Of a stretch of DNA of 64,000 nt, positions 1 through 64,000 are shown piece by piece. Within the stretch, counting starts at the first letter, position 1. The number at the start of each line of letters is the position of its first letter. The stretch is from assembly GCF_039880525.1 (NCBI RefSeq), contig NZ_CP156989.1, forward strand, positions 2,170,001 to 2,234,000, given 5' to 3'. This DNA is from Agrococcus sp. ProA11. GTDB taxonomy: Bacteria; Actinomycetota; Actinomycetes; Actinomycetales; Microbacteriaceae. The notes beneath the pieces are model-generated. The model did no database searches. It was not told the DNA's origin and saw only the letters and a program-made list of their open reading frames with translations. Both the position numbers and the translations under genes were made by a program.

Positions 1-595
1 GCCGCACGCTGCCCTTGCGACAGCCCGAGAGCACCATCCACTCCCCGTTCGCCGTCTCGGCGAGCTGCTCGAGCTCGAACACCGGCCTGCCCTTCTCGCC
101 CGGGCCGTGCATGTCGGAGGTCAGGTAGCCGTCGGTGAGCGCGGTGGCGAGCGCCGTGTAGCCGGCCGGGCCGGTCGCGAGCGCCACGAGGTGACTGCCG
201 TCGGGGTCGGGGATGCCGTGCTGAGGCGCCTCGAGGCCGAGCGTGAACTCGGTGCCGAACACGGTCGGCAGCTCGGCCTCTGCGGCGGCCTCGGCAAAGC
301 GCACGGCGCCGTAGAGCCCATCGTGGTCGACGAGCGCGAGCGCCTCGAGCCCGAGCCTGCGCGCCTCGTTGACGAGCTCTGCCGGGCTGGAGGCACCGTC
401 GAGGAAGGAGTAGTGCGAGTGCGCGTGCAGCTCGGCATAGGGGGTCGTCGCCCCTGGCGCGGGCACGCGGATGCGCGGCCGGCGCGCCTCCTCGAGCTCG
501 GCCGCGACGGCGGTCTTGCCCGCGCTGACGTCGCGGTCGCTGAGGATGCCCTCGAGCTCGCGCCAGGGCATCGACGGGTTGTTCCAGCCAGCCAT
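1..595 (-). CDS. dnaE2: Error-prone DNA polymerase DnaE2, N-terminal part (cut by window edge)
   Basis: This is the N-terminal 198 codons of the C-family polymerase of the ImuA'-ImuB-DnaE2 mutasome, which performs translesion synthesis after DNA damage. The reverse strand reads from an ATG at 595 and includes a PHP-domain start with AELHAHSHYSFLDGASSPAE, whose HxH motif is typical of DnaE2 and replicative DnaE PHP domains. A strong ribosome binding site (GGAGGGGGAG) lies just upstream of this ATG. imuB ends 121 bp upstream on the same strand, so the two are probably co-transcribed from the SOS-boxed promoter at about 2290. The rest of the gene lies outside the window. Assignment to DnaE2 rather than the replicative DnaE1 rests on the adjacent imuB. 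Confidence 0.9.
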   Translation of the reverse strand, partial: MAGWNNPSMPWRELEGILSDRDVSAGKTAVAAELEEARRPRIRVPAPGATTPYAELHAHSHYSFLDGASSPAELVNEARRLGLEALALVDHDGLYGAVRFAEAAAEAELPTVFGTEFTLGLEAPQHGIPDPDGSHLVALATGPAGYTALATALTDGYLTSDMHGPGEKGRPVFELEQLAETANGEWMVLSGCRKGSVR

Positions 596-608
596 CCGCT
601 CCCCCTCC

Positions 609-679
609 GTCCGTCAACCGGTCCAGTGGTCGCGCAGCCGAAATATCGGTCCGCCAGACCACAGGACCGGTTGACGGAC
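609..679. repeat. Long inverted repeat between imuB and dnaE2
   Basis: Two 23-bp arms (609-631 and 657-679) starting GTCCGTCAACCGGTCC match with one mismatch and enclose a 25-bp centre containing the near-palindrome CCGAAATATCGG. In the imuB-dnaE2 transcript this would form a very stable hairpin just before the dnaE2 ribosome binding site. It could act as a partial terminator, protect or process the transcript, or be a dispersed REP-like element. No second copy was seen in the window. Confidence 0.8.
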
Positions 680-716
680 GAGAGTCGGGTGGCAGGCGGC
701 AGTGCGGCGTCGATCG

Positions 717-2276
717 TCAGGCATAGCGGCCCTCCGCGAGCCATGCGCCATCGACGTGCAGCAGCACCCACGCCTCGCCCTCGCCGTCGAGCAGCTGCAC
801 GCGGTGCACCGTGTCGCCCAGCTCGCGGCGCCGGATCGGCCACGGCCCCGCCCACGCCACGACTCGGCGGCGAGGCGCCGCGGGTGGTGAGAACACGGCG
901 GGGGATGCATCGCGCACGTCGAGCGCACCGGGCTCGACCGAGCGCCCCTCCGCGTCGGTGAGCAGCACCGGCAGCGGCGGCCGGAAGACGACGCTCGGGC
1001 GCGGGGCCGGCAGCGCGCCCGGCCATGGCCCGGCGGACTGCACCGGTGCCGCATCCCCCCAAGGCGTGAGCACACCCCGCTCGGCCAGCAGCCGGCCACC
1101 ACCGGTGGCGGCGGTCAGCACCGCCTCGCGGCCGAGCATGCGCTGCAGCCGTTCGAGCGCGTGCTTGGTGCGGTCGTCGATGTCGCCGCCGCCCCACAGC
1201 CCCGGCATGTGCTCGGCGTCGGCGTCGAGGCGCTCGGGGCTCGCCTGCACCTCCACGAGCGCCGAGCCGAGCTCGCTCTCGGTGAGCTGCCACCGCATCC
1301 GATCGACGATGTCGCCCGCGCGCAGGAAGCCGGGTTGGCGCCAGAGCCGCTCGCTCACGCGCCCCTCCTCGCCGCGCAGCAGGATGCGGATCTCGCTGCA
1401 CACCAGCCGCTGCTCCGCCAGCTGCCGCACGAAGCGGTCGACCGGCTCGCGCACCGCGAGCGCCAGTTCGGCGACGCCCTCGATGCCCGGTTCGAAGACG
1501 AGCCGCAGGGCCCGCTCCTCGCCCAGCCCCGCCTCATCGATGCGTCGATCGTCGAGCCCGCGGGCGCGGGCGAGCGCGACGAGGCCGGCGGGGCCGAAGC
1601 GGTCGCGCACGCTGTCGTCGGGCAGCTGCCCGAAGCCGCCGAGCGTGTGCACCCCGAGGCGATGGAGCATGCTCGGCAGCTCGTCGTCGCCAAGCACGCT
1701 CACCGGCAGCGAGCTCAGGAACTCGCGGCTGCGCCCGTCGGGCACGATCGTCTCGCTGCCCGCGCCCACCGCGAGCTCCGCCGTGAAGCGGTCGTCGGCA
1801 ACGCCGAAGGCCGCAGTCAGCCCGAGTGGCGCGAGCGCAGCGCGCACCGCCTCGAGCGCGCGCGGCTCGGAGCCGTAGAACCTGCTCGCCCCGCGCATCC
1901 GGAAGGCCAGCGCACCATCGCCGATGGGCTGCGCCGCCGGCACCACCGCGAGCACCGCGCGCACGACGCGCTCGAAGGCGAGCGCCTCCCCCACCGGATC
2001 GGCAGGCGCGAGCGCGAGCATGGGAGACGCCGCTTGCGCATCGCGCACCCGCATGCCGATCCGCACGCCATCGCTGCGAGCCCCGGCATCGCAGGCGACG
2101 ATGCGCAGGCCGTGCACCACGGCACCCGGCGCGCCGACCTCGCCGCCGGCGGGCAGCGCTCCGGTTTGACGCGCGACGACGACCGGCCAGTCGGGCACGC
2201 GGAGCACACCGACGCGGCTGTCCCGCGGCCGCGCACCTCGCGGCTCGGCACCGCGCTCGATCGTCTCGCTGGTCAC
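717..2276 (-). CDS. imuB: ImuB-like Y-family DNA polymerase homologue
   Basis: ImuB is a non-catalytic Y-family polymerase relative that links DnaE2 and ImuA' to the beta clamp during SOS mutagenesis. The 519-residue product has the ImuB opening motif LRVPDWPVVVARQ near residues 25-37 and a helix-hairpin-type segment (LHRLGVHTLGGFGQLP). The acidic catalytic pattern expected of active DinB-type enzymes was not seen, as is usual for ImuB. The GTG at 2276 was chosen because the SOS box sits immediately upstream at 2287-2302. A longer TTG-initiated reading from 2312 would place that operator inside the gene. dnaE2 follows on the same strand after a 121-bp gap holding a large hairpin. Confidence 0.88.
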   Translation of the reverse strand: MTSETIERGAEPRGARPRDSRVGVLRVPDWPVVVARQTGALPAGGEVGAPGAVVHGLRIVACDAGARSDGVRIGMRVRDAQAASPMLALAPADPVGEALAFERVVRAVLAVVPAAQPIGDGALAFRMRGASRFYGSEPRALEAVRAALAPLGLTAAFGVADDRFTAELAVGAGSETIVPDGRSREFLSSLPVSVLGDDELPSMLHRLGVHTLGGFGQLPDDSVRDRFGPAGLVALARARGLDDRRIDEAGLGEERALRLVFEPGIEGVAELALAVREPVDRFVRQLAEQRLVCSEIRILLRGEEGRVSERLWRQPGFLRAGDIVDRMRWQLTESELGSALVEVQASPERLDADAEHMPGLWGGGDIDDRTKHALERLQRMLGREAVLTAATGGGRLLAERGVLTPWGDAAPVQSAGPWPGALPAPRPSVVFRPPLPVLLTDAEGRSVEPGALDVRDASPAVFSPPAAPRRRVVAWAGPWPIRRRELGDTVHRVQLLDGEGEAWVLLHVDGAWLAEGRYA

Positions 2277-2286
2277 TCGACCATGA

Positions 2287-2302
2287 TCGAACACACGTTC
2301 GA
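2287..2302. promoter_or_regulatory. LexA (SOS) box of imuB-dnaE2
   Basis: TCGAACACACGTTCGA is a perfect match to the actinobacterial LexA operator pattern TCGAAC-N4-GTTCGA. It lies 10 bp upstream of the chosen GTG of imuB, so the imuB-dnaE2 transcript should be repressed by LexA and induced by DNA damage. Confidence 0.9.
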
Positions 2303-2395
2303 ATGGAGTCAAGCGGATGCGGTGTGTCGCTTCGGGCTCGGTTCCGACATTCGTGTCGGGGGTCGATGACGCGCGGCTGCTTGTGGGCAGGCGGA

Positions 2396-2425
2396 AGCGC
2401 GGGGCGCACGGTCGCGCCCCGCGCT
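2396..2425 (-). terminator. Terminator hairpin after the chaplin-like gene
   Basis: Perfect 12-bp arms AGCGCGGGGCGC (2396-2407) and GCGCCCCGCGCT (2414-2425) around a 6-nt loop lie just past the stop of the sortase-anchored protein. There is no U-tract, which is common for high-GC actinobacterial terminators. It also insulates imuB from read-through. Confidence 0.75.
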
Positions 2426-2436
2426 CGCCTGCTCGA

Positions 2437-4386
2437 TCAACGCATCGACTGCACGCGACGCGCGCCGATCAGCAGCAGCAGCCCGAGAGCCAGCAGTGCC
2501 AGCCCGATCGGGAGCGCCCCGGTCTGGGTCGCCCCCGTCTGCGGCAGCGACGCTGCCCCAGCGGCCGAGCGATCCACGCCCGTTGCGCCAGCGGTGCGAT
2601 CCAGGACCGAGGCATCGACCTTGCTGTCACCGGAATCGACCGGAGCGTCGGGGTTGCCGGACTCGCCGAGCGCACCCTCCTCGACCTCTTCGCCCGGTGT
2701 TCCGGGCTCGACAGGAGCACCCGGCTCCACCGGGGTACCCGGCTTGACGGGCGCGCCCGGCTCGACAGGCGTTCCAGGCACCGGCGAACCAGGCTCGGGC
2801 GTCGCCGGCTCTCCAGGCGTGACCGGCGTCTCACCATCGGTGGCTCCGGAGTCGATCGTCGAACCCGAGCTCGTCGCATCGCCCAGCACCGCGACCGCGT
2901 TGCCGCCAACGACCACCGGCGCCACAGCACCGATCACCGCCTGCGTTCCGCCGAGCAGGCTGTCATCACCGGACGTCGACGGACCACCCGTCGAACCCAC
3001 CGCGCCCGACGCGCTCGAACCCGAGCTCGTCGCGTCACCGAGCACGGCAACCGCGTTGCCACCGGCGACGACCGGCGCCAGCACATCGGCGACGACCTGC
3101 GTCCCGCCGAACAGGCTGTCATCACCCGACGTCGACGCACCATCCGCCGAACCCGAGCCAGCCGAACCCGCCGAGCCCGACGCGCTCGAACCCGAGCTCG
3201 TCGCGTCACCGAGCACGGCGACCGCGTTGCCGCCCACGACGACCGGCGCCAGCACATCGGCGACGACCTGCGTCCCACCGAGCACGCTGTCATCACCCGA
3301 CGTCGACGCACCATCCGCCGAACCCGAACCAGCCGAACCCGCCGAACCCGACGCGCTCGAACCCGAGCTCGTCGCGTCACCCAGCACCGCGACCGCGTTG
3401 CCACCGACGACGACCGGCGCCAGCACGTCGGCGACGACCTGCGTCCCACCGAGCACGCTGTCATCACCCGACGTCGACGCACCATCTGCCGAACCCGAAC
3501 CAGCCGAATCCGCCGAGCCCGACGCGCTCGAACCCGAGCTCGTCGCGTCGCCCAGCACCGCGACCGCGTTGCCACCGACGACCACCGGCGCCACAGCACC
3601 GATCACCGCCTGCGTCCCGCTGAGCACGCTGTCATCACCCGACGTCGACGCACCATCCGCCGAACCCGAGTCAGTCGAACCCGCCGAACCCGACGCGCTC
3701 GAACCCGAGCTCGTCGCATCGCCCAGCACCGCGACCGCGTTGCCGCCGGCGACGACCGGCGCCAGCACATCGGCGACGACCTGCGTCCCGCCGAGCAGGC
3801 TGTCGTCACCCGACGTCGACGCACCATCTGCCGAACCCGAGCCGTCACTCGTCGCCGAAGCGCTCGAGTCAGAACTCGTCGCGTCACCCAGCACCGCAAC
3901 CGCGTTGCCGCCGACCGTCACGGGTGCAGCAACATCCGCCACGGCCTGCGAGCCGGACAGCAGCCCGTCATCGCCCGACGTCGCCGCACCAGCGGCGCTG
4001 CCAGAGGACGAGGACGACTCCGCCGTCGAGCCCGAGCTCGACGCGTCGCCCAGCACGGCGATCGCATTGCCGCCCACCGTCACCGGTGCATCGACCGCGA
4101 TGAGCGCTGCGTTGCCCGAGAGCACGCCCCCGATGCCCGACGTGTCGACATCTGCCGATGGTGTCGTCGCGGTCGAGGACGCCGCCGAGTCGCTCGACTC
4201 GGCATCGCCGAGTAGCGCGACCGCATTGCCGCCGACCGTGATGGGTGCCGAGAGCGACACCACTGTCTGATTGCTGGATCCGACACCTTCGTCGGTGTCT
4301 GTCGCACTGGCGATGCCAGTGCCCGCGGCCCACAGGCCGCCCGCGACCGCTGCTGTGCACAGCGCTCGCCACATGAGGTTGTTCAT
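2437..4386 (-). CDS. Sortase-anchored surface protein with nine chaplin-like repeats
   Basis: A 649-residue exported cell-wall protein. It has a signal peptide (residues 1 to about 28, ending near GIASA), nine repeats of about 57-65 residues each containing GGNAVAVLGDA or a close variant followed by a Ser/Gly/Asp-rich linker, a Pro-rich wall-spanning stretch of EPGTPVEPGAP units, then LPQTG, a hydrophobic helix and a basic tail. The GGNA(V/I)AVLGD core resembles the hydrophobic heart of chaplins, the amyloid-forming surface proteins of Streptomyces, but the paired cysteines of long chaplins are absent. Role is inferred: surface coat or aggregation. The ribosome binding site (GGGAAGG) overlaps a folded intercistronic region at 4398-4477. 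The gene lies downstream of a second secreted repeat protein on the same strand. Confidence 0.82.
   Translation of the reverse strand: MNNLMWRALCTAAVAGGLWAAGTGIASATDTDEGVGSSNQTVVSLSAPITVGGNAVALLGDAESSDSAASSTATTPSADVDTSGIGGVLSGNAALIAVDAPVTVGGNAIAVLGDASSSGSTAESSSSSGSAAGAATSGDDGLLSGSQAVADVAAPVTVGGNAVAVLGDATSSDSSASATSDGSGSADGASTSGDDSLLGGTQVVADVLAPVVAGGNAVAVLGDATSSGSSASGSAGSTDSGSADGASTSGDDSVLSGTQAVIGAVAPVVVGGNAVAVLGDATSSGSSASGSADSAGSGSADGASTSGDDSVLGGTQVVADVLAPVVVGGNAVAVLGDATSSGSSASGSAGSAGSGSADGASTSGDDSVLGGTQVVADVLAPVVVGGNAVAVLGDATSSGSSASGSAGSAGSGSADGASTSGDDSLFGGTQVVADVLAPVVAGGNAVAVLGDATSSGSSASGAVGSTGGPSTSGDDSLLGGTQAVIGAVAPVVVGGNAVAVLGDATSSGSTIDSGATDGETPVTPGEPATPEPGSPVPGTPVEPGAPVKPGTPVEPGAPVEPGTPGEEVEEGALGESGNPDAPVDSGDSKVDASVLDRTAGATGVDRSAAGAASLPQTGATQTGALPIGLALLALGLLLLIGARRVQSMR
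2860..4255. repeat. Tandem in-gene repeats encoding GGNAVAVLGD units
   Basis: About nine tandem units of roughly 170-190 bp lie within the surface-protein gene. Units between about 2880 and 3790 are nearly identical at DNA level (for example the phrase GTCATCACCCGACGTCGACG recurs), while the units nearest the N-terminus (above 3850) are more diverged. Such near-identity is expected to allow copy-number change by recombination. Confidence 0.85.
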
Positions 4387-4397
4387 GGTTCTGCCTT

Positions 4398-4477
4398 CCC
4401 TGATTGGAGTGATCTGCCGTTCCGCACCGGAACGGCTGCATGCCGCGCAAGCGCGGCCGCGGATCGCTCAATCAGGG
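4398..4477 (-). promoter_or_regulatory. Three-stem folded region between two surface-protein genes
   Basis: An outer 9-bp stem pairs CCCTGATTG (4398-4406) with CAATCAGGG (4469-4477). Inside it lie two perfect hairpins: GCCGTTCCG/CGGAACGGC (4416-4424, 4428-4436) and GCCGCGC/GCGCGGC (4442-4448, 4451-4457). The lower outer arm abuts the GGGAAGG ribosome binding site of the chaplin-like gene, and the upper arm overlaps the stop codon of the upstream gene. It could act as a terminator with partial read-through, or gate translation of the downstream gene. The function is inferred. Confidence 0.6.
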
Positions 4478-5598
4478 CTGGCGGTGTGCTCCTCGACGAT
4501 CGAGGCGGGGGCGCGGTCGTGATCGACTGCGCCCGCCTGCCCGCCCGAGAGCTCGGGCAGCAGGTGGTCATGGATGTCAGCGGGTGACGCCGCCGCCGCG
4601 CCGCTCGCGCTGCCCGCGCCTGCGGGCGCAGCAGGTACGGCGGCCGGAGCAGGGGCAGCGGGTTCGCCGATCGGCACCGAACGGTCGATCGATTCGGCTG
4701 ATTCTGTGACGCCCGGCGGTGTCGCGTCAGGGACGTCGAGCATGTTCCCGAAGCCGATGGCTGCGCCCACGAGCGCATGCAGGCTCGACGTCGGAATGGG
4801 TTCGGATGGGTCGTTGCCGTTGAGGCGCTGCGCGGGCACGGAGGTCGTGGTCCCGTCTGAGCCTGTCTGCGGTTCGGCGATCGCGCCGACGGGATCCGCT
4901 GGCGCGGGCTGCGCGATCGTTCCGGGAGCTTCACCGGGTGCCCCAGGCGCCGTGGGGCTCTCTGCAGCCGGTTCCGCGGGCGTGGCTGGCGTGATCTCGC
5001 CGACCGTCTCCTCCACGACGTCGACGACAGGCTCGACGACGGGCGCCACGACGTCGCCGCCCAGCGTGTCGTCGACGATCGCAACCGTGTCGTCGACGAC
5101 GCCGATGGCCGGTTCGGTGACCGGGGTCAGCGGAGCGGTGACCGGAGCGAGCACGTCCGCCACAGGAGCGACGACGGCATCGATCACGGGAGCGGTCGGA
5201 GCGACTGCCGCCTCGACGACCGGGGTGATCGGTGCCGTGACGCTCTCGACGACGGGAGCGACGATCGTGGTCGCGGGCGCAAGCTCGTCGGCAATGGCAC
5301 TGACGGGCTCGGTCGCCGCTTCGACGACTGTGCCGACAGGCTCGACGACTGTGCCGACAGGCTCGACCACCGCGCCGACAGGCTCGATCACCGCGCCGAC
5401 AGGTTCGACCACCGTGCCGACCAGGTCACCGACATCGGCGACCAGCCCGGTCAGACCTCCGCGGTCATCGCCGAGTCCGCTGGCGTGAGCGGGCGCTCCG
5501 GCGAGGAGGGAGAGCGAGACTGCACCGATGGCGACGGCGCCGCTCGCGAGCGCGAGGCGCACGATGCGGAGCGGTCCGCGTGCTGCGATCGCTCCCAT
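4468..5598 (-). CDS. Secreted Val-Glu-Pro-Val-Gly repeat protein of unknown function
   Basis: A 376-residue exported protein. It has a basic N-terminus, a hydrophobic core and a probable signal peptidase site after APAHA (about residue 39), followed by tandem VVEPVG(T/A) heptad-like units and longer APVVE/APVTAP repeats to about residue 200. The remainder is Pro/Ala/Glu-rich. No LPXTG motif or C-terminal membrane helix is visible, so it is likely secreted or loosely wall-associated. The ATG at 5598 has a good GGAGG ribosome binding site. It precedes the sortase-anchored chaplin-like protein on the same strand with an 81-bp gap, suggesting joint expression and a shared surface role. No enzymatic motif was recognised. 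Confidence 0.7.
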   Translation of the reverse strand: MGAIAARGPLRIVRLALASGAVAIGAVSLSLLAGAPAHASGLGDDRGGLTGLVADVGDLVGTVVEPVGAVIEPVGAVVEPVGTVVEPVGTVVEAATEPVSAIADELAPATTIVAPVVESVTAPITPVVEAAVAPTAPVIDAVVAPVADVLAPVTAPLTPVTEPAIGVVDDTVAIVDDTLGGDVVAPVVEPVVDVVEETVGEITPATPAEPAAESPTAPGAPGEAPGTIAQPAPADPVGAIAEPQTGSDGTTTSVPAQRLNGNDPSEPIPTSSLHALVGAAIGFGNMLDVPDATPPGVTESAESIDRSVPIGEPAAPAPAAVPAAPAGAGSASGAAAASPADIHDHLLPELSGGQAGAVDHDRAPASIVEEHTASPD

Positions 5599-5707
5599 GC
5601 CTGCCTCCGAAGTCGTGACCTTCCCGGGTGCTCACGCCCGACGCTACGCCGATCGCGCAGGAAAGCAAGACAATCTCAGATCATTCCCAGGTTTGGGAGC
5701 CGTCGGA

Positions 5708-6403
5708 TCAGGCGGCAGGCTGGTGCAGGAGCTCTCGGCTCGCATCGTGCACGGCGGCCGTCGCGCCGTCACCGGCGATCGGGATGCGCGCACGGCTCGG
5801 CGCCCCACCGGATGCGACCTCGACGATGAGGCCGCCGGTGGCGATCCTCCCGTCGCCATCGGCGAGACCCTGCCACTCGGCGCGCACACTGCGCACGACG
5901 GTCGCGGCATTCGGCCACGGACCCGCGATGAGCAGCGTCGACGAGGCCTGCCGCAGCCGCGCGGCGAGCCGTGCAGCGTCGGTGGGTGAGACGCGGCCAG
6001 GCGAAGCAGCCAGCACCACCGGCATGGCCTCCGCCAGGCTCGCGACCACGTCGAGCCATGAGCGACCCGGGTGCGGCACGAGCGCAACCCGGTCGATCGG
6101 CACACCCAGATCGCGGGCAGCCTCGATGCCGAGATCGGGCATGCCGACGATCGCGCCCCACGCGCCGGGAGGCATGGCGGCTCCCAAGCACGCGAGCGCC
6201 AGCCCGCGCGACTCGATGCTGTGCGCCACCCCCGAGCGCAGTCGGCGGACCACCTCGTCGAGCCCCTCCGGCACCGACTCGTCGACCGCCGGGACTGCCT
6301 GCACAGCCGACGCCTGCTGCATGCCTCGCAGTCGAGCACGCAGCGCCTCGACCGTCGCCGTGCGATCCTCACCCGCACGGCGCTCGAGCCTCGTCGATGC
6401 CAT
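5708..6403 (-). CDS. imuA': ImuA'-like SOS mutagenesis protein
   Basis: The 231-residue product matches the actinobacterial ImuA' type. That is a divergent RecA-like protein that works with ImuB and DnaE2 in damage-induced translesion synthesis. Visible hallmarks are LGVPIDRVALVPHPGRSW (about residues 100-117), a following PVVLAASPG segment, and LLIAGPWPNA. The ATG at 6403 was chosen because GGAGGG lies 7 nt upstream; further ATGs upstream would run into the LexA box. It has its own SOS box at 6420-6435. The usual imuA'-imuB-dnaE2 order is interrupted here by two surface-protein genes (2437-5598), so the mutasome is expressed from two damage-inducible promoters. Confidence 0.78.
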   Translation of the reverse strand: MASTRLERRAGEDRTATVEALRARLRGMQQASAVQAVPAVDESVPEGLDEVVRRLRSGVAHSIESRGLALACLGAAMPPGAWGAIVGMPDLGIEAARDLGVPIDRVALVPHPGRSWLDVVASLAEAMPVVLAASPGRVSPTDAARLAARLRQASSTLLIAGPWPNAATVVRSVRAEWQGLADGDGRIATGGLIVEVASGGAPSRARIPIAGDGATAAVHDASRELLHQPAA

Positions 6404-6419
6404 CCCCATCCCTCCATTC

Positions 6420-6435
6420 TCGAACATGTGTTCGA
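6420..6435. promoter_or_regulatory. LexA (SOS) box of imuA'
   Basis: TCGAACATGTGTTCGA is a perfect TCGAAC-N4-GTTCGA operator 16 bp upstream of the chosen imuA' start. It may also influence the divergent sugar kinase gene starting at 6529. Confidence 0.9.
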
Positions 6436-6528
6436 ATGCAGCAAGCTGTGCGGCGTGTCGAAGCATCGGCGCTCATGCGAAGATCGAACCAATCCATCCC
6501 TCGCGGGATCCCAGCGTCAGGAGGCCTG

Positions 6529-7500
6529 ATGGCGCCCACCGCCGACGACCTGAGCGTCGCATCGACCGCTGACGCATCGACGCCCGACGCCGCCTTCCTG
6601 TGCGTCACCACGAACCCTGCGATCGATATCACCTACACGATGGACGAGCTGCGGATCGGCACCAGCCACCGCGTCGAGACGGGCCTCTCCCGGGCCGGCG
6701 GCAAGGGCGTCAATGTCGCGCGCGTGCTCCACCAGCACCACGAGCCCGCCATGGTCATCGCGCCCATCGGCGGGCCCGTGCGCGTGCTCTTCGTGCACGA
6801 CCTCGACCGCTCGGGCATCGCCCACCGCCTCATCGAGGTCGAGTCGCCCACCCGCCGCACCACGGCGATCGTCACGCCAGCCGGCACCACCAACCTCAAC
6901 GAGCGCGGCGCCGCCATCTCGCTCGACGACTGGGATCGGCTGCTCGAGATCGTGCGCGCTGAGGTGGCCAGCGCGCGCGTCCTGATCTCCTCCGGCTCCC
7001 TCCCGCCCAAGACCCCGCCCGGCTTCTGCGCGAGCGTCGTCGGGCTGGCCGTCCAGGCCGGCAAGCCCTCGATCATCGACGTCGGCGGCGAGCAGCTGCG
7101 GCACGCCGTGGCCGCAGGCGCCACGGCGGTGAAGCCGAATCGGCACGAGCTGCTGGATGCGATGGGCGGCACCGATCCGCTCGACGCCGCGCGCAGGCTC
7201 GCCGCCGAGGGCACCGGCACCGTCTTCGCCTCGCTCGACATCGAGGGGATGCTCGCGGTGCTGCCCGATGGCCGTGCCTGGCACGCGCAACTCGACCGGG
7301 TGCTGGAGGGCAACCCGACCGGCGCGGGCGATGCGGCCGTCGCCGCGATCGCCCAGGCGGTGGCGGAAGGAACGACGATCGAGGAGCAGCTGGCGCGCGC
7401 GGCAGCCTGGTCGAGCGCAGCAGTGCTGTCACCGCAGGCGGGCTCGATCGCCGACGCGGCAGCGCTCTCGTCGCGCATCCGCATCACCACCATCGGCTGA
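6529..7500 (+). CDS. PfkB-family sugar kinase (1-phosphofructokinase/tagatose-6-phosphate kinase type)
   Basis: A 323-residue ATP-dependent carbohydrate kinase. The PfkB signatures are visible: GGKGVNVARVL (about residues 62-72) and GNPTGAGDAAVAAI (about 263-276), where the Asp of GAGD is the catalytic base. AVKPNRHELLD (about 203-213) is the nucleotide-proximal motif of the 1-phosphofructokinase branch. CVTTNPAIDITYTM near the N-terminus is also typical of that branch. The exact substrate cannot be read from the sequence. No PTS fructose genes are nearby, so a 1-phosphofructokinase role is uncertain. GGAGG lies 4 nt before the ATG. It is divergent from imuA'. Confidence 0.85.
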   Translation: MAPTADDLSVASTADASTPDAAFLCVTTNPAIDITYTMDELRIGTSHRVETGLSRAGGKGVNVARVLHQHHEPAMVIAPIGGPVRVLFVHDLDRSGIAHRLIEVESPTRRTTAIVTPAGTTNLNERGAAISLDDWDRLLEIVRAEVASARVLISSGSLPPKTPPGFCASVVGLAVQAGKPSIIDVGGEQLRHAVAAGATAVKPNRHELLDAMGGTDPLDAARRLAAEGTGTVFASLDIEGMLAVLPDGRAWHAQLDRVLEGNPTGAGDAAVAAIAQAVAEGTTIEEQLARAAAWSSAAVLSPQAGSIADAAALSSRIRITTIG

Positions 7501-7545
7501 CCCGCAGCCGGGCCCGCCGCCATGTCGTGGCGCCGGAACCGCTGG

Positions 7546-7551
7546 TACGGT
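7546..7551 (+). promoter_or_regulatory. -10 element of a leaderless transcript (GNAT gene)
   Basis: TACGGT ends 6 nt before the ATG at 7558, placing the expected transcription start on the start codon itself. No ribosome binding site is present, consistent with leaderless translation. Confidence 0.6.
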
Positions 7552-7557
7552 GTGCGC

Positions 7558-8004
7558 ATGGAGAACCTGCGCGTCGAAGAGCTGTCTGCCGCGAACATCG
7601 TCGCGGCCAACGGGCTGACCCTGAAGCGCGGCCAGGAGGCATTCCTCGCGGCCAATACGCGCCTGGAGGAGTTCGTCAACACGCAGAGCGCCTGGCAGCG
7701 CGTCATCTTCGACGGCGATGAGCCGGTGGCCTTCGTGATGGCCAACTTCGACCCCGAGGTCGACCGCGAGGAGTACCGCTCGAGCATCCTCAAGATGTAT
7801 GTCGCCGGCGACGCGCAGCGCCGCGGCGTCGGCTCGTTCATGGTCGACCAGGCCGCCGCAGAGGCGAAGCGCAAGGGCTTCGACAGCATCTACGCCGTCT
7901 GGGAGCGGGGCGACCTCGGCCCGGGTCGCTTCTTCCAGGCTGTCGGCTTCGAGGTCATCGGCGAGAACGAGTACGGCGAGGCCATCGGGCGCAAGACGCT
8001 CTGA
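7558..8004 (+). CDS. GNAT-family N-acetyltransferase
   Basis: A 148-residue protein of the GCN5-related N-acetyltransferase fold, which transfers acetyl from acetyl-CoA to an amine. The central strand KMYVAGDAQRRGVGSFMVDQA (about residues 80-101) includes the RxxGxG-type acetyl-CoA pyrophosphate loop, and FFQAVGFEVIGENEYGE is the usual motif B end. The substrate is unknown. The gene lies 57 bp after the sugar kinase but appears to have its own leaderless promoter. Confidence 0.82.
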   Translation: MENLRVEELSAANIVAANGLTLKRGQEAFLAANTRLEEFVNTQSAWQRVIFDGDEPVAFVMANFDPEVDREEYRSSILKMYVAGDAQRRGVGSFMVDQAAAEAKRKGFDSIYAVWERGDLGPGRFFQAVGFEVIGENEYGEAIGRKTL

Positions 8005-8060
8005 CACCCGCGATCTGAACCGGCTTCCCCGTGCTGCGGCGCAGCCATCGCGATGGTGCG

Positions 8061-9548
8061 ATGCGACGTCTGATCGCGGCGCTCGCGGTCACTGCCGTGC
8101 TCGGTGTCGCCGGTTGCGCATCCGCCGCCCCTGAGCGCCGCGACACCGGCGTCGCCATGTTCCAGTGGACGTGGAACGCCATCGCCGCGGAGTGCGCGAC
8201 GCTCGGCGAGGCGGGTGTCGCCTGGGTGCTGACCTCGCCGCCGCAGGAGCACGTCGACGGCTCGACCGCCCGGCTCGCGAGCACGGACGGCAGCGAGTGG
8301 TGGTGGTCCTATCAGCCGGTCTCCTACATGGTCGACTCGCGCCTCGGCACGCGCGACGAGTTCGCCGACATGACGCGCGCATGCAGCAGCGCCGGGGTCG
8401 ACGTGTATGCGGATGCGGTGATCAACCACATGGCGGGCGTCGATGCCGGCACCGGTTGGTCGGGCTCGCAGTTCGGCCACTACGCCTATCCTGGCCTCTA
8501 CAGCCAGGACGACTTCCACCGCTGCGACCGCACGCCCGACGATGACATCGACGGCTACACCGATCCCTTCGTCATCCAGCACTGCGAGCTGGTGAACCTC
8601 GCGGATCTCGCGACCGAGACCGAGCACGTGCGAGCGAACATCGGCGCCTATCTGCAGTCGCTGCTCGACCTCGGTGTCACCGGGTTCCGCATCGACGCCG
8701 CGAAGCACATCGATCCGGATGACCTGGCCGCGATCGTCGCACGGCTGCCGGCGGGCACGCCCGTAATCAGCGAGGTCATCCGCGGTGCCGGCGAGCCCGT
8801 CAGCCCCGAGCAGTACACCTCGTTCTCCACCGTGTGGGAGTTCGGCTGGGCCGAGCGGGTCGGCGAGTTCGTGCACAGCGGTTCGGCGCGAGCGCTGGCC
8901 GATCTCAGCCCGACCTCCTACGGGCTGCTCGAGGAGCAGGCGCGCACCTTCATCGCCAACCACGACACCGAGCGCAACGACACCACGCTCTCCTACCAAG
9001 ACGGCGCGGAGTTCGCTGCGGCGACGGCCATCATGCTCGCCTCCGACTACGGCCCGCCCACGCTCTACTCCGGCTACGCGTTCAGCGACCGCGACGCCGG
9101 GGCTGCGGTGGAGGCCGCGGAACGCACGACGGCGGACGACGGGGCGGTGACCGAGGTGGATCTGTCGGTGGCGGATGCCGCCTGCACCGGCGATGAGCGC
9201 CCCGGAGCCGTCGACGCGTGGGAGGACGGCGCCTGGGTCTGCCAGCACCGCTGGCCGGGCACGCTCGAACTGGTCTCGTGGCGCTCCCGGATCGTGGACG
9301 AGCCGGTGACCGAGACGGTCTCGATCGATCACGTCTACACGTCGCTCCGGGGTGAGGCTGCGGCGTTCGCGGTGCTGCTCGACGACGAGCCGACCGCCGT
9401 CGAGGTGCCGGTCGGCCTGCCCGACGGCAGCTACTGCGACGTCGTCGTGCCGGAGTGCGCATCCGTCGTCGAGGTCAGCGATGGCGTAGCGGCGCTCGAG
9501 CTCGGCCCGTGGCAGGCGGTCGCGCTCGACCGCTTCACCCGCCCGTAG
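8061..9548 (+). CDS. Secreted GH13 alpha-amylase-type lipoprotein
   Basis: A 495-residue glycoside hydrolase family 13 enzyme expected to cut alpha-glucans outside the cell. The lipobox LGVAGC puts the lipidated Cys at residue 19. GH13 conserved regions are present: DAVINHM (region I, about residue 120), GFRIDAAKH (region II, catalytic Asp nucleophile, about 212), ISEVI (region III, acid/base Glu, about 239) and FIANHDTER (region IV, about 298). MFQWTWNAIAAEC at the mature N-terminus is typical of bacterial alpha-amylases. The C-terminal part forms the beta-sandwich domain C, with several cysteines that could pair. The ATG at 8061 gives a normal signal peptide; an upstream TTG at 8031 would spoil it. 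Confidence 0.9.
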   Translation: MRRLIAALAVTAVLGVAGCASAAPERRDTGVAMFQWTWNAIAAECATLGEAGVAWVLTSPPQEHVDGSTARLASTDGSEWWWSYQPVSYMVDSRLGTRDEFADMTRACSSAGVDVYADAVINHMAGVDAGTGWSGSQFGHYAYPGLYSQDDFHRCDRTPDDDIDGYTDPFVIQHCELVNLADLATETEHVRANIGAYLQSLLDLGVTGFRIDAAKHIDPDDLAAIVARLPAGTPVISEVIRGAGEPVSPEQYTSFSTVWEFGWAERVGEFVHSGSARALADLSPTSYGLLEEQARTFIANHDTERNDTTLSYQDGAEFAAATAIMLASDYGPPTLYSGYAFSDRDAGAAVEAAERTTADDGAVTEVDLSVADAACTGDERPGAVDAWEDGAWVCQHRWPGTLELVSWRSRIVDEPVTETVSIDHVYTSLRGEAAAFAVLLDDEPTAVEVPVGLPDGSYCDVVVPECASVVEVSDGVAALELGPWQAVALDRFTRP

Positions 9549-9575
9549 CCGGCGCGCCCTCTCGCCAGCCTCGTC

Positions 9576-9681
9576 GGTCGAGGAGCGTGCGGCGCAGCCG
9601 CGCGCGTCACGAGACCAACCCACACGCTCGCAATCCGGTCTCGTGACGGCCGCGGCCCTGCAGGCCGCAGCCTCCTCGACC
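9576..9681. repeat. Long imperfect inverted repeat between convergent genes
   Basis: Arms 9576-9616 and 9637-9681 are imperfect inverted copies (outer GGTCGAGGAG / CTCCTCGACC, inner CACGAGACC / GGTCTCGTG) around a 20-bp centre. It lies between the convergent amylase and ABC exporter genes and can fold into a large hairpin, so it may serve as a bidirectional terminator or be a dispersed repeat element. Confidence 0.7.
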
Positions 9682-9707
9682 TACGAGGCGCTCCGGCCGC
9701 CGAGCGG

Positions 9708-9770
9708 TGCGTCTGCGCGCGAGCGGTGCCGGCACGCCGACCCCGGTCGGGCGCAGCAGCACCAGTCGGA
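9708..9770. repeat. Dispersed hairpin repeat, copy 1
   Basis: Contains CGAGCGGTGCCGGCACGCC and CCCCGGTCGGGCGCA, the two halves of a hairpin repeat found again near 13860, 52907, 54021, 60206 and 60365. It sits between convergent gene ends, where terminators are expected. Confidence 0.65.
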
Positions 9771-9793
9771 GTCGACCCAGCCCGCGAGTCGCC

Positions 9794-11617
9794 CTAAACC
9801 AGCGACTCCCGCCACGCGCGGTGCAGCGATGCGAACTTCCCGCCCTCGGCGATCAGCTCCTCCGGGCTGCCGTCCTCGATGATGCGCCCGTGCTCCATCA
9901 CCAGCACCCGGTCGGCGATCGCGACGGTCGATAGCCGGTGCGCGATGATGATCGCCGTGCGGTCGGCCAGCAGCGTTGTCAAGCCGGTCTGCACGAGCCG
10001 CTCCGACGGGATGTCGAGCGAGGCGGTCGCCTCGTCCAGGATCAGCACGCGCGGGTCGGCGAGGAATGCCCGGGCGAACGAGAGCAGCTGTCGCTGGCCG
10101 GCGCTGACGCGTCCGCCGCGCTTGGCGACATCCGTGTCGTAGCCATCCGGCAGCGCCGTGATGAACTCGTGCGCGCCCACCGCGCGGGCCGCCTGCTCGA
10201 TGTCCTCGGCGCTCGCCCCCGGGCGACCGAGCGCGATGTTGTCGGCGACCGTGCCGGAGAAGAGATAGGCCTCCTGCGTCACCATCACGACCGCGCGGCG
10301 CAGGTCGTCGTTCGCCAGCTCGCGCAGGTCGACGCCGTCGAGCCGCACCGATCCGCGGGTCGGGTCGTAGAAGCGCGAGACGAGCTTGGCCAGCGTCGAC
10401 TTGCCGGCCCCCGTGGTGCCCACGAGCGCGATCGTCTGACCGGAGGGGATGTGCAGCTCGAAGTCGGGCAGCACGACCTTGCCGGTGCCGTCCGCGCCGG
10501 TCTCGTACGCGAACTCGACGCGATCGAAGTCGATCTGGCCGCGCGACGTCGGCAGCGCCTTCGGCTCACTCGGCTCCTGCACGGTCGGCTCCTCCTCCAG
10601 CACGCCCGAGATCTTCTCGAGTGCCGCCGAGGCGGCCTGGTAGCCGTTGAAGAACATGCCGATGCCCTGGATGGGCTGGAAGAAGTTGCGGGCGTACAGC
10701 GCGATGCCGAGCAGCGCACCGATCTCGAGCGAGCCCTCGACGACGCGCAGGCCGCCCACCAGGATGAGCGTCGCGAGCGTGACCGCGCCGATCGCCATGA
10801 TGCCCGGCTCGTAGATGCCGAAGATGTTGATGGTGCGGAAGTTCGCGTCGCGGTAGTCGTCCACGCGCTGATCGAACTCGCGCTGGTTCTTGGGCTCCGT
10901 GCGGAACGCCTTCACCGCGCGGATGCCCGTCATCGTCTCCACGAAGTGCACGATCATGCGCGCGCTCGTGGTGCGGGTCTCGCGGAACAGCTTCGTCGAG
11001 CGCACCTGGAACCAGCGCGTGAGCAGGATCGCGGGGATGAGCGCGATGCCGACGATGAGGCCCGACAGCGGATCGAGGATCACCATGGCCACCGCGGTGA
11101 AGCCCATGAACAGCACGCCGCGCACCAGCTCGTTCAGCCCCTGGTCGAGCAGGTCGCGGATCGACTCGAGGTCGCTCGTCTGCCGCGCGATGATGCGACC
11201 GGAGGTGTAGCTCTCGTGGAACTCCAGGCTGAGGCGCTGCGAGTGCGAGAACAGTCGTCGGCGCAGGTCGAACAGCACCGTCTGGCTGATGCGGGCGACG
11301 CTCACCGTGTAGAGGAACATCAGCACGCCGGAGACGATCGCGGCGATGATGTAGATGACGGTGGCGCCCCACAGCGGCATCCAGTCGGCATCATCGACGA
11401 TCGACGAGAGGCCGTGGTCGATGCCGAAGGCGATGATCATGGGCCCGGCGATGCCGGCGGCGACCGAGATCACCACGAGGATCATCGTCAGCACCACGCG
11501 ACGGATGTGCGGCCGCAGCAGCGAGCCGAGCAGGCGCCGCGAGCGGGCGCGGATCAGCTTCGACTCCTCCTTGGTGTAGTCGGAGCGGTCTTCGCCCTGC
11601 ACTCCCTGGACACTCAT
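9794..11617 (-). CDS. ABC exporter, second subunit (TMD-NBD fusion)
   Basis: A 607-residue half-transporter of the type IV (MDR/lipid) exporter class. It has six predicted membrane helices over residues 35 to about 330, then a nucleotide-binding domain with Walker [12 protein letters not shown] (about 395-405), Walker B VLILDE (about 525-530) with the catalytic Glu, and switch His in IIAHRLST (about 559). The signature is RVSAGQ, a deviation from LSGGQ. Its start overlaps the stop of the partner subunit by 4 nt (ATGA), so the two are translationally coupled and form a heterodimer. The exported substrate is not evident; drugs or lipids are typical. Confidence 0.92.
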
Positions 11618-13509
11618 CGGGACACCTCCTCGGAGGACTGCGGATCGAGGTCGTCGAGCTGCTCGAGGTCGATCACCTGCATCGAGCCGGTGACGGCCTC
11701 GATGCTCTGGCGGTCGCGCTCGGTCTCCTCGAGGCTCGAGATCACGAAGCGGTAGTGGTCGTTGCGGGCGAGCAGCTCGGTGTGGGTGCCGACGTCGTCG
11801 ATCTTCCCGTCGCGCATCAGCGCAACGCGGTCGGCGAGCTGCACGGTGCTGGGGCGATGCGCCACGATGAGCGCCGTCGTGGTCTCCAGCACGCTGCGGA
11901 GCGCCTCCTCGACGAGCGCCTCGGTCTCGACATCCAGTGCCGAGAGCGGATCGTCGAGCACCAGCACCGCGGGCGCCGCGGCGACCGCGCGGGCGAGCGC
12001 GAGCCGCTGCCGCTGGCCGCCCGAGAGCGACAGACCCTCCTCGCCGATCTCGGTGTCCAGCCCCTTGGGCAGCTCGCGCGCGAAGCTGGCCTGCGCGATC
12101 GCGAGGGCGCGGTCGAGGGCGGCCTCGGATGCCTCGGGGGCACCCATGAGCACGTTGTCGCGCACCGAGGCCGAGAACAGCGTGGCATCCTCGAACGCCA
12201 TCGCCACGTGCGTGCGCAGCTCGGCGAGGGTGAGGTCGCGCACGTCGACGCCGTCGAGCAGCACGCGGCCGCCCGTGACGTCGTAGAGGCGGGTCGGCAG
12301 CGCGGTGAGCGTCGTCTTGCCGGAGCCGGTGATGCCGATGAGCGCCATCGTCTCGCCGGGCTGCAGCTCGAGCGTCGCACCGTCGACCAGGTCGCGCTCG
12401 TGCTCCTGCGCGTCCTGGTAGCGGAAGTGCACATCCTCGAACACCAGCGACCCCTTGGCGTCGGCGATCGTCCGCGGGTTCGCGGGGTCGACGATGGTGT
12501 TCTCGGAGTCGGTGATCTCGTGGAAGCGGCGCGAGGCGTTCGACGCGTCGATGAGGAAGGCGAAGAGGAAGCCGATGGATTCGATCGGCCAGTTGAGCAC
12601 CATCGCGACCGCGAAGAACGCGGCGAGCGTGCCGACCGAGAGCTGGCCGCTCGCGGCGAGGCCGACGCCGACGAACAGGCAGACGGCGTAGGAGATGTAG
12701 GGCACGATCGTGAGCCACATCCACAGGTAGCCGTCCATGCGCGCCTTGTCGATCTCGGTCTCGCGCAGCCGCGTCGCCTGCGCGGTGAAGCCTTCGAGCG
12801 CGTGCCGGTCGCGGCCGAACGCCTTCAGCACGCGGATGCCGTGGATCGACTGCTCGACCGTGGTCGCGAGGTCGCCGGCCTGATCCTGCGCCGAGCGCGA
12901 GACCAGGTGGTAGCGCCGCTCGAAGCGCAGCGCGACGACGGCGATCGGCAGCGAGAGCACCACGAAGATGCTGGCGAGCACCGGGCTCCACACGAAGAGG
13001 ATCACGATGCCGACCACGAGCGTGATCGAGTTGACCACGAGCAGCGGGGCGCCGAAGGCCAGGAAGCGGCGGAGCTGGCCGAGATCCTGCACGGCACGGC
13101 TGAGCAGCTGACCCGACTGCCAGCGGTCGTGGAACGCGACCGGCAGCGCCTGCAGTTGCCGATAGAGCGCGCTGCGCATCGCCGCCTCGACCCTCGTCGA
13201 CGGCAGCGTGACGAGGAATCGGCGCAGGAAGACGAACAGCGCCTCGCCGAGGGCGAGCACGAGGATCAACAGCGCGACCGGCCACACGGCGGCGGCGTTG
13301 TTCTCGGCGAGCGGCCCGTCGACGAGCGCGCGGATGACCATTGGGGTCGCGAGGCTCAGCAGGGCGGACAGCAGCGCCGCGAGCGTGCCGAGGAGCAGTC
13401 GGGGCAGCACGGGGCGGATGTAGGGCAGCAGCCGGCCGAGCGCGCGCAGGTGGCCGGTCGGTGCGGCCTGTGCTGCAGGTGCTGCATCCGGGGTGGACGT
13501 CGAAGACAT
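11614..13509 (-). CDS. ABC exporter, first subunit (TMD-NBD fusion)
   Basis: A 631-residue half-transporter. It has six membrane helices in residues 30 to about 315, Walker [11 protein letters not shown] (about 392-401), canonical signature LSGGQ (about 489-493), Walker B VLVLDD (about 517-522) and switch His in IVAHRPST. The catalytic Glu after Walker B is Asp here, while the partner carries a degenerate signature (SAGQ). Walker A/B of this subunit and the signature of the partner face each other, so the pair has one consensus and one degenerate ATP site, the pattern of TM287/288 and BmrCD. An acidic extension of about 35 residues follows the NBD. Upstream lies a leader ORF with hairpins at 13525-13727. 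Confidence 0.92.
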
Positions 13510-13522
13510 GGGGGTCCTTCAA

Positions 13523-13574
13523 TGCCGCTGACGTCGTGCATCAGCGGGTGGAGCGGCGCGACCGGTGGGTCGCG
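13523..13574 (-). promoter_or_regulatory. Hairpins in the leader of the ABC exporter mRNA
   Basis: In the transcript, CGCGACC (13568-13574 side) pairs with GGTCGCG (13557-13563 side) around a 4-nt loop. It is followed by a CCGCTGA/TCAGCGG hairpin (arms 13541-13547 and 13525-13531) placed directly before the ribosome binding site (AAGGAC) of the first exporter gene. The CAGCGGCA of that arm (13523-13530) is also complementary to TGCCGCTG inside the upstream leader ORF (13691-13698), giving a possible alternative pairing. This layout resembles ribosome-controlled attenuation; no U-tract is visible. Confidence 0.5.
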
Positions 13575-13655
13575 GATGATGGTGCTGCGTCGATGTTCGG
13601 CTGTGCCACCGACACCGGCAGTGCGAGCGACGCTCGCGGCGGGCCCGTGCTGCTT

Positions 13656-13727
13656 CTAGGCTCCGACGCGTCCGAAGCGGACGAGGAGACCAGCGGCAGC
13701 GATCGGGGTGGTCGTCGTCGTGCGCAT
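13656..13727 (-). CDS. 23-residue leader peptide upstream of the ABC exporter
   Basis: A short ORF on the exporter transcript encodes MRTTTTTPIAAAG followed by LLVRFGRVGA. It has one of the best ribosome binding sites in the window (GGAGGAG, 6 nt before the ATG) and is preceded by a near-consensus promoter. It ends 146 nt before the exporter start codon. In Bacillus subtilis the exporter genes bmrCD are controlled by the small leader ORF bmrB through ribosome-mediated attenuation; an analogous drug-sensing role is inferred here. A run of five Thr codons near the N-terminus could be a pausing site. It is too short for composition statistics, so it may also be fortuitous. Confidence 0.6.
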   Translation of the reverse strand: MRTTTTTPIAAAGLLVRFGRVGA

Positions 13728-13774
13728 GGCATTCTCCTCCGTCGCCCGCTCCCCTGTGGCGCGGTCAGCCTTCG

Positions 13775-13804
13775 AGTCTAAGCAGGTCGGCGCGACGGTG
13801 TCCA
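13775..13804 (-). promoter_or_regulatory. Promoter of the leader peptide-ABC exporter transcript
   Basis: Reverse-strand -35 TGGACA (13799-13804) and -10 TAGACT (13775-13780) are separated by 18 bp, close to the housekeeping sigma consensus. Transcription should begin near 13768, giving a leader of about 260 nt before the exporter start at 13509. Confidence 0.65.
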
Positions 13805-13855
13805 GCCCCTGATCGAGTTATCTCGATCGGATGTCGCCGCACCGCGCCCGCCGGC

Positions 13856-13912
13856 CCCGAGCGGTGCGGTTGCGCCCGACTGGGGGGGGGGGCGCGCCGG
13901 CACCGCTCGGGC
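13856..13912. repeat. Dispersed hairpin repeat, copy 2, with an 11-G run
   Basis: CCGAGCGGTGC (13857-13867) and GCACCGCTCGG (13900-13910) are perfect inverted arms around a centre that contains eleven consecutive G residues (13882-13892). Together with the promoter and leader to its left it fills the 468-bp space between the ABC exporter and purH. It may terminate transcription around the purH 3' end. The G run is a likely site of length variation or sequencing error. Confidence 0.65.
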
Positions 13913-13977
13913 GCAAGGGCACCGCTCGGCGGCGGTGCGGGGGCGGGGGTGGAGCCGGGCGGGGGTGGGCGCGAGGG

Positions 13978-15765
13978 TCAGTGCGCGAAGTGGCGCTCGC
14001 CCGTGAAGTACATCGTGATGCCGGCGGCGTTCGCGGCCGCGATGACCTCCTCGTCGCGCACCGAGCCGCCGGGCTGCACGACCGCGGCGACGCCCGCGTC
14101 CAGCAGCACCTGCAGTCCGTCGGCGAACGGGAAGAACGCGTCGGATGCCGCCACCGATCCCGCTGCCCGATCGCCCGCCCGCGCGACGGCGAGGCCGCAC
14201 GAGTCGACGCGGTTCACCTGGCCCATGCCGACCCCGACGGATGCACCGCCGGCGGCGAGCAGGATGCCGTTCGACTTCACCGACCGCACGGCCCGCCAGG
14301 CGAACTCCAGGTCGGTGAGCACCGCATCCGACACGTGCGAGCCCGACACGCGGCGCCACGTGTGCGACGAGAAGCCCTCGAAGGTGTCGGGCTGCTGCAC
14401 GAGCACGCCGCCCGAGACCTGCCGCAGCTCGGAGCCCTCGCGCGCGTAGTCGGCGGGCAGGCGCAGCAGGCGGATGTTCTTCTTGGCCGAGAGCAGCTCG
14501 AGCGCTTCGGGCTCGAAGTCGGGGGCGACGACGACCTCGGTGAAGATGTCCTTCACGGTCTCGGCCATCGCGCGAGTGACGGTGCGGTTCGCCGCGATGA
14601 CGCCGCCGAAGGCCGACACCGGGTCGCACGCGTGCGCACGCTCGTGCGCGGACGCGATCGGATCGGCGGCACGGGGATCGGCGATGGCGATGCCGCAGGG
14701 GTTCGCGTGCTTGATGATCGCGACGGCCGGCTCGGTGAAGTCGTAGGCGGCACGCAGCGCGGCGTCGGCATCGACGTAGTTGTTGAACGACATTGCCTTG
14801 CCGTGCAGCAGCTCGGCCTGCGTGAGGCCGCGCCCGCCCGGAAGACCGAACAGGCCCGCCTGCTGGTGGCTGTTCTCGCCGTACCGCAGTCCCTGCACGA
14901 GGGTCGCGGCGCCGACCGCGCGGAGCAGGCCGGTGGCGTTCGAGGTGTCGGCGGCAGTCGGCGCGGATGCCGGTGACGCCGCTGCCGCGCCGGCTGCGGC
15001 CGGGGCCGACGTCGCACGCGCGGGCGCCGCCGCGGCGGGCTCGACGAGCTGGGGCGTGGCCGCTCCCGCGGCATCCGCGACCGGCGCCTGCTCGGCCGAG
15101 GCGGGGGCCGTCGCGGGCGCGGCGGCGGGTGCCTCATCCACCGGCTCGCCCGCGAACCACCGGGCGACCGCGCGATCGTAGGCGGCAGTGTGGGCGAAGG
15201 CGTCGCGCGCGAGCGCTCGGCGCTGCATCAGGGTGAGGCCCTTGGATGCCGCCCGCTCGATCAGCGAATAGACCCGCGGATCGGTGACGATCGCGACGTT
15301 CGCGTGGTTCTTGGCGGATGCGCGCACCATCGCCGGACCACCGATGTCGATCTGCTCGACCACGTCGGCTTCCGCCGCGCCGGAGCGCACCGTCTCCACG
15401 AAGGGGTAGAGGTTCACGACCACGAGCTCGAACGGGGCGATGCCGAGCGAGGCCAGCTGCTCCTCGTGGTGCTCGAGCCGCAGGTCGGCGAGCAGGCCCG
15501 CGTGGATCGCCGGATGCAGCGTCTTCACCCGCCCGTCGAGCGCCTCCTGGAACCCCGTGACCGCTGCGACCTCCGTGACCGGCAGGCCGGCATTCGCCAG
15601 CATCTTCGCTGTCGAGCCGGTCGAGACGAGCTCGACGCCGGCCGCGGCGAGCGCCGTGCCGAGCTCGACGATGCCGGTCTTGTCGCTCACCGACAGCAGT
15701 GCCCGCTGGAAGGGCACCGCGTCGCGCTCGCGGTAGAGGCTCGGGTCGTGCTGGGGTCCGCTCAC
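13978..15765 (-). CDS. purH: Bifunctional AICAR transformylase / IMP cyclohydrolase
   Basis: PurH catalyses the last two steps of IMP synthesis, formylation of AICAR and ring closure. The 595-residue protein opens with [19 protein letters not shown] and STGSTAKML (MGS-like cyclohydrolase domain, to about residue 195). The transformylase domain begins near residue 270 ([14 protein letters not shown]) and includes IIKHANPCG and [11 protein letters not shown]. Between them is an Ala/Pro-rich insert of about 70 residues (roughly 197-265) that standard PurH proteins of about 520 residues lack. The GTG start at 15765 overlaps the purN stop (GTGA), so the two are coupled. Confidence 0.95.
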
Positions 15766-16409
15766 GGGGCTTCCTTCACTGTCGGGTCGGTGGGCCGCTG
15801 GCGGTCGAGCCGGTGCTCGAGGCCCAGGTCGGCGAGGTCGATGGCGCCGTCGGCGATGTCGGTGAGAACCCTCGCCAGCAGCTCGCGCTCCACGAGCTTG
15901 ATGCGGTCGTGCAGCGACTCCTGGGTGTCGTCGGGCAGCACCGGCACCCGCTGCTGCGCGAGGATCGGCCCGGTGTCGACGCCGCTGTCGACGATGATCA
16001 CGCTGGCGCCGCTCTCCTGCACGCCCGCCGCGAGCGCGTCGCGCACGCCGTGCGCACCCGGGAACTCGGGCAGGTGCGCGGGGTGGGTGTTGAGGATCGC
16101 GGGCTCGAAGCGTGCGACCGCAGCGGGCGAGAGCAGCCGCATGAAGCCGGAGAGCACGACGACGTCGGGCTCGAACGCGGCGACCCGGTCGGCGATGCGG
16201 TCCGACCACGCCTCGCGCGGTGTCGAGAAGGGCTCGACGAATGTGGCGATGCCCGCGGCTGCGGCCGTCTCCAGTCCGCCGCACTCGCGGTCGGCGCCGA
16301 CGGCGATGATCTCGGCCGGCACGCGGCCCGCACGGGTGCGTTGCAGCAGATCGGTGAAGTTGGTGCCGCTGCCGGAGACGAGGACGACAAGGCGCAGCAC
16401 GCCGACCAT
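15762..16409 (-). CDS. purN: Phosphoribosylglycinamide formyltransferase
   Basis: PurN transfers a formyl group from 10-formyltetrahydrofolate to GAR in purine synthesis. The 215-residue product starts [18 protein letters not shown], has the formyl-transfer motif [20 protein letters not shown] (about residues 100-120) with its essential His, and VDTGPIL further on. The ATG at 16409 follows the perM stop by one base and gives the normal family length; upstream sequence in the same frame is low-complexity shadow of the perM acidic tail. It overlaps purH by 4 nt. The order perM-purN-purH is the same as Rv0955-purN-purH in Mycobacterium tuberculosis. Confidence 0.95.
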
Positions 16410-16410
16410 C

Positions 16411-17952
16411 CTACCGAGGGTCGTGATCCGCTCCGGTCGCGGCTTCCTCGTCCGCCGGGTCGAGCGGCTCCTCGAGCGCCGGCGCAGCCTCGGCGTCCGC
16501 AGCAGCGTTCGTAGCAGCAACATCGTCAGCATCCGAAGCCGCATCCGCACCCGCATCCGAATCCGAATCCGATTCCGAATCGGCATCCGCAGCAGCAGCA
16601 TCGTCCGCGTCCGCGTCCGCATCCGCATCCGCATCCGCATCGAAGCGGTCGGCACCACCGCGGCCGAACCCGAAGAACTCACGGATGCCCGTGCCCTGTC
16701 CCTCGGCGGCCAGCGGCACCGTGAAGCCGCCCGCGAGCGCGCCCGTGCCGCGACCGCCGGCCAGCATGCCGATGAGCAGCCCTGCGCCGATCTCCAATGC
16801 GCCCCAGGCTGCGCTGAGCATCGCGTCCGGGCCGGTGACGGCGAGCCTGCCGGGACCGATCGCTCCGGTGGAGAGCACGCTCGCGACGCCGAGCAGCGCG
16901 CCGGCGAGCACGCCGCCGCCGGCGGCGGCGATCGCGAGCTCCCACCAGTGCACCGGGCGATCGACCGTGCCCGCGAGCAGGCTCTGCCGCGCGAGCACGC
17001 CGACCAGCAGTCCTGCGAGCACGGGCAGCGCCACCGCCGCGGCCATCCAGGGCTGCGGGCTCGGGTCGATGGCGGACAGCAGCGGCATCGCCGGTACGGG
17101 CCCGAGGCTGGTGTCGAGCGGCGAGACGCTCGAGCCGCGTCCGAGCGTGAATCCGGGGCCGACGGCCCAGCTGGCCGCCCAGACGATGGCGGTCGGCGCG
17201 AATGCGAGCTGCAGCAGGAACATCACGACCACGCCCACCGCCGTGACCCCGAGCGCCTCCAGCAGCAGCAGGCCCTCCGTGAAGCGCAGGAACAGACCGA
17301 GCCCGATGAGCAGCGCGCCGACGCCCAGCACGCCGACGAAGCCGCCGAAGCCGGCGCGCGCGGCCGCGCGGATCGAGCGCAGCCAGCGCTCCTCGACGGT
17401 GAGCGCGCGAGCACTCGCGATGAGCCAGTGGTGCCGGTGAGTCGCGAACACCGCGCCCACCATGCCGACGAGCGCGACAAGCGCCGGGAACACCGCCGCG
17501 TGCGCCAGATTCGGTGCCGCCGTGGCGTGCTGCGCGCTCGAGCCGACCAGCAGCCCGATCGCAGCCGTCACGGCGGTGCCGAGCAGGAGCGCGATGGCGA
17601 CGTCGACGAGCGGCAGCGACGCGAGGCGCCGACCGCTGCGCCAGTGCAGCCAGAAGGTGAGCATTCCGATGCCCCAGGCGCCCGCGGAGAGCACCCAGGG
17701 GCGCGCGACCTCCTCCAGGCCGACCTCGACGACGGCCGCGCGACCGGGGCTGATGCCGATGTCGACACCGTGGCCCAGCAGCCATGCGTCGGCGGCGATG
17801 CGCCACTGCAGCAGCGGGTCGCCACCGAAGCCCTGATCGATGCCCCACACCGCGAGCACCACGAGCGCGCACAGCACGATGCCCACCGCCGCGATGGCGG
17901 CGGACTCGACTGCCTGGCCGATGCCGGCCCATACGCGACGCACGGCAGGCAC
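16411..17952 (-). CDS. perM: PerM/DUF6350-family membrane protein with acidic tail
   Basis: A 513-residue polytopic membrane protein with about a dozen hydrophobic helices in residues 10-420. It matches the actinobacterial DUF6350/PerM family, and PerM of M. tuberculosis supports the divisome. Assignment rests on the topology and on its position directly before purN-purH. The last 80 residues are an unusual low-complexity tail of DADADAD, SESDSDSD and Ala/Glu runs encoded by near-perfect 6-bp repeats. GTG at 17952 was chosen as the first start in frame after the divergent icd promoter region; a second GTG nine bases downstream is equally possible. Confidence 0.78.
   Translation of the reverse strand: MPAVRRVWAGIGQAVESAAIAAVGIVLCALVVLAVWGIDQGFGGDPLLQWRIAADAWLLGHGVDIGISPGRAAVVEVGLEEVARPWVLSAGAWGIGMLTFWLHWRSGRRLASLPLVDVAIALLLGTAVTAAIGLLVGSSAQHATAAPNLAHAAVFPALVALVGMVGAVFATHRHHWLIASARALTVEERWLRSIRAAARAGFGGFVGVLGVGALLIGLGLFLRFTEGLLLLEALGVTAVGVVVMFLLQLAFAPTAIVWAASWAVGPGFTLGRGSSVSPLDTSLGPVPAMPLLSAIDPSPQPWMAAAVALPVLAGLLVGVLARQSLLAGTVDRPVHWWELAIAAAGGGVLAGALLGVASVLSTGAIGPGRLAVTGPDAMLSAAWGALEIGAGLLIGMLAGGRGTGALAGGFTVPLAAEGQGTGIREFFGFGRGGADRFDADADADADADADDAAAADADSESDSDSDAGADAASDADDVAATNAAADAEAAPALEEPLDPADEEAATGADHDPR
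16520..16645. repeat. Hexanucleotide repeat tract encoding the Asp-Ala/Ser tail of PerM
   Basis: Repeated GCATCC, GAATCC and GCGTCC hexamers on the + strand, with several perfect tandem copies at about 16610-16640, encode the alternating Asp-Ala and Asp-Ser residues of the PerM C-terminus. Six-base units keep the frame, so copy-number changes would only alter tail length. Confidence 0.75.
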
Positions 17953-18012
17953 TGTATCGACGCATCCGCCGTCTCCCCCGCCGCCTCGCCGCGCGGCCCA
18001 GCTGGCAGGCGC

Positions 18013-18018
18013 TAGGTT
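18013..18018 (+). promoter_or_regulatory. Candidate -10 element for icd
   Basis: TAGGTT lies 72 bp upstream of the icd ATG in the perM-icd divergent region. No clear -35 was found. Confidence 0.35.
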
Positions 18019-18090
18019 GGATGGGCACGGCGCGGCACGCGCTCGGTTCGTGGCCGCCGCCCACCACATCGTTCGAGAGGTTCGAGCCGC

Positions 18091-20310
<2,220 letters not shown>

Positions 20311-20320
20311 TCGATCTGCG

Positions 20321-20348
20321 GGGCCCGGCTGCATGCGCGGCCGGGCCC
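20321..20348 (+). terminator. icd terminator
   Basis: GGGCCCGGC (20321-20329) pairs with GCCGGGCCC (20340-20348) around a 10-nt loop, 10 bp after the icd stop. Confidence 0.8.
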
Positions 20349-20377
20349 TCGTCGTCCGCGCGCGCCCGCGGTCCGGC

Positions 20378-20428
20378 AGATCCGGGAGCCTGAGCGCACA
20401 CAGCTGGACTATCCAGCTGTGTGCACCG
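20378..20428. repeat. Palindromic element, copy A, flanking the DUF559 gene
   Basis: The element begins AGATCCGGGAGCCT and contains a perfect palindrome: GCACACAGCTGGA (20396-20408), CTA, TCCAGCTGTGTGC (20412-20424). A related element with the same GATCCGGGAGCCT start lies at 21350-21422 on the other side of the gene. Confidence 0.75.
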
Positions 20429-21283
20429 TCAGCCCCGGTTCTTCCGCTGCCGAGGCCAGCGATGGTCGCCGCGGCGAACGATCGCGAGGATCTCCCGCTC
20501 GATTTCGGGCCACTCGTCGTGGATCTGCCGGTACGTGAGCCGCAGCACGATGAAGCCTCGGGCAATGAGGCGGCGGTCGCGGCGACGATCGCTCTCGTAA
20601 GCGCCTGCCTCCGTGTGGTGCTCGCGGCTGTCGCACTCGATGATCAGCCGGTCGCCGATCAGCAGGTCGACGCGGATCCCCTCCATGACGCGCACCTGGA
20701 TCCGCGTAGCCAGCCGTCGCCTCCAGAGCCGGAAGCGCACCATCGACTCGGTCCCCGATTCCGCGTTGCCGTCGGCGAGCGCAGCCAGTGCTCGAACGGC
20801 GAACGGCGCGTCGTCCATCCAGTCTTCCAGCGTGTGCCGGCTCGCGAGCCGCCGCTGCAGGATCGAGTCGATCACCACGACGATCTCCTCGCGGCTGCCG
20901 CAGCGCAGCACGCAGCGGAACGCGACCTCGAGGCTGTCGATCGCGCTGGCCACGGGCGGCTGCACCCCGAAGGGCCGGCAGCGCTTCGGCTCCCCTGCTC
21001 GTCGGCGCCGCTGCCGATGGCGCGGCAGGCGCACGTGCGCACCTCTTCCCTCCGGCACCCAGACGCCGTGGAGCCGCAGCGCCGAGAAGCACGAGCTGCA
21101 CCCATAGGCCTTGACGGCGGCGAGCACCTCCGGGTCGACCGGCTCGCCCGCGAACCAGCCCGGACGCACGCGGATGAGCCGGCCCGTCGCGACGGCCTGT
21201 TCGAGCTGCGCGCTGGTCCAGCCGATCGCGTGCAGCTGGGCTCTGGTGAGGATTCCGGCCCGGGTCGCAAGGGTGTCGCTCAT
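20429..21283 (-). CDS. AbiEi-type HTH plus DUF559 (Vsr-like) nuclease-fold protein
   Basis: A 284-residue protein. The N-terminus (residues 1-55) resembles the winged-helix antitoxin-like domain of AbiEi proteins (AGILTRAQLHAIGWTSAQL, RVRPGWFAG). The C-terminal half has the DUF559 pattern related to the very-short-patch-repair endonuclease fold: GTESMVRFRLW (about 177-187), VDLLIGDRLIIECDSREHH (about 205-223) and DRRRDRRLIARGFIVLRLTY (about 232-251). The acidic residues Glu180, Asp206, Glu216 and Asp218 could form the metal site. No partner toxin gene is adjacent. Both ends abut related palindromic elements, suggesting insertion as a unit. Function is unknown; DNA nicking or phage defence is possible. 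Confidence 0.75.
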   Translation of the reverse strand: MSDTLATRAGILTRAQLHAIGWTSAQLEQAVATGRLIRVRPGWFAGEPVDPEVLAAVKAYGCSSCFSALRLHGVWVPEGRGAHVRLPRHRQRRRRAGEPKRCRPFGVQPPVASAIDSLEVAFRCVLRCGSREEIVVVIDSILQRRLASRHTLEDWMDDAPFAVRALAALADGNAESGTESMVRFRLWRRRLATRIQVRVMEGIRVDLLIGDRLIIECDSREHHTEAGAYESDRRRDRRLIARGFIVLRLTYRQIHDEWPEIEREILAIVRRGDHRWPRQRKNRG

Positions 21284-21349
21284 GCGGCGCACCGTCGCAC
21301 GCGGAGGGGTGCGGTCGCGCTCGCCAAGGCAGCGGTTGTGGAAAGCGGC

Positions 21350-21422
21350 GGATCCGGGAGCCTCGGCGCGCAGAGCTGGATAGTCCAGCGATGTGCGCTG
21401 ACCGGCACGGATCTGCCGGCGA
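21350..21422. repeat. Palindromic element, copy B, flanking the DUF559 gene
   Basis: It starts GGATCCGGGAGCCT and carries AGCTGGA TAG TCCAGC as a diverged centre. It ends CGGATCTGCCGG, an inverted partner of the CCGGCAGATCCGG at the start of copy A, so the element is itself a long imperfect palindrome of about 70 bp. It lies upstream of the DUF559 gene. Confidence 0.7.
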
Positions 21423-21503
21423 CGCGAGCGGCAGTCACGCCTGCTCACCGGGTTCCCGATCTGCGGGGCGCGCCCGTGCGAGCCGGCCGGCGCTGCCTGA
21501 GCC

Positions 21504-22316
21504 TCAGGTCAGATCGTCGTGCTCGCCGCGGCACCAGGCGATGTGCCGCGCGGCCGAGCGCTCGACCGCTGCCGGGCCGTCCTCGATCAGCTGTCCCGCG
21601 ATGTTGCCGTAGATGCGGCGATAGCGCAGCGGCGCCAGCTGGTCGGCGATCCGCCGCACGACGCCGGGCGACATCGGGATGTTGTTGGGGAACGAGCGCA
21701 TGAAGCCCAGGCTTCGCCTATCGGGCTTCGGCTGGATGGTGTCGCCGGCGAGCAACGAGCCCTCGCCGCCGCTGCCCTGCGCCCAGAGCACCATCGCAGA
21801 GCCCGGGAAGTGGCCGCCGAAGCGGATCAGCCTCACACCCGGGAGCACCTCCAGCTCACCGTCCCACAGCTCGATGCGCGCGCTCCGCCGCTGGAGCCAC
21901 GCCGCATCGCGCTCGTTGACGAGCACGCGCGCGTCAAGCGCATCCGCCCATGCGCATTGCACGCCGAACATGTGCGGATGCGAGGCAGCCACCACCGCGA
22001 TGCCGCCGAGCTCCCGCACCCGCTCGATCGCGGCGGGTGTGATCGTGCCGATCGGATCCCAGAGCAGGTTGCCCTCGCCCGTCTGCACCAGCAGCGCGCG
22101 CTGGCCGATGCCCACCTGCGGCTCGGACGTGACCGCCCAGAGCCCAGGCTCCAGCTCGTCCACGTCGATCCGAAAGCCCTCGCGCTGCTGCTGCGCGATC
22201 GAGCTCCAGCGCTGCCCCGCTGCCGGCACCCACTGCCGCTCGTCGGCGCAGATCGGGCAGGTCATGGGCAGTGGCTGGTCGGCCTCCACCCCGCACGTGG
22301 CGCACAGCGTCGTCAT
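21504..22316 (-). CDS. Zinc-ribbon MBL-fold hydrolase-like protein
   Basis: A 270-residue cytoplasmic protein. A zinc ribbon at the N-terminus (CATC at 5-8 and CPIC at 20-23) precedes a metallo-beta-lactamase fold. The MBL metal motif HxHxDH appears as ASHPHMFG (about residue 112), lacking the Asp-His. A later GGHFPGS His and LLAGDTIQ Asp are kept, so metal binding may be altered or restricted to one site. Substrate unknown. It stands alone between the DUF559 gene and a small acidic protein, and reads from an ATG at 22316. Confidence 0.7.
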   Translation of the reverse strand: MTTLCATCGVEADQPLPMTCPICADERQWVPAAGQRWSSIAQQQREGFRIDVDELEPGLWAVTSEPQVGIGQRALLVQTGEGNLLWDPIGTITPAAIERVRELGGIAVVAASHPHMFGVQCAWADALDARVLVNERDAAWLQRRSARIELWDGELEVLPGVRLIRFGGHFPGSAMVLWAQGSGGEGSLLAGDTIQPKPDRRSLGFMRSFPNNIPMSPGVVRRIADQLAPLRYRRIYGNIAGQLIEDGPAAVERSAARHIAWCRGEHDDLT

Positions 22317-22366
22317 GGCACCACTGTGCCGCGCCGGCTGGCGGAGCGGAAGCCGCGAAGCGAGCG

Positions 22367-22546
22367 CTACGCGTGACCGGTGGGCTCGCCCTCTTCTGGT
22401 TCGAAGGTCGAGGGCTCGTCGTCTGTGGTCGCGGCGAGTCCGTCCGGCTCGTTCGGGATAGTGCCGTCGGAGCCGAGCCCGTCGGCCTTCTTCGTGCCCT
22501 CATCGCCGTCCTGCTGGTCGTGCTGGTGGTCGTCCCTGTCGCTCAT
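22367..22546 (-). CDS. Small acidic hydrophilic protein
   Basis: A 59-residue protein beginning MSDRDDHQHDQQDGDEG and ending EPEEGEPTGHA, with no hydrophobic segment and almost certainly disordered. The ATG at 22546 has a very good AGGAGGA ribosome binding site 6 nt upstream; the longer reading from 22600 crosses that site. Function not recognised. Confidence 0.6.
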   Translation of the reverse strand: MSDRDDHQHDQQDGDEGTKKADGLGSDGTIPNEPDGLAATTDDEPSTFEPEEGEPTGHA

Positions 22547-22611
22547 GCTGTCCTCCTGCTCGAACTCGGTGCCGCCACCATAGACGCCGCATCCGTGCAT
22601 CGGCCGTGAAC

Positions 22612-22647
22612 GAGGAAGGGCCCCGACCGAAGCCGGGGCCCTTCCTC
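22612..22647. terminator. Terminator after sucD
   Basis: Perfect 14-bp arms GAGGAAGGGCCCCG (22612-22625) and CGGGGCCCTTCCTC (22634-22647) with an 8-nt loop, 9 bp past the sucD stop on its strand. Confidence 0.88.
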
Positions 22648-22656
22648 GTGGAGTCG

Positions 22657-23556
22657 TCAGAGCGACTCGATGATCTCCCGCATGAGGCGGGCTGCCTCGG
22701 TCGGCGTCTTGCCGACCTTGACGCCGGCGGCCTCCAGGGCCTCCTGCTTCGCCTCAGCCGTGCCCGACGAGCCCGAGACGATGGCGCCGGCGTGGCCCAT
22801 GGTCTTGCCCTCGGGTGCCGTGAAGCCCGCGACGTAGCCGACGACCGGCTTCGTCACGTTCGCCTTGATGAAGTCGGCAGCGCGCTCCTCGGCGTCGCCG
22901 CCGATCTCGCCGATCATGACGATCGCCTTCGTCTCGGGGTCAGCCTCGAACGCCTCGAGCGCGTCGATGTGCGTCGTGCCGATGATCGGGTCGCCGCCGA
23001 TGCCGATGGCGGTCGAGAAACCGATGTCGCGCAGCTCGAACATCATCTGGTAGGTCAGCGTGCCCGACTTCGAGACCAGGCCGATCGGGCCCTTGCCGGT
23101 GATGTTCGCCGGCGTGATGCCGACCAGCGATTCCTCCGGCGTGATGATGCCCGGGCAGTTCGGGCCGATGATGCGCGTGGTGCCCTTGGCCTTCGCGTGG
23201 GCCCAGAACTCTGCCGAGTCCTGCACCGGGATGCCCTCGGTGATGACCACGAGCAGGCCGATGCCCGCGTCGACGGCCTCGATGACGGCGTCCTTCGCGA
23301 ACGCCGGCGGCACGAAGACGATCGACGTGTCGGCGCCGGTGGAGGCCATCGCCTCCGCGACCGAGCCGAAGACGGGCAGCTCGACCTGCGAGCCGTCCTG
23401 CGCCACGTGCGAGACGGTGGTGCCGGCCTTGCGCGCGTTCACGCCGCCGACGACCTGGGTGCCGGCCGCGAGCATGCGGGCGGTGTGCTTCGAGCCCTCG
23501 CCGCCGGTGATGCCCTGGACGATGACCTTGCTGTCCTTGTTGAGGTAGATCGACAT
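22657..23556 (-). CDS. sucD: Succinyl-CoA synthetase, alpha subunit
   Basis: The alpha subunit carries the CoA-binding site and the phospho-histidine of the TCA-cycle succinyl-CoA ligase. The 299-residue sequence shows [16 protein letters not shown] (CoA-binding Rossmann start), [12 protein letters not shown] (about 120-131) and [13 protein letters not shown], whose His is phosphorylated. It follows sucC after 11 bp and ends at a strong terminator, so sucCD form a two-gene operon. Confidence 0.97.
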
Positions 23557-23567
23557 CTCTTGCTCCC

Positions 23568-24734
23568 TTACGCCGCAGCCAGCTCGGCGGCCTTGTCGGC
23601 TGCCTCGTCCATCGTGTCGACAACCGTCACCAGCGGGTGCGCGGCGTCGGCGAGGATCTGGCGACCCTCCTCGACGTTGTTGCCGTCGAGTCGCACGACG
23701 AGCGGCTTGGTGGCCGAGTCGCCGAGGATCTCCAGCGCCTGCACGATGCCGTTCGCGACGGCGTCGCAGGCGGTGATGCCGCCGAAGACGTTCACGAACA
23801 CGCTCTTGACGTCCTCGTCGTTCAGGATGACGTCGAGACCCGCCGCCATGACCTTGGCGGATGCGCCGCCGCCGATGTCGAGGAAGTTGGCGGGCTTCAC
23901 GCCGCCGTGCCGCTCGCCCGCGTAGGCGACCACGTCGAGCGTGGACATGACGAGGCCGGCGCCGTTGCCGATGATGCCGACCTGGCCGTCGAGCTTGACG
24001 TAGTTGAGGTCGGACTCCTTGGCCTTCGCCTCCAGTGGGTCGGTGGCGGCCTTGTCCTCGAGGGCGGCGTGGCCCTCCTGACGGAACTCGGCGTTCTCGT
24101 CGAGCGTGATCTTGCCGTCGAGCGCGACGATGTCGCCGCCCTCGGTGAGCACCAGCGGGTTCACCTCGACGAGCGTGGCGTCCTCCTTGACGTAGACGTC
24201 GTAGAGCTTGACCAGCACGGGGGCGATCTTCGCGACGAGCTCGTCGGGGAAGTTCGCGGTGCGCACGATCTCCTCGGCCTTGGCCGCGTCGATGCCCACG
24301 GCCGGGTCGACCTCGACCTTGGCGAGCGCGTCGGGGCGCTCCTCGGCCAGCTGCTCGATCTCGACGCCGCCCTCGTAGGAGCACATGGCGAGGTAGGAGC
24401 GGTTCGCGCGGTCCAGCAGCACGGAGAAGTAGTACTCCTCCTTGATCGCGGCGCCCTCAGCCACCATCACTCGGTGCACCGTGTGCCCGTTGATGTCGAG
24501 GCCCAGGATCGCGTTCGCCGCGTCCTTCGCCGCTTCGGGGCTCTTGACGACCTTGACGCCGCCTGCCTTGCCTCGTCCGCCGGTCTTGACCTGTGCCTTC
24601 ACGACCACGACACCGCCACCGAGCTCCGCGGCTGCTGCCTCGGCCTGCTCGGGGGTGTCGGCGGTGATGCCTCGAAGCACGGGGACACCGTGCTTTTCGA
24701 AGAGGTCTCTTGCCTGGTACTCGTAGAGATCCAC
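23568..24734 (-). CDS. sucC: Succinyl-CoA synthetase, beta subunit
   Basis: The beta subunit supplies the nucleotide-binding ATP-grasp domain and the succinate site. The 388-residue protein starts [19 protein letters not shown], has the ATP-grasp segment [19 protein letters not shown] (about residues 43-61), [19 protein letters not shown] (about 194-212) and [14 protein letters not shown] (about 317-330). A GTG at 24734 is the start. It is first in the sucCD operon; the 188-bp gap to the divergent VIT gene must hold its promoter. Confidence 0.97.
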
Positions 24735-24922
24735 GCGTCATCCAATCCGTATGTAGTGGGGGATTCGCCGTCGCAAGCCTAGTCCCGTCGCCATGGGCAT
24801 CCCGCGCGCTTTCGGCACGCCGAACCCCGAAGATTCGGCTTTCTTGCGGCTTTCGCGCGAGCCTCGCCTTGCTTGCGGGGTTCGCATCGACCACCGACGA
24901 TGGTTGCACAGGAGGAACATCC

Positions 24923-25645
24923 ATGGATCCCGCACTGCAGCGTCGGCCCGATCTGCCGCCGCCGGTCGAGTCGATGACCTCGAGGCTCAACTGGCTGCGC
25001 GCCGGTGTGCTCGGCGCGAACGACGGCATCGTGTCGACCTCCGCGCTGATGGTCGGTGTGGCAGGCGCGGGCACGTCCTTCGGCGGCATCCTCACCGCGG
25101 GCATCGCCGCCCTGGTCGCCGGTGCCTTCTCGATGGGCGTGGGCGAATACGTCTCGGTCTCGTCGCAGCGCGACAGCGAGCGCGCGGCGATCAATCGGGA
25201 GCTCGCGCTGCTGCGCGCCGATCCCACCGGCCAGATCGAGCAGCTCGCCCACATGTACGAGGAGCGCGGGCTGCGCCCTGACACGGCACACCGGGCGGCC
25301 GTCGAGCTCACCGAGGCGGATGCGCTGCGTGCGCACCTGGATGTGGAGTACCGGCTCGACCCGGACGACCTCAACAACCCGTGGGCGGCCGCCGCCGCCT
25401 CGGGCTTCTCCTTCACCCTCGGCGCGCTCGTGCCGCTGCTCGCGGCGCTCGTCTCCCCCGCAGCCTGGATGCCGTGGCCGATCATCGTGGCGACGATCCT
25501 GGCGCTGGTGCTCACCGGCGCCATCTCGGCGCGCATCGGCGGCTCGGGCAAGCGCCGCGGCATGCTGCGGGTGCTGATCGGCGGCACGATCGCCCTGGCC
25601 GCCACCTGGTTCATCGGGGCGCTGGTCGGCACGCCGGTGCACTGA
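24923..25645 (+). CDS. VIT1/CCC1-family iron/manganese transporter-like membrane protein
   Basis: A 240-residue protein of the vacuolar iron transporter family. LNWLRAGVLGANDGIVSTSALMVGVAGAG (first two helices; residues about 22-50) and GAFSMGVGEYVSVSSQRDSE are diagnostic, followed by a cytosolic acidic helical segment (about 88-150) and three C-terminal helices. Members export or sequester Fe2+ or Mn2+; which ion is not evident. GGAGG lies 8 nt before the ATG. It is divergent from sucC; no riboswitch or Fur/DtxR box was recognised in the 188-bp gap. Confidence 0.88.
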   Translation: MDPALQRRPDLPPPVESMTSRLNWLRAGVLGANDGIVSTSALMVGVAGAGTSFGGILTAGIAALVAGAFSMGVGEYVSVSSQRDSERAAINRELALLRADPTGQIEQLAHMYEERGLRPDTAHRAAVELTEADALRAHLDVEYRLDPDDLNNPWAAAAASGFSFTLGALVPLLAALVSPAAWMPWPIIVATILALVLTGAISARIGGSGKRRGMLRVLIGGTIALAATWFIGALVGTPVH

Positions 25646-25664
25646 CGGCGTCGCGCCGACGCGA

Positions 25665-26336
25665 TCAGCGCGCGCTGTACCGCAGCTCTGGCCGTCCGGT
25701 GCCGCCGTAGCGCGGCGCGACCTCGGCCCGCCCCTCGACGACCAGGCGCTCGAGATAGCGTCGGGCGCTCACGCGCGACATGCCCAGGTGCTCGCCGACC
25801 TCGGCCGCGCTCACCGTGCCCTCGGTGCCCGCGAGCAGCCCGGCGACACGATCGAGCGTCAGCTGCGAGCCCGCAGGCGCGTGCTTCTGCCGGTCGGACG
25901 GCTGCAGCATCGCGTCGACTGCGCGCTGATCCAACGGCTGCGTCGACAGGCTCGTCGCCTGCGCCAGCTCCGCCCGCACCGCGTCCAACCGATCACGCAT
26001 CGCCTCCAGGCCGAACGGCTTGACGAGGTAGTGGCGCACGCCGAATGCGCGGGCGGCGCGCACCGTCTCGAGGTCGCGCGCCGCCGTGACCGCGATGACC
26101 TCGCCCGCGAAGCCGCGAGCGCGGGCGACCCGCAGCACCTCGATGCCGGATGCGTCGGGCAGATGGATGTCGAGCAGCACCAGGTCGGGACGCACGGCCT
26201 CGATCGCCTCGAGCGCGTCGCGCCCGGTGCCGGCCTCGCCGACCACGGCGAACGCGCCGTGGCGCTCGACGAAACCGCGCGTGACGACCGCGACCGCCTT
26301 GTCGTCCTCGACGATCAGCACCCGCAGCGGCCGCAT
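25665..26336 (-). CDS. Response regulator, CitB/DcuR type
   Basis: A 223-residue response regulator. The receiver domain (residues 1-120) has the acidic pair EDD at 10-12, the phosphoacceptor Asp in LVLLDIHLPD (about 56) and Lys in HYLVKPFG (about 106). The C-terminus contains a helix-turn-helix (VSAAEVGEHLGMSRVSARRYLERL), as in CitB/DcuR-type regulators. Its start overlaps the sensor kinase stop (TGATG). With the kinase it should respond to an extracellular carboxylate and control the divergent tctCBA genes. Confidence 0.9.
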   Translation of the reverse strand: MRPLRVLIVEDDKAVAVVTRGFVERHGAFAVVGEAGTGRDALEAIEAVRPDLVLLDIHLPDASGIEVLRVARARGFAGEVIAVTAARDLETVRAARAFGVRHYLVKPFGLEAMRDRLDAVRAELAQATSLSTQPLDQRAVDAMLQPSDRQKHAPAGSQLTLDRVAGLLAGTEGTVSAAEVGEHLGMSRVSARRYLERLVVEGRAEVAPRYGGTGRPELRYSAR

Positions 26337-27961
26337 CAGCGCTGCTCCCCGACCTGGGCAGCGTCGACGCTGTCGACCGCCACGGGCAGCGTGGCGACGA
26401 AGCGCGCACCGCCCAGCCGCGACATCCCGACGACAGCGGCTCCGCCGAGCCGTTCGGCCACGCGGCGCACGAGCGTGAGCCCGTAGCCGCGCGCCGAGCC
26501 GAGCGGGCGCTGCTTCGTCGAGAAGGCCGCGTCGAAGATCGACTCGCGCAGCGCCGGCGGCACGCCCGCGCCGTCGTCATCGACGGCGATGGTGACGGTG
26601 CGCCCGGCGACCGTCGCCGCGTCGTCGATCGCCACCTCGACCCGACCGCCCGGGGACGCATCCACGGCGTTGTCGACCAGGTTGCCGAGCACCGTCAGCC
26701 AGTCTCCCGCCACCGCCGCCGACGGCGCCGGTCGCAGCGCCGCATCCGCCCGCACCGTCAGCTCGACGCCCCGCTCGCGCGCCTGCGCCCGCTTCGCCAT
26801 CAGCAGCGCGGCGACCTCCGGCTCGAGGATGCCCGAGTCCGGTTCCAGCGGGTCGAGCGCGCCGCCGCCGCCGGCGCGCCGGATCACGCCAACGGCCGCC
26901 TCGGTCTCGCCGAGCTCGAGCAGGCCGCCGAGGGTGTGCAGCGTGTTCGCGAACTCGTGCTGCTGCGCCCGCAGCGTCTCGGTCATGCCCTGCGCGCCCG
27001 CGAGCTCGCGCAGCGCGGTGGCGATCTCGGTGCGGTCGCGCAGGATGAGCACGGTGCCGATGTCGCGGCCGTCGACGACGACCGGATCGGCGCGCACGAC
27101 GAGCACGCGCTCGCCCGCGAGCACGAGCTGCTGCTCACCGGCGTCCGCCAGCAGCGCGTCGAGCTGTGCATCGAGCACCGCGCCGACAGGCACGCCCGCG
27201 AGCTCGTCGCCCTCGCGGCCGAGCAACCGCAGCGCCGCATCGTTGCAGAGCGTGATCACGCCTCGCGGGTCGGCGACCACGAGCCCCTCGCCGATGCCGT
27301 GCAGCGTCGCGTTGCGGGTCTCGAGCATCGCCTTGATCTCCTCGGGCTCGAGCCCGTAGATGCGCCGCCGCACATGCGAGGCCGCCCAGCTCGCCAGCAC
27401 GACGCCGACGATCGCGGCCACCGCGAGGCAGAGCGCCAGCACCCAGACGTTCGCGAGCCACGCCTGCTGCAGCTCCGCCTCCAGGATGCCCACCGACACC
27501 TGGCCGATGATCTCGCCGCCCGAGCCGAACACCGGCACCTTCGCGCGCCAGGACTCCCCGAGCGTGCCGGTCTGGCTGCCGGTGAAGAGCTCTCCCGTGA
27601 TCGCCGCATCGGGCTCGGTCGAGGCGACCTCGCCGATGCGATCGGGGTTCGGGTGCGAGAAGCGCATGCCCTCGACATCCGTCACGACGACGTACGTGAC
27701 ATCGGAGGCGGTGCGGACGGTCTCGGCGATCGGCTGGATGACGACGGACGGTTCGGGATCGTCGAAGGCCTCGATCACCGACGGCAGCTGCGCGACCGAG
27801 TAGGCGACCCCGATCATGCGGTCGAGGTAGGCGTCGCGGAGCGAGCGCTCCTGCAGCCATGCGGCCGCGATGCCGGAGCCGACGATGACGACGAGCATGA
27901 TGGCGCTCTGCAGCAGCACCAGCTGCGTCCGCAGCGTCATCGCTCGCTCCACGTCCGCCAT
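26336..27961 (-). CDS. Sensor histidine kinase, CitA/DcuS type
   Basis: A 541-residue membrane kinase. A first helix (about residues 10-30) and second helix (about 178-198) flank an extracytoplasmic sensor domain of the CitA/DcuS fold (SVAQLPSVIEAF, TYVVVTDVEGMRFSHPNP). A PAS domain (about 220-330), the H-box RAQQHEFANTLHTLGGLLELGE with the phosphorylated His (about 345-366), and an ATPase domain with NLVDNAVDA, VDDDGAGVP and GYGLTLVRR follow. The family detects citrate or C4-dicarboxylates. ATG at 27961 was used; an internal ATG at 27940 is an alternative. It is divergent from tctC. Confidence 0.92.
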   Translation of the reverse strand: MADVERAMTLRTQLVLLQSAIMLVVIVGSGIAAAWLQERSLRDAYLDRMIGVAYSVAQLPSVIEAFDDPEPSVVIQPIAETVRTASDVTYVVVTDVEGMRFSHPNPDRIGEVASTEPDAAITGELFTGSQTGTLGESWRAKVPVFGSGGEIIGQVSVGILEAELQQAWLANVWVLALCLAVAAIVGVVLASWAASHVRRRIYGLEPEEIKAMLETRNATLHGIGEGLVVADPRGVITLCNDAALRLLGREGDELAGVPVGAVLDAQLDALLADAGEQQLVLAGERVLVVRADPVVVDGRDIGTVLILRDRTEIATALRELAGAQGMTETLRAQQHEFANTLHTLGGLLELGETEAAVGVIRRAGGGGALDPLEPDSGILEPEVAALLMAKRAQARERGVELTVRADAALRPAPSAAVAGDWLTVLGNLVDNAVDASPGGRVEVAIDDAATVAGRTVTIAVDDDGAGVPPALRESIFDAAFSTKQRPLGSARGYGLTLVRRVAERLGGAAVVGMSRLGGARFVATLPVAVDSVDAAQVGEQR

Positions 27962-28051
27962 CGTAGGCCGCCGCGACGGTGCCGAATGACGACCGAAACG
28001 ACCAGAACGCACCCTTACGACCACAACCCCGAGCGGTGCGAGCGCCCGGGC

Positions 28052-28057
28052 TACGTT
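28052..28057 (+). promoter_or_regulatory. Candidate -10 element for tctCBA
   Basis: TACGTT in the 144-bp divergent region between the sensor kinase and tctC. A start near 28065 would give a leader of about 40 nt before the tctC ribosome binding site. Confidence 0.45.
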
Positions 28058-28105
28058 CTCCGAAGATCGTGACCCGGCATGGCGCCGGGCGCTCAAGGAG
28101 GAGAA

Positions 28106-29155
28106 GTGCGATCCATGCACCCCAGCACCACTCGCAGCCCGCGGCTGCAGTCCATCGTCCGCATCGGCGTCGCTGGGGCAGCAGCCCTCACGCTCGCAGC
28201 CTGCTCGAGCGGCGGCACCGCGTCAGGCTCCGAGGCGCCTGATGGCGAAGCTTCCGCGATCACCGCGGTGAGCGTCATCGCCCCCGCCGACCCTGGTGGC
28301 GGCTGGGATCAGACCGCGCGCGGCATCGGCGCCACGCTCACCGACACCGGCCTCGTCGACAGCGCGCCGGTGACGAACATCGGCGGCGCCGGCGGTACCG
28401 TCGGCCTCGCAAGCCTGGCGACCGAGACCGACCCGAACACGCTCATGATCACGGGCTCGGTGATGGTCGGCGCAGTCGAGACCAACGCTTCCGACAACCG
28501 CATCGAAGACATGACCCCGATCGCGAAGCTCACCGAGGAGCCGCTCGTCATCGTCGTCCCCGCTGACTCCGAGTACGAGTCGCTGCAGGATCTCGTCGAC
28601 GCGATCGTCGCCGAGGGCCAGGGCGTCGCCGTTACCGGTGGTTCGGCCGGCGGCATCGACCACATCCTCGCCGGGCTGCTGCTGACCGAGGCCGGCGTCG
28701 CTCCCGCGGAGGTGCCCGGCACGCTGAACTATGTCGCCAACTCCGGCGGCGGCGAGGCGCTCACCATGCTGCTCGGCAACACCGTGCAGGCAGGCATCTC
28801 GGGTGTCGGCGAGTTCTCGGAGTCGGTGCTCTCCGGCGACCTGCGTGCACTCGCGGTCTCCAGCGCCGAGCCCGCCGAGATGCTGCCCGACGTACCCACC
28901 ATCCAGGATGAGGGCATCGACATCACGCTCACCAACTGGCGCGGCGTCATTGCCCCCGGCGGCATCACCGACGAGGAGCGCACCGCGCTCGTCGACCTGG
29001 TGACGCAGCTGCACGACGAAGCCGCGTGGGGCGAGCTGCTCACCACCAACGGCTGGACCGATGCATTCATCGCCGGTGACGACTTCGACGCCTTCCTGGC
29101 AGAGGACATGACCCTCACCCAGGAGACGCTGCGCACGATCGGCCTCATCGAATGA
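28106..29155 (+). CDS. tctC: Tripartite tricarboxylate transporter, solute-binding lipoprotein
   Basis: A Bug-family extracytoplasmic receptor that delivers a carboxylate to the TctAB membrane complex. The signal sequence ends in the lipobox LTLAAC, giving a lipid-anchored protein. Family segments include VIAPADPGGGWDQTARGI (just after the leader), GGAGGTVGLA and LPDVPTIQDEGIDI. Starts at GTG 28106 or ATG 28115 are both possible: AGGAGG at 28096-28101 is 4 nt from the GTG and 13 nt from the ATG, so the GTG is favoured. The stop overlaps the tctB start (ATGA). Confidence 0.9.
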   Translation: MRSMHPSTTRSPRLQSIVRIGVAGAAALTLAACSSGGTASGSEAPDGEASAITAVSVIAPADPGGGWDQTARGIGATLTDTGLVDSAPVTNIGGAGGTVGLASLATETDPNTLMITGSVMVGAVETNASDNRIEDMTPIAKLTEEPLVIVVPADSEYESLQDLVDAIVAEGQGVAVTGGSAGGIDHILAGLLLTEAGVAPAEVPGTLNYVANSGGGEALTMLLGNTVQAGISGVGEFSESVLSGDLRALAVSSAEPAEMLPDVPTIQDEGIDITLTNWRGVIAPGGITDEERTALVDLVTQLHDEAAWGELLTTNGWTDAFIAGDDFDAFLAEDMTLTQETLRTIGLIE

Positions 29156-29697
29156 CCTCCCCGACGTCCGCCGACGCCCCCTCGGGTGCGTCGGCGGCGT
29201 CGCGTTCGCTCCGCATCGAGTCGATGGTCTTCGTCGGACTGCTCATCGTGCTCTCGATTGCGGTCATGATCGCGACAACGACCATTCGCGAGCCTCCGGG
29301 ATCGACGAACACGCTCGGCGCCCGCGTCGTGCCCTACGCCGTCGGCGGCCTGCTGCTCGTGAGTGCGCTGGCCGTGCTCATCGCGCAGATCCGTGGCCGA
29401 TTCGGCCACGCCGAAGCCGGCGAGGATGTCGACCTCGAGGCGGGCACCTCCTGGGGCGTCACTGCCGTCGTGGTGCTCAGCTTCCTCTCGCTCATGCTCA
29501 CCATCCCGCACCTGGGCTGGCCACTGGGCGTGATGATCCTGTTCACCGGCGCCTCTGTCGCACTCGGCGCTAAGCGCTGGTGGCTGGCGGCGCTCATCGG
29601 CCTCGCGCTCGGCGTCGTGACGCAGTTCGTGTTCGGCACCATGCTCGGCCTCTCACTGCCGGCCACCGGCACCCTCACCTCTTGGATCGGTCTCTGA
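29152..29697 (+). CDS. tctB: Tripartite tricarboxylate transporter, small membrane subunit
   Basis: A 181-residue membrane protein with four hydrophobic helices, the usual TctB topology. [18 protein letters not shown] is the first helix (about 24-41). Sequence in this family is poorly conserved, so the assignment relies on the size, topology and the tight tctC-tctB-tctA arrangement with ATGA and TGATG overlaps. Confidence 0.88.
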
Positions 29698-31352
29698 TGG
29701 ATACCTGGTCGCTGCTGCTCGACGGCTTCGCCACCGCCCTCCAGCCCATCTACCTGCTCTACGCGCTGCTGGGCGTGCTGTTGGGCACCGCCGTCGGCGT
29801 GCTGCCCGGCATCGGACCCGCCATGACGGTGGCGCTGCTGCTCCCGATCACCTACTCGCTCGAGCCGACCGCCGCATTCATCGTCTTCGCCGGCATCTAC
29901 TACGGCGGCATGTACGGCGGATCGACCACCTCCATCCTGCTGAACACGCCAGGCGAGTCGGCGTCGATCGTGACCGCGCTCGAGGGCAACAAGATGGCGC
30001 GCGCCGGCCGCGGCGCAGCCGCGCTGGCCACGGCCGCGATCGGCTCATTCGTTGCCGGCACGATCGCCACGGTGCTGCTCACCCTCTTGGCACCCACCGT
30101 GGCCCGGTTCGCGGTCAGCCTCGGCCCATCCGACTACTTCGCGCTCATGGTGATCGCCTTCCTCACGGTGGGCGCCCTGCTGGGCGACAGCGCATGGCGC
30201 GGCATGGTGTCGCTCGGGCTGGGCCTGTTCATCGGGCTCATCGGCGTCGACTCCCTCACCGGCCAAACGCGTTTCACGCTCGGCATTCCACAGCTCGGCG
30301 ACGGCATCGATGTCGTGCTGGTGGCCGTCGGGCTCTTCGCTCTCGGCGAGGCACTCTATGTAGGGTCCAGGCTGCGCGGGGGCGAGCTGCCGCTCATCCC
30401 GATCACGCGTGGCTGGCGCACCTGGATGCGCCGCTCCGACTGGGCTCGCTCCTGGAAGCCCTGGCTGCGCGGCGCGGCCATCGGCTTCCCGATCGGGTCG
30501 ATTCCCGCCGGCGGCGCCGACGTCGCGACCTTCCTCTCCTACGCGACCGAGCGGAGCGTGGCCAAGAAGGAGTACAAGGCGCAGTTCGGCAAGGGTGCCA
30601 TCGAGGGCGTCGCGGGTCCCGAGGCTGCCAACAATGCGGCGGCGGCCGGCGTGCTCGTGCCGCTGCTGACGCTCGGCATCCCGACCACCGCGACGGCCGC
30701 CATCATCCTGAGCGCCTTCCAGGGCTACGGCATCCAGCCCGGCCCGCGGCTGTTCGAGGCGCAGCCCGAGCTCGTGTGGGCGCTGATCGCGTCGCTCTTC
30801 ATCGGCAACGCGATGCTCCTGGTGCTCAACCTGCCGCTCGTGGGCATGTGGGTGAAGCTGCTGCAGATCCCTCGCCCCTACCTCTATGCAGGCATCCTCG
30901 TGTTCGCGGGGCTCGGCGCCTACGCGGCGAACTTCACGGTGTTCGACATCGGCGTGCTGCTGGTGCTGGGCGTGATGGGCTTCTTCATGCGGCGGCTCGG
31001 CTTCCCGATCGCACCACTGGTCGTCGGCGCCATTCTCGGCCCGATGGCAGAGGAGAAGCTGCGGCAGGCGATGCAGATCGGCCAGGGCGATCCGGCCTAC
31101 CTGGTGCACAGCCCGTTCTCGATCGTCGCCTACGGCCTGATGGTGCTCGTCATTGCGCTGGCGCTGTGGCTCAAGCGTCGCCGCGCTCGCTTCGAGGCGT
31201 CGCTGCCGCCGGTCGACACGACCGCCATCAGCACCCTCGATCAGGAGATCGAGCTGCACGAGCCGCACCCGGAGGTCGACCGCGGTCGACTCTCCACCAC
31301 GGCGCTGCCCACGATCCGACCAAAGGATCAGGAGCGCGACGAGCGCGACTGA
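29697..31352 (+). CDS. tctA: Tripartite tricarboxylate transporter, large membrane subunit
   Basis: A 551-residue permease with about 11-12 membrane helices. The two TctA glycine motifs are plain: [20 protein letters not shown] (about residues 38-57) and [20 protein letters not shown] (about 65-84), with a third repeat-related stretch [19 protein letters not shown]. The C-terminal 40 residues are hydrophilic. It ends the tctCBA operon at a 12-bp stem terminator. The substrate is likely citrate or another di-/tricarboxylate, judged by the adjacent CitA/DcuS-type kinase. Confidence 0.95.
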
Positions 31353-31361
31353 GCCACGACC

Positions 31362-31406
31362 CTCGACGGATGCTGCCCCGGTGCACCGGCTGCGGCATCC
31401 GTCGAG
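31362..31406 (+). terminator. tctCBA terminator
   Basis: CTCGACGGATGC (31362-31373) and GCATCCGTCGAG (31395-31406) form a perfect 12-bp stem with an inner CCGGTGCACCGG palindrome. Confidence 0.85.
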
Positions 31407-31475
31407 CTCGTCTGTGGGCGGTGGGGCGTAGCGTCGCGACGAGCCGGTCGCCGCTGGACGCTGCAGCAGCTGCTC

Positions 31476-31507
31476 GGCGCCCGAGACCGCCGGCTGACTC
31501 GGGCGCC
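31476..31507 (-). terminator. Terminator of the DUF5671 gene
   Basis: GGCGCCCGAG (31476-31485) and CTCGGGCGCC (31498-31507) pair perfectly, 10 bp beyond the stop of the reverse-strand membrane protein gene. Confidence 0.8.
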
Positions 31508-31517
31508 GGCGCGGGCG

Positions 31518-33179
31518 TCAGTCGGCGAGCGGTATCGCCACGACGCGTTCCCCTGGTCCCGTCACGAGCAGCACGCGGCGCGCCGTCAGGCCTTCGAGCG
31601 CGCGCAGCGCGGCAGCCACGGCCTCGGCGGATCCCTCGGCAGCAGAGTTCGCGGAGGTCGCCGCCGGAGCCTCGCTCGCGTCCGCGCGCACCCACCGCGT
31701 GACCGATGCCCCGGTGGCGGCGCGAATCGCGTCCTCCAGCGCCGACGCATCCCCGATCGTCACCAGGATCACCCGGTCGATCGCGCGGGCACGCGCTTCG
31801 CCCGGCGCCGCAGCGCGGTCGCGGCGCCAGATGGCGAAGTGATAGCTGGCCACGAGCGCGGTCGCGAGCAGCAGGCCGAACGGTGCGCGGATGCGCTCGA
31901 CGAAGCCGTCGCCCGCGCCGCCGTCGAGCGTGAACTCGAAGATCCGGAAGCCGATGACGAGCAGGGCGACGATCGCGACGACCGCGCTCACGCCGAAGAC
32001 CGCGACGAGGTAGACGCGCCGCCCGGTGGCACCGGCATCCTTCGCGGTGTCGAGCGGCCGCCACGCGCGCCACCAGACCGGTGCTCCGACGACGAGCGAG
32101 GCGATGCCGCCCAGCAGCAGCGCGCGCGCATCGTTGCCGGCGAGGGGCGTCGAGAGCGCGGCGAGCAGGGCGTTGACGATCACCCCGATGCCGGATGCCG
32201 CGCCGATCAGACCGATGCCGGCCTCCACCAGGCGAGCGGCACTGCGGGTGCCCTCGGAGCGCTCCTGCGCGATGCGCCGGTGGTACAGCCACACCACCGC
32301 GCCGACCGCCGCGGCCGCAGCCGCGAGCGGGAGGGGATCGAGCAGCGCCCGCCACCCGTCGCCGCGGTCGAAGGCGGCGCGCAATCCGACGTAGAGCGCG
32401 GTGCCCACACCGCCGAGCGTGACCGCAGCACCACCGAACACTCCGGTGATGACGAGCGCGACAGCGGCGAAGCCGCCGGTGAGGCGACAAACGCCGTCGC
32501 GCATCCAGTGCAGCCACCAGACGGCGGCGCCACCTACGGCCCAGACGAGCGCCTGCAGCGCGCTCTGCCACCACGGGTCTCCAATCTGCGCCGAGCCCGG
32601 CAGCAGCGCAGCGCCGAAGACGATCTGCAGGGCGAGGATCGCGCCACCGATCGTCAGGATGAGCCCGTATGCCGCACCGAGCACGCTCGGCACGGTGGAC
32701 AGGCGCACTGGTCCCTTGCTGCGATGCGCCGACATGAGCCGGTGCAGGATCCAGACGGCGAGCCAGGCGATGGCGGTCGCGAGCGCTTCCGGCGCCCAGT
32801 CGCCACGGATCAGATCGGCGAGCGCCCCCAGCAGCGCGGTCGAGAAGGTGACGAGCGAGACGAACGTCATCGCGCCGACGTAGAGCCCCCAGGAGACCGA
32901 TGCGCGGTCCGCTCCCTCGAGGCGGCGCCAGAGGAGCCACCACAGGGCGATCGCGAGCGGTCCGCCGATCAGGGTGAACGCCAGCGAGAGCGCGAGCCCG
33001 CCCTCGCCGGAGCCGAGATCGGTACGAGTCTCGAGCAGCCGGCCGAGCAGACCGCTGACGCCGTTCGCGGTGATCGCGACCAGCGCGAAGAAGATGGCGT
33101 AGACGATCACCCGTCGCACCGTGCTCTGCGCGCCGCGGGGCGAGGAGTCGGGCACAACCGGCGCTTCGACGGCGCTCAC
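31518..33179 (-). CDS. DUF5671-type multi-pass membrane protein
   Basis: A 553-residue membrane protein with about twelve hydrophobic helices arranged as internal repeats (recurring GLYVGAMTFVSLVTF- and GGAILALQIVFGAALL-like units), consistent with the DUF5671 family, then a hydrophilic C-terminal domain of about 120 residues (DRVILVTIGDASALEDAIRAATGA). The GTG at 33179 was chosen because it overlaps the stop of the upstream gene (GTGA), the usual coupling in this genome; a GTG at 33212 is in frame. Function unknown. It ends at a terminator (31476-31507). Confidence 0.72.
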   Translation of the reverse strand: MSAVEAPVVPDSSPRGAQSTVRRVIVYAIFFALVAITANGVSGLLGRLLETRTDLGSGEGGLALSLAFTLIGGPLAIALWWLLWRRLEGADRASVSWGLYVGAMTFVSLVTFSTALLGALADLIRGDWAPEALATAIAWLAVWILHRLMSAHRSKGPVRLSTVPSVLGAAYGLILTIGGAILALQIVFGAALLPGSAQIGDPWWQSALQALVWAVGGAAVWWLHWMRDGVCRLTGGFAAVALVITGVFGGAAVTLGGVGTALYVGLRAAFDRGDGWRALLDPLPLAAAAAAVGAVVWLYHRRIAQERSEGTRSAARLVEAGIGLIGAASGIGVIVNALLAALSTPLAGNDARALLLGGIASLVVGAPVWWRAWRPLDTAKDAGATGRRVYLVAVFGVSAVVAIVALLVIGFRIFEFTLDGGAGDGFVERIRAPFGLLLATALVASYHFAIWRRDRAAAPGEARARAIDRVILVTIGDASALEDAIRAATGASVTRWVRADASEAPAATSANSAAEGSAEAVAAALRALEGLTARRVLLVTGPGERVVAIPLAD

Positions 33180-33634
33180 GGTGCCGCCTGCAGACAGATG
33201 GCGAGCTGCCACGGTGCCGTCTCCACGACCCAGTCGGATCCCTCCCGCACCAGGTCGAACGTGGCGTCCTCGCGATACTCCGCAGGTCCGAACAGCCCAC
33301 CGCCGGTGGAGGTCACGATCGAGACATCCACATCAGCGGTGTCGTCGCGCTAGGTGGTCGACACCAGGGTCACCCGGATGTCGTCGAGCGTGCCCTGCCC
33401 GATCCGTTCGCAGTCGTCGCGCACCTCCTCGACGAGATACTCGCGGGCGGTGCGCTCGTCGCCGGCGATCACGGCCTCCGCGTAGCGCTGCACCACTCCG
33501 GCCGGCGTCGCCTCGTCGAGAGGGGCCGCCGCGCCGCGCGTGAACACCACGATGAGCGCGATCACGACGAGCGCGGCGACGGCGGCCAGCACCACCCAGA
33601 GGGTGCGGTCTCGTCTGTCGCCGCTGGCGTCCAT
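33176..33634 (-). pseudogene. Small anchored NTF2-like protein interrupted by an in-frame TAG
   Basis: The reading frame starts at ATG 33634 with a membrane helix (TLWVVLAAVAALVVIALIVV) and a segment EATPAGVVQRYAEAVIAGDE typical of small NTF2-like accessory proteins. It meets a TAG at 33350-33352 after RVTLVSTT, then continues in the same frame for 57 codons (RDDTADVDVSIVTSTGGG to WQLAICLQAAP) to a TGA that overlaps the next start by GTGA. The retained coding sense after the TAG and the coupling to the downstream gene show the intact gene was 152 codons. Either a recent nonsense mutation, a sequencing error, or stop read-through explains it. If truncated, a 94-residue product is made. Confidence 0.72.
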
Positions 33635-33683
33635 GTGGTCATCATGGCCCCCGGCGCGCCAGCCCGCCAGCGGTCGAATGCGG

Positions 33684-34280
33684 TCAGCTGAGGGCGAGCG
33701 GTGCGGCACCGAACGATACGGCGAAGCGCTCGCACCAGATCGAGACGCTCGTCACCGCGCCCAGGTCGAGATCGTCCGGGATCGCGTACTGCTGCGTGCC
33801 GATGTTGCCGCGCAGCGGCCCGAGGGTGGTCCAGTCGCCGTCGTCGAACACGAACCAGCCGTCGGTGCCTTCGATGACCGGCTGGTCGGTGAGCCAGACG
33901 TGCAGATCGGGCCCGTTCGAGGTGTCGAGGTTCTCGAGCACCAGCACACGCTCGCCGGAAGCGAGTCGCAGCACCCGCGCCGTGCCGGTGGTCGGATGCT
34001 CGTGACTGATGAAGCTGCTGCTCGTCAGCTCGACCGTGGTGGGGTCGTCACTGGGCACCGGCTGCGCCGGGGCCGGCTCGGACGGGGCTGGCTCGGACGG
34101 GGCTGGCTCGGACGTTGCGGGCTCGGTCGGTGAGGCATCCGCGGTGGGCACCTCTTCGTCGACGACCATGTCGACGAAGAGTCGCCAGGGCTGGAAGAGC
34201 ACCGCGCCGACGACCAGTGCGACGACGAGCACCCCGCCGCCGAGCCACCAGATCCAGCGTCGTCTCGCGCTCTGCGCCAT
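33684..34280 (-). CDS. Membrane-anchored DM13-domain protein
   Basis: A 198-residue protein with one N-terminal helix (about residues 9-29), a Pro/Ser/Glu/Ala spacer of repeated APSEP units (about 48-78), then an extracellular DM13 domain: SSSFISHEHPTTGTARVLRL, VLVLENLDTSNGPDLHVWL, LRGNIGTQQYAIPDDLDL and SVSIWCERFAVSFG. DM13 domains are proposed to take part in redox or electron transfer through a conserved Cys, here in IWCERF. AAGGGGG precedes the ATG. It is followed by a small NTF2-like gene on the same strand. Confidence 0.82.
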   Translation of the reverse strand: MAQSARRRWIWWLGGGVLVVALVVGAVLFQPWRLFVDMVVDEEVPTADASPTEPATSEPAPSEPAPSEPAPAQPVPSDDPTTVELTSSSFISHEHPTTGTARVLRLASGERVLVLENLDTSNGPDLHVWLTDQPVIEGTDGWFVFDDGDWTTLGPLRGNIGTQQYAIPDDLDLGAVTSVSIWCERFAVSFGAAPLALS

Positions 34281-34446
34281 GTCTGCCCCCTTGCCGCTCG
34301 CGCGACTCCAGTCGCGCTGGCTCCAGGCTAGGCCGATGCGGCCCCCGCCGCACGGGTGGATCGGCACGGGTGAAACAGCACGGTGCGTCGGCCCGGTAGA
34401 TCGATCGAGCGTGACCGGTTCAGGCGCGCATGGCAGGCTGGTGCGC

Positions 34447-34635
34447 ATGCAGGAGCACGAGCGGCAGCAGCAGCACGAGCAGGACCGAGTCCCGCCCGAG
34501 CTGGATCCGTGGTTCGACCAGTACGACGACGGTCGTCCGCCGCGCACGCTGCGGCGACGGCTGCAGCCGGTCATCTGGCTGGTGGGCGCGGTGACGCTCG
34601 TGGCCATGGTGCTGCTGGTGACGCCGGGGCTGTAG
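34447..34635 (+). CDS. Small single-pass membrane protein
   Basis: A 62-residue protein: a charged, Gln-rich N-terminus (MQEHERQQQHEQDR), then DPWFDQYDDGRPPRTLRRRLQP, then one hydrophobic helix (VIWLVGAVTLVAMVLLV). The basic cluster before the helix suggests an N-in orientation. No function recognised. It lies between divergent DM13 and convergent pcrA. Confidence 0.6.
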   Translation: MQEHERQQQHEQDRVPPELDPWFDQYDDGRPPRTLRRRLQPVIWLVGAVTLVAMVLLVTPGL

Positions 34636-34662
34636 GCCCGAGCGCGCCGCCAGCGCAGCGGT

Positions 34663-37047
34663 CTACGCGCTCAGCTTCTCGATGGGGGCGATCTTGATCA
34701 GCAGCCGCTTGCGTCCGGCGCTGTCGAAGAGCACCTCCGCGATGCGCTTCGCCCCGGTGCCGGCCACCGTCTGCACCCGGCCCTCGCCGAAGTCCTTGTG
34801 GCGGATGCGATCCCCCGGCTCCAGCTCCAGCGAGGAGTTGTCCCGCACCTCGGTGATGGTGTTGGCGAATTCGCGCTTCGGGCCCTTCGGCAGCGGCTTC
34901 GGGCTGTCGCGGAATCCCCGCACGAACGACTCCCGCGGCTCGTCGCGCCACCGGCTCCCCAGCACCTGGGGCTGCGATCCGCGCATGCTCGACGGCGGTG
35001 TGCGCCAGTCGATCAGGTCGGCGGGAATCTCCTCCAGGTAGCGGCTCGGCGCCGCGGGGTTGACCTCGCCGAACTGCGCACGCGTCATCGCGAGCGAGAG
35101 GTGCAGCCGCTGCCGCGCCCGCGTGATGCCGACGTAGAACAGGCGCCGCTCCTCTGCGGGCCCGCCTGGCTCCATCGCGGCCATGCGGTGGGGCAGCAGC
35201 TCCTCCTCGACGCCGGTGATGAACACCGCCTCGTACTCGAGGCCCTTCGCCGTGTGCAGCGTCATCAGCGACACCTGGCCGCCCGAGTCGTCGAGCTCAT
35301 CCGCCGCCGCGACCAGCGCCGTCTCGGTGAGGAAGTCGACGAGCGTGCCGCCCGGATTCTGCCGCCGGTACTCGCGCGTCACCGCCACCAGCTCCTCGAC
35401 GTTCTCGAGTCGCGCGGCATCCTGCGGGTCGGGCGAGCGGCGCAGCTGATCCGTGTAGCCGGAGCGGCTCATGAGCTCGCGCAGCACCTCGCCGGGGTCG
35501 GCGTCGGGCTTGTCGCTCCACTCGTCGAGCAGCGCGGCGAGATCCTTGATCGCCGCGGCCACCTTCGGCCCGAGGGCGATCTCGTCGACGCGCCGCATCG
35601 CATCCCGCAGCGTCATCTGGTGCTCGTCGGCGAATGCCTGCAGCGCCGCCTCGGTGGCGGGGCCGATGCCGCGCTTCGGCACGTTCATGATGCGTCGCAG
35701 GCTGAGCGCATCCGCGGGGTTCGCCACCGTGATCAGGTACGCCATCGCATCCTTGATCTCGGCGCGCTCATAGAACTTCGTGCCGCCGATCACGCGGTAG
35801 GGCACGGCGGTGCGGATCAGCACCTCCTCCAGCGCGCGCGTCTGCGCGTTGGTGCGGTAGAAGACCGCGATGTCGCTGTAGGACATGCCGCCGCTCGTGA
35901 GCTCGACGATCTCATCGGCCACGAACTGCGCCTCGTCGTAGCCGGAGTGGCCGGTGAAGCCGATGATCTTGGCGCCGTCGCCGGAGTCGGTCCAGAGGTT
36001 CTTCGCGCGTCGGTCGAAGTTGTTGCCGATCACCGCGTTGGCGGCCGAGAGGATGTTCTGCGTCGAGCGGTAGTTCTGCTCGAGCATGATCACGCGCGCG
36101 CCGCCGAAGTCGCGCTCGAAGTCGGTGATGTTGCGGATGTCGGCGCCGCGGAAGGCGTAGATCGACTGGTCCGAGTCGCCCACGACCGTCAGCGAAGCGC
36201 CCGGCAGGTCGCTGCGGAGGTCGGGCAGGTCGGCGCGCGGCACGGGCTGCGTCAGCTCGCGGATGAGCGCGTACTGGGCGGCGTTGGTGTCCTGATACTC
36301 GTCGACCAACAGGTGCCGGAAGCGCTTGCGGTACTGCGCGGCCACCCGCGGGAAGGCGCGCAGCAGGAAGACGGTCTGCGAGATGAGGTCGTCGAAGTCG
36401 AACGCGTTCGCGCGGCGCAGCTCGGCGTCGTAGTCGCGCCAGAGCTCGAGGAAGGCGACGTCCAGCGGGTTCTCGAGGCTCGCGGTGCGGGCCCAGGAGT
36501 CGACGTCGTGCAGCTCGTTCTTGGCCTTCGAGATGCGCGCGGAGACTCCCCCGGGCGTCAGGCCCTGGATGTCGGCGCCGCGCTGCTTGATGAGGCGCTT
36601 GATGAGCGCGCGCACGTCGCCCGAGTCGTAGATCGTGAATGACTGCTTGAAGCCGAACTCCTCGGCCTCGCGCCGCAGGATGCGCACGCACGCGGAGTGG
36701 AAGGTGGAGATCCACATGCCGCGCGACTCCTCGCCGATGAGGTGCTCGACGCGCTCGCGCATCTCGGCCGCGGCCTTGTTCGTGAAGGTGATCGCAAGGA
36801 TCTGGCTGGGCCACGCCTCGCGCGTCGCGAGCAGGCCAGCGATGCGGTGCGTGAGCACGCGCGTCTTGCCGGAACCGGCGCCGGCGACGATCAGCAGGGC
36901 GGGGCCGCGATGCTCGACTGCTTCGCGCTGGGGGCGGTTGAGGCCGGCCAGCAGGGCTTCGGGAATGCCGTCGCCGCGGGGTCCGACGGGTCCCGGCCGC
37001 TGCACATCGCCGAAGCCCTCGTCGTTCAGCCCCCACAAGTCGCTCAT
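34663..37047 (-). CDS. pcrA: ATP-dependent 3'-5' DNA helicase PcrA/UvrD
   Basis: A 794-residue superfamily 1A helicase acting in nucleotide excision repair and replication restart. Motif I GAGSGKTRVLTHRI (about residues 57-70), motif II LLVDEYQDTN, motif III VGDSDQSIYAFRGAD, motif IV LEQNYRSTQNILS, motif V TLHTAKGLEYEAVFI and motif VI YVGITRARQRL are all intact. The C-terminus holds the RNA polymerase-binding Tudor-like domain (LEPGDRIRHKDFGEGRVQTV). The ATG at 37047 is preceded by TAGAAT at the leaderless spacing. Confidence 0.97.
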   Translation of the reverse strand: MSDLWGLNDEGFGDVQRPGPVGPRGDGIPEALLAGLNRPQREAVEHRGPALLIVAGAGSGKTRVLTHRIAGLLATREAWPSQILAITFTNKAAAEMRERVEHLIGEESRGMWISTFHSACVRILRREAEEFGFKQSFTIYDSGDVRALIKRLIKQRGADIQGLTPGGVSARISKAKNELHDVDSWARTASLENPLDVAFLELWRDYDAELRRANAFDFDDLISQTVFLLRAFPRVAAQYRKRFRHLLVDEYQDTNAAQYALIRELTQPVPRADLPDLRSDLPGASLTVVGDSDQSIYAFRGADIRNITDFERDFGGARVIMLEQNYRSTQNILSAANAVIGNNFDRRAKNLWTDSGDGAKIIGFTGHSGYDEAQFVADEIVELTSGGMSYSDIAVFYRTNAQTRALEEVLIRTAVPYRVIGGTKFYERAEIKDAMAYLITVANPADALSLRRIMNVPKRGIGPATEAALQAFADEHQMTLRDAMRRVDEIALGPKVAAAIKDLAALLDEWSDKPDADPGEVLRELMSRSGYTDQLRRSPDPQDAARLENVEELVAVTREYRRQNPGGTLVDFLTETALVAAADELDDSGGQVSLMTLHTAKGLEYEAVFITGVEEELLPHRMAAMEPGGPAEERRLFYVGITRARQRLHLSLAMTRAQFGEVNPAAPSRYLEEIPADLIDWRTPPSSMRGSQPQVLGSRWRDEPRESFVRGFRDSPKPLPKGPKREFANTITEVRDNSSLELEPGDRIRHKDFGEGRVQTVAGTGAKRIAEVLFDSAGRKRLLIKIAPIEKLSA

Positions 37048-37054
37048 CCGCTCG

Positions 37055-37060
37055 ATTCTA
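37055..37060 (-). promoter_or_regulatory. -10 element of a leaderless transcript (pcrA)
   Basis: Reverse-strand TAGAAT ends 7 nt before the pcrA ATG. Confidence 0.55.
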
Positions 37061-37204
37061 CGCGGGGGCACCCACGCGCCGGGCCGGGTGGGCGCACCCG
37101 CGCAGATATGTCGCTAGCGGCTGGCAAGCGCTGCGGATGAGCGCCGTTCGTGACAACTCTGCGACCGGAGCGGCCTCAGAGCGGCCGGGGTGAGGCGCTA
37201 GGAC

Positions 37205-38191
37205 TCAGCGCGCGACGCGGCGCCAGAGATCCGGGTGGTCGGCGAAGACCGCCTCCAGGCCGAGACCAGCGACCATCGACCACTCGCACTGCCAGTCGCC
37301 CCAGGTGGCTGCGTGATCGCCGAGCCGATGCTCCGGCTCGAGGAAGGCGTTCTCCGGTCGCAGCGTCCAAGCGATGGTGCCGAGACCCATGGCGCGGGCA
37401 CGCTCGGCCAGATCGCTGGTGCGCAGCCCCGCGTCGTCGCGCTCGAACAGCAGCGACTTCGCAACGCTGATCGCATCGACACGGCTGGCGAGCGCCGCAA
37501 GCCCCGCGTCGGTGCACTGCTCGGCATAGGTGAGCGGTGCGCGGTCAGCGGATGATGCCGAAGCGGCGACGAGGTCGGCTGCGGCGCCCTCCGCATCCAT
37601 CAGGTAGACCAGCCGCGCCTCGACGCCGCGGGCGCGCACCTCGTGCAGCACCGTCTCCTCGAACGACTCGACCGTGAGCGCGCCGCCCGTCATCCATCGG
37701 GTGCCGAGCACCGCATCCGCCAGCATCGCAGCGAGCGGAAGCCCGATCGCGGCGTGATGGGTGGCGTGCTTCAGCTCGGCGACGACGTCCAGGCCCGTCT
37801 GCTCGGCGATCGCCAGCAGATCGGTGAAGCGCAGGATGGGGTCGGTGCCATCCCGGCGGGCGCTCAGCGGGCGCAGGTGCGGCAATCGCTCACGCGTGCG
37901 CAGGGTGGCGAGCTCTGACCAGCGGAAGTCCTCCACGAACCACCCGGTGACCGCGACGCCGTCGATCGTCTGCGTGCGACGGCGGCCCGCGAACTCCGGC
38001 CGGCTCGCGACGTCGGTGGTGTCGCTCAGCTCGTTGTCGTGGCGCACCACGAGCACGCCGTCGCGGGAGGCGACCAGGTCGGGCTCGACCGCGTCGGCAC
38101 CGAGGTCGGCCGCCAGACGCACCGCGGTCTCCGTGTGCTCCGGCGCCCAGCCGGAGGCACCTCGGTGAGCGATGACGCGGGTGGTGTGCAC
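37205..38191 (-). CDS. Glycerophosphodiester phosphodiesterase
   Basis: A 328-residue cytoplasmic GDPD that releases sn-glycerol 3-phosphate from phospholipid head-group diesters. The TIM-barrel catalytic motifs are AHRGASGWAPEHT (His-Arg pair, residues 8-9; the usual Asn of APENT is His here), the metal ligands in VEPDL (about 35-39) and the second His in VVRHD (about 48-52). No signal peptide. It has a GTG start at the leaderless distance from TAGCCT. It could feed glycerol 3-phosphate to GlpD, encoded 10 kb away. Confidence 0.9.
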   Translation of the reverse strand: MHTTRVIAHRGASGWAPEHTETAVRLAADLGADAVEPDLVASRDGVLVVRHDNELSDTTDVASRPEFAGRRRTQTIDGVAVTGWFVEDFRWSELATLRTRERLPHLRPLSARRDGTDPILRFTDLLAIAEQTGLDVVAELKHATHHAAIGLPLAAMLADAVLGTRWMTGGALTVESFEETVLHEVRARGVEARLVYLMDAEGAAADLVAASASSADRAPLTYAEQCTDAGLAALASRVDAISVAKSLLFERDDAGLRTSDLAERARAMGLGTIAWTLRPENAFLEPEHRLGDHAATWGDWQCEWSMVAGLGLEAVFADHPDLWRRVAR

Positions 38192-38197
38192 GCGGCC

Positions 38198-38203
38198 AGG
38201 CTA
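38198..38203 (-). promoter_or_regulatory. -10 element of a leaderless transcript (GDPD gene)
   Basis: Reverse-strand TAGCCT ends 6 nt before the GTG at 38191. Confidence 0.55.
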
Positions 38204-38262
38204 GCGAGGTGCGCGCAGGGCGAACGGCCGGTGAACCACAGTATTTTCTTACACTGGCTGGG

Positions 38263-38268
38263 TAGGCT
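38263..38268 (+). promoter_or_regulatory. -10 element upstream of the Bax-inhibitor-1-like gene
   Basis: TAGGCT lies 47 bp before the TTG start, preceded by the AT-rich patch AGTATTTTCTTACA, rare in this genome. Confidence 0.5.
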
Positions 38269-38315
38269 GAGGTCGTCCGCCTTCCGGCGGGCGCACCATC
38301 TTTGAGGAGCATCCC

Positions 38316-39305
38316 TTGGCAGGCAACCCGGCGTTCCGCAACTCGCCCGCGTTCAGCGAGAACCCCCAGCGCGCTGCGCAGGCCGTCCCCGGCGGCCAGC
38401 AGGCGCCCTACGGCCAGGCCCCGTATGGGCAGGCGCCCTACGGCCAGGCGCCCTACGGCCAGGCGCCCTACGGCCAGCAGCAGCCCTACGGCCAGCAGCA
38501 GTACGGCGCTCCCTACGGCCAGCAGGCCGGCACCCCGAGCCCCGAGCAGCTGAACCGGCAGTTCGACGCGCCCGCGGCCGGCCCGGTCGAGACCGAGCGG
38601 CTCACCTACGACGGCGTGATCATGAAGACGGTGCTCACGCTCGGCGTGACCGCGCTCGGCTTCATCGTCACGCTCGGCATGCTGTTCGTCTCCGGCACCT
38701 CGCTGCCGTTCTACGTGCTGACGTACGGTGGCGCGCTGGTCGGCTTCGTGCTGGCGCTCGTGAACATCTTCAAGAAGGAGCCGAGCCCGGCGCTGATCCT
38801 CGCCTACGCGGGTGCCCAGGGGCTGTTCCTCGGTGGCTTCTCCGGCATGCTCGAATTCGGCATGGGCCTCAACGGCATCATCTTCCAGGCGCTGCTCGCG
38901 ACGGCCTGTGTGATCGGCGTGACGCTCGCCGGCTACGTGTTCCGCGTCTTCCGCACCTCGCCGAAGCTGAACAAGATCTTCTTCATCGTGATCATCGCCT
39001 ACGGCGTGTTCTCGCTGGTGAACTTCGGCATGATGCTCTTCGGCGCCACCGGCGACCTCGCATTCGGCATGCGTTCCGCGCCGAGCCCGCTGTTCGGCAT
39101 CCCGTGGGGCGTGCTGCTGGGTGGCCTCGCGGTGCTGCTCGGCGCCTACTCGCTCGTGATGGACTTCGAGGGCATCGAGATGGGCGTCAAGCGCGGCGTC
39201 CACAAGAAGTACGGCTGGTCGGCGGCGTTCGGCCTGGTGCTGACGATCATCTGGCTCTACGTCGAGATCATCCGCATCATCGCGATCCTGCGAAGCAGCA
39301 ACTAG
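38316..39305 (+). CDS. Bax inhibitor-1/YccA-family membrane protein with PYGQ-repeat N-terminus
   Basis: A 329-residue inner-membrane protein. The C-terminal two-thirds (about residues 100-325) has seven hydrophobic helices with GFVLALVNIFKKEPSPALILAYAGAQGLFLGGFSG and VMDFEGIEMGVKRGVHKKYGW, the pattern of the bacterial Bax-inhibitor-1 relatives of the YccA/YbhL group. Residues 28-70 form a cytoplasmic low-complexity region of tandem APYGQ/PYGQ units. The start is TTG at 38316, supported by GAGGAG 6 nt upstream and by the absence of another start. Transcription ends at a clear terminator. Physiological role unknown; some family members are calcium-leak channels. Confidence 0.88.
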   Translation: MAGNPAFRNSPAFSENPQRAAQAVPGGQQAPYGQAPYGQAPYGQAPYGQAPYGQQQPYGQQQYGAPYGQQAGTPSPEQLNRQFDAPAAGPVETERLTYDGVIMKTVLTLGVTALGFIVTLGMLFVSGTSLPFYVLTYGGALVGFVLALVNIFKKEPSPALILAYAGAQGLFLGGFSGMLEFGMGLNGIIFQALLATACVIGVTLAGYVFRVFRTSPKLNKIFFIVIIAYGVFSLVNFGMMLFGATGDLAFGMRSAPSPLFGIPWGVLLGGLAVLLGAYSLVMDFEGIEMGVKRGVHKKYGWSAAFGLVLTIIWLYVEIIRIIAILRSSN

Positions 39306-39320
39306 TCGCACGAATCGCTC

Positions 39321-39350
39321 GAAGGGCCCCGGCTTCTGTCGGGGCCCTTC
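39321..39350 (+). terminator. Terminator after the Bax-inhibitor-1-like gene
   Basis: GAAGGGCCCCG (39321-39331) and CGGGGCCCTTC (39340-39350) with an 8-nt loop, 15 bp past the stop. Confidence 0.88.
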
Positions 39351-39382
39351 TGCGTTGGGACACGACGCGGGACACTGTTCGC

Positions 39383-39769
39383 ATGACCGAGCAGCCAGCG
39401 TCCGTCGACACCTACATCGCGGGCTTCCCTCCTGAGGTTGCCGAGCGCCTGCGGCGGGTGCGCGCGGCCATCGTCGCCGAGGTGCCGCAGCCCGAGGAGC
39501 GCGTGCGCTACGGCATCTCGGCAGTCATGCTCGGCGGGCGCTATGCCCTGCACTTCGCGGGTTGGAAGCACCACATCGGGCTCTATCCCGTGCCGCCGCT
39601 CCCGGACGCGCTCGAGGCCGAAGTGGCACCGCTGCGCTCGAGCAAGGACACCGTCATCCTCAAGCACGCTCTGCCGCTGCCCGTCGAGCTCGTGAGCCGC
39701 ATCGCGGCCGCGGTCGTCGCGCTGCGGGCGGCAGCGGAAGAACCCGACGGCGCAGGATCCGAGCGCTGA
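39383..39769 (+). CDS. DUF1801 (YdhG/YjhG-like) protein
   Basis: A 128-residue cytoplasmic protein with the DUF1801 outline: VDTYIAGFPPEVAERLRRVRAAI, then ERVRYGISAVML and HHIGLYPVPP, and SSKDTVILKHALPLPVELV. The family adopts the fold of iron-chaperone-like YdhG proteins but the biochemical role is unsettled. It ends exactly where the convergent VOC gene ends. Confidence 0.82.
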   Translation: MTEQPASVDTYIAGFPPEVAERLRRVRAAIVAEVPQPEERVRYGISAVMLGGRYALHFAGWKHHIGLYPVPPLPDALEAEVAPLRSSKDTVILKHALPLPVELVSRIAAAVVALRAAAEEPDGAGSER

Positions 39770-40168
39770 CTACTGGTCGCGGCTGGAGAGCACGCAGAAC
39801 TCATTGCCGTCGATGTCGGCGAGCACCGTCCAGCTGACATCGGGCCCCTGGCCGACATCGATGCGGGTCGCGCCGAGCCCCTCGAGCCTGGCGATCTCGG
39901 CGTCGCGGTCCTCGCTCGTGTGCGGCGCGAGATCCATGTGGATGCGGTTCTTCGTCTGCTTCTCGTGCTCGACGAGCACGAACACGAGGCCGGGCGGGGT
40001 CTGCTGGAACGTGAGCCTCTCGCTCAGCTCCTCCGCCCACCTCGGGATGATGACGACCTCGTCGGCCGCCTCGTAGACGATCTGCCAGTCGAGAGCCTCG
40101 GCCCACCAGCGCGCCAGCCTCGACACATCCGTCGTCTCGACAACGTTCGAGTACCAGCGCAGCGCCAT
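39770..40168 (-). CDS. VOC-family (glyoxalase-like) protein
   Basis: A 132-residue vicinal-oxygen-chelate fold protein made of paired beta-alpha-beta units: RWYSNVVETTDVSRLARWWAEALDW, then RIHMDLAPHTSEDRDAEIARLEGLGA and WTVLADIDGNEFCVL at the C-terminus. The metal-ligand positions HMD and GNEFCVL are kept. Substrate not evident; related proteins include glyoxalases and bleomycin-resistance-like binders. A GGGAGAG ribosome binding site precedes the ATG. Confidence 0.85.
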   Translation of the reverse strand: MALRWYSNVVETTDVSRLARWWAEALDWQIVYEAADEVVIIPRWAEELSERLTFQQTPPGLVFVLVEHEKQTKNRIHMDLAPHTSEDRDAEIARLEGLGATRIDVGQGPDVSWTVLADIDGNEFCVLSSRDQ

Positions 40169-40199
40169 CGTCTCTCCCTCGGTGCGGATGCCGCCTACG

Positions 40200-40661
40200 C
40201 TACGCCTGCCGCCGACGCGTCAGCGTGTAGAGCCTGCAGCCCAGACACACTCCGGTCACGGCGGTCACGGCCGCCATGCCGACGGCGAGAGCGGTGAGGC
40301 CGTAGCCGGCGACGTCGAGGTCGACCGCGAAGGCGATCACGGCTGGTGCGGAGATGACGAACCCAACGAGCTGCGCGAACCTCGCCGGCCGGGCATCCAC
40401 CAACGCCGCCGGTGCTGCCAGTCGCGGCCAGACGACGCGGGCGAAGAGCTGCGCCCACACCGACCACTGGAAGCTCACGAACGCGGTGAACGCGAAGACA
40501 GCGATCTGCGAGGCGAGCAGGAACAGCGCCAGGGGCCGCGCAACCTCCACCAGGAGCAACACGACCGCGAGCACGACCGCTGTGGCACCAGCCGTGAATC
40601 GTAGGAGGCGCGCATCGACCCGGGCGCGGAGCGGGCACGCGCCAATGCTGCTGCTCGCCAT
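40200..40661 (-). CDS. DUF4395 membrane protein
   Basis: A 153-residue protein with four hydrophobic helices and the DUF4395 C-terminal motif GVCLGCRLYTL, a CxxC pair at the membrane face. MASSSIGACPL at the N-terminus adds another Cys. The family often accompanies thioredoxin- or rhodanese-type proteins, suggesting a sulfur or redox role. ATG at 40661 was chosen over a further in-frame ATG at 40697 because the latter falls in the non-coding stretch shared with the repeat region. Confidence 0.75.
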   Translation of the reverse strand: MASSSIGACPLRARVDARLLRFTAGATAVVLAVVLLLVEVARPLALFLLASQIAVFAFTAFVSFQWSVWAQLFARVVWPRLAAPAALVDARPARFAQLVGFVISAPAVIAFAVDLDVAGYGLTALAVGMAAVTAVTGVCLGCRLYTLTRRRQA

Positions 40662-40770
40662 GAGGCTCCCCAGAGGACGCCGACTCGTCCAATGCACGGC
40701 AGGCTACTCGGCCCAGGCGAACCGTGCCAGGGGCGCTGTGCGACACCGCCCGCGCTCGGCTCGGCCGCGC

Positions 40771-40882
40771 AGCGACGCTTGGGCTCAGCGACGCTCGCGC
40801 GCAGCGACGCTCGAGCTCAGCGACGCTCGAGCTCAGCGACGCTCGCGCGCAGCGACGCTCGCGCTCAGCGACGCTCGAGCTC
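40771..40882. repeat. Seven tandem copies of a 16-bp repeat at the sufU 3' end
   Basis: The unit AGCGACGCTCGAGCTC (variants end CGCGCGC, CGCGCTC or TTGGGCTC) repeats seven times without spacers from 40771 to 40882. The copy at 40867-40882 lies inside the sufU coding end and the sixth holds its stop codon (40865-40867). The rest fill the space to the DUF4395 gene. Confidence 0.9.
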
Positions 40883-41320
40883 GGTGAGGGCCTCCTCGAG
40901 GGCGACCCAGGCGAGCATCGCGCACTTCACGCGCATGGGGAACTTCGCGACTCCCGCGAAGGCGACCGCGTCGCCCAGCAGCTCCTCGTCGGGCTCGACC
41001 GCGCCGCGCGAGCGCAGCAGCTCGCGCATGGCGTCGATCCGCTCGCGCACCTCCGCCACCGTGAGGCCGGGTGCCTCCTCAGCCAGCACCGACGCGGATG
41101 CCTGCGAGATCGAGCATCCCTGCCCGACCCAGCCGAGCGCATCCACACGCGCCGCGTCACCCGCAGCGTCGAGTCGCACCCGCAGCCGGATCTCATCGCC
41201 GCAGGTGGGATTGCGCAGGAAGCGCTCGGCGCCGAAGGGATCGATCTCGCCTTCGCCCACGCGGCGCTTCGCGTGCTCCAGGATCAGCTCCTGGTAGAGG
41301 CCTGCCAGCGGATCTGCCAT
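40865..41320 (-). CDS. sufU: SUF system scaffold/sulfur-transfer protein SufU
   Basis: A 151-residue NifU/IscU-like protein of the Gram-positive SufU type, which accepts sulfur from SufS via a zinc-bound site. The three conserved Cys are visible in NPTCGDEI (about residue 39), GQGCSISQASAS (about 68) and MRVKCAML (about 129), with the Asp of CGDE. The SufU-specific insertion around SVLAEEAPGLTVAEV is present. ATG 41320 overlaps the sufS stop (TGATG); a GTG three bases earlier is possible. The last codons ALTELERR lie in a 16-bp tandem repeat. The other suf genes are not in the window. Confidence 0.92.
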   Translation of the reverse strand: MADPLAGLYQELILEHAKRRVGEGEIDPFGAERFLRNPTCGDEIRLRVRLDAAGDAARVDALGWVGQGCSISQASASVLAEEAPGLTVAEVRERIDAMRELLRSRGAVEPDEELLGDAVAFAGVAKFPMRVKCAMLAWVALEEALTELERR

Positions 41321-42606
41321 CACATCGCTCCGAAGTAGCTGCGCACGCCCGAGAGCACGTCGAGGAACCGGTCGACCTCGTCGTCGGTCGTGTAGAGGTA
41401 GGCGGATGCGCGGGTCGTGGCCGCGACGCCGAGGCGGCGGTGCAGCGGCTGGGCGCAGTGGTGGCCGACCCGCGCGGCGATGCCGTGCGCGTCGAGCACC
41501 TGGCCGACGTCGTGCGCGTGCACGTCGTCGACGACGACGCTCGCGAGCCCGGCGCGCTCCACGCCCGCCGGTGGCCCGATCAGTCGCACCCCGGGGATGG
41601 ACGAAACACCGACGGCGAGCCGCTCACCGAGCGTCACCTCGTGCGCCTCGATCGCGGCCATGCCGACGCCCTCCAGGTAGTCGACCGCGGCGCCGAGGCC
41701 CACGATCGAGCCCACCGGCTGCGTGCCCGCCTCGAACTTCTGCGGCGCGGGAAGGAACTCGTGCTCGGTCATGGTGACCGTCGTGATCATCGATCCTCCG
41801 ACGCGCGCCGGCGGCAGCGCGGCGCCCAGCGCCTCGGTCAGGTACAGCACGCCGATCCCGCCGGGGCCGAGCATCTTGTGGCCGGAGAAGGCCGCGGCGT
41901 CGACGCCGAGCGCTCCGAGATCCACCGGCCGGTGCGGCACCGACTGGCAGGCGTCGAGCACCACGAGCGCGCCCACCGCGTGGGCGGCGGCGACGATCGG
42001 CTCGACCGGCGCGATCTGCCCGGTCACGTTCGAGACGTGCGTGAATGCGACGACGCGCGTGCGCTCGGTGATGAGCGCCAGCGCCGACTCGGCCGTCCAG
42101 ACGCCGTCATCGTCGACCTCCACCCACCGCAGCCGCGCGCCGGTCTCGGCGGCGAGCCGCTGCCAGGGCAGCAGGTTCGCGTGGTGCTCGGTCTCGGTGA
42201 CGAGGATCTCGTCGCCTTCGCCGAGCCGCAGCAGCGGGTCGACCGTGGCCGAGCGGTTGGCCTCGGCGAGCGACAGCGCGACCGTGTTGAGCGCATCCGT
42301 CGCGTTCATCGCCCACGAGATCTGCTCCGGGCGCGCGTTCACGAGGCGTGCGACGCGCTCGCGCGCCTGCTCGAAGTCGTCGGTCGCGAGCGCCGCGAGC
42401 GTGTGCGCACCGCGGTGCACCGCGGCATTGTGCTGGGTGCGGAAGGCGTGCTCGGCCTCGAGCACCTGGCGGGGCTGCTGGCTCGTCGCCCCCGAGTCGA
42501 GGTAGACGAGCGGCACGCCGCCGGGCTGCTCGGCGAGGATCGGGAAATCCGCGCGCAGCGCTTCGACGCGCGCCTCGCTGAGGGCATGGTGGGTTCCGAT
42601 CGTCAC
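41320..42606 (-). CDS. sufS: Cysteine desulfurase SufS
   Basis: A 428-residue PLP-dependent group II cysteine desulfurase that mobilises sulfur from cysteine for Fe-S assembly. LVYLDSGATSQQP opens the domain. TEHHANLLPWQ (about 139-149), LDACQSVPHRPVD and the PLP lysine in FSGHKMLGPGGIGVLY (about 242) are present, and the active-site Cys lies in VGHHCAQPLHRRLG (about 390). sufU follows with a 1-nt overlap, giving the coupled SufS-SufU pair. GTG start at the leaderless spacing from TACCGT. Confidence 0.94.
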   Translation of the reverse strand: MTIGTHHALSEARVEALRADFPILAEQPGGVPLVYLDSGATSQQPRQVLEAEHAFRTQHNAAVHRGAHTLAALATDDFEQARERVARLVNARPEQISWAMNATDALNTVALSLAEANRSATVDPLLRLGEGDEILVTETEHHANLLPWQRLAAETGARLRWVEVDDDGVWTAESALALITERTRVVAFTHVSNVTGQIAPVEPIVAAAHAVGALVVLDACQSVPHRPVDLGALGVDAAAFSGHKMLGPGGIGVLYLTEALGAALPPARVGGSMITTVTMTEHEFLPAPQKFEAGTQPVGSIVGLGAAVDYLEGVGMAAIEAHEVTLGERLAVGVSSIPGVRLIGPPAGVERAGLASVVVDDVHAHDVGQVLDAHGIAARVGHHCAQPLHRRLGVAATTRASAYLYTTDDEVDRFLDVLSGVRSYFGAM

Positions 42607-42612
42607 CCTTCC

Positions 42613-42618
42613 ACGGTA
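42613..42618 (-). promoter_or_regulatory. -10 element of a leaderless transcript (sufS)
   Basis: Reverse-strand TACCGT ends 6 nt before the sufS GTG at 42606. Confidence 0.55.
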
Positions 42619-42663
42619 GTCGCCTCACCGAGGTGTCGGCTCAGCCCGTCTGCCGCGGGCGGG

Positions 42664-43956
42664 TCAACGGCCGGCCGCGGCCTTCGCGAGCAGCACCGCT
42701 CGTTCCCGAGCGTTCTGCGCACGCTCCGCGGCGACGGCGAAGGCGACTCGGGCCTCCTCGTCGCGGCCCAGCCGCGCGAGCAGCTCGCCGCGCACCGACG
42801 GCAGCAGGTGACCGGCCTGGAGCGAGCGCTCCCCCGCCAGCCCGTCGACGATCTCCAGCGCCGCCGCGGGCCCCGCGTGCGGCCCGGCGGCCATCGAGAC
42901 CGCGACTGCCCGGTTCAGCGTGACGACCGGCGACGGCGCGATCCGCTCGAGCCCCTCGTAGGCGGCCACGATGCGCGACCAGTCGGTCGCGCCGATGTCG
43001 GATGCCGCCGCGTGCGTCTCGGCGATCACCGCCTGCAGCCCATACGGCCCGAGCCCTCGGCCGAAGCCCTGGGCGCGGGCGAGCGCCGCCCGACCGCGTC
43101 GGATGGCTCCGCGATCCCACCGGCGCCGATCGTGATCGGCGAGCAGCACCGGCTCGCCGCGGGCGTCGAGGCGCGCCCGGAAGCGGGCGGCGGTCAGCTC
43201 GAGTAGCGCCAGCAGCGCGTGCACCTCCGGCTCGTCGGGCTGCAGCGCCGCGAGGATCCGCGCGAGCCGGATGGCCTCGGCGCTCAGCTCCGGCCGCATC
43301 CAGTCGTCGCCGGAGGTCGCCGCGTGGCCCTCGGTGAAGATCAGGTAGATGACGCCCAGCACCGCCCGCAGCCGCTCCTGTCGCTCGGCGCGCGGCGGGG
43401 TCTCGAACGGCACTCCCGCGTCGGCGAGCGCCTGCTTGGCGCGCACGATGCGCTGCTGGATCGTCGACACCGGCGCGAAGAACAGGCGGGCGAGCTCCGC
43501 GGTCTCCAGCCCCGCGACCACGCGCAGCGTGAGCGCGACCCGCGCCTGCTGGCTGAGCAGCGGATGGCAGGCGGTGAAGATGAGCCGCAGCACGTCGTCG
43601 TCGATCTCCTCCGGATCCCACGGCACGGCATCCGCCGCCCGGGCCTGCTCCCGCTCGAGCTCGAGCCCCAGCGTCTCGACCCGGTCGGCGAAGCGCTCCT
43701 GCCGACGCCATCCATCGATCGCCTTGCGCTTGGCCACGCTCGTGAGCCATGCAGCGCCATTGCGCGGCACGCCCCGCGCCGGCCACTGCGCCAGCGCATC
43801 CGCGAGCGCATCCTGCGCCAGATCCTCGGCGAGCGCGAAGTCGCCGGTGTAGCGGGTCAACGTCGCGACGATGCGCGCCGATTCGATGCGCCAGACAGCG
43901 ACCACGGCCCGGCGCGCGGATGCCTCCGCACGACGGGCCGCATCGCGGTCGGTCAC
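42664..43956 (-). CDS. ECF42-type RNA polymerase sigma factor with C-terminal extension
   Basis: A 430-residue extracytoplasmic-function sigma factor of the ECF42 group. Region 2 is YTGDFALAEDLAQDALADALAQWP (about residues 36-59), region 4 is RVALTLRVVAGLETAELARLF and TIQQRIVRAKQAL (about 130-170), and a long helical C-terminal domain (DUF6596/TPR-like, about 190-430) replaces an anti-sigma factor. ECF42 genes characteristically sit next to DGPF-type YciI proteins, as here, and the pair is usually co-expressed. GTG at 43956 is used; 22 bp separate it from the partner gene. Confidence 0.92.
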   Translation of the reverse strand: MTDRDAARRAEASARRAVVAVWRIESARIVATLTRYTGDFALAEDLAQDALADALAQWPARGVPRNGAAWLTSVAKRKAIDGWRRQERFADRVETLGLELEREQARAADAVPWDPEEIDDDVLRLIFTACHPLLSQQARVALTLRVVAGLETAELARLFFAPVSTIQQRIVRAKQALADAGVPFETPPRAERQERLRAVLGVIYLIFTEGHAATSGDDWMRPELSAEAIRLARILAALQPDEPEVHALLALLELTAARFRARLDARGEPVLLADHDRRRWDRGAIRRGRAALARAQGFGRGLGPYGLQAVIAETHAAASDIGATDWSRIVAAYEGLERIAPSPVVTLNRAVAVSMAAGPHAGPAAALEIVDGLAGERSLQAGHLLPSVRGELLARLGRDEEARVAFAVAAERAQNARERAVLLAKAAAGR

Positions 43957-43978
43957 TGCCGCAGGTCCTTCGCGCCGC

Positions 43979-44407
43979 TCACGCCCCCGCGCGGCGGTCG
44001 GCGAGCTCGTCGCGCCAGCCCTCTTCCTTCTGCACCCACTCGTTGTCGGCGGGGAAGTCCTCCGGGCCGGTCACCCGACGCACCTCGAGCTTCGCACCGG
44101 GTCCAAGGGGGCACCGCGAGGCCCACTCCGCCGCCTCTTCCTTCGATGCGACCTCGAGGATCCAGAAGCCGTTGAAGAGCTCCTTCGTCTCGCCGTAGGG
44201 GCCGTCGGTGACGAGCGGCGGCTCGGCGCTGAAGTCGACGACGAAGCCCTCGCTCGCATCGCTCAGGCCCTCGCCGGCCAGCAGCACGCCGGCCTCCATC
44301 ATCGACTCGTTGTACTTCCCCATCGCTTCGATGATCTGGGCGAAGTCGAGCTCCTTGGACGCTGCGACGGCCTCGTCGTTCGAGCGCATGATGAGCATGT
44401 ACTGCAT
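43979..44407 (-). CDS. YciI/DGPF-family protein, partner of the ECF42 sigma factor
   Basis: A 142-residue YCII-related protein. MQYMLIMRSNDEAVAAS starts the fold, and VTDGPYGETKELFNGFWILEV holds the DGPF-type signature (DGPY here). Family members form ferredoxin-like dimers of uncertain activity; the DGPF genes are conserved next to ECF42 sigma factors. GAGGAGACAAC precedes the ATG at 44407. It is first in a two-gene unit with the sigma factor. Confidence 0.92.
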   Translation of the reverse strand: MQYMLIMRSNDEAVAASKELDFAQIIEAMGKYNESMMEAGVLLAGEGLSDASEGFVVDFSAEPPLVTDGPYGETKELFNGFWILEVASKEEAAEWASRCPLGPGAKLEVRRVTGPEDFPADNEWVQKEEGWRDELADRRAGA

Positions 44408-44462
44408 GGTTGTCTCCTCGTGTCGGGATCGCTGATCGACCCTCTCACTAGGACGTCGATCG

Positions 44463-45152
44463 TCACAGCGCTGGATCGACATCTCCGTCAGATTCTTTCT
44501 TCGCGGCCGGCCAGGCGCCGACCGCGAGGTACCAGCCTGCCCCGATCGCGGATGCGGCCACGATGCCCGCGGGCAGGGTGGCGAGCGAGGAGATGGCCGC
44601 GCTCAGCAGCAGGAGCAGCAGCGCGCCGATGAGCTGCACGAAGGTGACACGCCGTGATCGGCCCCGCGCGCGCATCCGCAGCGCTCCTCCCGCGAGTGCG
44701 CCCGCGCCGGCGACGCCGAGCGTCGAGAGCATGGCGCGCTCGATCCACATCGCGACCCGACTGCCCTCGAGCGGCACCCCGCTGGCGTCGTGGATGATCG
44801 CGTCGACCAGCAGCAGCGCCGCCGGGATGAGCGTCGGCAGCACCGCCAGCAGTGCGATCACCCCGAATCGCTCGGCGTGCAGGCGCACGCGATCCCAGGT
44901 GGAGCGCACCACGAGCGCCGTGCCACCCAGCGCCAGCACCGCGAGGATTACACCGACGATCGCCGGCACCAGCAGCGCAGCCTGGTCGTCGCAGAGCCAC
45001 TCGCGCTCGGTGTAGACGCAAGCGAAGCGCAGCCGCTGCTGCAGGAAGCTCGCCGGAGCGAGCGCCGTGAGCGAGCTCGCCACCAGCCCGATGACGAGCA
45101 GCCAGAGCGCGGCCGCGCGGGCGGAGCGCTCGCGCGATCTCGGCGGCCTCAT
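44463..45152 (-). CDS. Hypothetical multi-pass membrane protein
   Basis: A 229-residue protein with five predicted membrane helices (for example AALWLLVIGLVASSLTAL, LLVPAIVGVILAVLALGG, VIALLAVLPTLIPAALLLV, FVQLIGALLLLLLSAAI). Two Cys in FACVYTEREWLCDDQ lie in the first extracytoplasmic loop and could form a disulfide. No known domain was recognised. The ATG at 45152 was chosen; a GTG at 45173 would add seven residues. It is downstream of, and convergent with nothing near, guaA on the same strand, separated by 57 bp. Confidence 0.62.
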   Translation of the reverse strand: MRPPRSRERSARAAALWLLVIGLVASSLTALAPASFLQQRLRFACVYTEREWLCDDQAALLVPAIVGVILAVLALGGTALVVRSTWDRVRLHAERFGVIALLAVLPTLIPAALLLVDAIIHDASGVPLEGSRVAMWIERAMLSTLGVAGAGALAGGALRMRARGRSRRVTFVQLIGALLLLLLSAAISSLATLPAGIVAASAIGAGWYLAVGAWPAAKKESDGDVDPAL

Positions 45153-45209
45153 GTGCTCATCATCCAGGCTCACGGGCGCCGACGCGAGGGCAGGCGACGA
45201 TGCGGGGCG

Positions 45210-46781
45210 CTACTCCCATTCGATGGTGCCCGGCGGCTTCGACGTCACGTCGAGCACCACCCGGTTGACCTCTTCGACCTCGTTCGTGATGCGGTTGGAG
45301 ATGCGCGCGAGCACGTCGTACGGCAGTCGCGTCCAGTCGGCCGTCATCGCATCCTCGGAGGAGACGGGGCGCAGCACCACCGGGTGGCCGTAGGTGCGGC
45401 CGTCGCCCTGCACGCCCACGGAGCGCACGTCGGCGAGGAGCACCACGGGGCACTGCCAGATCTCGCCGTCGAGGCCGGCCGCCGTCAGCTCCTCGCGGGC
45501 GATCGCATCGGCACGGCGCAGGGTGTCGAGGCGATCCTCCGTGACCTCGCCGATGATGCGGATGCCGAGGCCGGGCCCCGGGAACGGCTGGCGGCCGACG
45601 ATGACCTCCGGCAGGCCGAGCTCACGGCCGATGGCCCGCACCTCGTCCTTGAACAGCGCGCGCAGCGGCTCGATGAGCTGGAACTGCAGGTCGTCCGGCA
45701 GCCCGCCCACGTTGTGGTGGCTCTTGATGTTGGCCGTGCCGGTGCCGCCGCCCGATTCGACGACATCCGGGTAGAGGGTGCCCTGCACGAGCCAGCGGAT
45801 CGGCTCGCCCTCGGACGCGGCCTCCGCGGCCAGCTCGCGCTCGGCCTGCTCGAACACGCGGATGAACTCGCGCCCGATGATCTTGCGCTTGGTCTCGGGG
45901 TCGGTGACGCCGGCCAGCGCCGACATGAACCGCTCGCGCGCATCGACCGTGACGAGCCGCACGCCGGTGGAGGCGACGTAGTCCTGCTGCACCTGCTCGC
46001 GCTCGTCCTGCCGCAGCAGGCCGTGGTCGACGAAGATGCACACGAGCTGGTCACCGACCGCCTCGTGCACGAGCGCTGCGGCGACCGCGGAGTCGACGCC
46101 GCCGGAGAGCCCGCAGATGACGCGGTCGGAGCCGACCTGCTCGCGGATGCGCTCGACCTGCTCCTCGATGATGTTGCCCGCGTCCCAGTCCCCCGGCAGT
46201 CCCGCGATGTCGTGCAGGAACGATTCCAGCACGCGCTGGCCGTGCTCGGAGTGCTTGACCTCCGGGTGCCACTGCACGCCGGCCAGCTTCCGCTCCCGGT
46301 GCTCGAACGCGGCGACCGGGGTGTCGGCGGTGGTGGCGAGCACCGTGAAGCCCTCGGGAGCCTCCGCGACCGAGTCGCCGTGGCTCATCCACACCGTCTG
46401 CGCGCCCGGCTGCCCGTCGAGCAGCGAGCCGTGCGCATCCACCGTCATCGACGTGGAGCCGTACTCGCGGTTGCCGGTCTTCGCGACCGTGCCGCCGAGC
46501 TGCGCGGCCATCACCTGGAAGCCGTAGCAGATGCCGAAGGTGGGGATGCCGAGCTCGAGGATGCCCTCATCGAGCCGCGGGGCGCCCTCGGCGTAGACGC
46601 TGGAGGGGCCGCCCGAGAGCACGATCGCGGCCGGGGCCTTGGCGCGCACCTCGTCGGCGGTGATCGTCGACGGCACGATCTCGCTGTAGACATCGGCCTC
46701 CCGCACGCGACGCGCGATGAGCTGCGCGTACTGCGCGCCGAAGTCGACCACGAGCACGGGTCGCTGAGCAGTGTCGGACAT
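45210..46781 (-). CDS. guaA: GMP synthase (glutamine-hydrolysing)
   Basis: Aminates XMP to GMP with glutamine. The 523-residue enzyme has an N-terminal class I glutamine amidotransferase domain with Cys in [11 protein letters not shown] (about residue 87) and the His-Glu pair in [11 protein letters not shown] (about 172). It also has the ATP pyrophosphatase P-loop [14 protein letters not shown] (about 230-243) and the dimerisation/XMP-binding domain ending PPGTIEWE. It overlaps the upstream DUF3817 gene by one base (TGATG). guaB and guaB3 are within 10 kb. Confidence 0.97.
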
Positions 46782-47308
46782 CAGGACTCCCGGGTGGCGG
46801 ATGCAGGGGCGGATGCGCTGTCCCGGGCGGCCTTCTCGGCCTCCAGTCGAGCGACGTCGGCGAGCGCGGTGCGGTGCATCGGCACCTCGACGAAGAAGGA
46901 GAGGAAGGGCACGACGCCGCCGAGCGCCATGGCGATGAGGCGCGTGAAGGGCCAGCGCAGCTTGCTCCAGAGGCGGAAGCTCGCGAGCAGGTAGACGACG
47001 TAGATCCATCCGTGCGCGATCAGGATCGCGAGCGAGATGTTGAAGCCGTCGCCGAGCGAGACGATCTCGCAGCCCATCCCGCCTGGCACGAACAGCGAGA
47101 ACCACTGGCAGCCCTCACCGGGCACGACCGGCTGCAGCGAGAGCGGGCCGCCCGAGCCGCCGGCGAAGAGCTCGACGTGCGTCGGCGAGTACTTCAGCAC
47201 CATCTCGGCCACCAGCAGCAGCAGGAAGCTGCCCGTCACCCACGACATGACGCGGTAGAAGGTGATCGCGGAGCGGATCTGCGGCAGCTGGTCGATAGGG
47301 CGGGGCAC
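46781..47308 (-). CDS. DUF3817 membrane protein upstream of guaA
   Basis: A 175-residue protein with three or four hydrophobic segments ([67 protein letters not shown]) matching the DUF3817 family. The family commonly neighbours guaA in actinobacteria. An insert with Cys in [17 protein letters not shown] occurs in the first loop. GTG at 47308 was chosen because TAGACT precedes it at the leaderless distance; the longer frame would overlap SURF1. Function unknown. Confidence 0.78.
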
Positions 47309-47315
47309 GGGTGCC

Positions 47316-47321
47316 AGTCTA
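47316..47321 (-). promoter_or_regulatory. -10 element of a leaderless transcript (DUF3817-guaA)
   Basis: Reverse-strand TAGACT ends 7 nt before the GTG at 47308 and overlaps the SURF1 stop codon, so guaA has a promoter embedded in the end of the preceding gene. Confidence 0.6.
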
Positions 47322-48167
47322 TCGGCGAGGCTCGTCGCCGGATGCCGAGGCGGTCGCCGCGGCGGCTTCGGCATCCTCGAGCGCCTCGACCTCGCGCTCG
47401 TACGCGTCCTTCACGAGTCGGTACCAGAGGTAGAACGCGAACAGCATGAACGCGACCCACTCGATGGCGTAGAAGACGTTCAGCCAGTTGAGCTGCGTGT
47501 CGGTGACGGGCCGCATCGACACGATCGGCTCCGCGCCGGCGACGAGGGCGCCGGATGCGGCTGCCGACGCCTCGTCGAGGATCGCGTACGACCCGAAGAC
47601 CAGGCCGTTGTACTCGTCCCACTCGTTGATGAGGGCGGCGACGCTCATCGCTTCGCTGGTGCCGCTCCGGATGTCGCCCTGGGTCGGCGCCTCGGTCGGC
47701 ATCAGCCGCCCGACCAGATCGACCGAGCCATCGGCCGTCGCGGAGAGCTGCGCGACGAGCGCCTCGGCAGCGGCATGATCGGCGACCCACGACAGCGCGA
47801 CCGGCAGCGACGCGCGCTCGCCCTCGGCGTGGTCGATGAGCACACGACCGATCACCCAGGTGCCGCTCTCGCCGTGCTGCTTGCGCCCCTCGAGCAGATC
47901 GAAGTCCTCCGCCACCCAGGTGCCGGAGAAGGAGACCATGCGGCCGCCCGCCTCGGTCGTGAGCGTGGATCCGGGCTCGGCGACAGTCAGGAGCGGCACT
48001 GCGGTCTCGGTGTCGCGCTCGTCGCTCTGCCCCTGCTCCACGGCCCGCTCGATCTGCCACTGGCCGAGCAGCGCGAACACGGCCGCGACGGCGATGCAGA
48101 GCACGAGCACGCCGATCCACTTCGGTCGCGTCGCGATCGAGCGGAAGGAGGGGTGCGGGGTGCTCAT
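47319..48167 (-). CDS. SURF1-family cytochrome oxidase assembly protein
   Basis: A 282-residue membrane protein that helps cytochrome c oxidase assembly. It has the SURF1 layout: an N-terminal helix (WIGVLVLCIAVAAVFALLGQWQIERA, with the family GxWQ motif), a long extracytoplasmic domain, and a C-terminal helix (NVFYAIEWVAFMLFAFYLWYRLVKD). GGAGG lies 5 nt before ATG 48167; a GTG two codons upstream is in frame. It sits between glpD and guaA; no oxidase genes are in the window. Confidence 0.88.
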   Translation of the reverse strand: MSTPHPSFRSIATRPKWIGVLVLCIAVAAVFALLGQWQIERAVEQGQSDERDTETAVPLLTVAEPGSTLTTEAGGRMVSFSGTWVAEDFDLLEGRKQHGESGTWVIGRVLIDHAEGERASLPVALSWVADHAAAEALVAQLSATADGSVDLVGRLMPTEAPTQGDIRSGTSEAMSVAALINEWDEYNGLVFGSYAILDEASAAASGALVAGAEPIVSMRPVTDTQLNWLNVFYAIEWVAFMLFAFYLWYRLVKDAYEREVEALEDAEAAAATASASGDEPRR

Positions 48168-48209
48168 GGGCACCTCCAGCCTATCGACCGGAGGTGCCCA
48201 CGTCGCCGC

Positions 48210-49997
48210 CTAGGAGCTGGCGGGCTCCGGGCGGGTGCGCACCGTGTCGGCCGTCGGCAGCGCGTTCAGCGGCACGATCTCCGGGGCCTCGAGCCGTGCG
48301 CGGTCTGCCGACTCGTCGTCCGGCAGCTCCTGGCTCTGCAGCTCGGCAGCCACGCGCTTGTTGTAGGTGTTGACCTCCTGCTCGATGCGCGCATCGTCCC
48401 AGCCGAGCACGTCCGCCATGATGCGAGCGGCCACCGGGGCCGCTGCCACGCCGCGGTCCCACGCCTCGATCGAGATGCGGGTGCGACGAGCGAGCACGTC
48501 GTCGAGGTGCAGCGCGCCCTCGTGCGTGCATGCGTAGCGCACCTCCGCGCCGATGTAGTCGTCGGCGCCCGGCAGCGGCTCCGCCAGCTTCGGGTCCTGC
48601 CGGATCATGTCCAGCAGCTCATCCGTGGAGACGCCGAAGCGGTTCAGCAGGTGCTCGACGCGGTGCTTGTGGATGCCGAACGCGCGCGCGATCTTCGCTC
48701 GCTTGTTCCACGCGGCGCGGTAGCCGGTCGCGCCCAGCAACGGGATCTGCTCGGTGCAGGACGGCGCGAACTTGCCGTCGATGGCGCTCACGGCCTCGTC
48801 GATCGCATCCTTGGCCATGACCCGGTAGGTCGTCCACTTGCCGCCCGCGACGAGCACGAGGCCCGGCACCGTGTGCGAGACGTGGTGCTCGCGCGACAGG
48901 TTGGCGGTGGACCCGCCGTCGCCCGCGGCGAGCAGCGGCCGCAGCCCTGCGTAGACGCCCTCGACATCGGCGCGCGTGAGCTTCATCGCGAGCACCCGAT
49001 TGACGTTGTCGAGGATGTAGTCGATGTCGGCCGCCGTCGCCGCCGGGTGCGCCTTGTCGAGCTCCCAGTCGGTGTCGGTCGTCCCGATGATCCAGTGCCG
49101 GCCCCACGGGATGACGAAGAGCACGCTCTTCTCGGTGCGCAACAGCAGACCCATCTCCGAGTGGAAGCGGTCGCGCGGCACCACCAGGTGGACGCCCTTC
49201 GAGGCGCGCACCTTGAACTCCCCGCGCTCGCCGACCATCGCCTGCGTCTCGCCGGTCCAGACGCCCGTGGCGTTCACGACCTGCTTCGCGCGGATCTCGA
49301 ACTGCTCGCCGGTCTCGTAGTCGTGCGCCTGCACGCCCACGACGCGCTCGCCGACCTTCAGGAAGCCCTCCGCGCGCACGCGGCTCGCGACATGCGCGCC
49401 GTAGAACGATGCGGTGCGAGCGAGCTCTGCCACGTAGCGGGCGTCGTCCACCTGCGCGTCGTAGTAGGTGAGCCCGCCCACGAAGGCGTTCTCGTCCAGC
49501 GAGGGGATCTGCTTCAGCACCTGCTTCTTGCTCAGGTGCTTGTGCATGGGCACGCCCGGCTTCATGAAGCCGGTGTAGCTGAACAGATCGTAGAGCGCCA
49601 TGCCCGCGCCGATGTAGGCGCGCTCGACCACGGGGGTCTCCAGCGGGTAGAGGAAGCGCACCGGCTTCACCAGGTGCGGCGCCAGCCGCTGCATGAGCAG
49701 CCCGCGTTCGAGCAGCGCCTCGCGCACCAGACCGAAGTTCAGCTGCTCCAGGTAGCGGATGCCGCCGTGGATGAGCTTCGAAGAGCGGCTCGAAGTGCCG
49801 GAGGCGAAGTCGCGCGCCTCGATGAGGCCGACGCGCAGGCCGCGGGTGACGGCGTCGAGCGCCGCTCCGGCGCCGACGATGCCGCCGCCGATCACGAGCA
49901 CATCGACCTCGCGGTCGCGCATCGACGAGATCGCCGCAGCGCGCTCCTCGGGGCCGAGCTTCCTCGACCGACTCACATTGTTGGTGGTCTCAGCCAT
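48210..49997 (-). CDS. glpD: Aerobic glycerol-3-phosphate dehydrogenase
   Basis: A 595-residue FAD flavoprotein that oxidises sn-glycerol 3-phosphate to dihydroxyacetone phosphate and passes electrons to quinones. It has the dinucleotide motif VDVLVIGGGIVGAGAALDAV (about 31-50), GTSSRSSKLIHGGIRYLEQ (about 67-85), GVHLVVPRDRF and GGKWTTYRVMAKDA, and a C-terminal DAO_C domain. GAAGGAGG precedes the ATG at 49997. No glpF/glpK are adjacent. Confidence 0.95.
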   Translation of the reverse strand: MAETTNNVSRSRKLGPEERAAAISSMRDREVDVLVIGGGIVGAGAALDAVTRGLRVGLIEARDFASGTSSRSSKLIHGGIRYLEQLNFGLVREALLERGLLMQRLAPHLVKPVRFLYPLETPVVERAYIGAGMALYDLFSYTGFMKPGVPMHKHLSKKQVLKQIPSLDENAFVGGLTYYDAQVDDARYVAELARTASFYGAHVASRVRAEGFLKVGERVVGVQAHDYETGEQFEIRAKQVVNATGVWTGETQAMVGERGEFKVRASKGVHLVVPRDRFHSEMGLLLRTEKSVLFVIPWGRHWIIGTTDTDWELDKAHPAATAADIDYILDNVNRVLAMKLTRADVEGVYAGLRPLLAAGDGGSTANLSREHHVSHTVPGLVLVAGGKWTTYRVMAKDAIDEAVSAIDGKFAPSCTEQIPLLGATGYRAAWNKRAKIARAFGIHKHRVEHLLNRFGVSTDELLDMIRQDPKLAEPLPGADDYIGAEVRYACTHEGALHLDDVLARRTRISIEAWDRGVAAAPVAARIMADVLGWDDARIEQEVNTYNKRVAAELQSQELPDDESADRARLEAPEIVPLNALPTADTVRTRPEPASS

Positions 49998-50031
49998 GGA
50001 TCCTCCTTCAGTGCGGCCCGATTCGGGCGGT

Positions 50032-51156
50032 CTAGCGTGGCGGGTTCGCCTCGACGACGACGTCGATCCGCTGGAACTCCTTGAGGTCCTTGTAGCCGGT
50101 GGTCGACATCGCCTTGCGCAGCGCGCCCATGATGTTCGCCGTCCCATCCGCGACGGGCGACGGGCCGTTGAGGACCACATCGAGCGCGCCGACCTGGTCG
50201 ACCTGCACGCGGTTGCCGCGCGGCAGCTTCTGGTTGTGGGCTTCCGGGCCCCAGTGCCAGCCGCGCCCCGGGGCGTCCGTGGCGCGAGCGAGCGCGGTGC
50301 CGAGCATGACACCGTCGGCGCCGCATGCGAGCGACTTCACGATCTGCCCGGAGGTGCCGAGCGAGCCGTCGGCGATCACGTGGACGTAGCGACCGCCCGA
50401 CTCGTCGAGGTAGTCGCGGCGCGCGGCGGCGACGTCGCTCACCGCGGTCGCCATCGGTGCGGCGACGCCGAGCACGCGCTCGCTCGTGGAGGCCGCGCCA
50501 CCGCCGAAGCCGACGAGCACGCCCGCGGCACCGGTGCGCATGAGGTGCAGCGCGGCGGTGTAGGTGACGACACCGCCGACCACGACGGGCACGTCGAGCT
50601 CGTAGATGAACTGCTTGAGGTTGAGGGGGGCGCTCGCGTCGGCCGACACGTGCTCGGCGCTCACCGTCGCACCGCGGATGACCATCAGGTCGACGCCGGC
50701 GGCGAGCACGGTCTCGTAGTGCTCCTGCACCGCCTGCGGGCTGAGGCTGCCGGAGACGACGACGCCCGCGTCGCGGATCTGCGCGAGGCGATCCCGGATG
50801 AGCTCGGGCTTGATGGGTTCCGCGTAGATCTCGCGCATGCGGCTGGTCGCCTCGACGGCGGGCAGCGTCGCGATCTCGGCGAGCAGCGGCTCGGGGTCGT
50901 CGTAGCGGGTCCAGACGCCCTCGAGGTTCAGCACGCCGAGGCCGCCAGCCCGGCCGAGCGCGATCGCGGTCGCCGGGCTCATGACCGAGTCCGTCGGCGC
51001 ACCCAGCACCGGGATCTCGAACTTGAACGCGTCGATCTGCCACTGCAGCGACACCAGATCGCTGTCGCGCGTGCGGCGCGAGGGAACGATGCTGATGTCG
51101 TCGAAGCCATATCCCAAGCGGGCTCGCTTGCTGCGGCCGATCTCGATCTCCGTCAC
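50032..51156 (-). CDS. guaB3: GuaB3-family IMP dehydrogenase-related protein
   Basis: A 374-residue TIM-barrel protein of the actinobacterial/cyanobacterial GuaB3 group. MTEIEIGRSKRARLGYGFDDISIVPSRRTRD is diagnostic at the N-terminus. It lacks CBS domains and does not show the GSxCTTR loop of GuaB; the phosphate-binding IADGSLGTSGQIVKSLACGADGVMLG region is kept. GuaB3 proteins are reported to be related to GMP reductase or IMPDH; activity here is not certain. GTG at 51156 follows TAGGCT at the leaderless spacing. Confidence 0.93.
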   Translation of the reverse strand: MTEIEIGRSKRARLGYGFDDISIVPSRRTRDSDLVSLQWQIDAFKFEIPVLGAPTDSVMSPATAIALGRAGGLGVLNLEGVWTRYDDPEPLLAEIATLPAVEATSRMREIYAEPIKPELIRDRLAQIRDAGVVVSGSLSPQAVQEHYETVLAAGVDLMVIRGATVSAEHVSADASAPLNLKQFIYELDVPVVVGGVVTYTAALHLMRTGAAGVLVGFGGGAASTSERVLGVAAPMATAVSDVAAARRDYLDESGGRYVHVIADGSLGTSGQIVKSLACGADGVMLGTALARATDAPGRGWHWGPEAHNQKLPRGNRVQVDQVGALDVVLNGPSPVADGTANIMGALRKAMSTTGYKDLKEFQRIDVVVEANPPR

Positions 51157-51162
51157 GCTGCC

Positions 51163-51168
51163 AGCCTA
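51163..51168 (-). promoter_or_regulatory. -10 element of a leaderless transcript (guaB3)
   Basis: Reverse-strand TAGGCT ends 6 nt before the guaB3 GTG; a weak GTGAAG lies at the -35 distance. Confidence 0.6.
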
Positions 51169-51244
51169 TCCCCGAGCGATCGGCACTTCACCCAGGTTCA
51201 TCGGCTGGGAGGCCGTCGCCTGCACCGCCGCGGCGGCCGTCCGC

Positions 51245-51874
51245 TCAGAGCAGGCGCTCGATCCGCTCCAGCGCAGTCTCGAGCTCCTGCCGCACGGCGG
51301 CCGCCCGCGCAGGGCTCATGTGCTCGCCGTGATCGCGGCGCACCGCCTGGCGCAACCGCTGCCGGAAGTCACTGAGCGCCAGATCGACCTCGTGGACCGC
51401 CAGCCGGCTCGCGGTCGGATCCGGCGCGGTCGGGGCCGGCTCGCCCGCGCCCTGCTCGCTCGACCGGCTCGGGCGACGCGTGCTCGATCGCGCGTCGCGC
51501 TCCGCGGCCGCCAGCTCGGCGCGCAGCGTCTGCATGGCCGACTGCACGCCCTCCCGCACATCCGAGGCCAGGCGGCGCACCGAATCCGTGATCTCCTCCT
51601 CCAGCGCGTGCAGCTCACCCTCGCGTCGGCGCAGCTCGGCGCGACCCGCGTCGGTGATCTCGTAGGTGGTCCGGCGCCCATCGACCGTCTTGGTGACGAG
51701 GCCCTCCTCCTCGAGCTTCGCGAGCCGCGGATAGATGGTGCCGGCGCTGGGCGAATAGGTGCCGCCGAAGCGATGCTCGAGCGCCTGCATGAGCTCGTAG
51801 CCGTGGCGCGGGGCTTCGGCGAGCAGGCTCAGCAGGTACAGCCGCAGCGCTCCGTGCCCGAAGACCGGCGTCAT
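51245..51874 (-). CDS. PadR-family transcriptional regulator
   Basis: A 209-residue regulator. The PadR winged helix is LRLYLLSLLAEAPRHGYELMQAL (about residues 11-33), YSPSAGTIYPRLAKLEEEGLVTK and RRTTYEITDAGRAELRRRE. Residues 85-209 are a longer than usual helical region with charged coiled-coil character and a Ser/Arg/Pro linker. Its start overlaps the DUF4097 gene stop (ATGA). The paired palindromes 52821-52861 upstream of the operon are its probable operators, implying autorepression. Confidence 0.93.
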   Translation of the reverse strand: MTPVFGHGALRLYLLSLLAEAPRHGYELMQALEHRFGGTYSPSAGTIYPRLAKLEEEGLVTKTVDGRRTTYEITDAGRAELRRREGELHALEEEITDSVRRLASDVREGVQSAMQTLRAELAAAERDARSSTRRPSRSSEQGAGEPAPTAPDPTASRLAVHEVDLALSDFRQRLRQAVRRDHGEHMSPARAAAVRQELETALERIERLL

Positions 51875-52779
51875 GCCTGGCGCCTGACCAGCGTCACGTT
51901 GCCTGAGACGGTGCTGGCGCTGAAGTCGACGGGATGCTCGCCCGCGATCACCTCGCGACCGCCGCGCTTCGGCATCGCGATGCCGGCGATCGAGCCGCGC
52001 CCGGAGACCGTGCGCGTCGTGGCGTTGACACCCTGGCCGGCATCCACGCGCACCGTCACGTCGCCGGAGACCGAATTGGCGCTGATGCTGCGTGGCGCAC
52101 CGTGCAGATCGAGCAGCACCTCACCGCTGACGGTGTCGATGCCGACCACGTCGAGCGCCCCGGATGCCGCCACCCCCGCCGACACCGCGTGCACCGAGAG
52201 CCGACCCGAGCCGCCCGAGATCTCGAGGTCGCCGGAGACGGTGTTGAGGTCGAGGTCGCCCGTGTGCGACTCGACCTGGATCGGCCCGGAGACGGTGCTG
52301 AGGCTCGCGCGGCTGCGCAGTCCCGAGACGAGCGCGGATGCCGTGACCTGGCCGAGCGACACCGCCACCTGCCTGGGAACGACGATGCTCAGCTCGACCC
52401 TGGCGCGCACGCCCACGAGCGCCTTCACCGACTCCCAGACGTCATCCCAGCTGACCCTCGGATGCGAGATCGAGAGGCGCCCTTGCTCGAGGGCGACCGT
52501 GAGGTCGCGTCCCTCGACGCGGTGCACCTCGACCCGCGCGGTCGGCTCGTCGTGCGCCACGATGTCGACGCTGCCTCCGACGATGCCGACGCGCAGCGCG
52601 GTCACGGCATCCAGGTCGATGACGCGGCTCTGCCCCTCGGTGATCGTCCAGCGCTCGGTGATGACGTCGGCGCCGGATGCCGCTGCGCCCGAGGCGCTGC
52701 GCGGCGTCCCCTGGCTCGCATCAGCCTGTCGGCCGCGCACCAGGTCGTCGCCGCCTGTCTGTTCCCACTGCTCGTCCAT
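51871..52779 (-). CDS. DUF4097-type beta-helical protein in a PadR operon
   Basis: A 302-residue protein. After a hydrophilic 40-residue N-terminus it has the DUF4097 repeated beta-strand pattern (STVSGPIQVESHTGDLDLNTVSGDLEISGGSGRLSVHAVSAG and later TVSGEVLLDL, NSVSGDVTVRV, STVSGNVTLVRR), a right-handed coil built on recurring (T/N)(V/A)SG(D/E/P) turns. No signal peptide or transmembrane segment is evident. Usually linked to cell-envelope stress responses and PadR regulators. GAGGGGAG precedes the ATG. Confidence 0.88.
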   Translation of the reverse strand: MDEQWEQTGGDDLVRGRQADASQGTPRSASGAAASGADVITERWTITEGQSRVIDLDAVTALRVGIVGGSVDIVAHDEPTARVEVHRVEGRDLTVALEQGRLSISHPRVSWDDVWESVKALVGVRARVELSIVVPRQVAVSLGQVTASALVSGLRSRASLSTVSGPIQVESHTGDLDLNTVSGDLEISGGSGRLSVHAVSAGVAASGALDVVGIDTVSGEVLLDLHGAPRSISANSVSGDVTVRVDAGQGVNATTRTVSGRGSIAGIAMPKRGGREVIAGEHPVDFSASTVSGNVTLVRRQA

Positions 52780-52820
52780 GGTGCTCCCTCGCCCCGATCC
52801 GCGGCCATGTCGACCGTCAT

Positions 52821-52861
52821 ACGCGATATATCGCGTTCTCGTCGCTCACGATATATCGCGT
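52821..52861. promoter_or_regulatory. Twin palindromic operators of the PadR-DUF4097 operon
   Basis: ACGCGATATATCGCGT (52821-52836) is a perfect 16-bp palindrome. A second copy with the same core CGATATATCG lies at 52848-52861 with centres 25 bp apart. The AT-rich core stands out in this GC-rich genome and the copies lie 42-82 bp upstream of the DUF4097 start, where a PadR dimer would block transcription. Confidence 0.78.
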
Positions 52862-52906
52862 CTCCCCGCCCCGCAAGCCCCAGCGCCGACGCTGCCGCCG
52901 ACCGGC

Positions 52907-52992
52907 GCGCTGGTGCCCGAGCGTTGCGCTGGTGCCCGAGCGGTGCGCTGGTGCCCGAGCGGTGCCGGCACGCCAGCCCCGGTCGGGCGGAA
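52907..52992. repeat. Dispersed hairpin repeat, copy 3, with three 19-bp tandem units
   Basis: The unit GCGCTGGTGCCCGAGCGGT repeats three times (52907-52925, 52926-52944, 52945-52963; the first has one change) and runs into the common hairpin core (GCCGGCACGCC, then CCCCGGTCGGGCG). It lies in the 314-bp divergent region between the DUF4097 operon and the AbiEi-like gene, together with the twin operators. Confidence 0.8.
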
Positions 52993-53093
52993 CGGCACTG
53001 CTCACAGGCAGCATCGCGGCGAGCGCAACCTCGCTCTCCACAGCACCCGCCACGGGTGCCGCGCGGAGCCTGCCGGTGCGCCAGGGTGCGCCC

Positions 53094-53993
53094 ATGCCGA
53101 TCGACATCCTCCGCTCCGACGGCGACGAGCCGCTGCGACTCCGCCGTGACGCCTCGATGCTGCGCCTCCGGCGCGGTGCCTACGTCGATCGGGCGAGCTT
53201 CGAGGCGCTGCCGGAGGATGACCGGCACGCGGTGCTGGTGCGCGCCGTCGCGGCCTCGCGGCCCGGCGCGGTCTTCGCTCGCGAATCCGCACTCGCCCTC
53301 GCCCGCCTGCCGCATGGTCGCCCTGGGGCGGTGTTCACCATCGGCGACCCGCGCGCATCAGGGCGCCGCCACGGCGTCGTCAATGCGCAGAGCCCCATCG
53401 CCGACGTTGACGTGCTCGTCGAGGACGGCATCGCGCGCTGCACCCCGGCCTACGCGCTCGCGCATCTGGCGCGCGTCGGGCGCCAGGTCGACGCGGTCGG
53501 CGCCCTCGACGCGGCATTGCACCATCGGATCGTCACGAAGGACGAGGTGACGGATGCGCTCACGCGTCAGGGCCCTCGGGGGCAGCGGCGGGCCGCATGG
53601 GTGGTGGCGTTCGCCGACGCGCTGGCCGAATCAGTGGGCGAGTCCTTCAGCCGCGTGCAGCTGCACCGGTTGGGTGCGCCCGCGCCGCTGCTGCAGGTTC
53701 GCGTGCAGACGCGCCTCGGACCTCGCTTCCCCGACTTCCTGTGGGAGCGGCCCGGCAAGCGCCCGCTGGGAGGCGAGTTCGACGGCGCGTGGAAGTACGG
53801 CGTGATCGCCGACGCGAACGGGGTGCAGCCCGTGGACGCGGTGATCCGCGAGAAGCGGCGGGAGGATGCGCTGCGCGAGCACATCGACACGCTCCACTGG
53901 ATGTGGGATCACGTCATGCGGCCGCGGCAGCTGGGCGCCATGCTCGCGCAGGCCCACATCCCGGTGCGTGCCACGCTGCTCCCCGGCTGGTGA
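53094..53993 (+). CDS. AbiEi/nuclease-fold-like singleton protein
   Basis: A 299-residue protein of a type abundant as strain-variable singletons in Micrococcales. The N-terminal half (RLRRDASMLRLRRGAYVDRASFEALPEDDRHAVLVRAV) resembles AbiEi-type winged-helix regions. The C-terminal part has a possible PD-(D/E)xK-like core: RFPDFLW (Asp214), GEFDGAWKY (Glu228, Asp230, Lys234) and EKRREDALREHIDTLHWMWDHV. No partner gene is evident. Related to the DUF559 gene at 20429 in overall organisation, and likewise flanked by intergenic hairpin repeats. Function unknown; restriction or toxin-antitoxin roles are only possible. The ATG at 53094 is the first after the repeat region. Confidence 0.68.
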   Translation: MPIDILRSDGDEPLRLRRDASMLRLRRGAYVDRASFEALPEDDRHAVLVRAVAASRPGAVFARESALALARLPHGRPGAVFTIGDPRASGRRHGVVNAQSPIADVDVLVEDGIARCTPAYALAHLARVGRQVDAVGALDAALHHRIVTKDEVTDALTRQGPRGQRRAAWVVAFADALAESVGESFSRVQLHRLGAPAPLLQVRVQTRLGPRFPDFLWERPGKRPLGGEFDGAWKYGVIADANGVQPVDAVIREKRREDALREHIDTLHWMWDHVMRPRQLGAMLAQAHIPVRATLLPGW

Positions 53994-54020
53994 CGCCGCG
54001 CCGAGCGCTGCGGTCGGCGA

Positions 54021-54082
54021 CTGGTGCGGCTGCGCCCGACCGGTGCGGGCACGCCAGCACCGGTCGGGCGCAACCGCACTGG
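54021..54082. repeat. Dispersed hairpin repeat, copy 4
   Basis: Best-preserved copy: GCGCCCGACCGGTGC (54032-54046) and GCACCGGTCGGGCGC (54057-54071) are perfect 15-bp arms around GGGCACGCCA, with an extended outer match of about eight further pairs. It separates the convergent AbiEi-like and guaB genes and may terminate both. Confidence 0.85.
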
Positions 54083-54140
54083 TCAGCACCGGAGCGCGCA
54101 CGACCGCGCCCGGGCGCGCCAGCGCAGGGGCGCGCCGCGC

Positions 54141-55745
<1,605 letters not shown>

Positions 55746-55746
55746 C

Positions 55747-55752
55747 TACTGT
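55747..55752 (+). promoter_or_regulatory. Candidate -10 element of livHMGF
   Basis: TACTGT lies 74 bp before the livH start. The same hexamer occurs upstream of the separate livK gene, suggesting similar promoters. Confidence 0.45.
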
Positions 55753-55826
55753 GTCCCCACCGATGTAACGGGCACGATGCACGCGGCATTCCCCCGGGCA
55801 GTGCTGCCCCACAACATGGAGGACAT

Positions 55827-57248
55827 GTGAAGACGTCCAGCAGACCTCGACGGAGGGGCATGCGGCAAGCGATCGCCGTGGCCCTGGCCGTGATGGGCAT
55901 GGTTGCCGGCGGAACGACAGCGGCGATGGCCGCCTCGCTCCCCGCCGCCGACACCCCCGACCAGTTCACCTTCCAGGGCGTCATCCGAGACGGCCAGACG
56001 CCGCTCGAGGGCGTGGAGATCACGGTCTCCGGCAACGGCGCAGAGGAGACCGCGGCCACCGACGCCGCGGGCGAGTGGTCCATCGGCGTCGCCGACCCCG
56101 GCACGTACACGGTGACGATCAACACCGAGACGCTGCCCGACGGCATCACCCTGCGCGACCCCGAGTTCGAGAGCCGTGAGTTCACGACCGGCAGCACGAG
56201 CCAGATCGGCGTGCTGTTCCCCTTCGACTCGAGCGGCGCCACCGGCGGGACCGGCGGCACGGGCGGCACGGATGCGGGCACCGGCGGCACGGATCCGGCA
56301 ACGGGCGGCACGAGCACCGGCTCGGAGCCGGGCAGCGCGACCGCCACCACGAGCGCTGGCGACTTCGGCTCCGCCGTACTGGCGCGCACCATCTCGGGCA
56401 TCAGCTTCGGCCTGCTGCTGGCACTGGCGGCGATCGGCATCACGCTGATCTTCGGCACCACCGGCGTCAACAACTTCGCGCATGGCGAGCTGCTCACCTT
56501 CGGCGGCGTGGTCTTCTACGCCACCACCACGCTGGTGGACTGGCCGGTCTGGATCGCGGTGATCGCGACGCTGGCCGCCTCCGCGGCGATCGGCTGGATG
56601 CACGACTGGGCGGTCTTCAAGCCGCTGCGCAAGCGCGGCGTCGGCCTGGTGCAGGTGCTCATCGTGACGATCGGTCTCTCGATCGGCCTGCGCTACTTCT
56701 TCCAGTTCCTGATCGGTGGCGGCATCCTCGGCCTCTCGGTCCCCCGCGGCGACGTCGTGAAGGTCGGCGGGGTGTTCATGACCACCGCCGACATCGTCAG
56801 CATGGCGATCGCCATCGTCGTGCTCGTCGCGGTCGGGCTCTTCCTGACGCGCACGCGGATCGGCAAGGCGACCCGCGCCGTGAGCGACAACTCCTCGCTC
56901 GCCGCCGCGTCCGGCATCGACGTCGACAAGATCATCCGCATCGTCTGGGTGATGGCGGGCCTGCTCACGGGCGGTGCCGGCATCCTCTACACCTACTTCA
57001 TCGGCGCCAACATCAAGTGGGACGTGGGCTTCACGATCCTGCTGCTGCTGTTCGCCAGCGTCACGCTCGGCGGTCTGGGCAGCGCGTTCGGTGCACTCGT
57101 GGGCGCGGTGATCGTCGGACTGGTGACGGAGCTGTCCACGCTCTGGATCGCTCCCGACCTGCGATACGCCGTCGCGCTGCTGGTGCTGATCCTGGTGCTG
57201 CTGCTGCGACCGCAGGGCATCCTCGGTCGCAAGGAAAGGGTTGGCTGA
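55827..57248 (+). CDS. livH: Branched-chain amino acid ABC permease LivH with fused secreted N-terminal domain
   Basis: A 473-residue protein. Residues 1-35 form a signal-like sequence (basic start, hydrophobic core, AMAAS). Residues about 45-125 read as a carboxypeptidase-regulatory/CnaB-like beta-sandwich (FTFQGVIRDGQTPLEGVEITVSG and WSIGVADPGTYTVTI), followed by a Gly/Thr linker (about 140-175). The LivH permease proper begins near 185: GISFGLLLALAAIGITLIFGTTGVNNFAHGE, ending LRPQGILGRKE. Typical LivH has about 290 residues, so the extension is striking and would be extracytoplasmic. GTG 55827 has GGAGG 4 nt upstream. First gene of livHMGF. Confidence 0.9.
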   Translation: MKTSSRPRRRGMRQAIAVALAVMGMVAGGTTAAMAASLPAADTPDQFTFQGVIRDGQTPLEGVEITVSGNGAEETAATDAAGEWSIGVADPGTYTVTINTETLPDGITLRDPEFESREFTTGSTSQIGVLFPFDSSGATGGTGGTGGTDAGTGGTDPATGGTSTGSEPGSATATTSAGDFGSAVLARTISGISFGLLLALAAIGITLIFGTTGVNNFAHGELLTFGGVVFYATTTLVDWPVWIAVIATLAASAAIGWMHDWAVFKPLRKRGVGLVQVLIVTIGLSIGLRYFFQFLIGGGILGLSVPRGDVVKVGGVFMTTADIVSMAIAIVVLVAVGLFLTRTRIGKATRAVSDNSSLAAASGIDVDKIIRIVWVMAGLLTGGAGILYTYFIGANIKWDVGFTILLLLFASVTLGGLGSAFGALVGAVIVGLVTELSTLWIAPDLRYAVALLVLILVLLLRPQGILGRKERVG

Positions 57249-57249
57249 C

Positions 57250-58266
57250 ATGGACATCCTCGCCATTCTGAGCAATGCCGCCAGCGAGATCCTCTCGCCC
57301 ACCACCGCGGCGTTCGCGCTCGCGACCATCGGCCTGAACATCCACTTCGGCTACTCCGGGCTGCTGAACTTCGGGCAGGCGGGCTTCATGGCCGTCGGCG
57401 CGTACACGTTCGCGATCTTCACGATGATGGTCGACCCGACCGCCAACTGGGGCTGGCCCGTCGGGCTCTCGTTCCTGACGGCGATCCTGCTGGCCGTGGT
57501 CGCATCGGTGATCTTCGGCCTGATCCTCGGCATCCCGACGCTGCGGCTCCGCGGCGACTACCTCGCCATCGTGACGATCGCCGCAGCGGAGATCATCCGC
57601 TTCACGGTTCGCACGCAGGATCTCACGAGCATCACGGGCGGCTCGCAGGGACTCCGCGGTCAGGACTACAAGGGCGACGTCTCGGCGCTGAACCCGCTGA
57701 CGGGCTCCACCTACGGCTTCGGTCCGTGGACCGCGACCGCGTACGACACCTGGGTGCGCCTCCTCGCCTGGTCGCTCGTGATCGTCGCCCTCGTGGTCGT
57801 CTGGCTGCTCATGCGCAGCCCCTGGGGCCGTGTCCTGAAGGGCATCCGTGAGGATGAGGATGCCGTGCGCTCGCTCGGCAAGAACGTCTACAGCTACAAG
57901 ATGCAGGCGCTCATCCTGGGAGGCACGATGGGCGCGCTCGCAGGCATCATGTTCGTGCTGCCACGAGCCGTGCAGCCCGACAACTTCGCCACCACCATGA
58001 CGTTCTACATCTGGACGGCGCTGCTGCTCGGTGGCGCGGCGACGGTCTTCGGCCCGCTGCTGGGCTCGGTGCTCTTCTGGGTCCTGCTGTCGTTCACCGG
58101 CGGCATCCTCTCCGGCCTGCAGTCCATCGGCGCGTTCGGCGAGATGACCGGCACGCAGGCCGGCCAGCTGCGCTTCGTCCTCGTCGGACTGGCGCTGATG
58201 CTCCTGGTCGTCTTCAGACCACAGGGCATCCTCGGCAACAAGAAGGAGCTCTCGTTCCATGTCTGA
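57250..58266 (+). CDS. livM: Branched-chain amino acid ABC permease LivM
   Basis: A 338-residue permease with about ten helices. GLNIHFGYSGLLNFGQAGFMAVGAYTFA is the LivM hallmark near the N-terminus, with RLRGDYLAIVTIAAAEIIRF (about 98-117) and a C-terminal FRPQGILGNKKE matching LivH ends. AAGGAAAGGG precedes ATG 57250; a TTG at 57241 is in frame. The end overlaps livG by 8 nt. Confidence 0.95.
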   Translation: MDILAILSNAASEILSPTTAAFALATIGLNIHFGYSGLLNFGQAGFMAVGAYTFAIFTMMVDPTANWGWPVGLSFLTAILLAVVASVIFGLILGIPTLRLRGDYLAIVTIAAAEIIRFTVRTQDLTSITGGSQGLRGQDYKGDVSALNPLTGSTYGFGPWTATAYDTWVRLLAWSLVIVALVVVWLLMRSPWGRVLKGIREDEDAVRSLGKNVYSYKMQALILGGTMGALAGIMFVLPRAVQPDNFATTMTFYIWTALLLGGAATVFGPLLGSVLFWVLLSFTGGILSGLQSIGAFGEMTGTQAGQLRFVLVGLALMLLVVFRPQGILGNKKELSFHV

Positions 58267-59323
58267 GTCCACCACAGCCACGGCCACCCATCCGCTCGTC
58301 GACGGTGTCGTCGAGCCGGGATGCAAGAAGGTCGACCCGATCGTCGTCGCCGACGGCGTCATCCGGCAGTTCGGCGGCCTCACCGCCGTCGACGTCGAGC
58401 ACGTCGAGATTCCCCGCGGCGCGATCACCGCGCTCATCGGCCCGAACGGTGCGGGCAAGACGACGTTCTTCAACCTGCTCACCGGCTTCGACCGCCCGAA
58501 CAAGGGCAAGTGGTCGTTCGAGGGCCAGTCGCTCGCGCACGTGCCGAGCCACAAGGTCGCGCGCCGCGGCATGGTGCGCACCTTCCAGCTGACGAAGTCG
58601 CTCGGCCGCCTGACCGTGCTGCAGAACATGCTGCTCGGCGCCCGCGACCAGCGGGGCGAGGGCATCTTCGCGGCGCTCATCCGGCCGCTCTGGAAGGCGC
58701 AGGAGGAAGCGAACGTCGTGCGCGCCGACTCGCTGCTCGCACGCTTCAAGCTCGACACCAAGCGGGAGGACTACGCGGCCTCGCTCTCGGGCGGCCAGCG
58801 CAAGCTGCTCGAGATGGCGCGAGCCCTCATGAGCGAGCCGACGCTCGTCATGCTCGACGAGCCGATGGCCGGCGTCAACCCGGCGCTGACGCAGTCGCTG
58901 CTCGACCACGTCCGTGGGCTGAAGGACGACGGCATGACCGTGCTCTTCGTCGAGCACGACATGCACATGGTGCGCCACATCTCCGACTGGGTGATCGTGA
59001 TGGCCGAGGGCAAGATCGTCGCCGAGGGACCGCCCGAGACCATCATGCAGAACCAGGCCGTCGTCGATGCGTACCTCGGCGCGCACCACGACACCGACCT
59101 GGGAACGCTGACCAACCAGCAGGTCACGCAGATCCACGAGGATGCCGACGTCGAGACGCACGCCGACGGCAGCGCACACACCGACGGCGACTCGCACGCG
59201 GAGCACGCGGACGCCGGCTCCCATGCCGCGGACGACAGGGATGCTGCCCACGCGGATCCCGCGACGCCCACACAGCCGGACGCAGACCACACGGCGACCG
59301 ACAACCCGGAGGGCCAGCGATGA
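58259..59323 (+). CDS. livG: Branched-chain amino acid ABC ATPase LivG with His/Asp-rich tail
   Basis: A 354-residue ATPase. Walker A GPNGAGKTTFFNLLTGFDRP (about 61-80), signature LSGGQRKLLEMARAL (about 180-194), Walker B LVMLDEPMAGVNP (about 201-213) and switch His in VLFVEHDMHMV. Normal LivG ends near AVVDAYLGA at about residue 280. A further 70 residues are rich in His, Asp, Ala and Gln (HEDADVETHAD, HTDGDSHAEHADAGSH), with about a dozen His. The tail could bind divalent metal; its function is unknown. livF overlaps by ATGA. Confidence 0.95.
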   Translation: MSESTTATATHPLVDGVVEPGCKKVDPIVVADGVIRQFGGLTAVDVEHVEIPRGAITALIGPNGAGKTTFFNLLTGFDRPNKGKWSFEGQSLAHVPSHKVARRGMVRTFQLTKSLGRLTVLQNMLLGARDQRGEGIFAALIRPLWKAQEEANVVRADSLLARFKLDTKREDYAASLSGGQRKLLEMARALMSEPTLVMLDEPMAGVNPALTQSLLDHVRGLKDDGMTVLFVEHDMHMVRHISDWVIVMAEGKIVAEGPPETIMQNQAVVDAYLGAHHDTDLGTLTNQQVTQIHEDADVETHADGSAHTDGDSHAEHADAGSHAADDRDAAHADPATPTQPDADHTATDNPEGQR

Positions 59324-60102
59324 CCACCACCCCCGTCCTGGAGACGAAGGACCTCGTCGCCGGCTACCTGCCCGGCGTCAACATCCTCAACGGCTGCTCG
59401 ATCGTCGCGAACCAGGGTGACCTGATCGGCATCATCGGCCCGAACGGCGCCGGCAAGTCGACGCTGCTGAAGGCCGTGTTCGGCCAGGTCCAGGTGCGCG
59501 GCGGCGAGATCCTGCTGCACGGCGAGGAGATCAGCGGGCTCAAGGCCGACAAGCTGGTCGGCAAGGGCGTCGGCATGGTGCCGCAGAACAACAACGTGTT
59601 CCCCTCGCTGACCATCGAGGAGAACCTGGAGATGGGGCTGTTCCAGCAGCCGAAGCTCTTCAAGGAGCGCTTCGACTTCGTGGGAGGGCTCTTCCCCGAG
59701 CTCGTCTCCCGCCGCAAGCAGCGGGCCGGCAGCCTCTCCGGTGGTGAGCGCCAGATGGTCGCCATGGGCCGCGCGCTCATGATGGACCCCTCCGTGCTGC
59801 TGCTCGACGAGCCGAGCGCCGGCCTCAGCCCGGTGCGTCAGGACGAGACGTTCCTGCGCGTCGCCGAGATCAACAGCCACGGCGTGACCATCGTGATGGT
59901 GGAGCAGAACGCTCGCCGCTGCCTGCAGATCTCGCACCGCGCATACGTGCTCGACCAGGGCACGGATGCGTACACCGGCACGGGCCGCGAGATGCTGAAC
60001 GACCCCAAGGTCATCCAGCTCTACCTCGGCACACTCGCGACCGACGTCGAGGAGAAGGCGAAGACGGACGCGCAGCCGACCGTCGACCCGCTGGCCGAAT
60101 AG
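59320..60102 (+). CDS. livF: Branched-chain amino acid ABC ATPase LivF
   Basis: A 260-residue ATPase. LETKDLVAGYLPGVNILNGCS at the start, Walker A IIGPNGAGKSTLLKAVFGQV (about 38-57), GVGMVPQNNNVFPSLTIEENL, signature LSGGERQMVAMGRALM (about 138-153), Walker B LLLDEPSAGLSP and VMVEQNARR are LivF hallmarks. Ends the livHMGF operon before a terminator. Confidence 0.96.
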   Translation: MTTTPVLETKDLVAGYLPGVNILNGCSIVANQGDLIGIIGPNGAGKSTLLKAVFGQVQVRGGEILLHGEEISGLKADKLVGKGVGMVPQNNNVFPSLTIEENLEMGLFQQPKLFKERFDFVGGLFPELVSRRKQRAGSLSGGERQMVAMGRALMMDPSVLLLDEPSAGLSPVRQDETFLRVAEINSHGVTIVMVEQNARRCLQISHRAYVLDQGTDAYTGTGREMLNDPKVIQLYLGTLATDVEEKAKTDAQPTVDPLAE

Positions 60103-60111
60103 CTCGCACGC

Positions 60112-60148
60112 CGAAGGCCCCGCTCTCTCCTGGAGGGCGGGGCCTTCG
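60112..60148 (+). terminator. livHMGF terminator
   Basis: CGAAGGCCCCGC (60112-60123) pairs with GCGGGGCCTTCG (60137-60148), a perfect 12-bp stem just after the livF stop. Confidence 0.88.
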
Positions 60149-60205
60149 CCGTTCGCACCCGGTGCGCCCTCGCGGGCCGGTGCGCTTCCGCGGGCCGGGG
60201 CGCTC

Positions 60206-60430
60206 CGCCCGAGCGGTGCGCTTCCGCCCGAGTGGTGCTGGCGCGCCAGCCCCGCTCAGGCGCACCAGCACAAGTCGCGGGCCAGCGCGGCGGCCGCGGG
60301 CGCGAACGTGCGCGCGATCGGGCCTGCGGGGGCGAGGGGAGCCCGACGCGTGAGCGGTGCACTTCCGCCCGAGTGGTGCCGGCGCGCCAGCCCCACTCAG
60401 GCACATCAGCACCAGTCGGCGACGGTCGCG
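60206..60430. repeat. Dispersed hairpin repeat, copies 5 and 6
   Basis: Two copies (about 60206-60272 and 60365-60430) of the CGCCCGAGTGGTGC / GGCGCGCCAGCCCC hairpin repeat, 150 bp apart in the same orientation. With the two terminators they fill the 471-bp gap between the convergent livF and livK. Nothing else was seen there. Confidence 0.72.
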
Positions 60431-60521
60431 GCGCGGGCCGCGCGGGCGGGGCGGCGGCGGATGCGGTGCCGCGGCGGATGCGGGACGGCGGCGGAGGCGG
60501 GGCGGTGGCGGATGCGCGGGA

Positions 60522-60564
60522 GCACGCGAAGAGGGCCCGGCCGAAGCCGAGCCCTCTCGCGTGC
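60522..60564 (-). terminator. livK terminator
   Basis: GCACGCGA-GAGGGC (60522-60536) pairs with GCCCTC-CGCGTGC (60551-60564) with one bulge on each side, 10 bp past the livK stop. Confidence 0.78.
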
Positions 60565-60573
60565 GGGGTCAGG

Positions 60574-61845
60574 TCACTCGTTGAGCGAGCCGAACTCCGT
60601 GCGGACGAAGCTGTACTGGTTGTCGGCACCGTACTGGAAGATGCCGATGTACGCCTCGGTCGGGTCACCGTTCTCGTCGAACGTGATCGGGCCGGAGACA
60701 CCGTCGTAGTCGATGTCCTCGCCCTCCTCGAGCAGCGCCAGGCAGTCCTCGATGGACTCGCACTTGGTACCGCCCTCCGAGACCGACTGCATGTTCTCGC
60801 GGATCGTGTCCGAGTCGGGGCTGCCGCCCTGCACCGCGGCGAGCGCGGCGAGCACGACTGCGTCATACGACTCGGGGCCGTAGGAGAAGTCCTCCAGGTC
60901 CGGGTCGACCTCGAGCAGACGCTCGCGGAACGTGTCATCGGCGGGGTTGCCGGGCAGCGTGCCCTTCGCGCCGTCGAGCGTGCCCTCGGGGAAGTTGTAC
61001 GAGTTCGACAGGTTGCCGTCGACGAAGTACATGCCCGCCGGGTCGAAGCCCTGCGTGATGAGCTCCGGCACGATCTGCGCGGTCTCGGCGAACGCGAGGA
61101 TGCCGATGGCATCCGGGTTGTCAGCCATGACCTCGGAGACCTGGGTGGAGAGGTTCGTGTCACCCGGGTTGTAGAGCGAGCTGGCCGTGACGGTGCCGCC
61201 TGCGGCCTCGATCGCCATCGCCGCGTTCTCCTGCAGGCCGGTGCCGTACGGGTCGTTGATGGTGATGAAGCCGACCGTTGCTGCGCCGTCCGCGACCATC
61301 AGGTTGCCGAGCACGCGACCCTGGAGCACGTCCGACGGAGCGGTGCGCCAGTAGTAGCCCTCATCCTCGTAGTCGGTGAAGTCGGGCGACGTGTTCGCCG
61401 GCGAGATCTGCACGATGCCGGCGTCGATCACCTGGTCGATGAACGTGAACGAGACGCCCGACGACGCTGCGCCGATGATGACATCGGCGCCAGCCGAGAC
61501 CAGCGTGCTGGTCGACTGCGTGGCGATGTCGGTCTGCGTGTCACCGGAGTCCTGGTGGTTGACCTCGACCGTGTACGGGTAGCCGGCAGCCTCGAGCTCC
61601 TGCTGCGCGAGGTCGACAGCCGCGAACTCGGGCGGGCCGAGGAAGGCAAGATTGCCGGTCTGGGGCAGGACCGTGCCGATGTACAGCGTGTCGTCGGACG
61701 CGCCCTCATCGGGGCCGTTCGAGCCGTCTGGTGCGGGGGTGCCGCCGCCAGAGCAGGCGGCGAGCAGCAGCACGCCGGCGGTCGCTGCGCCGAGCGCGGC
61801 GAACCGGCGGGGGCTGTGCCCCTTGGTGCGAAGGAAGGACTGCAT
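60574..61845 (-). CDS. livK: Branched-chain amino acid-binding lipoprotein LivK
   Basis: A 423-residue periplasmic-binding-protein-like receptor for the LivHMGF transporter. The signal ends LLLAAC (lipobox). Family segments: LYIGTVLPQTGNLAFLGPPE, VVLAALAAVQGG near the C-terminus, and type I fold strands such as VGFITINDPYGTGLQENAAMAIE. Two Cys in GGTKCESIEDCLAL may pair. GAGGAG lies 5 nt before ATG 61845; the longer frame begins at 61863. It is encoded opposite to livHMGF, with its own promoter. Confidence 0.92.
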   Translation of the reverse strand: MQSFLRTKGHSPRRFAALGAATAGVLLLAACSGGGTPAPDGSNGPDEGASDDTLYIGTVLPQTGNLAFLGPPEFAAVDLAQQELEAAGYPYTVEVNHQDSGDTQTDIATQSTSTLVSAGADVIIGAASSGVSFTFIDQVIDAGIVQISPANTSPDFTDYEDEGYYWRTAPSDVLQGRVLGNLMVADGAATVGFITINDPYGTGLQENAAMAIEAAGGTVTASSLYNPGDTNLSTQVSEVMADNPDAIGILAFAETAQIVPELITQGFDPAGMYFVDGNLSNSYNFPEGTLDGAKGTLPGNPADDTFRERLLEVDPDLEDFSYGPESYDAVVLAALAAVQGGSPDSDTIRENMQSVSEGGTKCESIEDCLALLEEGEDIDYDGVSGPITFDENGDPTEAYIGIFQYGADNQYSFVRTEFGSLNE

Positions 61846-61886
61846 TCTGCTCCTCAATTGCATGGATTGCTCGCTGGCGCGGGCGT

Positions 61887-61899
61887 TGTTGCAACAGTA
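61887..61899 (-). promoter_or_regulatory. livK promoter -10 with overlapping palindrome
   Basis: Reverse-strand TACTGT (61894-61899) serves as a candidate -10. The perfect palindrome TGTTGCAACA (61887-61896) overlaps the expected start site and could be an operator. Confidence 0.4.
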
Positions 61900-62008
61900 G
61901 GCGAGGAATGCGCAGAATTCGGCTGTTCCGCGTTACGTCCTTGTAACGGTCTTGGCGCAAGCGTGCCGGACTGCGGCATTCCTGCGCGAGTGCTGAGGCG
62001 GCGCGCGC

Positions 62009-62920
62009 TCAGGCCACAGGCACGATCGGTCGCGGGCGCCGGAACCGGTTTCCGACCATCTCGATCGAGATGAGCGCGACCGACGCCCACACGAAGGCGA
62101 AGCCGATCCAGCGCTCGATCGGCATGGGCTCCAGCATGATGAACGCCCCGAACATGAAGGTCATGATCGGCACGAGGTACTGCAGGAATGCGATCCAGGT
62201 GAGCGGGATGCGGCGCGTCGCCGCCGCGAAGGCGAGCAGCGGGACCGCGGTGACGATGCCGAAGCCGGCGGCGCCGACGATGCCCGCGACACCGTTGTCG
62301 CCGACGGTGACGCCGCCGATCGTGAAGGCGACCGCCATCATGGCGAGCGCGGCCGGCAGCGCGGCAGTGGTCTCGATCGTGAAGCCCGACAGCGCATCCA
62401 CCGAGCCGCCGACGCGCTTCTTGATGAGGCCATAGGCGCCGAACGAGCCCGCGACGATGAGCCCGATCCACGGCACCTCGCCGTAGCCGACGATCATCAC
62501 GCCGACGCCCACTGCCCCGAGCCCCACCGCGACCCACTGCAGCGGTCGCAGACGCTCGCCGAGGAACACGACAGCGAGCACGATGCTCACCAGCGGGTTG
62601 AGGAAGTAGCCGAGGCTGGTCTCGAGCACGCGGTCGGAAAGCACGCCGACGACGAACGCCGTCCAGTTGATGAGCACGGCGTGCCCGGCGATCACGAGCG
62701 TCCAGGTGTCGCGGCGGCTGCGGAGCACCTGCCGCATCCTGACCCAACCGCGGGTGGCGGCGACGAGCGCGATCGCCACGATGACGGAGGAGAGCACCCG
62801 CCAGCCGATGAGCTCGAACCCGTCGATGCCCTTGGTCAGCTGCAGGTAGGCGGGCAGGAAGCTCCACCACAGGTACGCGAGCAATGCGTACCCGAGGCCT
62901 GCTTTGGCGTGCTGACCCAT
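62009..62920 (-). CDS. rarD: RarD-type EamA transporter
   Basis: A 303-residue inner-membrane protein with ten hydrophobic helices in two EamA repeats. GLGYALLAYLWWSFLPAYLQL opens helix 1, ELIGWRVLSSVIVAIALV and GYFLNPLVSIVLAVVFLGERLRPLQW follow, and FLQYLVPIMTFMFGAFIMLEPM lies in the second repeat, all typical of RarD proteins of the drug/metabolite transporter superfamily. Substrate unknown. GGGAGGG precedes the ATG. Confidence 0.92.
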   Translation of the reverse strand: MGQHAKAGLGYALLAYLWWSFLPAYLQLTKGIDGFELIGWRVLSSVIVAIALVAATRGWVRMRQVLRSRRDTWTLVIAGHAVLINWTAFVVGVLSDRVLETSLGYFLNPLVSIVLAVVFLGERLRPLQWVAVGLGAVGVGVMIVGYGEVPWIGLIVAGSFGAYGLIKKRVGGSVDALSGFTIETTAALPAALAMMAVAFTIGGVTVGDNGVAGIVGAAGFGIVTAVPLLAFAAATRRIPLTWIAFLQYLVPIMTFMFGAFIMLEPMPIERWIGFAFVWASVALISIEMVGNRFRRPRPIVPVA

Positions 62921-62943
62921 CGGCCCTCCCGGAAAGATGCGAA

Positions 62944-62969
62944 GGCGGCTCCCCCGAAGGGGAGCCGCC
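62944..62969 (-). terminator. groES terminator
   Basis: GGCGGCTCCCC (62944-62954) and GGGGAGCCGCC (62959-62969) form a perfect 11-bp stem with a CGAA loop, 18 bp beyond the groES stop. Confidence 0.9.
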
Positions 62970-62987
62970 GATGCGTCAGAGCTGGTG

Positions 62988-63284
62988 TCAGCGCTCGACG
63001 ATGGCGAGCACGTCGCGAGCCGAGAGCACGAGGTACTCGTCAGCGCCGTACTTGATCTCGGTGCCGCCGTACTTGGAGTACAGCACGCGGTCGCCGACGG
63101 TCACGTCCATGGGGACGCGGTTGCCGTTGTCGTCGATGCGGCCGGGGCCCACGGCCACGACCTCGCCCTCCTGGGGCTTCTCCTTGGCGGTGTCAGGGAT
63201 GACGAGACCGCTTGCAGTGGTCGTCTCAGCCTCGACCTGCTGGATGACGATGCGGTCCTCGAGCGGCTTGATGGAAACCGACAC
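62988..63284 (-). CDS. groES: Co-chaperonin GroES
   Basis: A 98-residue 10-kDa chaperonin, the lid of the GroEL folding chamber. [45 protein letters not shown] contains the mobile loop (about residues 16-36), and [24 protein letters not shown] is the C-terminal signature. It is monocistronic here, bounded by a terminator, so groEL is elsewhere or outside the window. CIRCE upstream implies HrcA repression and heat induction. Confidence 0.98.
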
Positions 63285-63341
63285 GGTTGCCTCTTTCTTC
63301 TCAGTCTTTGGGGTGCGTCCGGACGGGCCGGGAACAGGTCA

Positions 63342-63383
63342 AGCCTAAGCGCTCCGCTGGCACTCGGTCAACATGAGTGCCAA
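63342..63383 (-). promoter_or_regulatory. groES promoter with CIRCE operator
   Basis: CIRCE: CTGGCACTC (63357-63365), N9, GAGTGCCAA (63375-63383), an 8-of-9 inverted repeat matching the HrcA operator. On the reverse strand, -35 TTGACC (63366-63371) lies inside the CIRCE spacer and -10 TAGGCT (63342-63347) follows after 18 bp, so HrcA binding would cover the -35. Confidence 0.88.
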
Positions 63384-63446
63384 TCGTCCCAGCGAGCCGG
63401 CGCGATCGAGCGCGCACCCGGCGTTCGATGGTCAAGACTGGGGGGC

Positions 63447-64000
63447 ATGGATGCCTCCGAGCTGCGACTGCTGCTGTCGACCGAGGGACTCGCGCTCCTC
63501 GAACGCACGGAGTCAGAGCTCGGCGAACGCACCGATGTCGTGCGCGAGGTCTCCCGGCTGCGCGCGGAGGGCCACGACCCGAGACTGGTCGCGGCCGTGC
63601 TGACCCAGGCGCGACTGCGGCGTCGAGCCAAGGTGAAGTTCGGCGAGTTCGCGAGCGGCATGCTCTTCACCGAGGCCGGACTGGAGCAGGCGACGCGGCT
63701 GCGGGTCGCCGCGCACCACGCCGGGCGGATGCGGCAGGCCGGCATCGCCTCGGTGGCCGACCTGGGCTGCGGCATCGGCGCTGACGCGCTCGCCTTCGCG
63801 ACGCTCGGGCTGCAGGTCACCGCGGTCGAGCGCGATGAGGTGACCGCGGCGATCGCGATGTACAACCTGGCCGCCTGGAGCGCGACGGTCGTGCACGGCG
63901 ACGCACTCGAGACCCCGATCGACGTCGAGGCGCTCTGGTTCGACCCCGCCCGCCGCGATGACCGGCGACGCCTGAGCGATCCCGGTGACTGGTCCCCGGC
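63447..64000 (+). CDS. Class I SAM-dependent methyltransferase, N-terminal part (cut by window edge)
   Basis: 184 codons are visible from ATG 63447. After a helical N-terminus (MDASELRLLLSTEGLALLE) and VKFGEFASGMLFTEAGLEQAT, the SAM-binding motif VADLGCGIGADALAFATLG (about residues 110-128), the acidic strand-2 end VTAVERDE and the catalytic-face WFDPARRDD (about 166-174) appear. This is the layout of the actinobacterial THUMP-like-domain methyltransferases found near groES; the C-terminal domain is outside the window. Substrate unknown, RNA possible. Confidence 0.85.
   Translation, partial: MDASELRLLLSTEGLALLERTESELGERTDVVREVSRLRAEGHDPRLVAAVLTQARLRRRAKVKFGEFASGMLFTEAGLEQATRLRVAAHHAGRMRQAGIASVADLGCGIGADALAFATLGLQVTAVERDEVTAAIAMYNLAAWSATVVHGDALETPIDVEALWFDPARRDDRRRLSDPGDWSP

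Follow-up and report, generated by a model that had tools for sequence, protein, structure and literature searches.

A short ORF kept upstream of an ABC exporter gene pair in Agrococcus and other Microbacteriaceae as a candidate attenuator leader

We analysed a stretch of 64,000 nt from the genome of Agrococcus sp. ProA11 (hereafter the window), in which a gene pair resembling a heterodimeric ABC exporter is preceded by a short ORF with a strong Shine-Dalgarno (SD) sequence and by three hairpins. What exceeds chance in this region is the ORF with its SD among orthologues of the exporter and the stems within the genus. We consider it likely that the leader ORF regulates the exporter, and on balance we favour the reading that the exporter 5′ leader is a cis-acting attenuator that would read ribosome behaviour on the short ORF. 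By analogy with the leaders bmrB and toiL, we lean slightly towards ribosome-targeting drugs as the trigger. Termination, perhaps Rho-dependent, or occlusion of the ribosome binding site (RBS) is our best reading of how such an attenuator would act. Bacillus bmrCD already provides an example of an ABC drug-exporter pair controlled by a leader ORF; a search of the open-access literature returned no description of an exporter leader ORF of this sort in Microbacteriaceae.

The exporter genes and the region upstream

The two exporter genes, which lie in a host genome of 2.67 Mb on one contig, overlap by 4 nt, and the exporter is as much as 89% identical to that of Agrococcus relatives. By sequence, the proteins match exporter families and solved multidrug exporters; the structures matched include P-glycoprotein, Sav1866 and TM_0288, and subunit 2 additionally matches 5mkk_A, which we take to be TmrA of TmrAB, and YheH, presumably the BmrD protein. 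Among the 25 NCBIfam families shown, neither protein reached a curated cut-off. The degenerate ATP-site motifs of the two subunits are complementary, with LDDPLSALD read from subunit 1 compared to LDEATASLD from subunit 2, and LSGGQ compared to VSAGQ. One degenerate ATP site with its motifs split in this way is the usual sign of a heterodimer, and the genes look like the heterodimeric pair that the initial annotation had named.

Table 1. Features of the exporter genes and of their 5′ leader in the window.
Feature	Position	Strand	Basis or remark
Promoter TGGACA-N18-TAGACT	13775..13804	minus	Scan; -10 and following block conserved in Agrococcus relatives
Leader SD GGAGGAGA with spacer	13728..13740	minus	SD itself 13740-13733; GGAG invariant in 17 Agrococcus sequences
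Leader ORF, 23 codons, ATG, stop TAG, MRTTTTTPIAAAGLLVRFGRVGA	13656..13727	minus	ORF call and orthologue comparison
CTCCTCG within leader ORF; CTCC can pair with leader SD (predicted self-occluding hairpin)	13682..13688	minus	Predicted fold
Hairpin P1, GCGAGC-GTC-GCTCGC	13623..13637	minus	5 of 6 pairs invariant
TGTCGGTGGC, possible alternative partner of P3 5′ arm (weak)	13605..13614	minus	Duplex scoring
Hairpin P2, core GCGACC-CACC-GGTCGC	13558..13573	minus	CGCGACC/GGTCGCG at 13574-13557; two pairs changed on both sides
Hairpin P3, CCGCTGATG-CACGA-CGTCAGCGG	13525..13547	minus	CCGCTGA/TCAGCGG; three pairs changed on both sides
Exporter SD GAAGGA and ATG start	13507..13520	minus	Sequence; SD 13520-13515, ATG 13509-13507
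ABC exporter subunit 1 (631 aa)	11614..13509	minus	LSGGQ signature; Walker motif with Asp replacing the catalytic Glu
ABC exporter subunit 2 (607 aa)	9794..11617	minus	Walker motif; VSAGQ as non-canonical signature

On re-check, the coordinates and sequences of the initial annotation were correct. The near-consensus promoter that it had proposed is the sole sigma70-like site found by our scan of positions 13450-13980 (mean of 0.0 sites in 50 shuffles), and its -10 element and the block downstream of it are also recognisable in other genera. Judged by the position of the -10 element, transcription would start near 13768. The 23-codon ORF with a strong RBS was likewise found as described, with an SD stronger than that of the exporter. 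The block GGARGGCTG that follows the -10 element was considered as a regulatory RNA element or operator and dropped, because similar blocks precede gene starts in all six own-genome hits inspected; hits to this pattern in the genome were not clearly enriched over those to the reversed pattern (20 vs 17), and we provisionally read the block as promoter sequence. An Rfam search of the region returned no family at gathering score and one chance hit on the other strand (E 1.4).

Recurrence of the short ORF and of the stems

Upstream of the exporter orthologues, we looked for an ORF of 10-45 codons that starts with ATG, lies 300-60 nt upstream and has an SD with at least 5 (or at least 6) matched bases. 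Such an ORF was found in 20 of the 23 Agrococcus orthologues (18 of 23 with at least 6 matched bases) and in 53 of 65 other orthologues (39 of 65), which come from the best 80 of 297 confirmed loci. The corresponding counts were 3 and 1 for 120 control genes with an upstream gap from 400 kb of the own genome, and 2% and 0.15% for Markov-resampled upstream regions (n = 1300). With an SD of 5, the ORF is absent from 3 of the 23 Agrococcus and 12 of the 65 other loci. The non-Agrococcus part of the set consisted of 69 loci (L045-L113), of which L055, L060, L097 and L103 were excluded for having less than 300 nt upstream, and exclusion of L031 reduced the Agrococcus loci from 24 to 23. Six of the 69 (L045, L082, L095, L100, L103 and L113) are not named Microbacteriaceae, and five of these are among the 65.

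A class-wide sample contributed 13 further loci of the same family, which may repeat species of the main set; 11 of them carry such an ORF, and a hit in L146 was left uncounted because it appears to be the tail of the adjacent purH. Outside the family, none of the 16 orthologues read carries the ORF, these being the ones with loci among 76 matching genomes. The initial annotation had tied its proposal to the presence of the ORF and stems in close relatives, and this was borne out for the ORF in both sets and for the stems within the genus. Because an SD, a start codon, an open frame and, in Agrococcus, gaps in multiples of three are all present, the leader ORF is very probably translated.

The leader alignment comprises the 17 of 24 Agrococcus genomes with this leader type, at a mean column identity of 60%; a crude search of L009-L032 had found Thr-rich leaders in 16 of the 24, or 17 including L021. 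From these 17 sequences, an unguided RNAalifold consensus recovers both hairpins of the initial annotation, P2 and P3, together with a third one, P1, which was absent from that annotation and is the least variable of the three. Across 16 distinct rows, 93.7% of the cells in the named stems are paired (25-49% in slid-structure controls), 20 cells are changed on both sides (shuffles average 6.3, and 0 of 500 attain as many) and 5 pairs are changed on both sides (shuffle mean 3.0; reached by 21 of 500), although these controls are not probabilities because the sequences are related and the structure was derived from them. The measure of further pair types was unexceptional, being matched by 68 of 500 shuffles. 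Thus, the covariation that the initial annotation had asked for is seen in part: P2 and P3 carry compensatory changes in the 17 sequences, and P1 has none because it hardly varies. De novo covariation over all column pairs (17 and 20 sequences) was too noisy, and many of its top pairs were not base pairs.

P3 can reach 9 pairs when one U-G is included, and its end lies 4 nt ahead of the exporter SD; the statement that the last hairpin touches the exporter RBS holds for adjacency and not for overlap. Because shuffling the 301-nt leader RNA weakens its folding only modestly (z -1.82; 4 of 100 shuffles equal it), the case for structure rests on comparison and not on folding. We also built a covariance model of the three stems, R1, and ran it on 41 loci, made up of 35 from the 69 outside Agrococcus and 6 Agrococcus loci lacking this leader type. 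No match among them was convincing (best E 0.06); two weak ones, in L091 (E 0.08) and L024 (E 0.17), are upstream of the exporter. In the own genome, R1 found the exporter site with an E of 5e-27, followed by two hits with E of 0.06 and 0.19.

Folding and pairing of the leader RNA

Predicted folds show a tendency of the leader RNA to pair back onto its own SD. Compared with a synonymous-codon null, the unpaired probability of the SD was 0.27 vs 0.46 in the 17 Agrococcus sequences (p 0.003) and 0.23 vs 0.45 in 25 Microbacterium-type leaders (p 7e-7), with p-values that overstate independence because the sequences are related, and there was no clear effect in 29 other leaders (0.27 vs 0.32, p 0.07). 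The null sequences fold more stably overall than the real leaders (-42.6 real vs -48.9 null kcal/mol for Agrococcus and -36.8 vs -42.9 kcal/mol for the Microbacterium type), and the null is therefore not composition-matched. The SD is more occluded in most null sequences than in the real leader for 3 of the 17 Agrococcus (L012, L015 and L022) and 2 of the 25 Microbacterium-type leaders (L057 and L078). A peptide pattern served to select the 25 leaders of this comparison; in the other Microbacterium sets, the 19 or 20 loci were selected by leader type. Agrococcus and the Microbacterium type differ in the codon phase of the CCUCC with which the leader SD can pair, so the element looks as if it is kept as RNA. 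Wherever the alignments have letters, the five SD-CCUCC pairs are of the standard or G-U type, with no covariation in this leader self-hairpin.

We modelled the leader ORF with no ribosome and with one placed early, late or on the stop codon, and computed equilibrium folds only. Among the 17 Agrococcus and 19 Microbacterium-type leaders, the accessibility of the exporter SD did not shift with ribosome position on average (mean opening energies of 5.3-5.8 and 5.1-5.6 kcal/mol, respectively); single species, for example L022 and L028, differ by a few kcal/mol across ribosome positions. No conserved pairing was found between the exporter SD and the leader with the UTR upstream of P3 (mean z 0.04, 17 sequences). 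The flat accessibility and the lack of conserved pairing of the leader with the stems or the SD leave the coupling of leader to exporter without an account. That these tests found no switch would suit a constitutive 5′ UTR, in which the ORF and stems sense nothing and their effects are limited to the stability of the mRNA or the basal level of exporter translation; a stable stem or a translated leader can have a protective effect on mRNA. We judge this unlikely, because it gives no ready explanation for the retention of a strong-SD ORF in most orthologues examined despite the turnover of its peptide, nor for the occlusion of the leader's own SD in two groups.

Translational attenuators such as cat-86 and ermC have a leader ORF followed by a stem near the RBS of the resistance gene. 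Stalling in ermC leads to an alternative stem-loop that makes the RBS accessible (as outlined in extracts of PMC4191407). The competing hairpins of the initial annotation can be put as a switch of this kind, in which stalling on the leader would free an arm for pairing with P3 (or P2) and thereby expose the exporter RBS. The order of leader ORF and stem is the same here, P3 is supported and adjoins the exporter SD, and the 8-nt complementarity on which the proposal drew is present in the window, between TGCCGCTG in the leader (13698-13691) and CAGCGGCA (13530-13523). However, this match, which alone has a shuffle P of 0.065, is kept in 1 of the 17 Agrococcus leaders, and we dropped it as a conserved feature. 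Pairing of the leader ORF with the arms of P1, P2 and P3 is near chance (mean z from -0.57 to +0.57 in the 17 sequences); for the P3 3′ arm, the mean z is -0.57, with strong values in single sequences such as L014 (z -3.0) and L019 (z -2.5).

A further segment, TGTCGGTGGC, could pair with the 5′ arm of P3 (mean z -1.22 with its variants), and a segment of this type forms the best duplex, of 8 pairs, in 6 of the 17 sequences (L009, L011, L013, L014, L015 and L026), yet it has no counterpart in L016-L020 and L022 and, because it lies about 40 nt beyond the leader stop, it is out of reach for a ribosome on the leader. In equilibrium folding, we found no mutually exclusive stems that gate the SD by ribosome position and, unlike in ermC, no exclusive pairing. 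With the flat SD accessibility added to these results, the competing-hairpin switch is not supported, and we regard it as improbable.

Peptide turnover, termination and known leader systems

The leader peptide differs between and within genera. In Agrococcus it reads MSTTTTxPIAAA, and most of the 17 leaders start with MSTTT or MRTTTTT; A. jejuensis-type Agrococcus peptides are MLTAPALTPVVGVAR and similar. One Microbacterium group has MDQIDAPVAPAAAPSVAARPGRRS, a second one MSxAIVTTKPAVL, and Leucobacter has MIVRIAFTAAALPG. The pN/pS of the leader is 1.24 in Agrococcus (codons 1-14: pS 0.18, pN 0.16) and 0.73 in the Microbacterium type; the same DNA read out of frame gives 0.96 and 0.70, and 1.27 and 0.71, so that there is no signal of protein selection, and purifying selection at the protein level was not found in either set. 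A conserved drug-arrest peptide was not found either, as the peptide varies by genus at these pN/pS values. Certain peptide motifs, +X+, are associated with macrolides, and in the leaders inspected by eye they had no consistent placement.

A variable peptide with a pN/pS near 1, encoded next to an ABC exporter, might itself be the exported product, a precursor or signal peptide with no role in regulation. We consider this very improbable in view of the signs of constraint at the RNA level, the stems between the ORF and the exporter and the orthologues that have no ORF. The Thr5 run, which the initial annotation had read as the sensor, is an Agrococcus trait and not a rule in other groups, since Microbacterium-type leaders (MDQIDAPVAP...) have no Thr run and those of other genera differ again; together with the lack of peptide conservation, this argues against a threonine sensor or a single fixed arrest peptide. 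An amino-acid attenuator that senses charged tRNA-Thr through the Thr codons, as the E. coli thr leader does, has the Agrococcus Thr run in its favour, but the genes downstream are exporter genes and not threonine genes, and we set it aside as hardly credible.

Within 13450-13980, we found 0 terminator-like sites of the intrinsic (U-tract) kind, and between the ORFs TTTT is absent from all 17 Agrococcus leaders and present in 1 of 53 others, these being counted out of 54 found. The stretch between the ORFs is C-rich and G-poor, with a C-skew of 0.24 in the 17 Agrococcus and 0.28 in 50 other leaders, compared to 0.01 in 109 upstream regions of the own genome. Upstream of the same promoters the skew is -0.09 and -0.03; in 11 hand-picked loci without the leader it is 0.14, and in 16 loci outside the family 0.01. 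Because the skew also spans the leader ORF (0.24 and 0.21 for Agrococcus and others, respectively) and the exporter's initial 120 nt (0.23 and 0.31; 0.09 and 0.06 deeper in the gene), it may be compositional. Rho prefers RNA of C-rich, G-poor composition, and we put forward an involvement of Rho tentatively, as a suggestion and not as a finding.

Among the closest known systems is bmrB, described in extracts of PMC4191407 as a translated short ORF upstream of bmrCD, a multidrug ABC exporter pair of Bacillus subtilis under ribosome-mediated control; induction by 50S-targeting drugs was shown, and the bmrB terminator lies within its own coding sequence, with an anti-terminator predicted (PMC4191407). 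The Agrococcus locus shares the short ORF ahead of an ABC exporter gene pair, whereas it has no detected U-tract terminator and its ORF ends before the stems. According to extracts of PMC12121999, toiL is an uORF of E. coli topAI with a long 5′ region, in which a rut lies, and with Rho termination; several drug classes are sensed, toiL itself pairs with the topAI RBS and, in the authors' proposal, topAI is induced by a stall at any point of the uORF (PMC12121999). An uORF and a long 5′ region are present in Agrococcus too; in contrast to toiL, no conserved leader-RBS pairing is seen in the Agrococcus leaders, the genes are an exporter and not a toxin-antitoxin system, and Rho is a suggestion here.

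The ABC multidrug exporter pair patAB of Streptococcus pneumoniae lies under an upstream leader with a Rho-independent terminator (abstract of PMC4319486). Our locus resembles it in having exporter genes with an upstream leader and differs in that no Rho-independent terminator was found and that a leader ORF is present, which the patAB abstract does not name (PMC4319486). Attenuation and uORF are also terms carried by papers on actinobacterial ABCF resistance genes such as lmrC (PMC8546547, PMC10201436); those genes encode translation factors, unlike the membrane exporters of Agrococcus.

Under the attenuator reading that we favour, ribosomes would translate the leader ORF, with initiation limited by the RNA that folds back on the leader SD. 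During normal growth, two things would keep exporter expression low: premature termination in the C-rich region, possibly through Rho, and P3 next to the RBS. A disturbance of ribosome transit along the leader, for which ribosome-targeting antibiotics are the most likely cause, would raise expression. The lack of peptide conservation makes a general impairment of translation a more likely input than one peptide-specific arrest. We can further imagine, as a speculative and rather doubtful extension, a leader class across Microbacteriaceae in which the peptide varies freely and the feature retained is an ORF with RNA that folds onto its own SD; it would serve as a self-limiting translation meter through which ribosome traffic would set exporter expression, probably via Rho. 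Such a meter would respond to any ribosome-targeting drug and not to one class.

If the attenuator reading is right, control of the kind known from bmrCD would be placed in an actinobacterial family, at a leader with no intrinsic terminator found and with a peptide that turns over while the ORF stays.

The block after the -10 of the leader promoter

The GGARGGCTG block is also retained in orthologues of the exporter in which the leader ORF with a strong Shine-Dalgarno sequence was not found, with exact copies in one Agrococcus locus (L030) and four non-Agrococcus loci (L080, L092, L102 and L113) and near matches in L029, L095, L100 and L104. The degenerate form GGA[AG][GA]GCT was present in 38 of the 65 non-Agrococcus regions with at least 300 nt upstream of the exporter, versus 0.023 expected per 420 nt. 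We read the block as probable promoter sequence. By eye, a hairpin seems to begin at the block in L030 and L102.

In another locus, L164 (from position 1500), there is a similar -10 and GGACGGCTG block, 71 nt ahead of a gene whose protein, judged by eye, looks like an ABC-F ATPase.

Features around the leader of the exporter (window positions)
Feature	Position	Location
P1, first hairpin after the leader ORF	13637-13623 (minus strand)	
GGARGGCTG block	13766-13780	directly after the -10 of the leader promoter
GC-rich inverted repeat	13842-13946	between purH and the leader promoter
Upstream gene, presumably purH from its protein sequence	13978 and beyond	

The upstream neighbour and the inverted repeat

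In L029, L030 and L146 the exporter is likewise preceded by a C-terminal sequence resembling that of the purH-like neighbour. A sequence search with the inverted repeat returned at least 25 further matches on both strands (73-87% identity; 40 of 140 candidates scored), which include its own inverted copy and represent about 16 distinct other places; the stretch resembles a dispersed REP-type element.

Hairpin P1

Because the sequence of P1 (columns 33-51 of A1, the alignment of Agrococcus leaders) is nearly invariant in an alignment with a mean column identity of 60%, a role beyond base pairing is suggested, and P1 may be constrained by a second partner or a protein.
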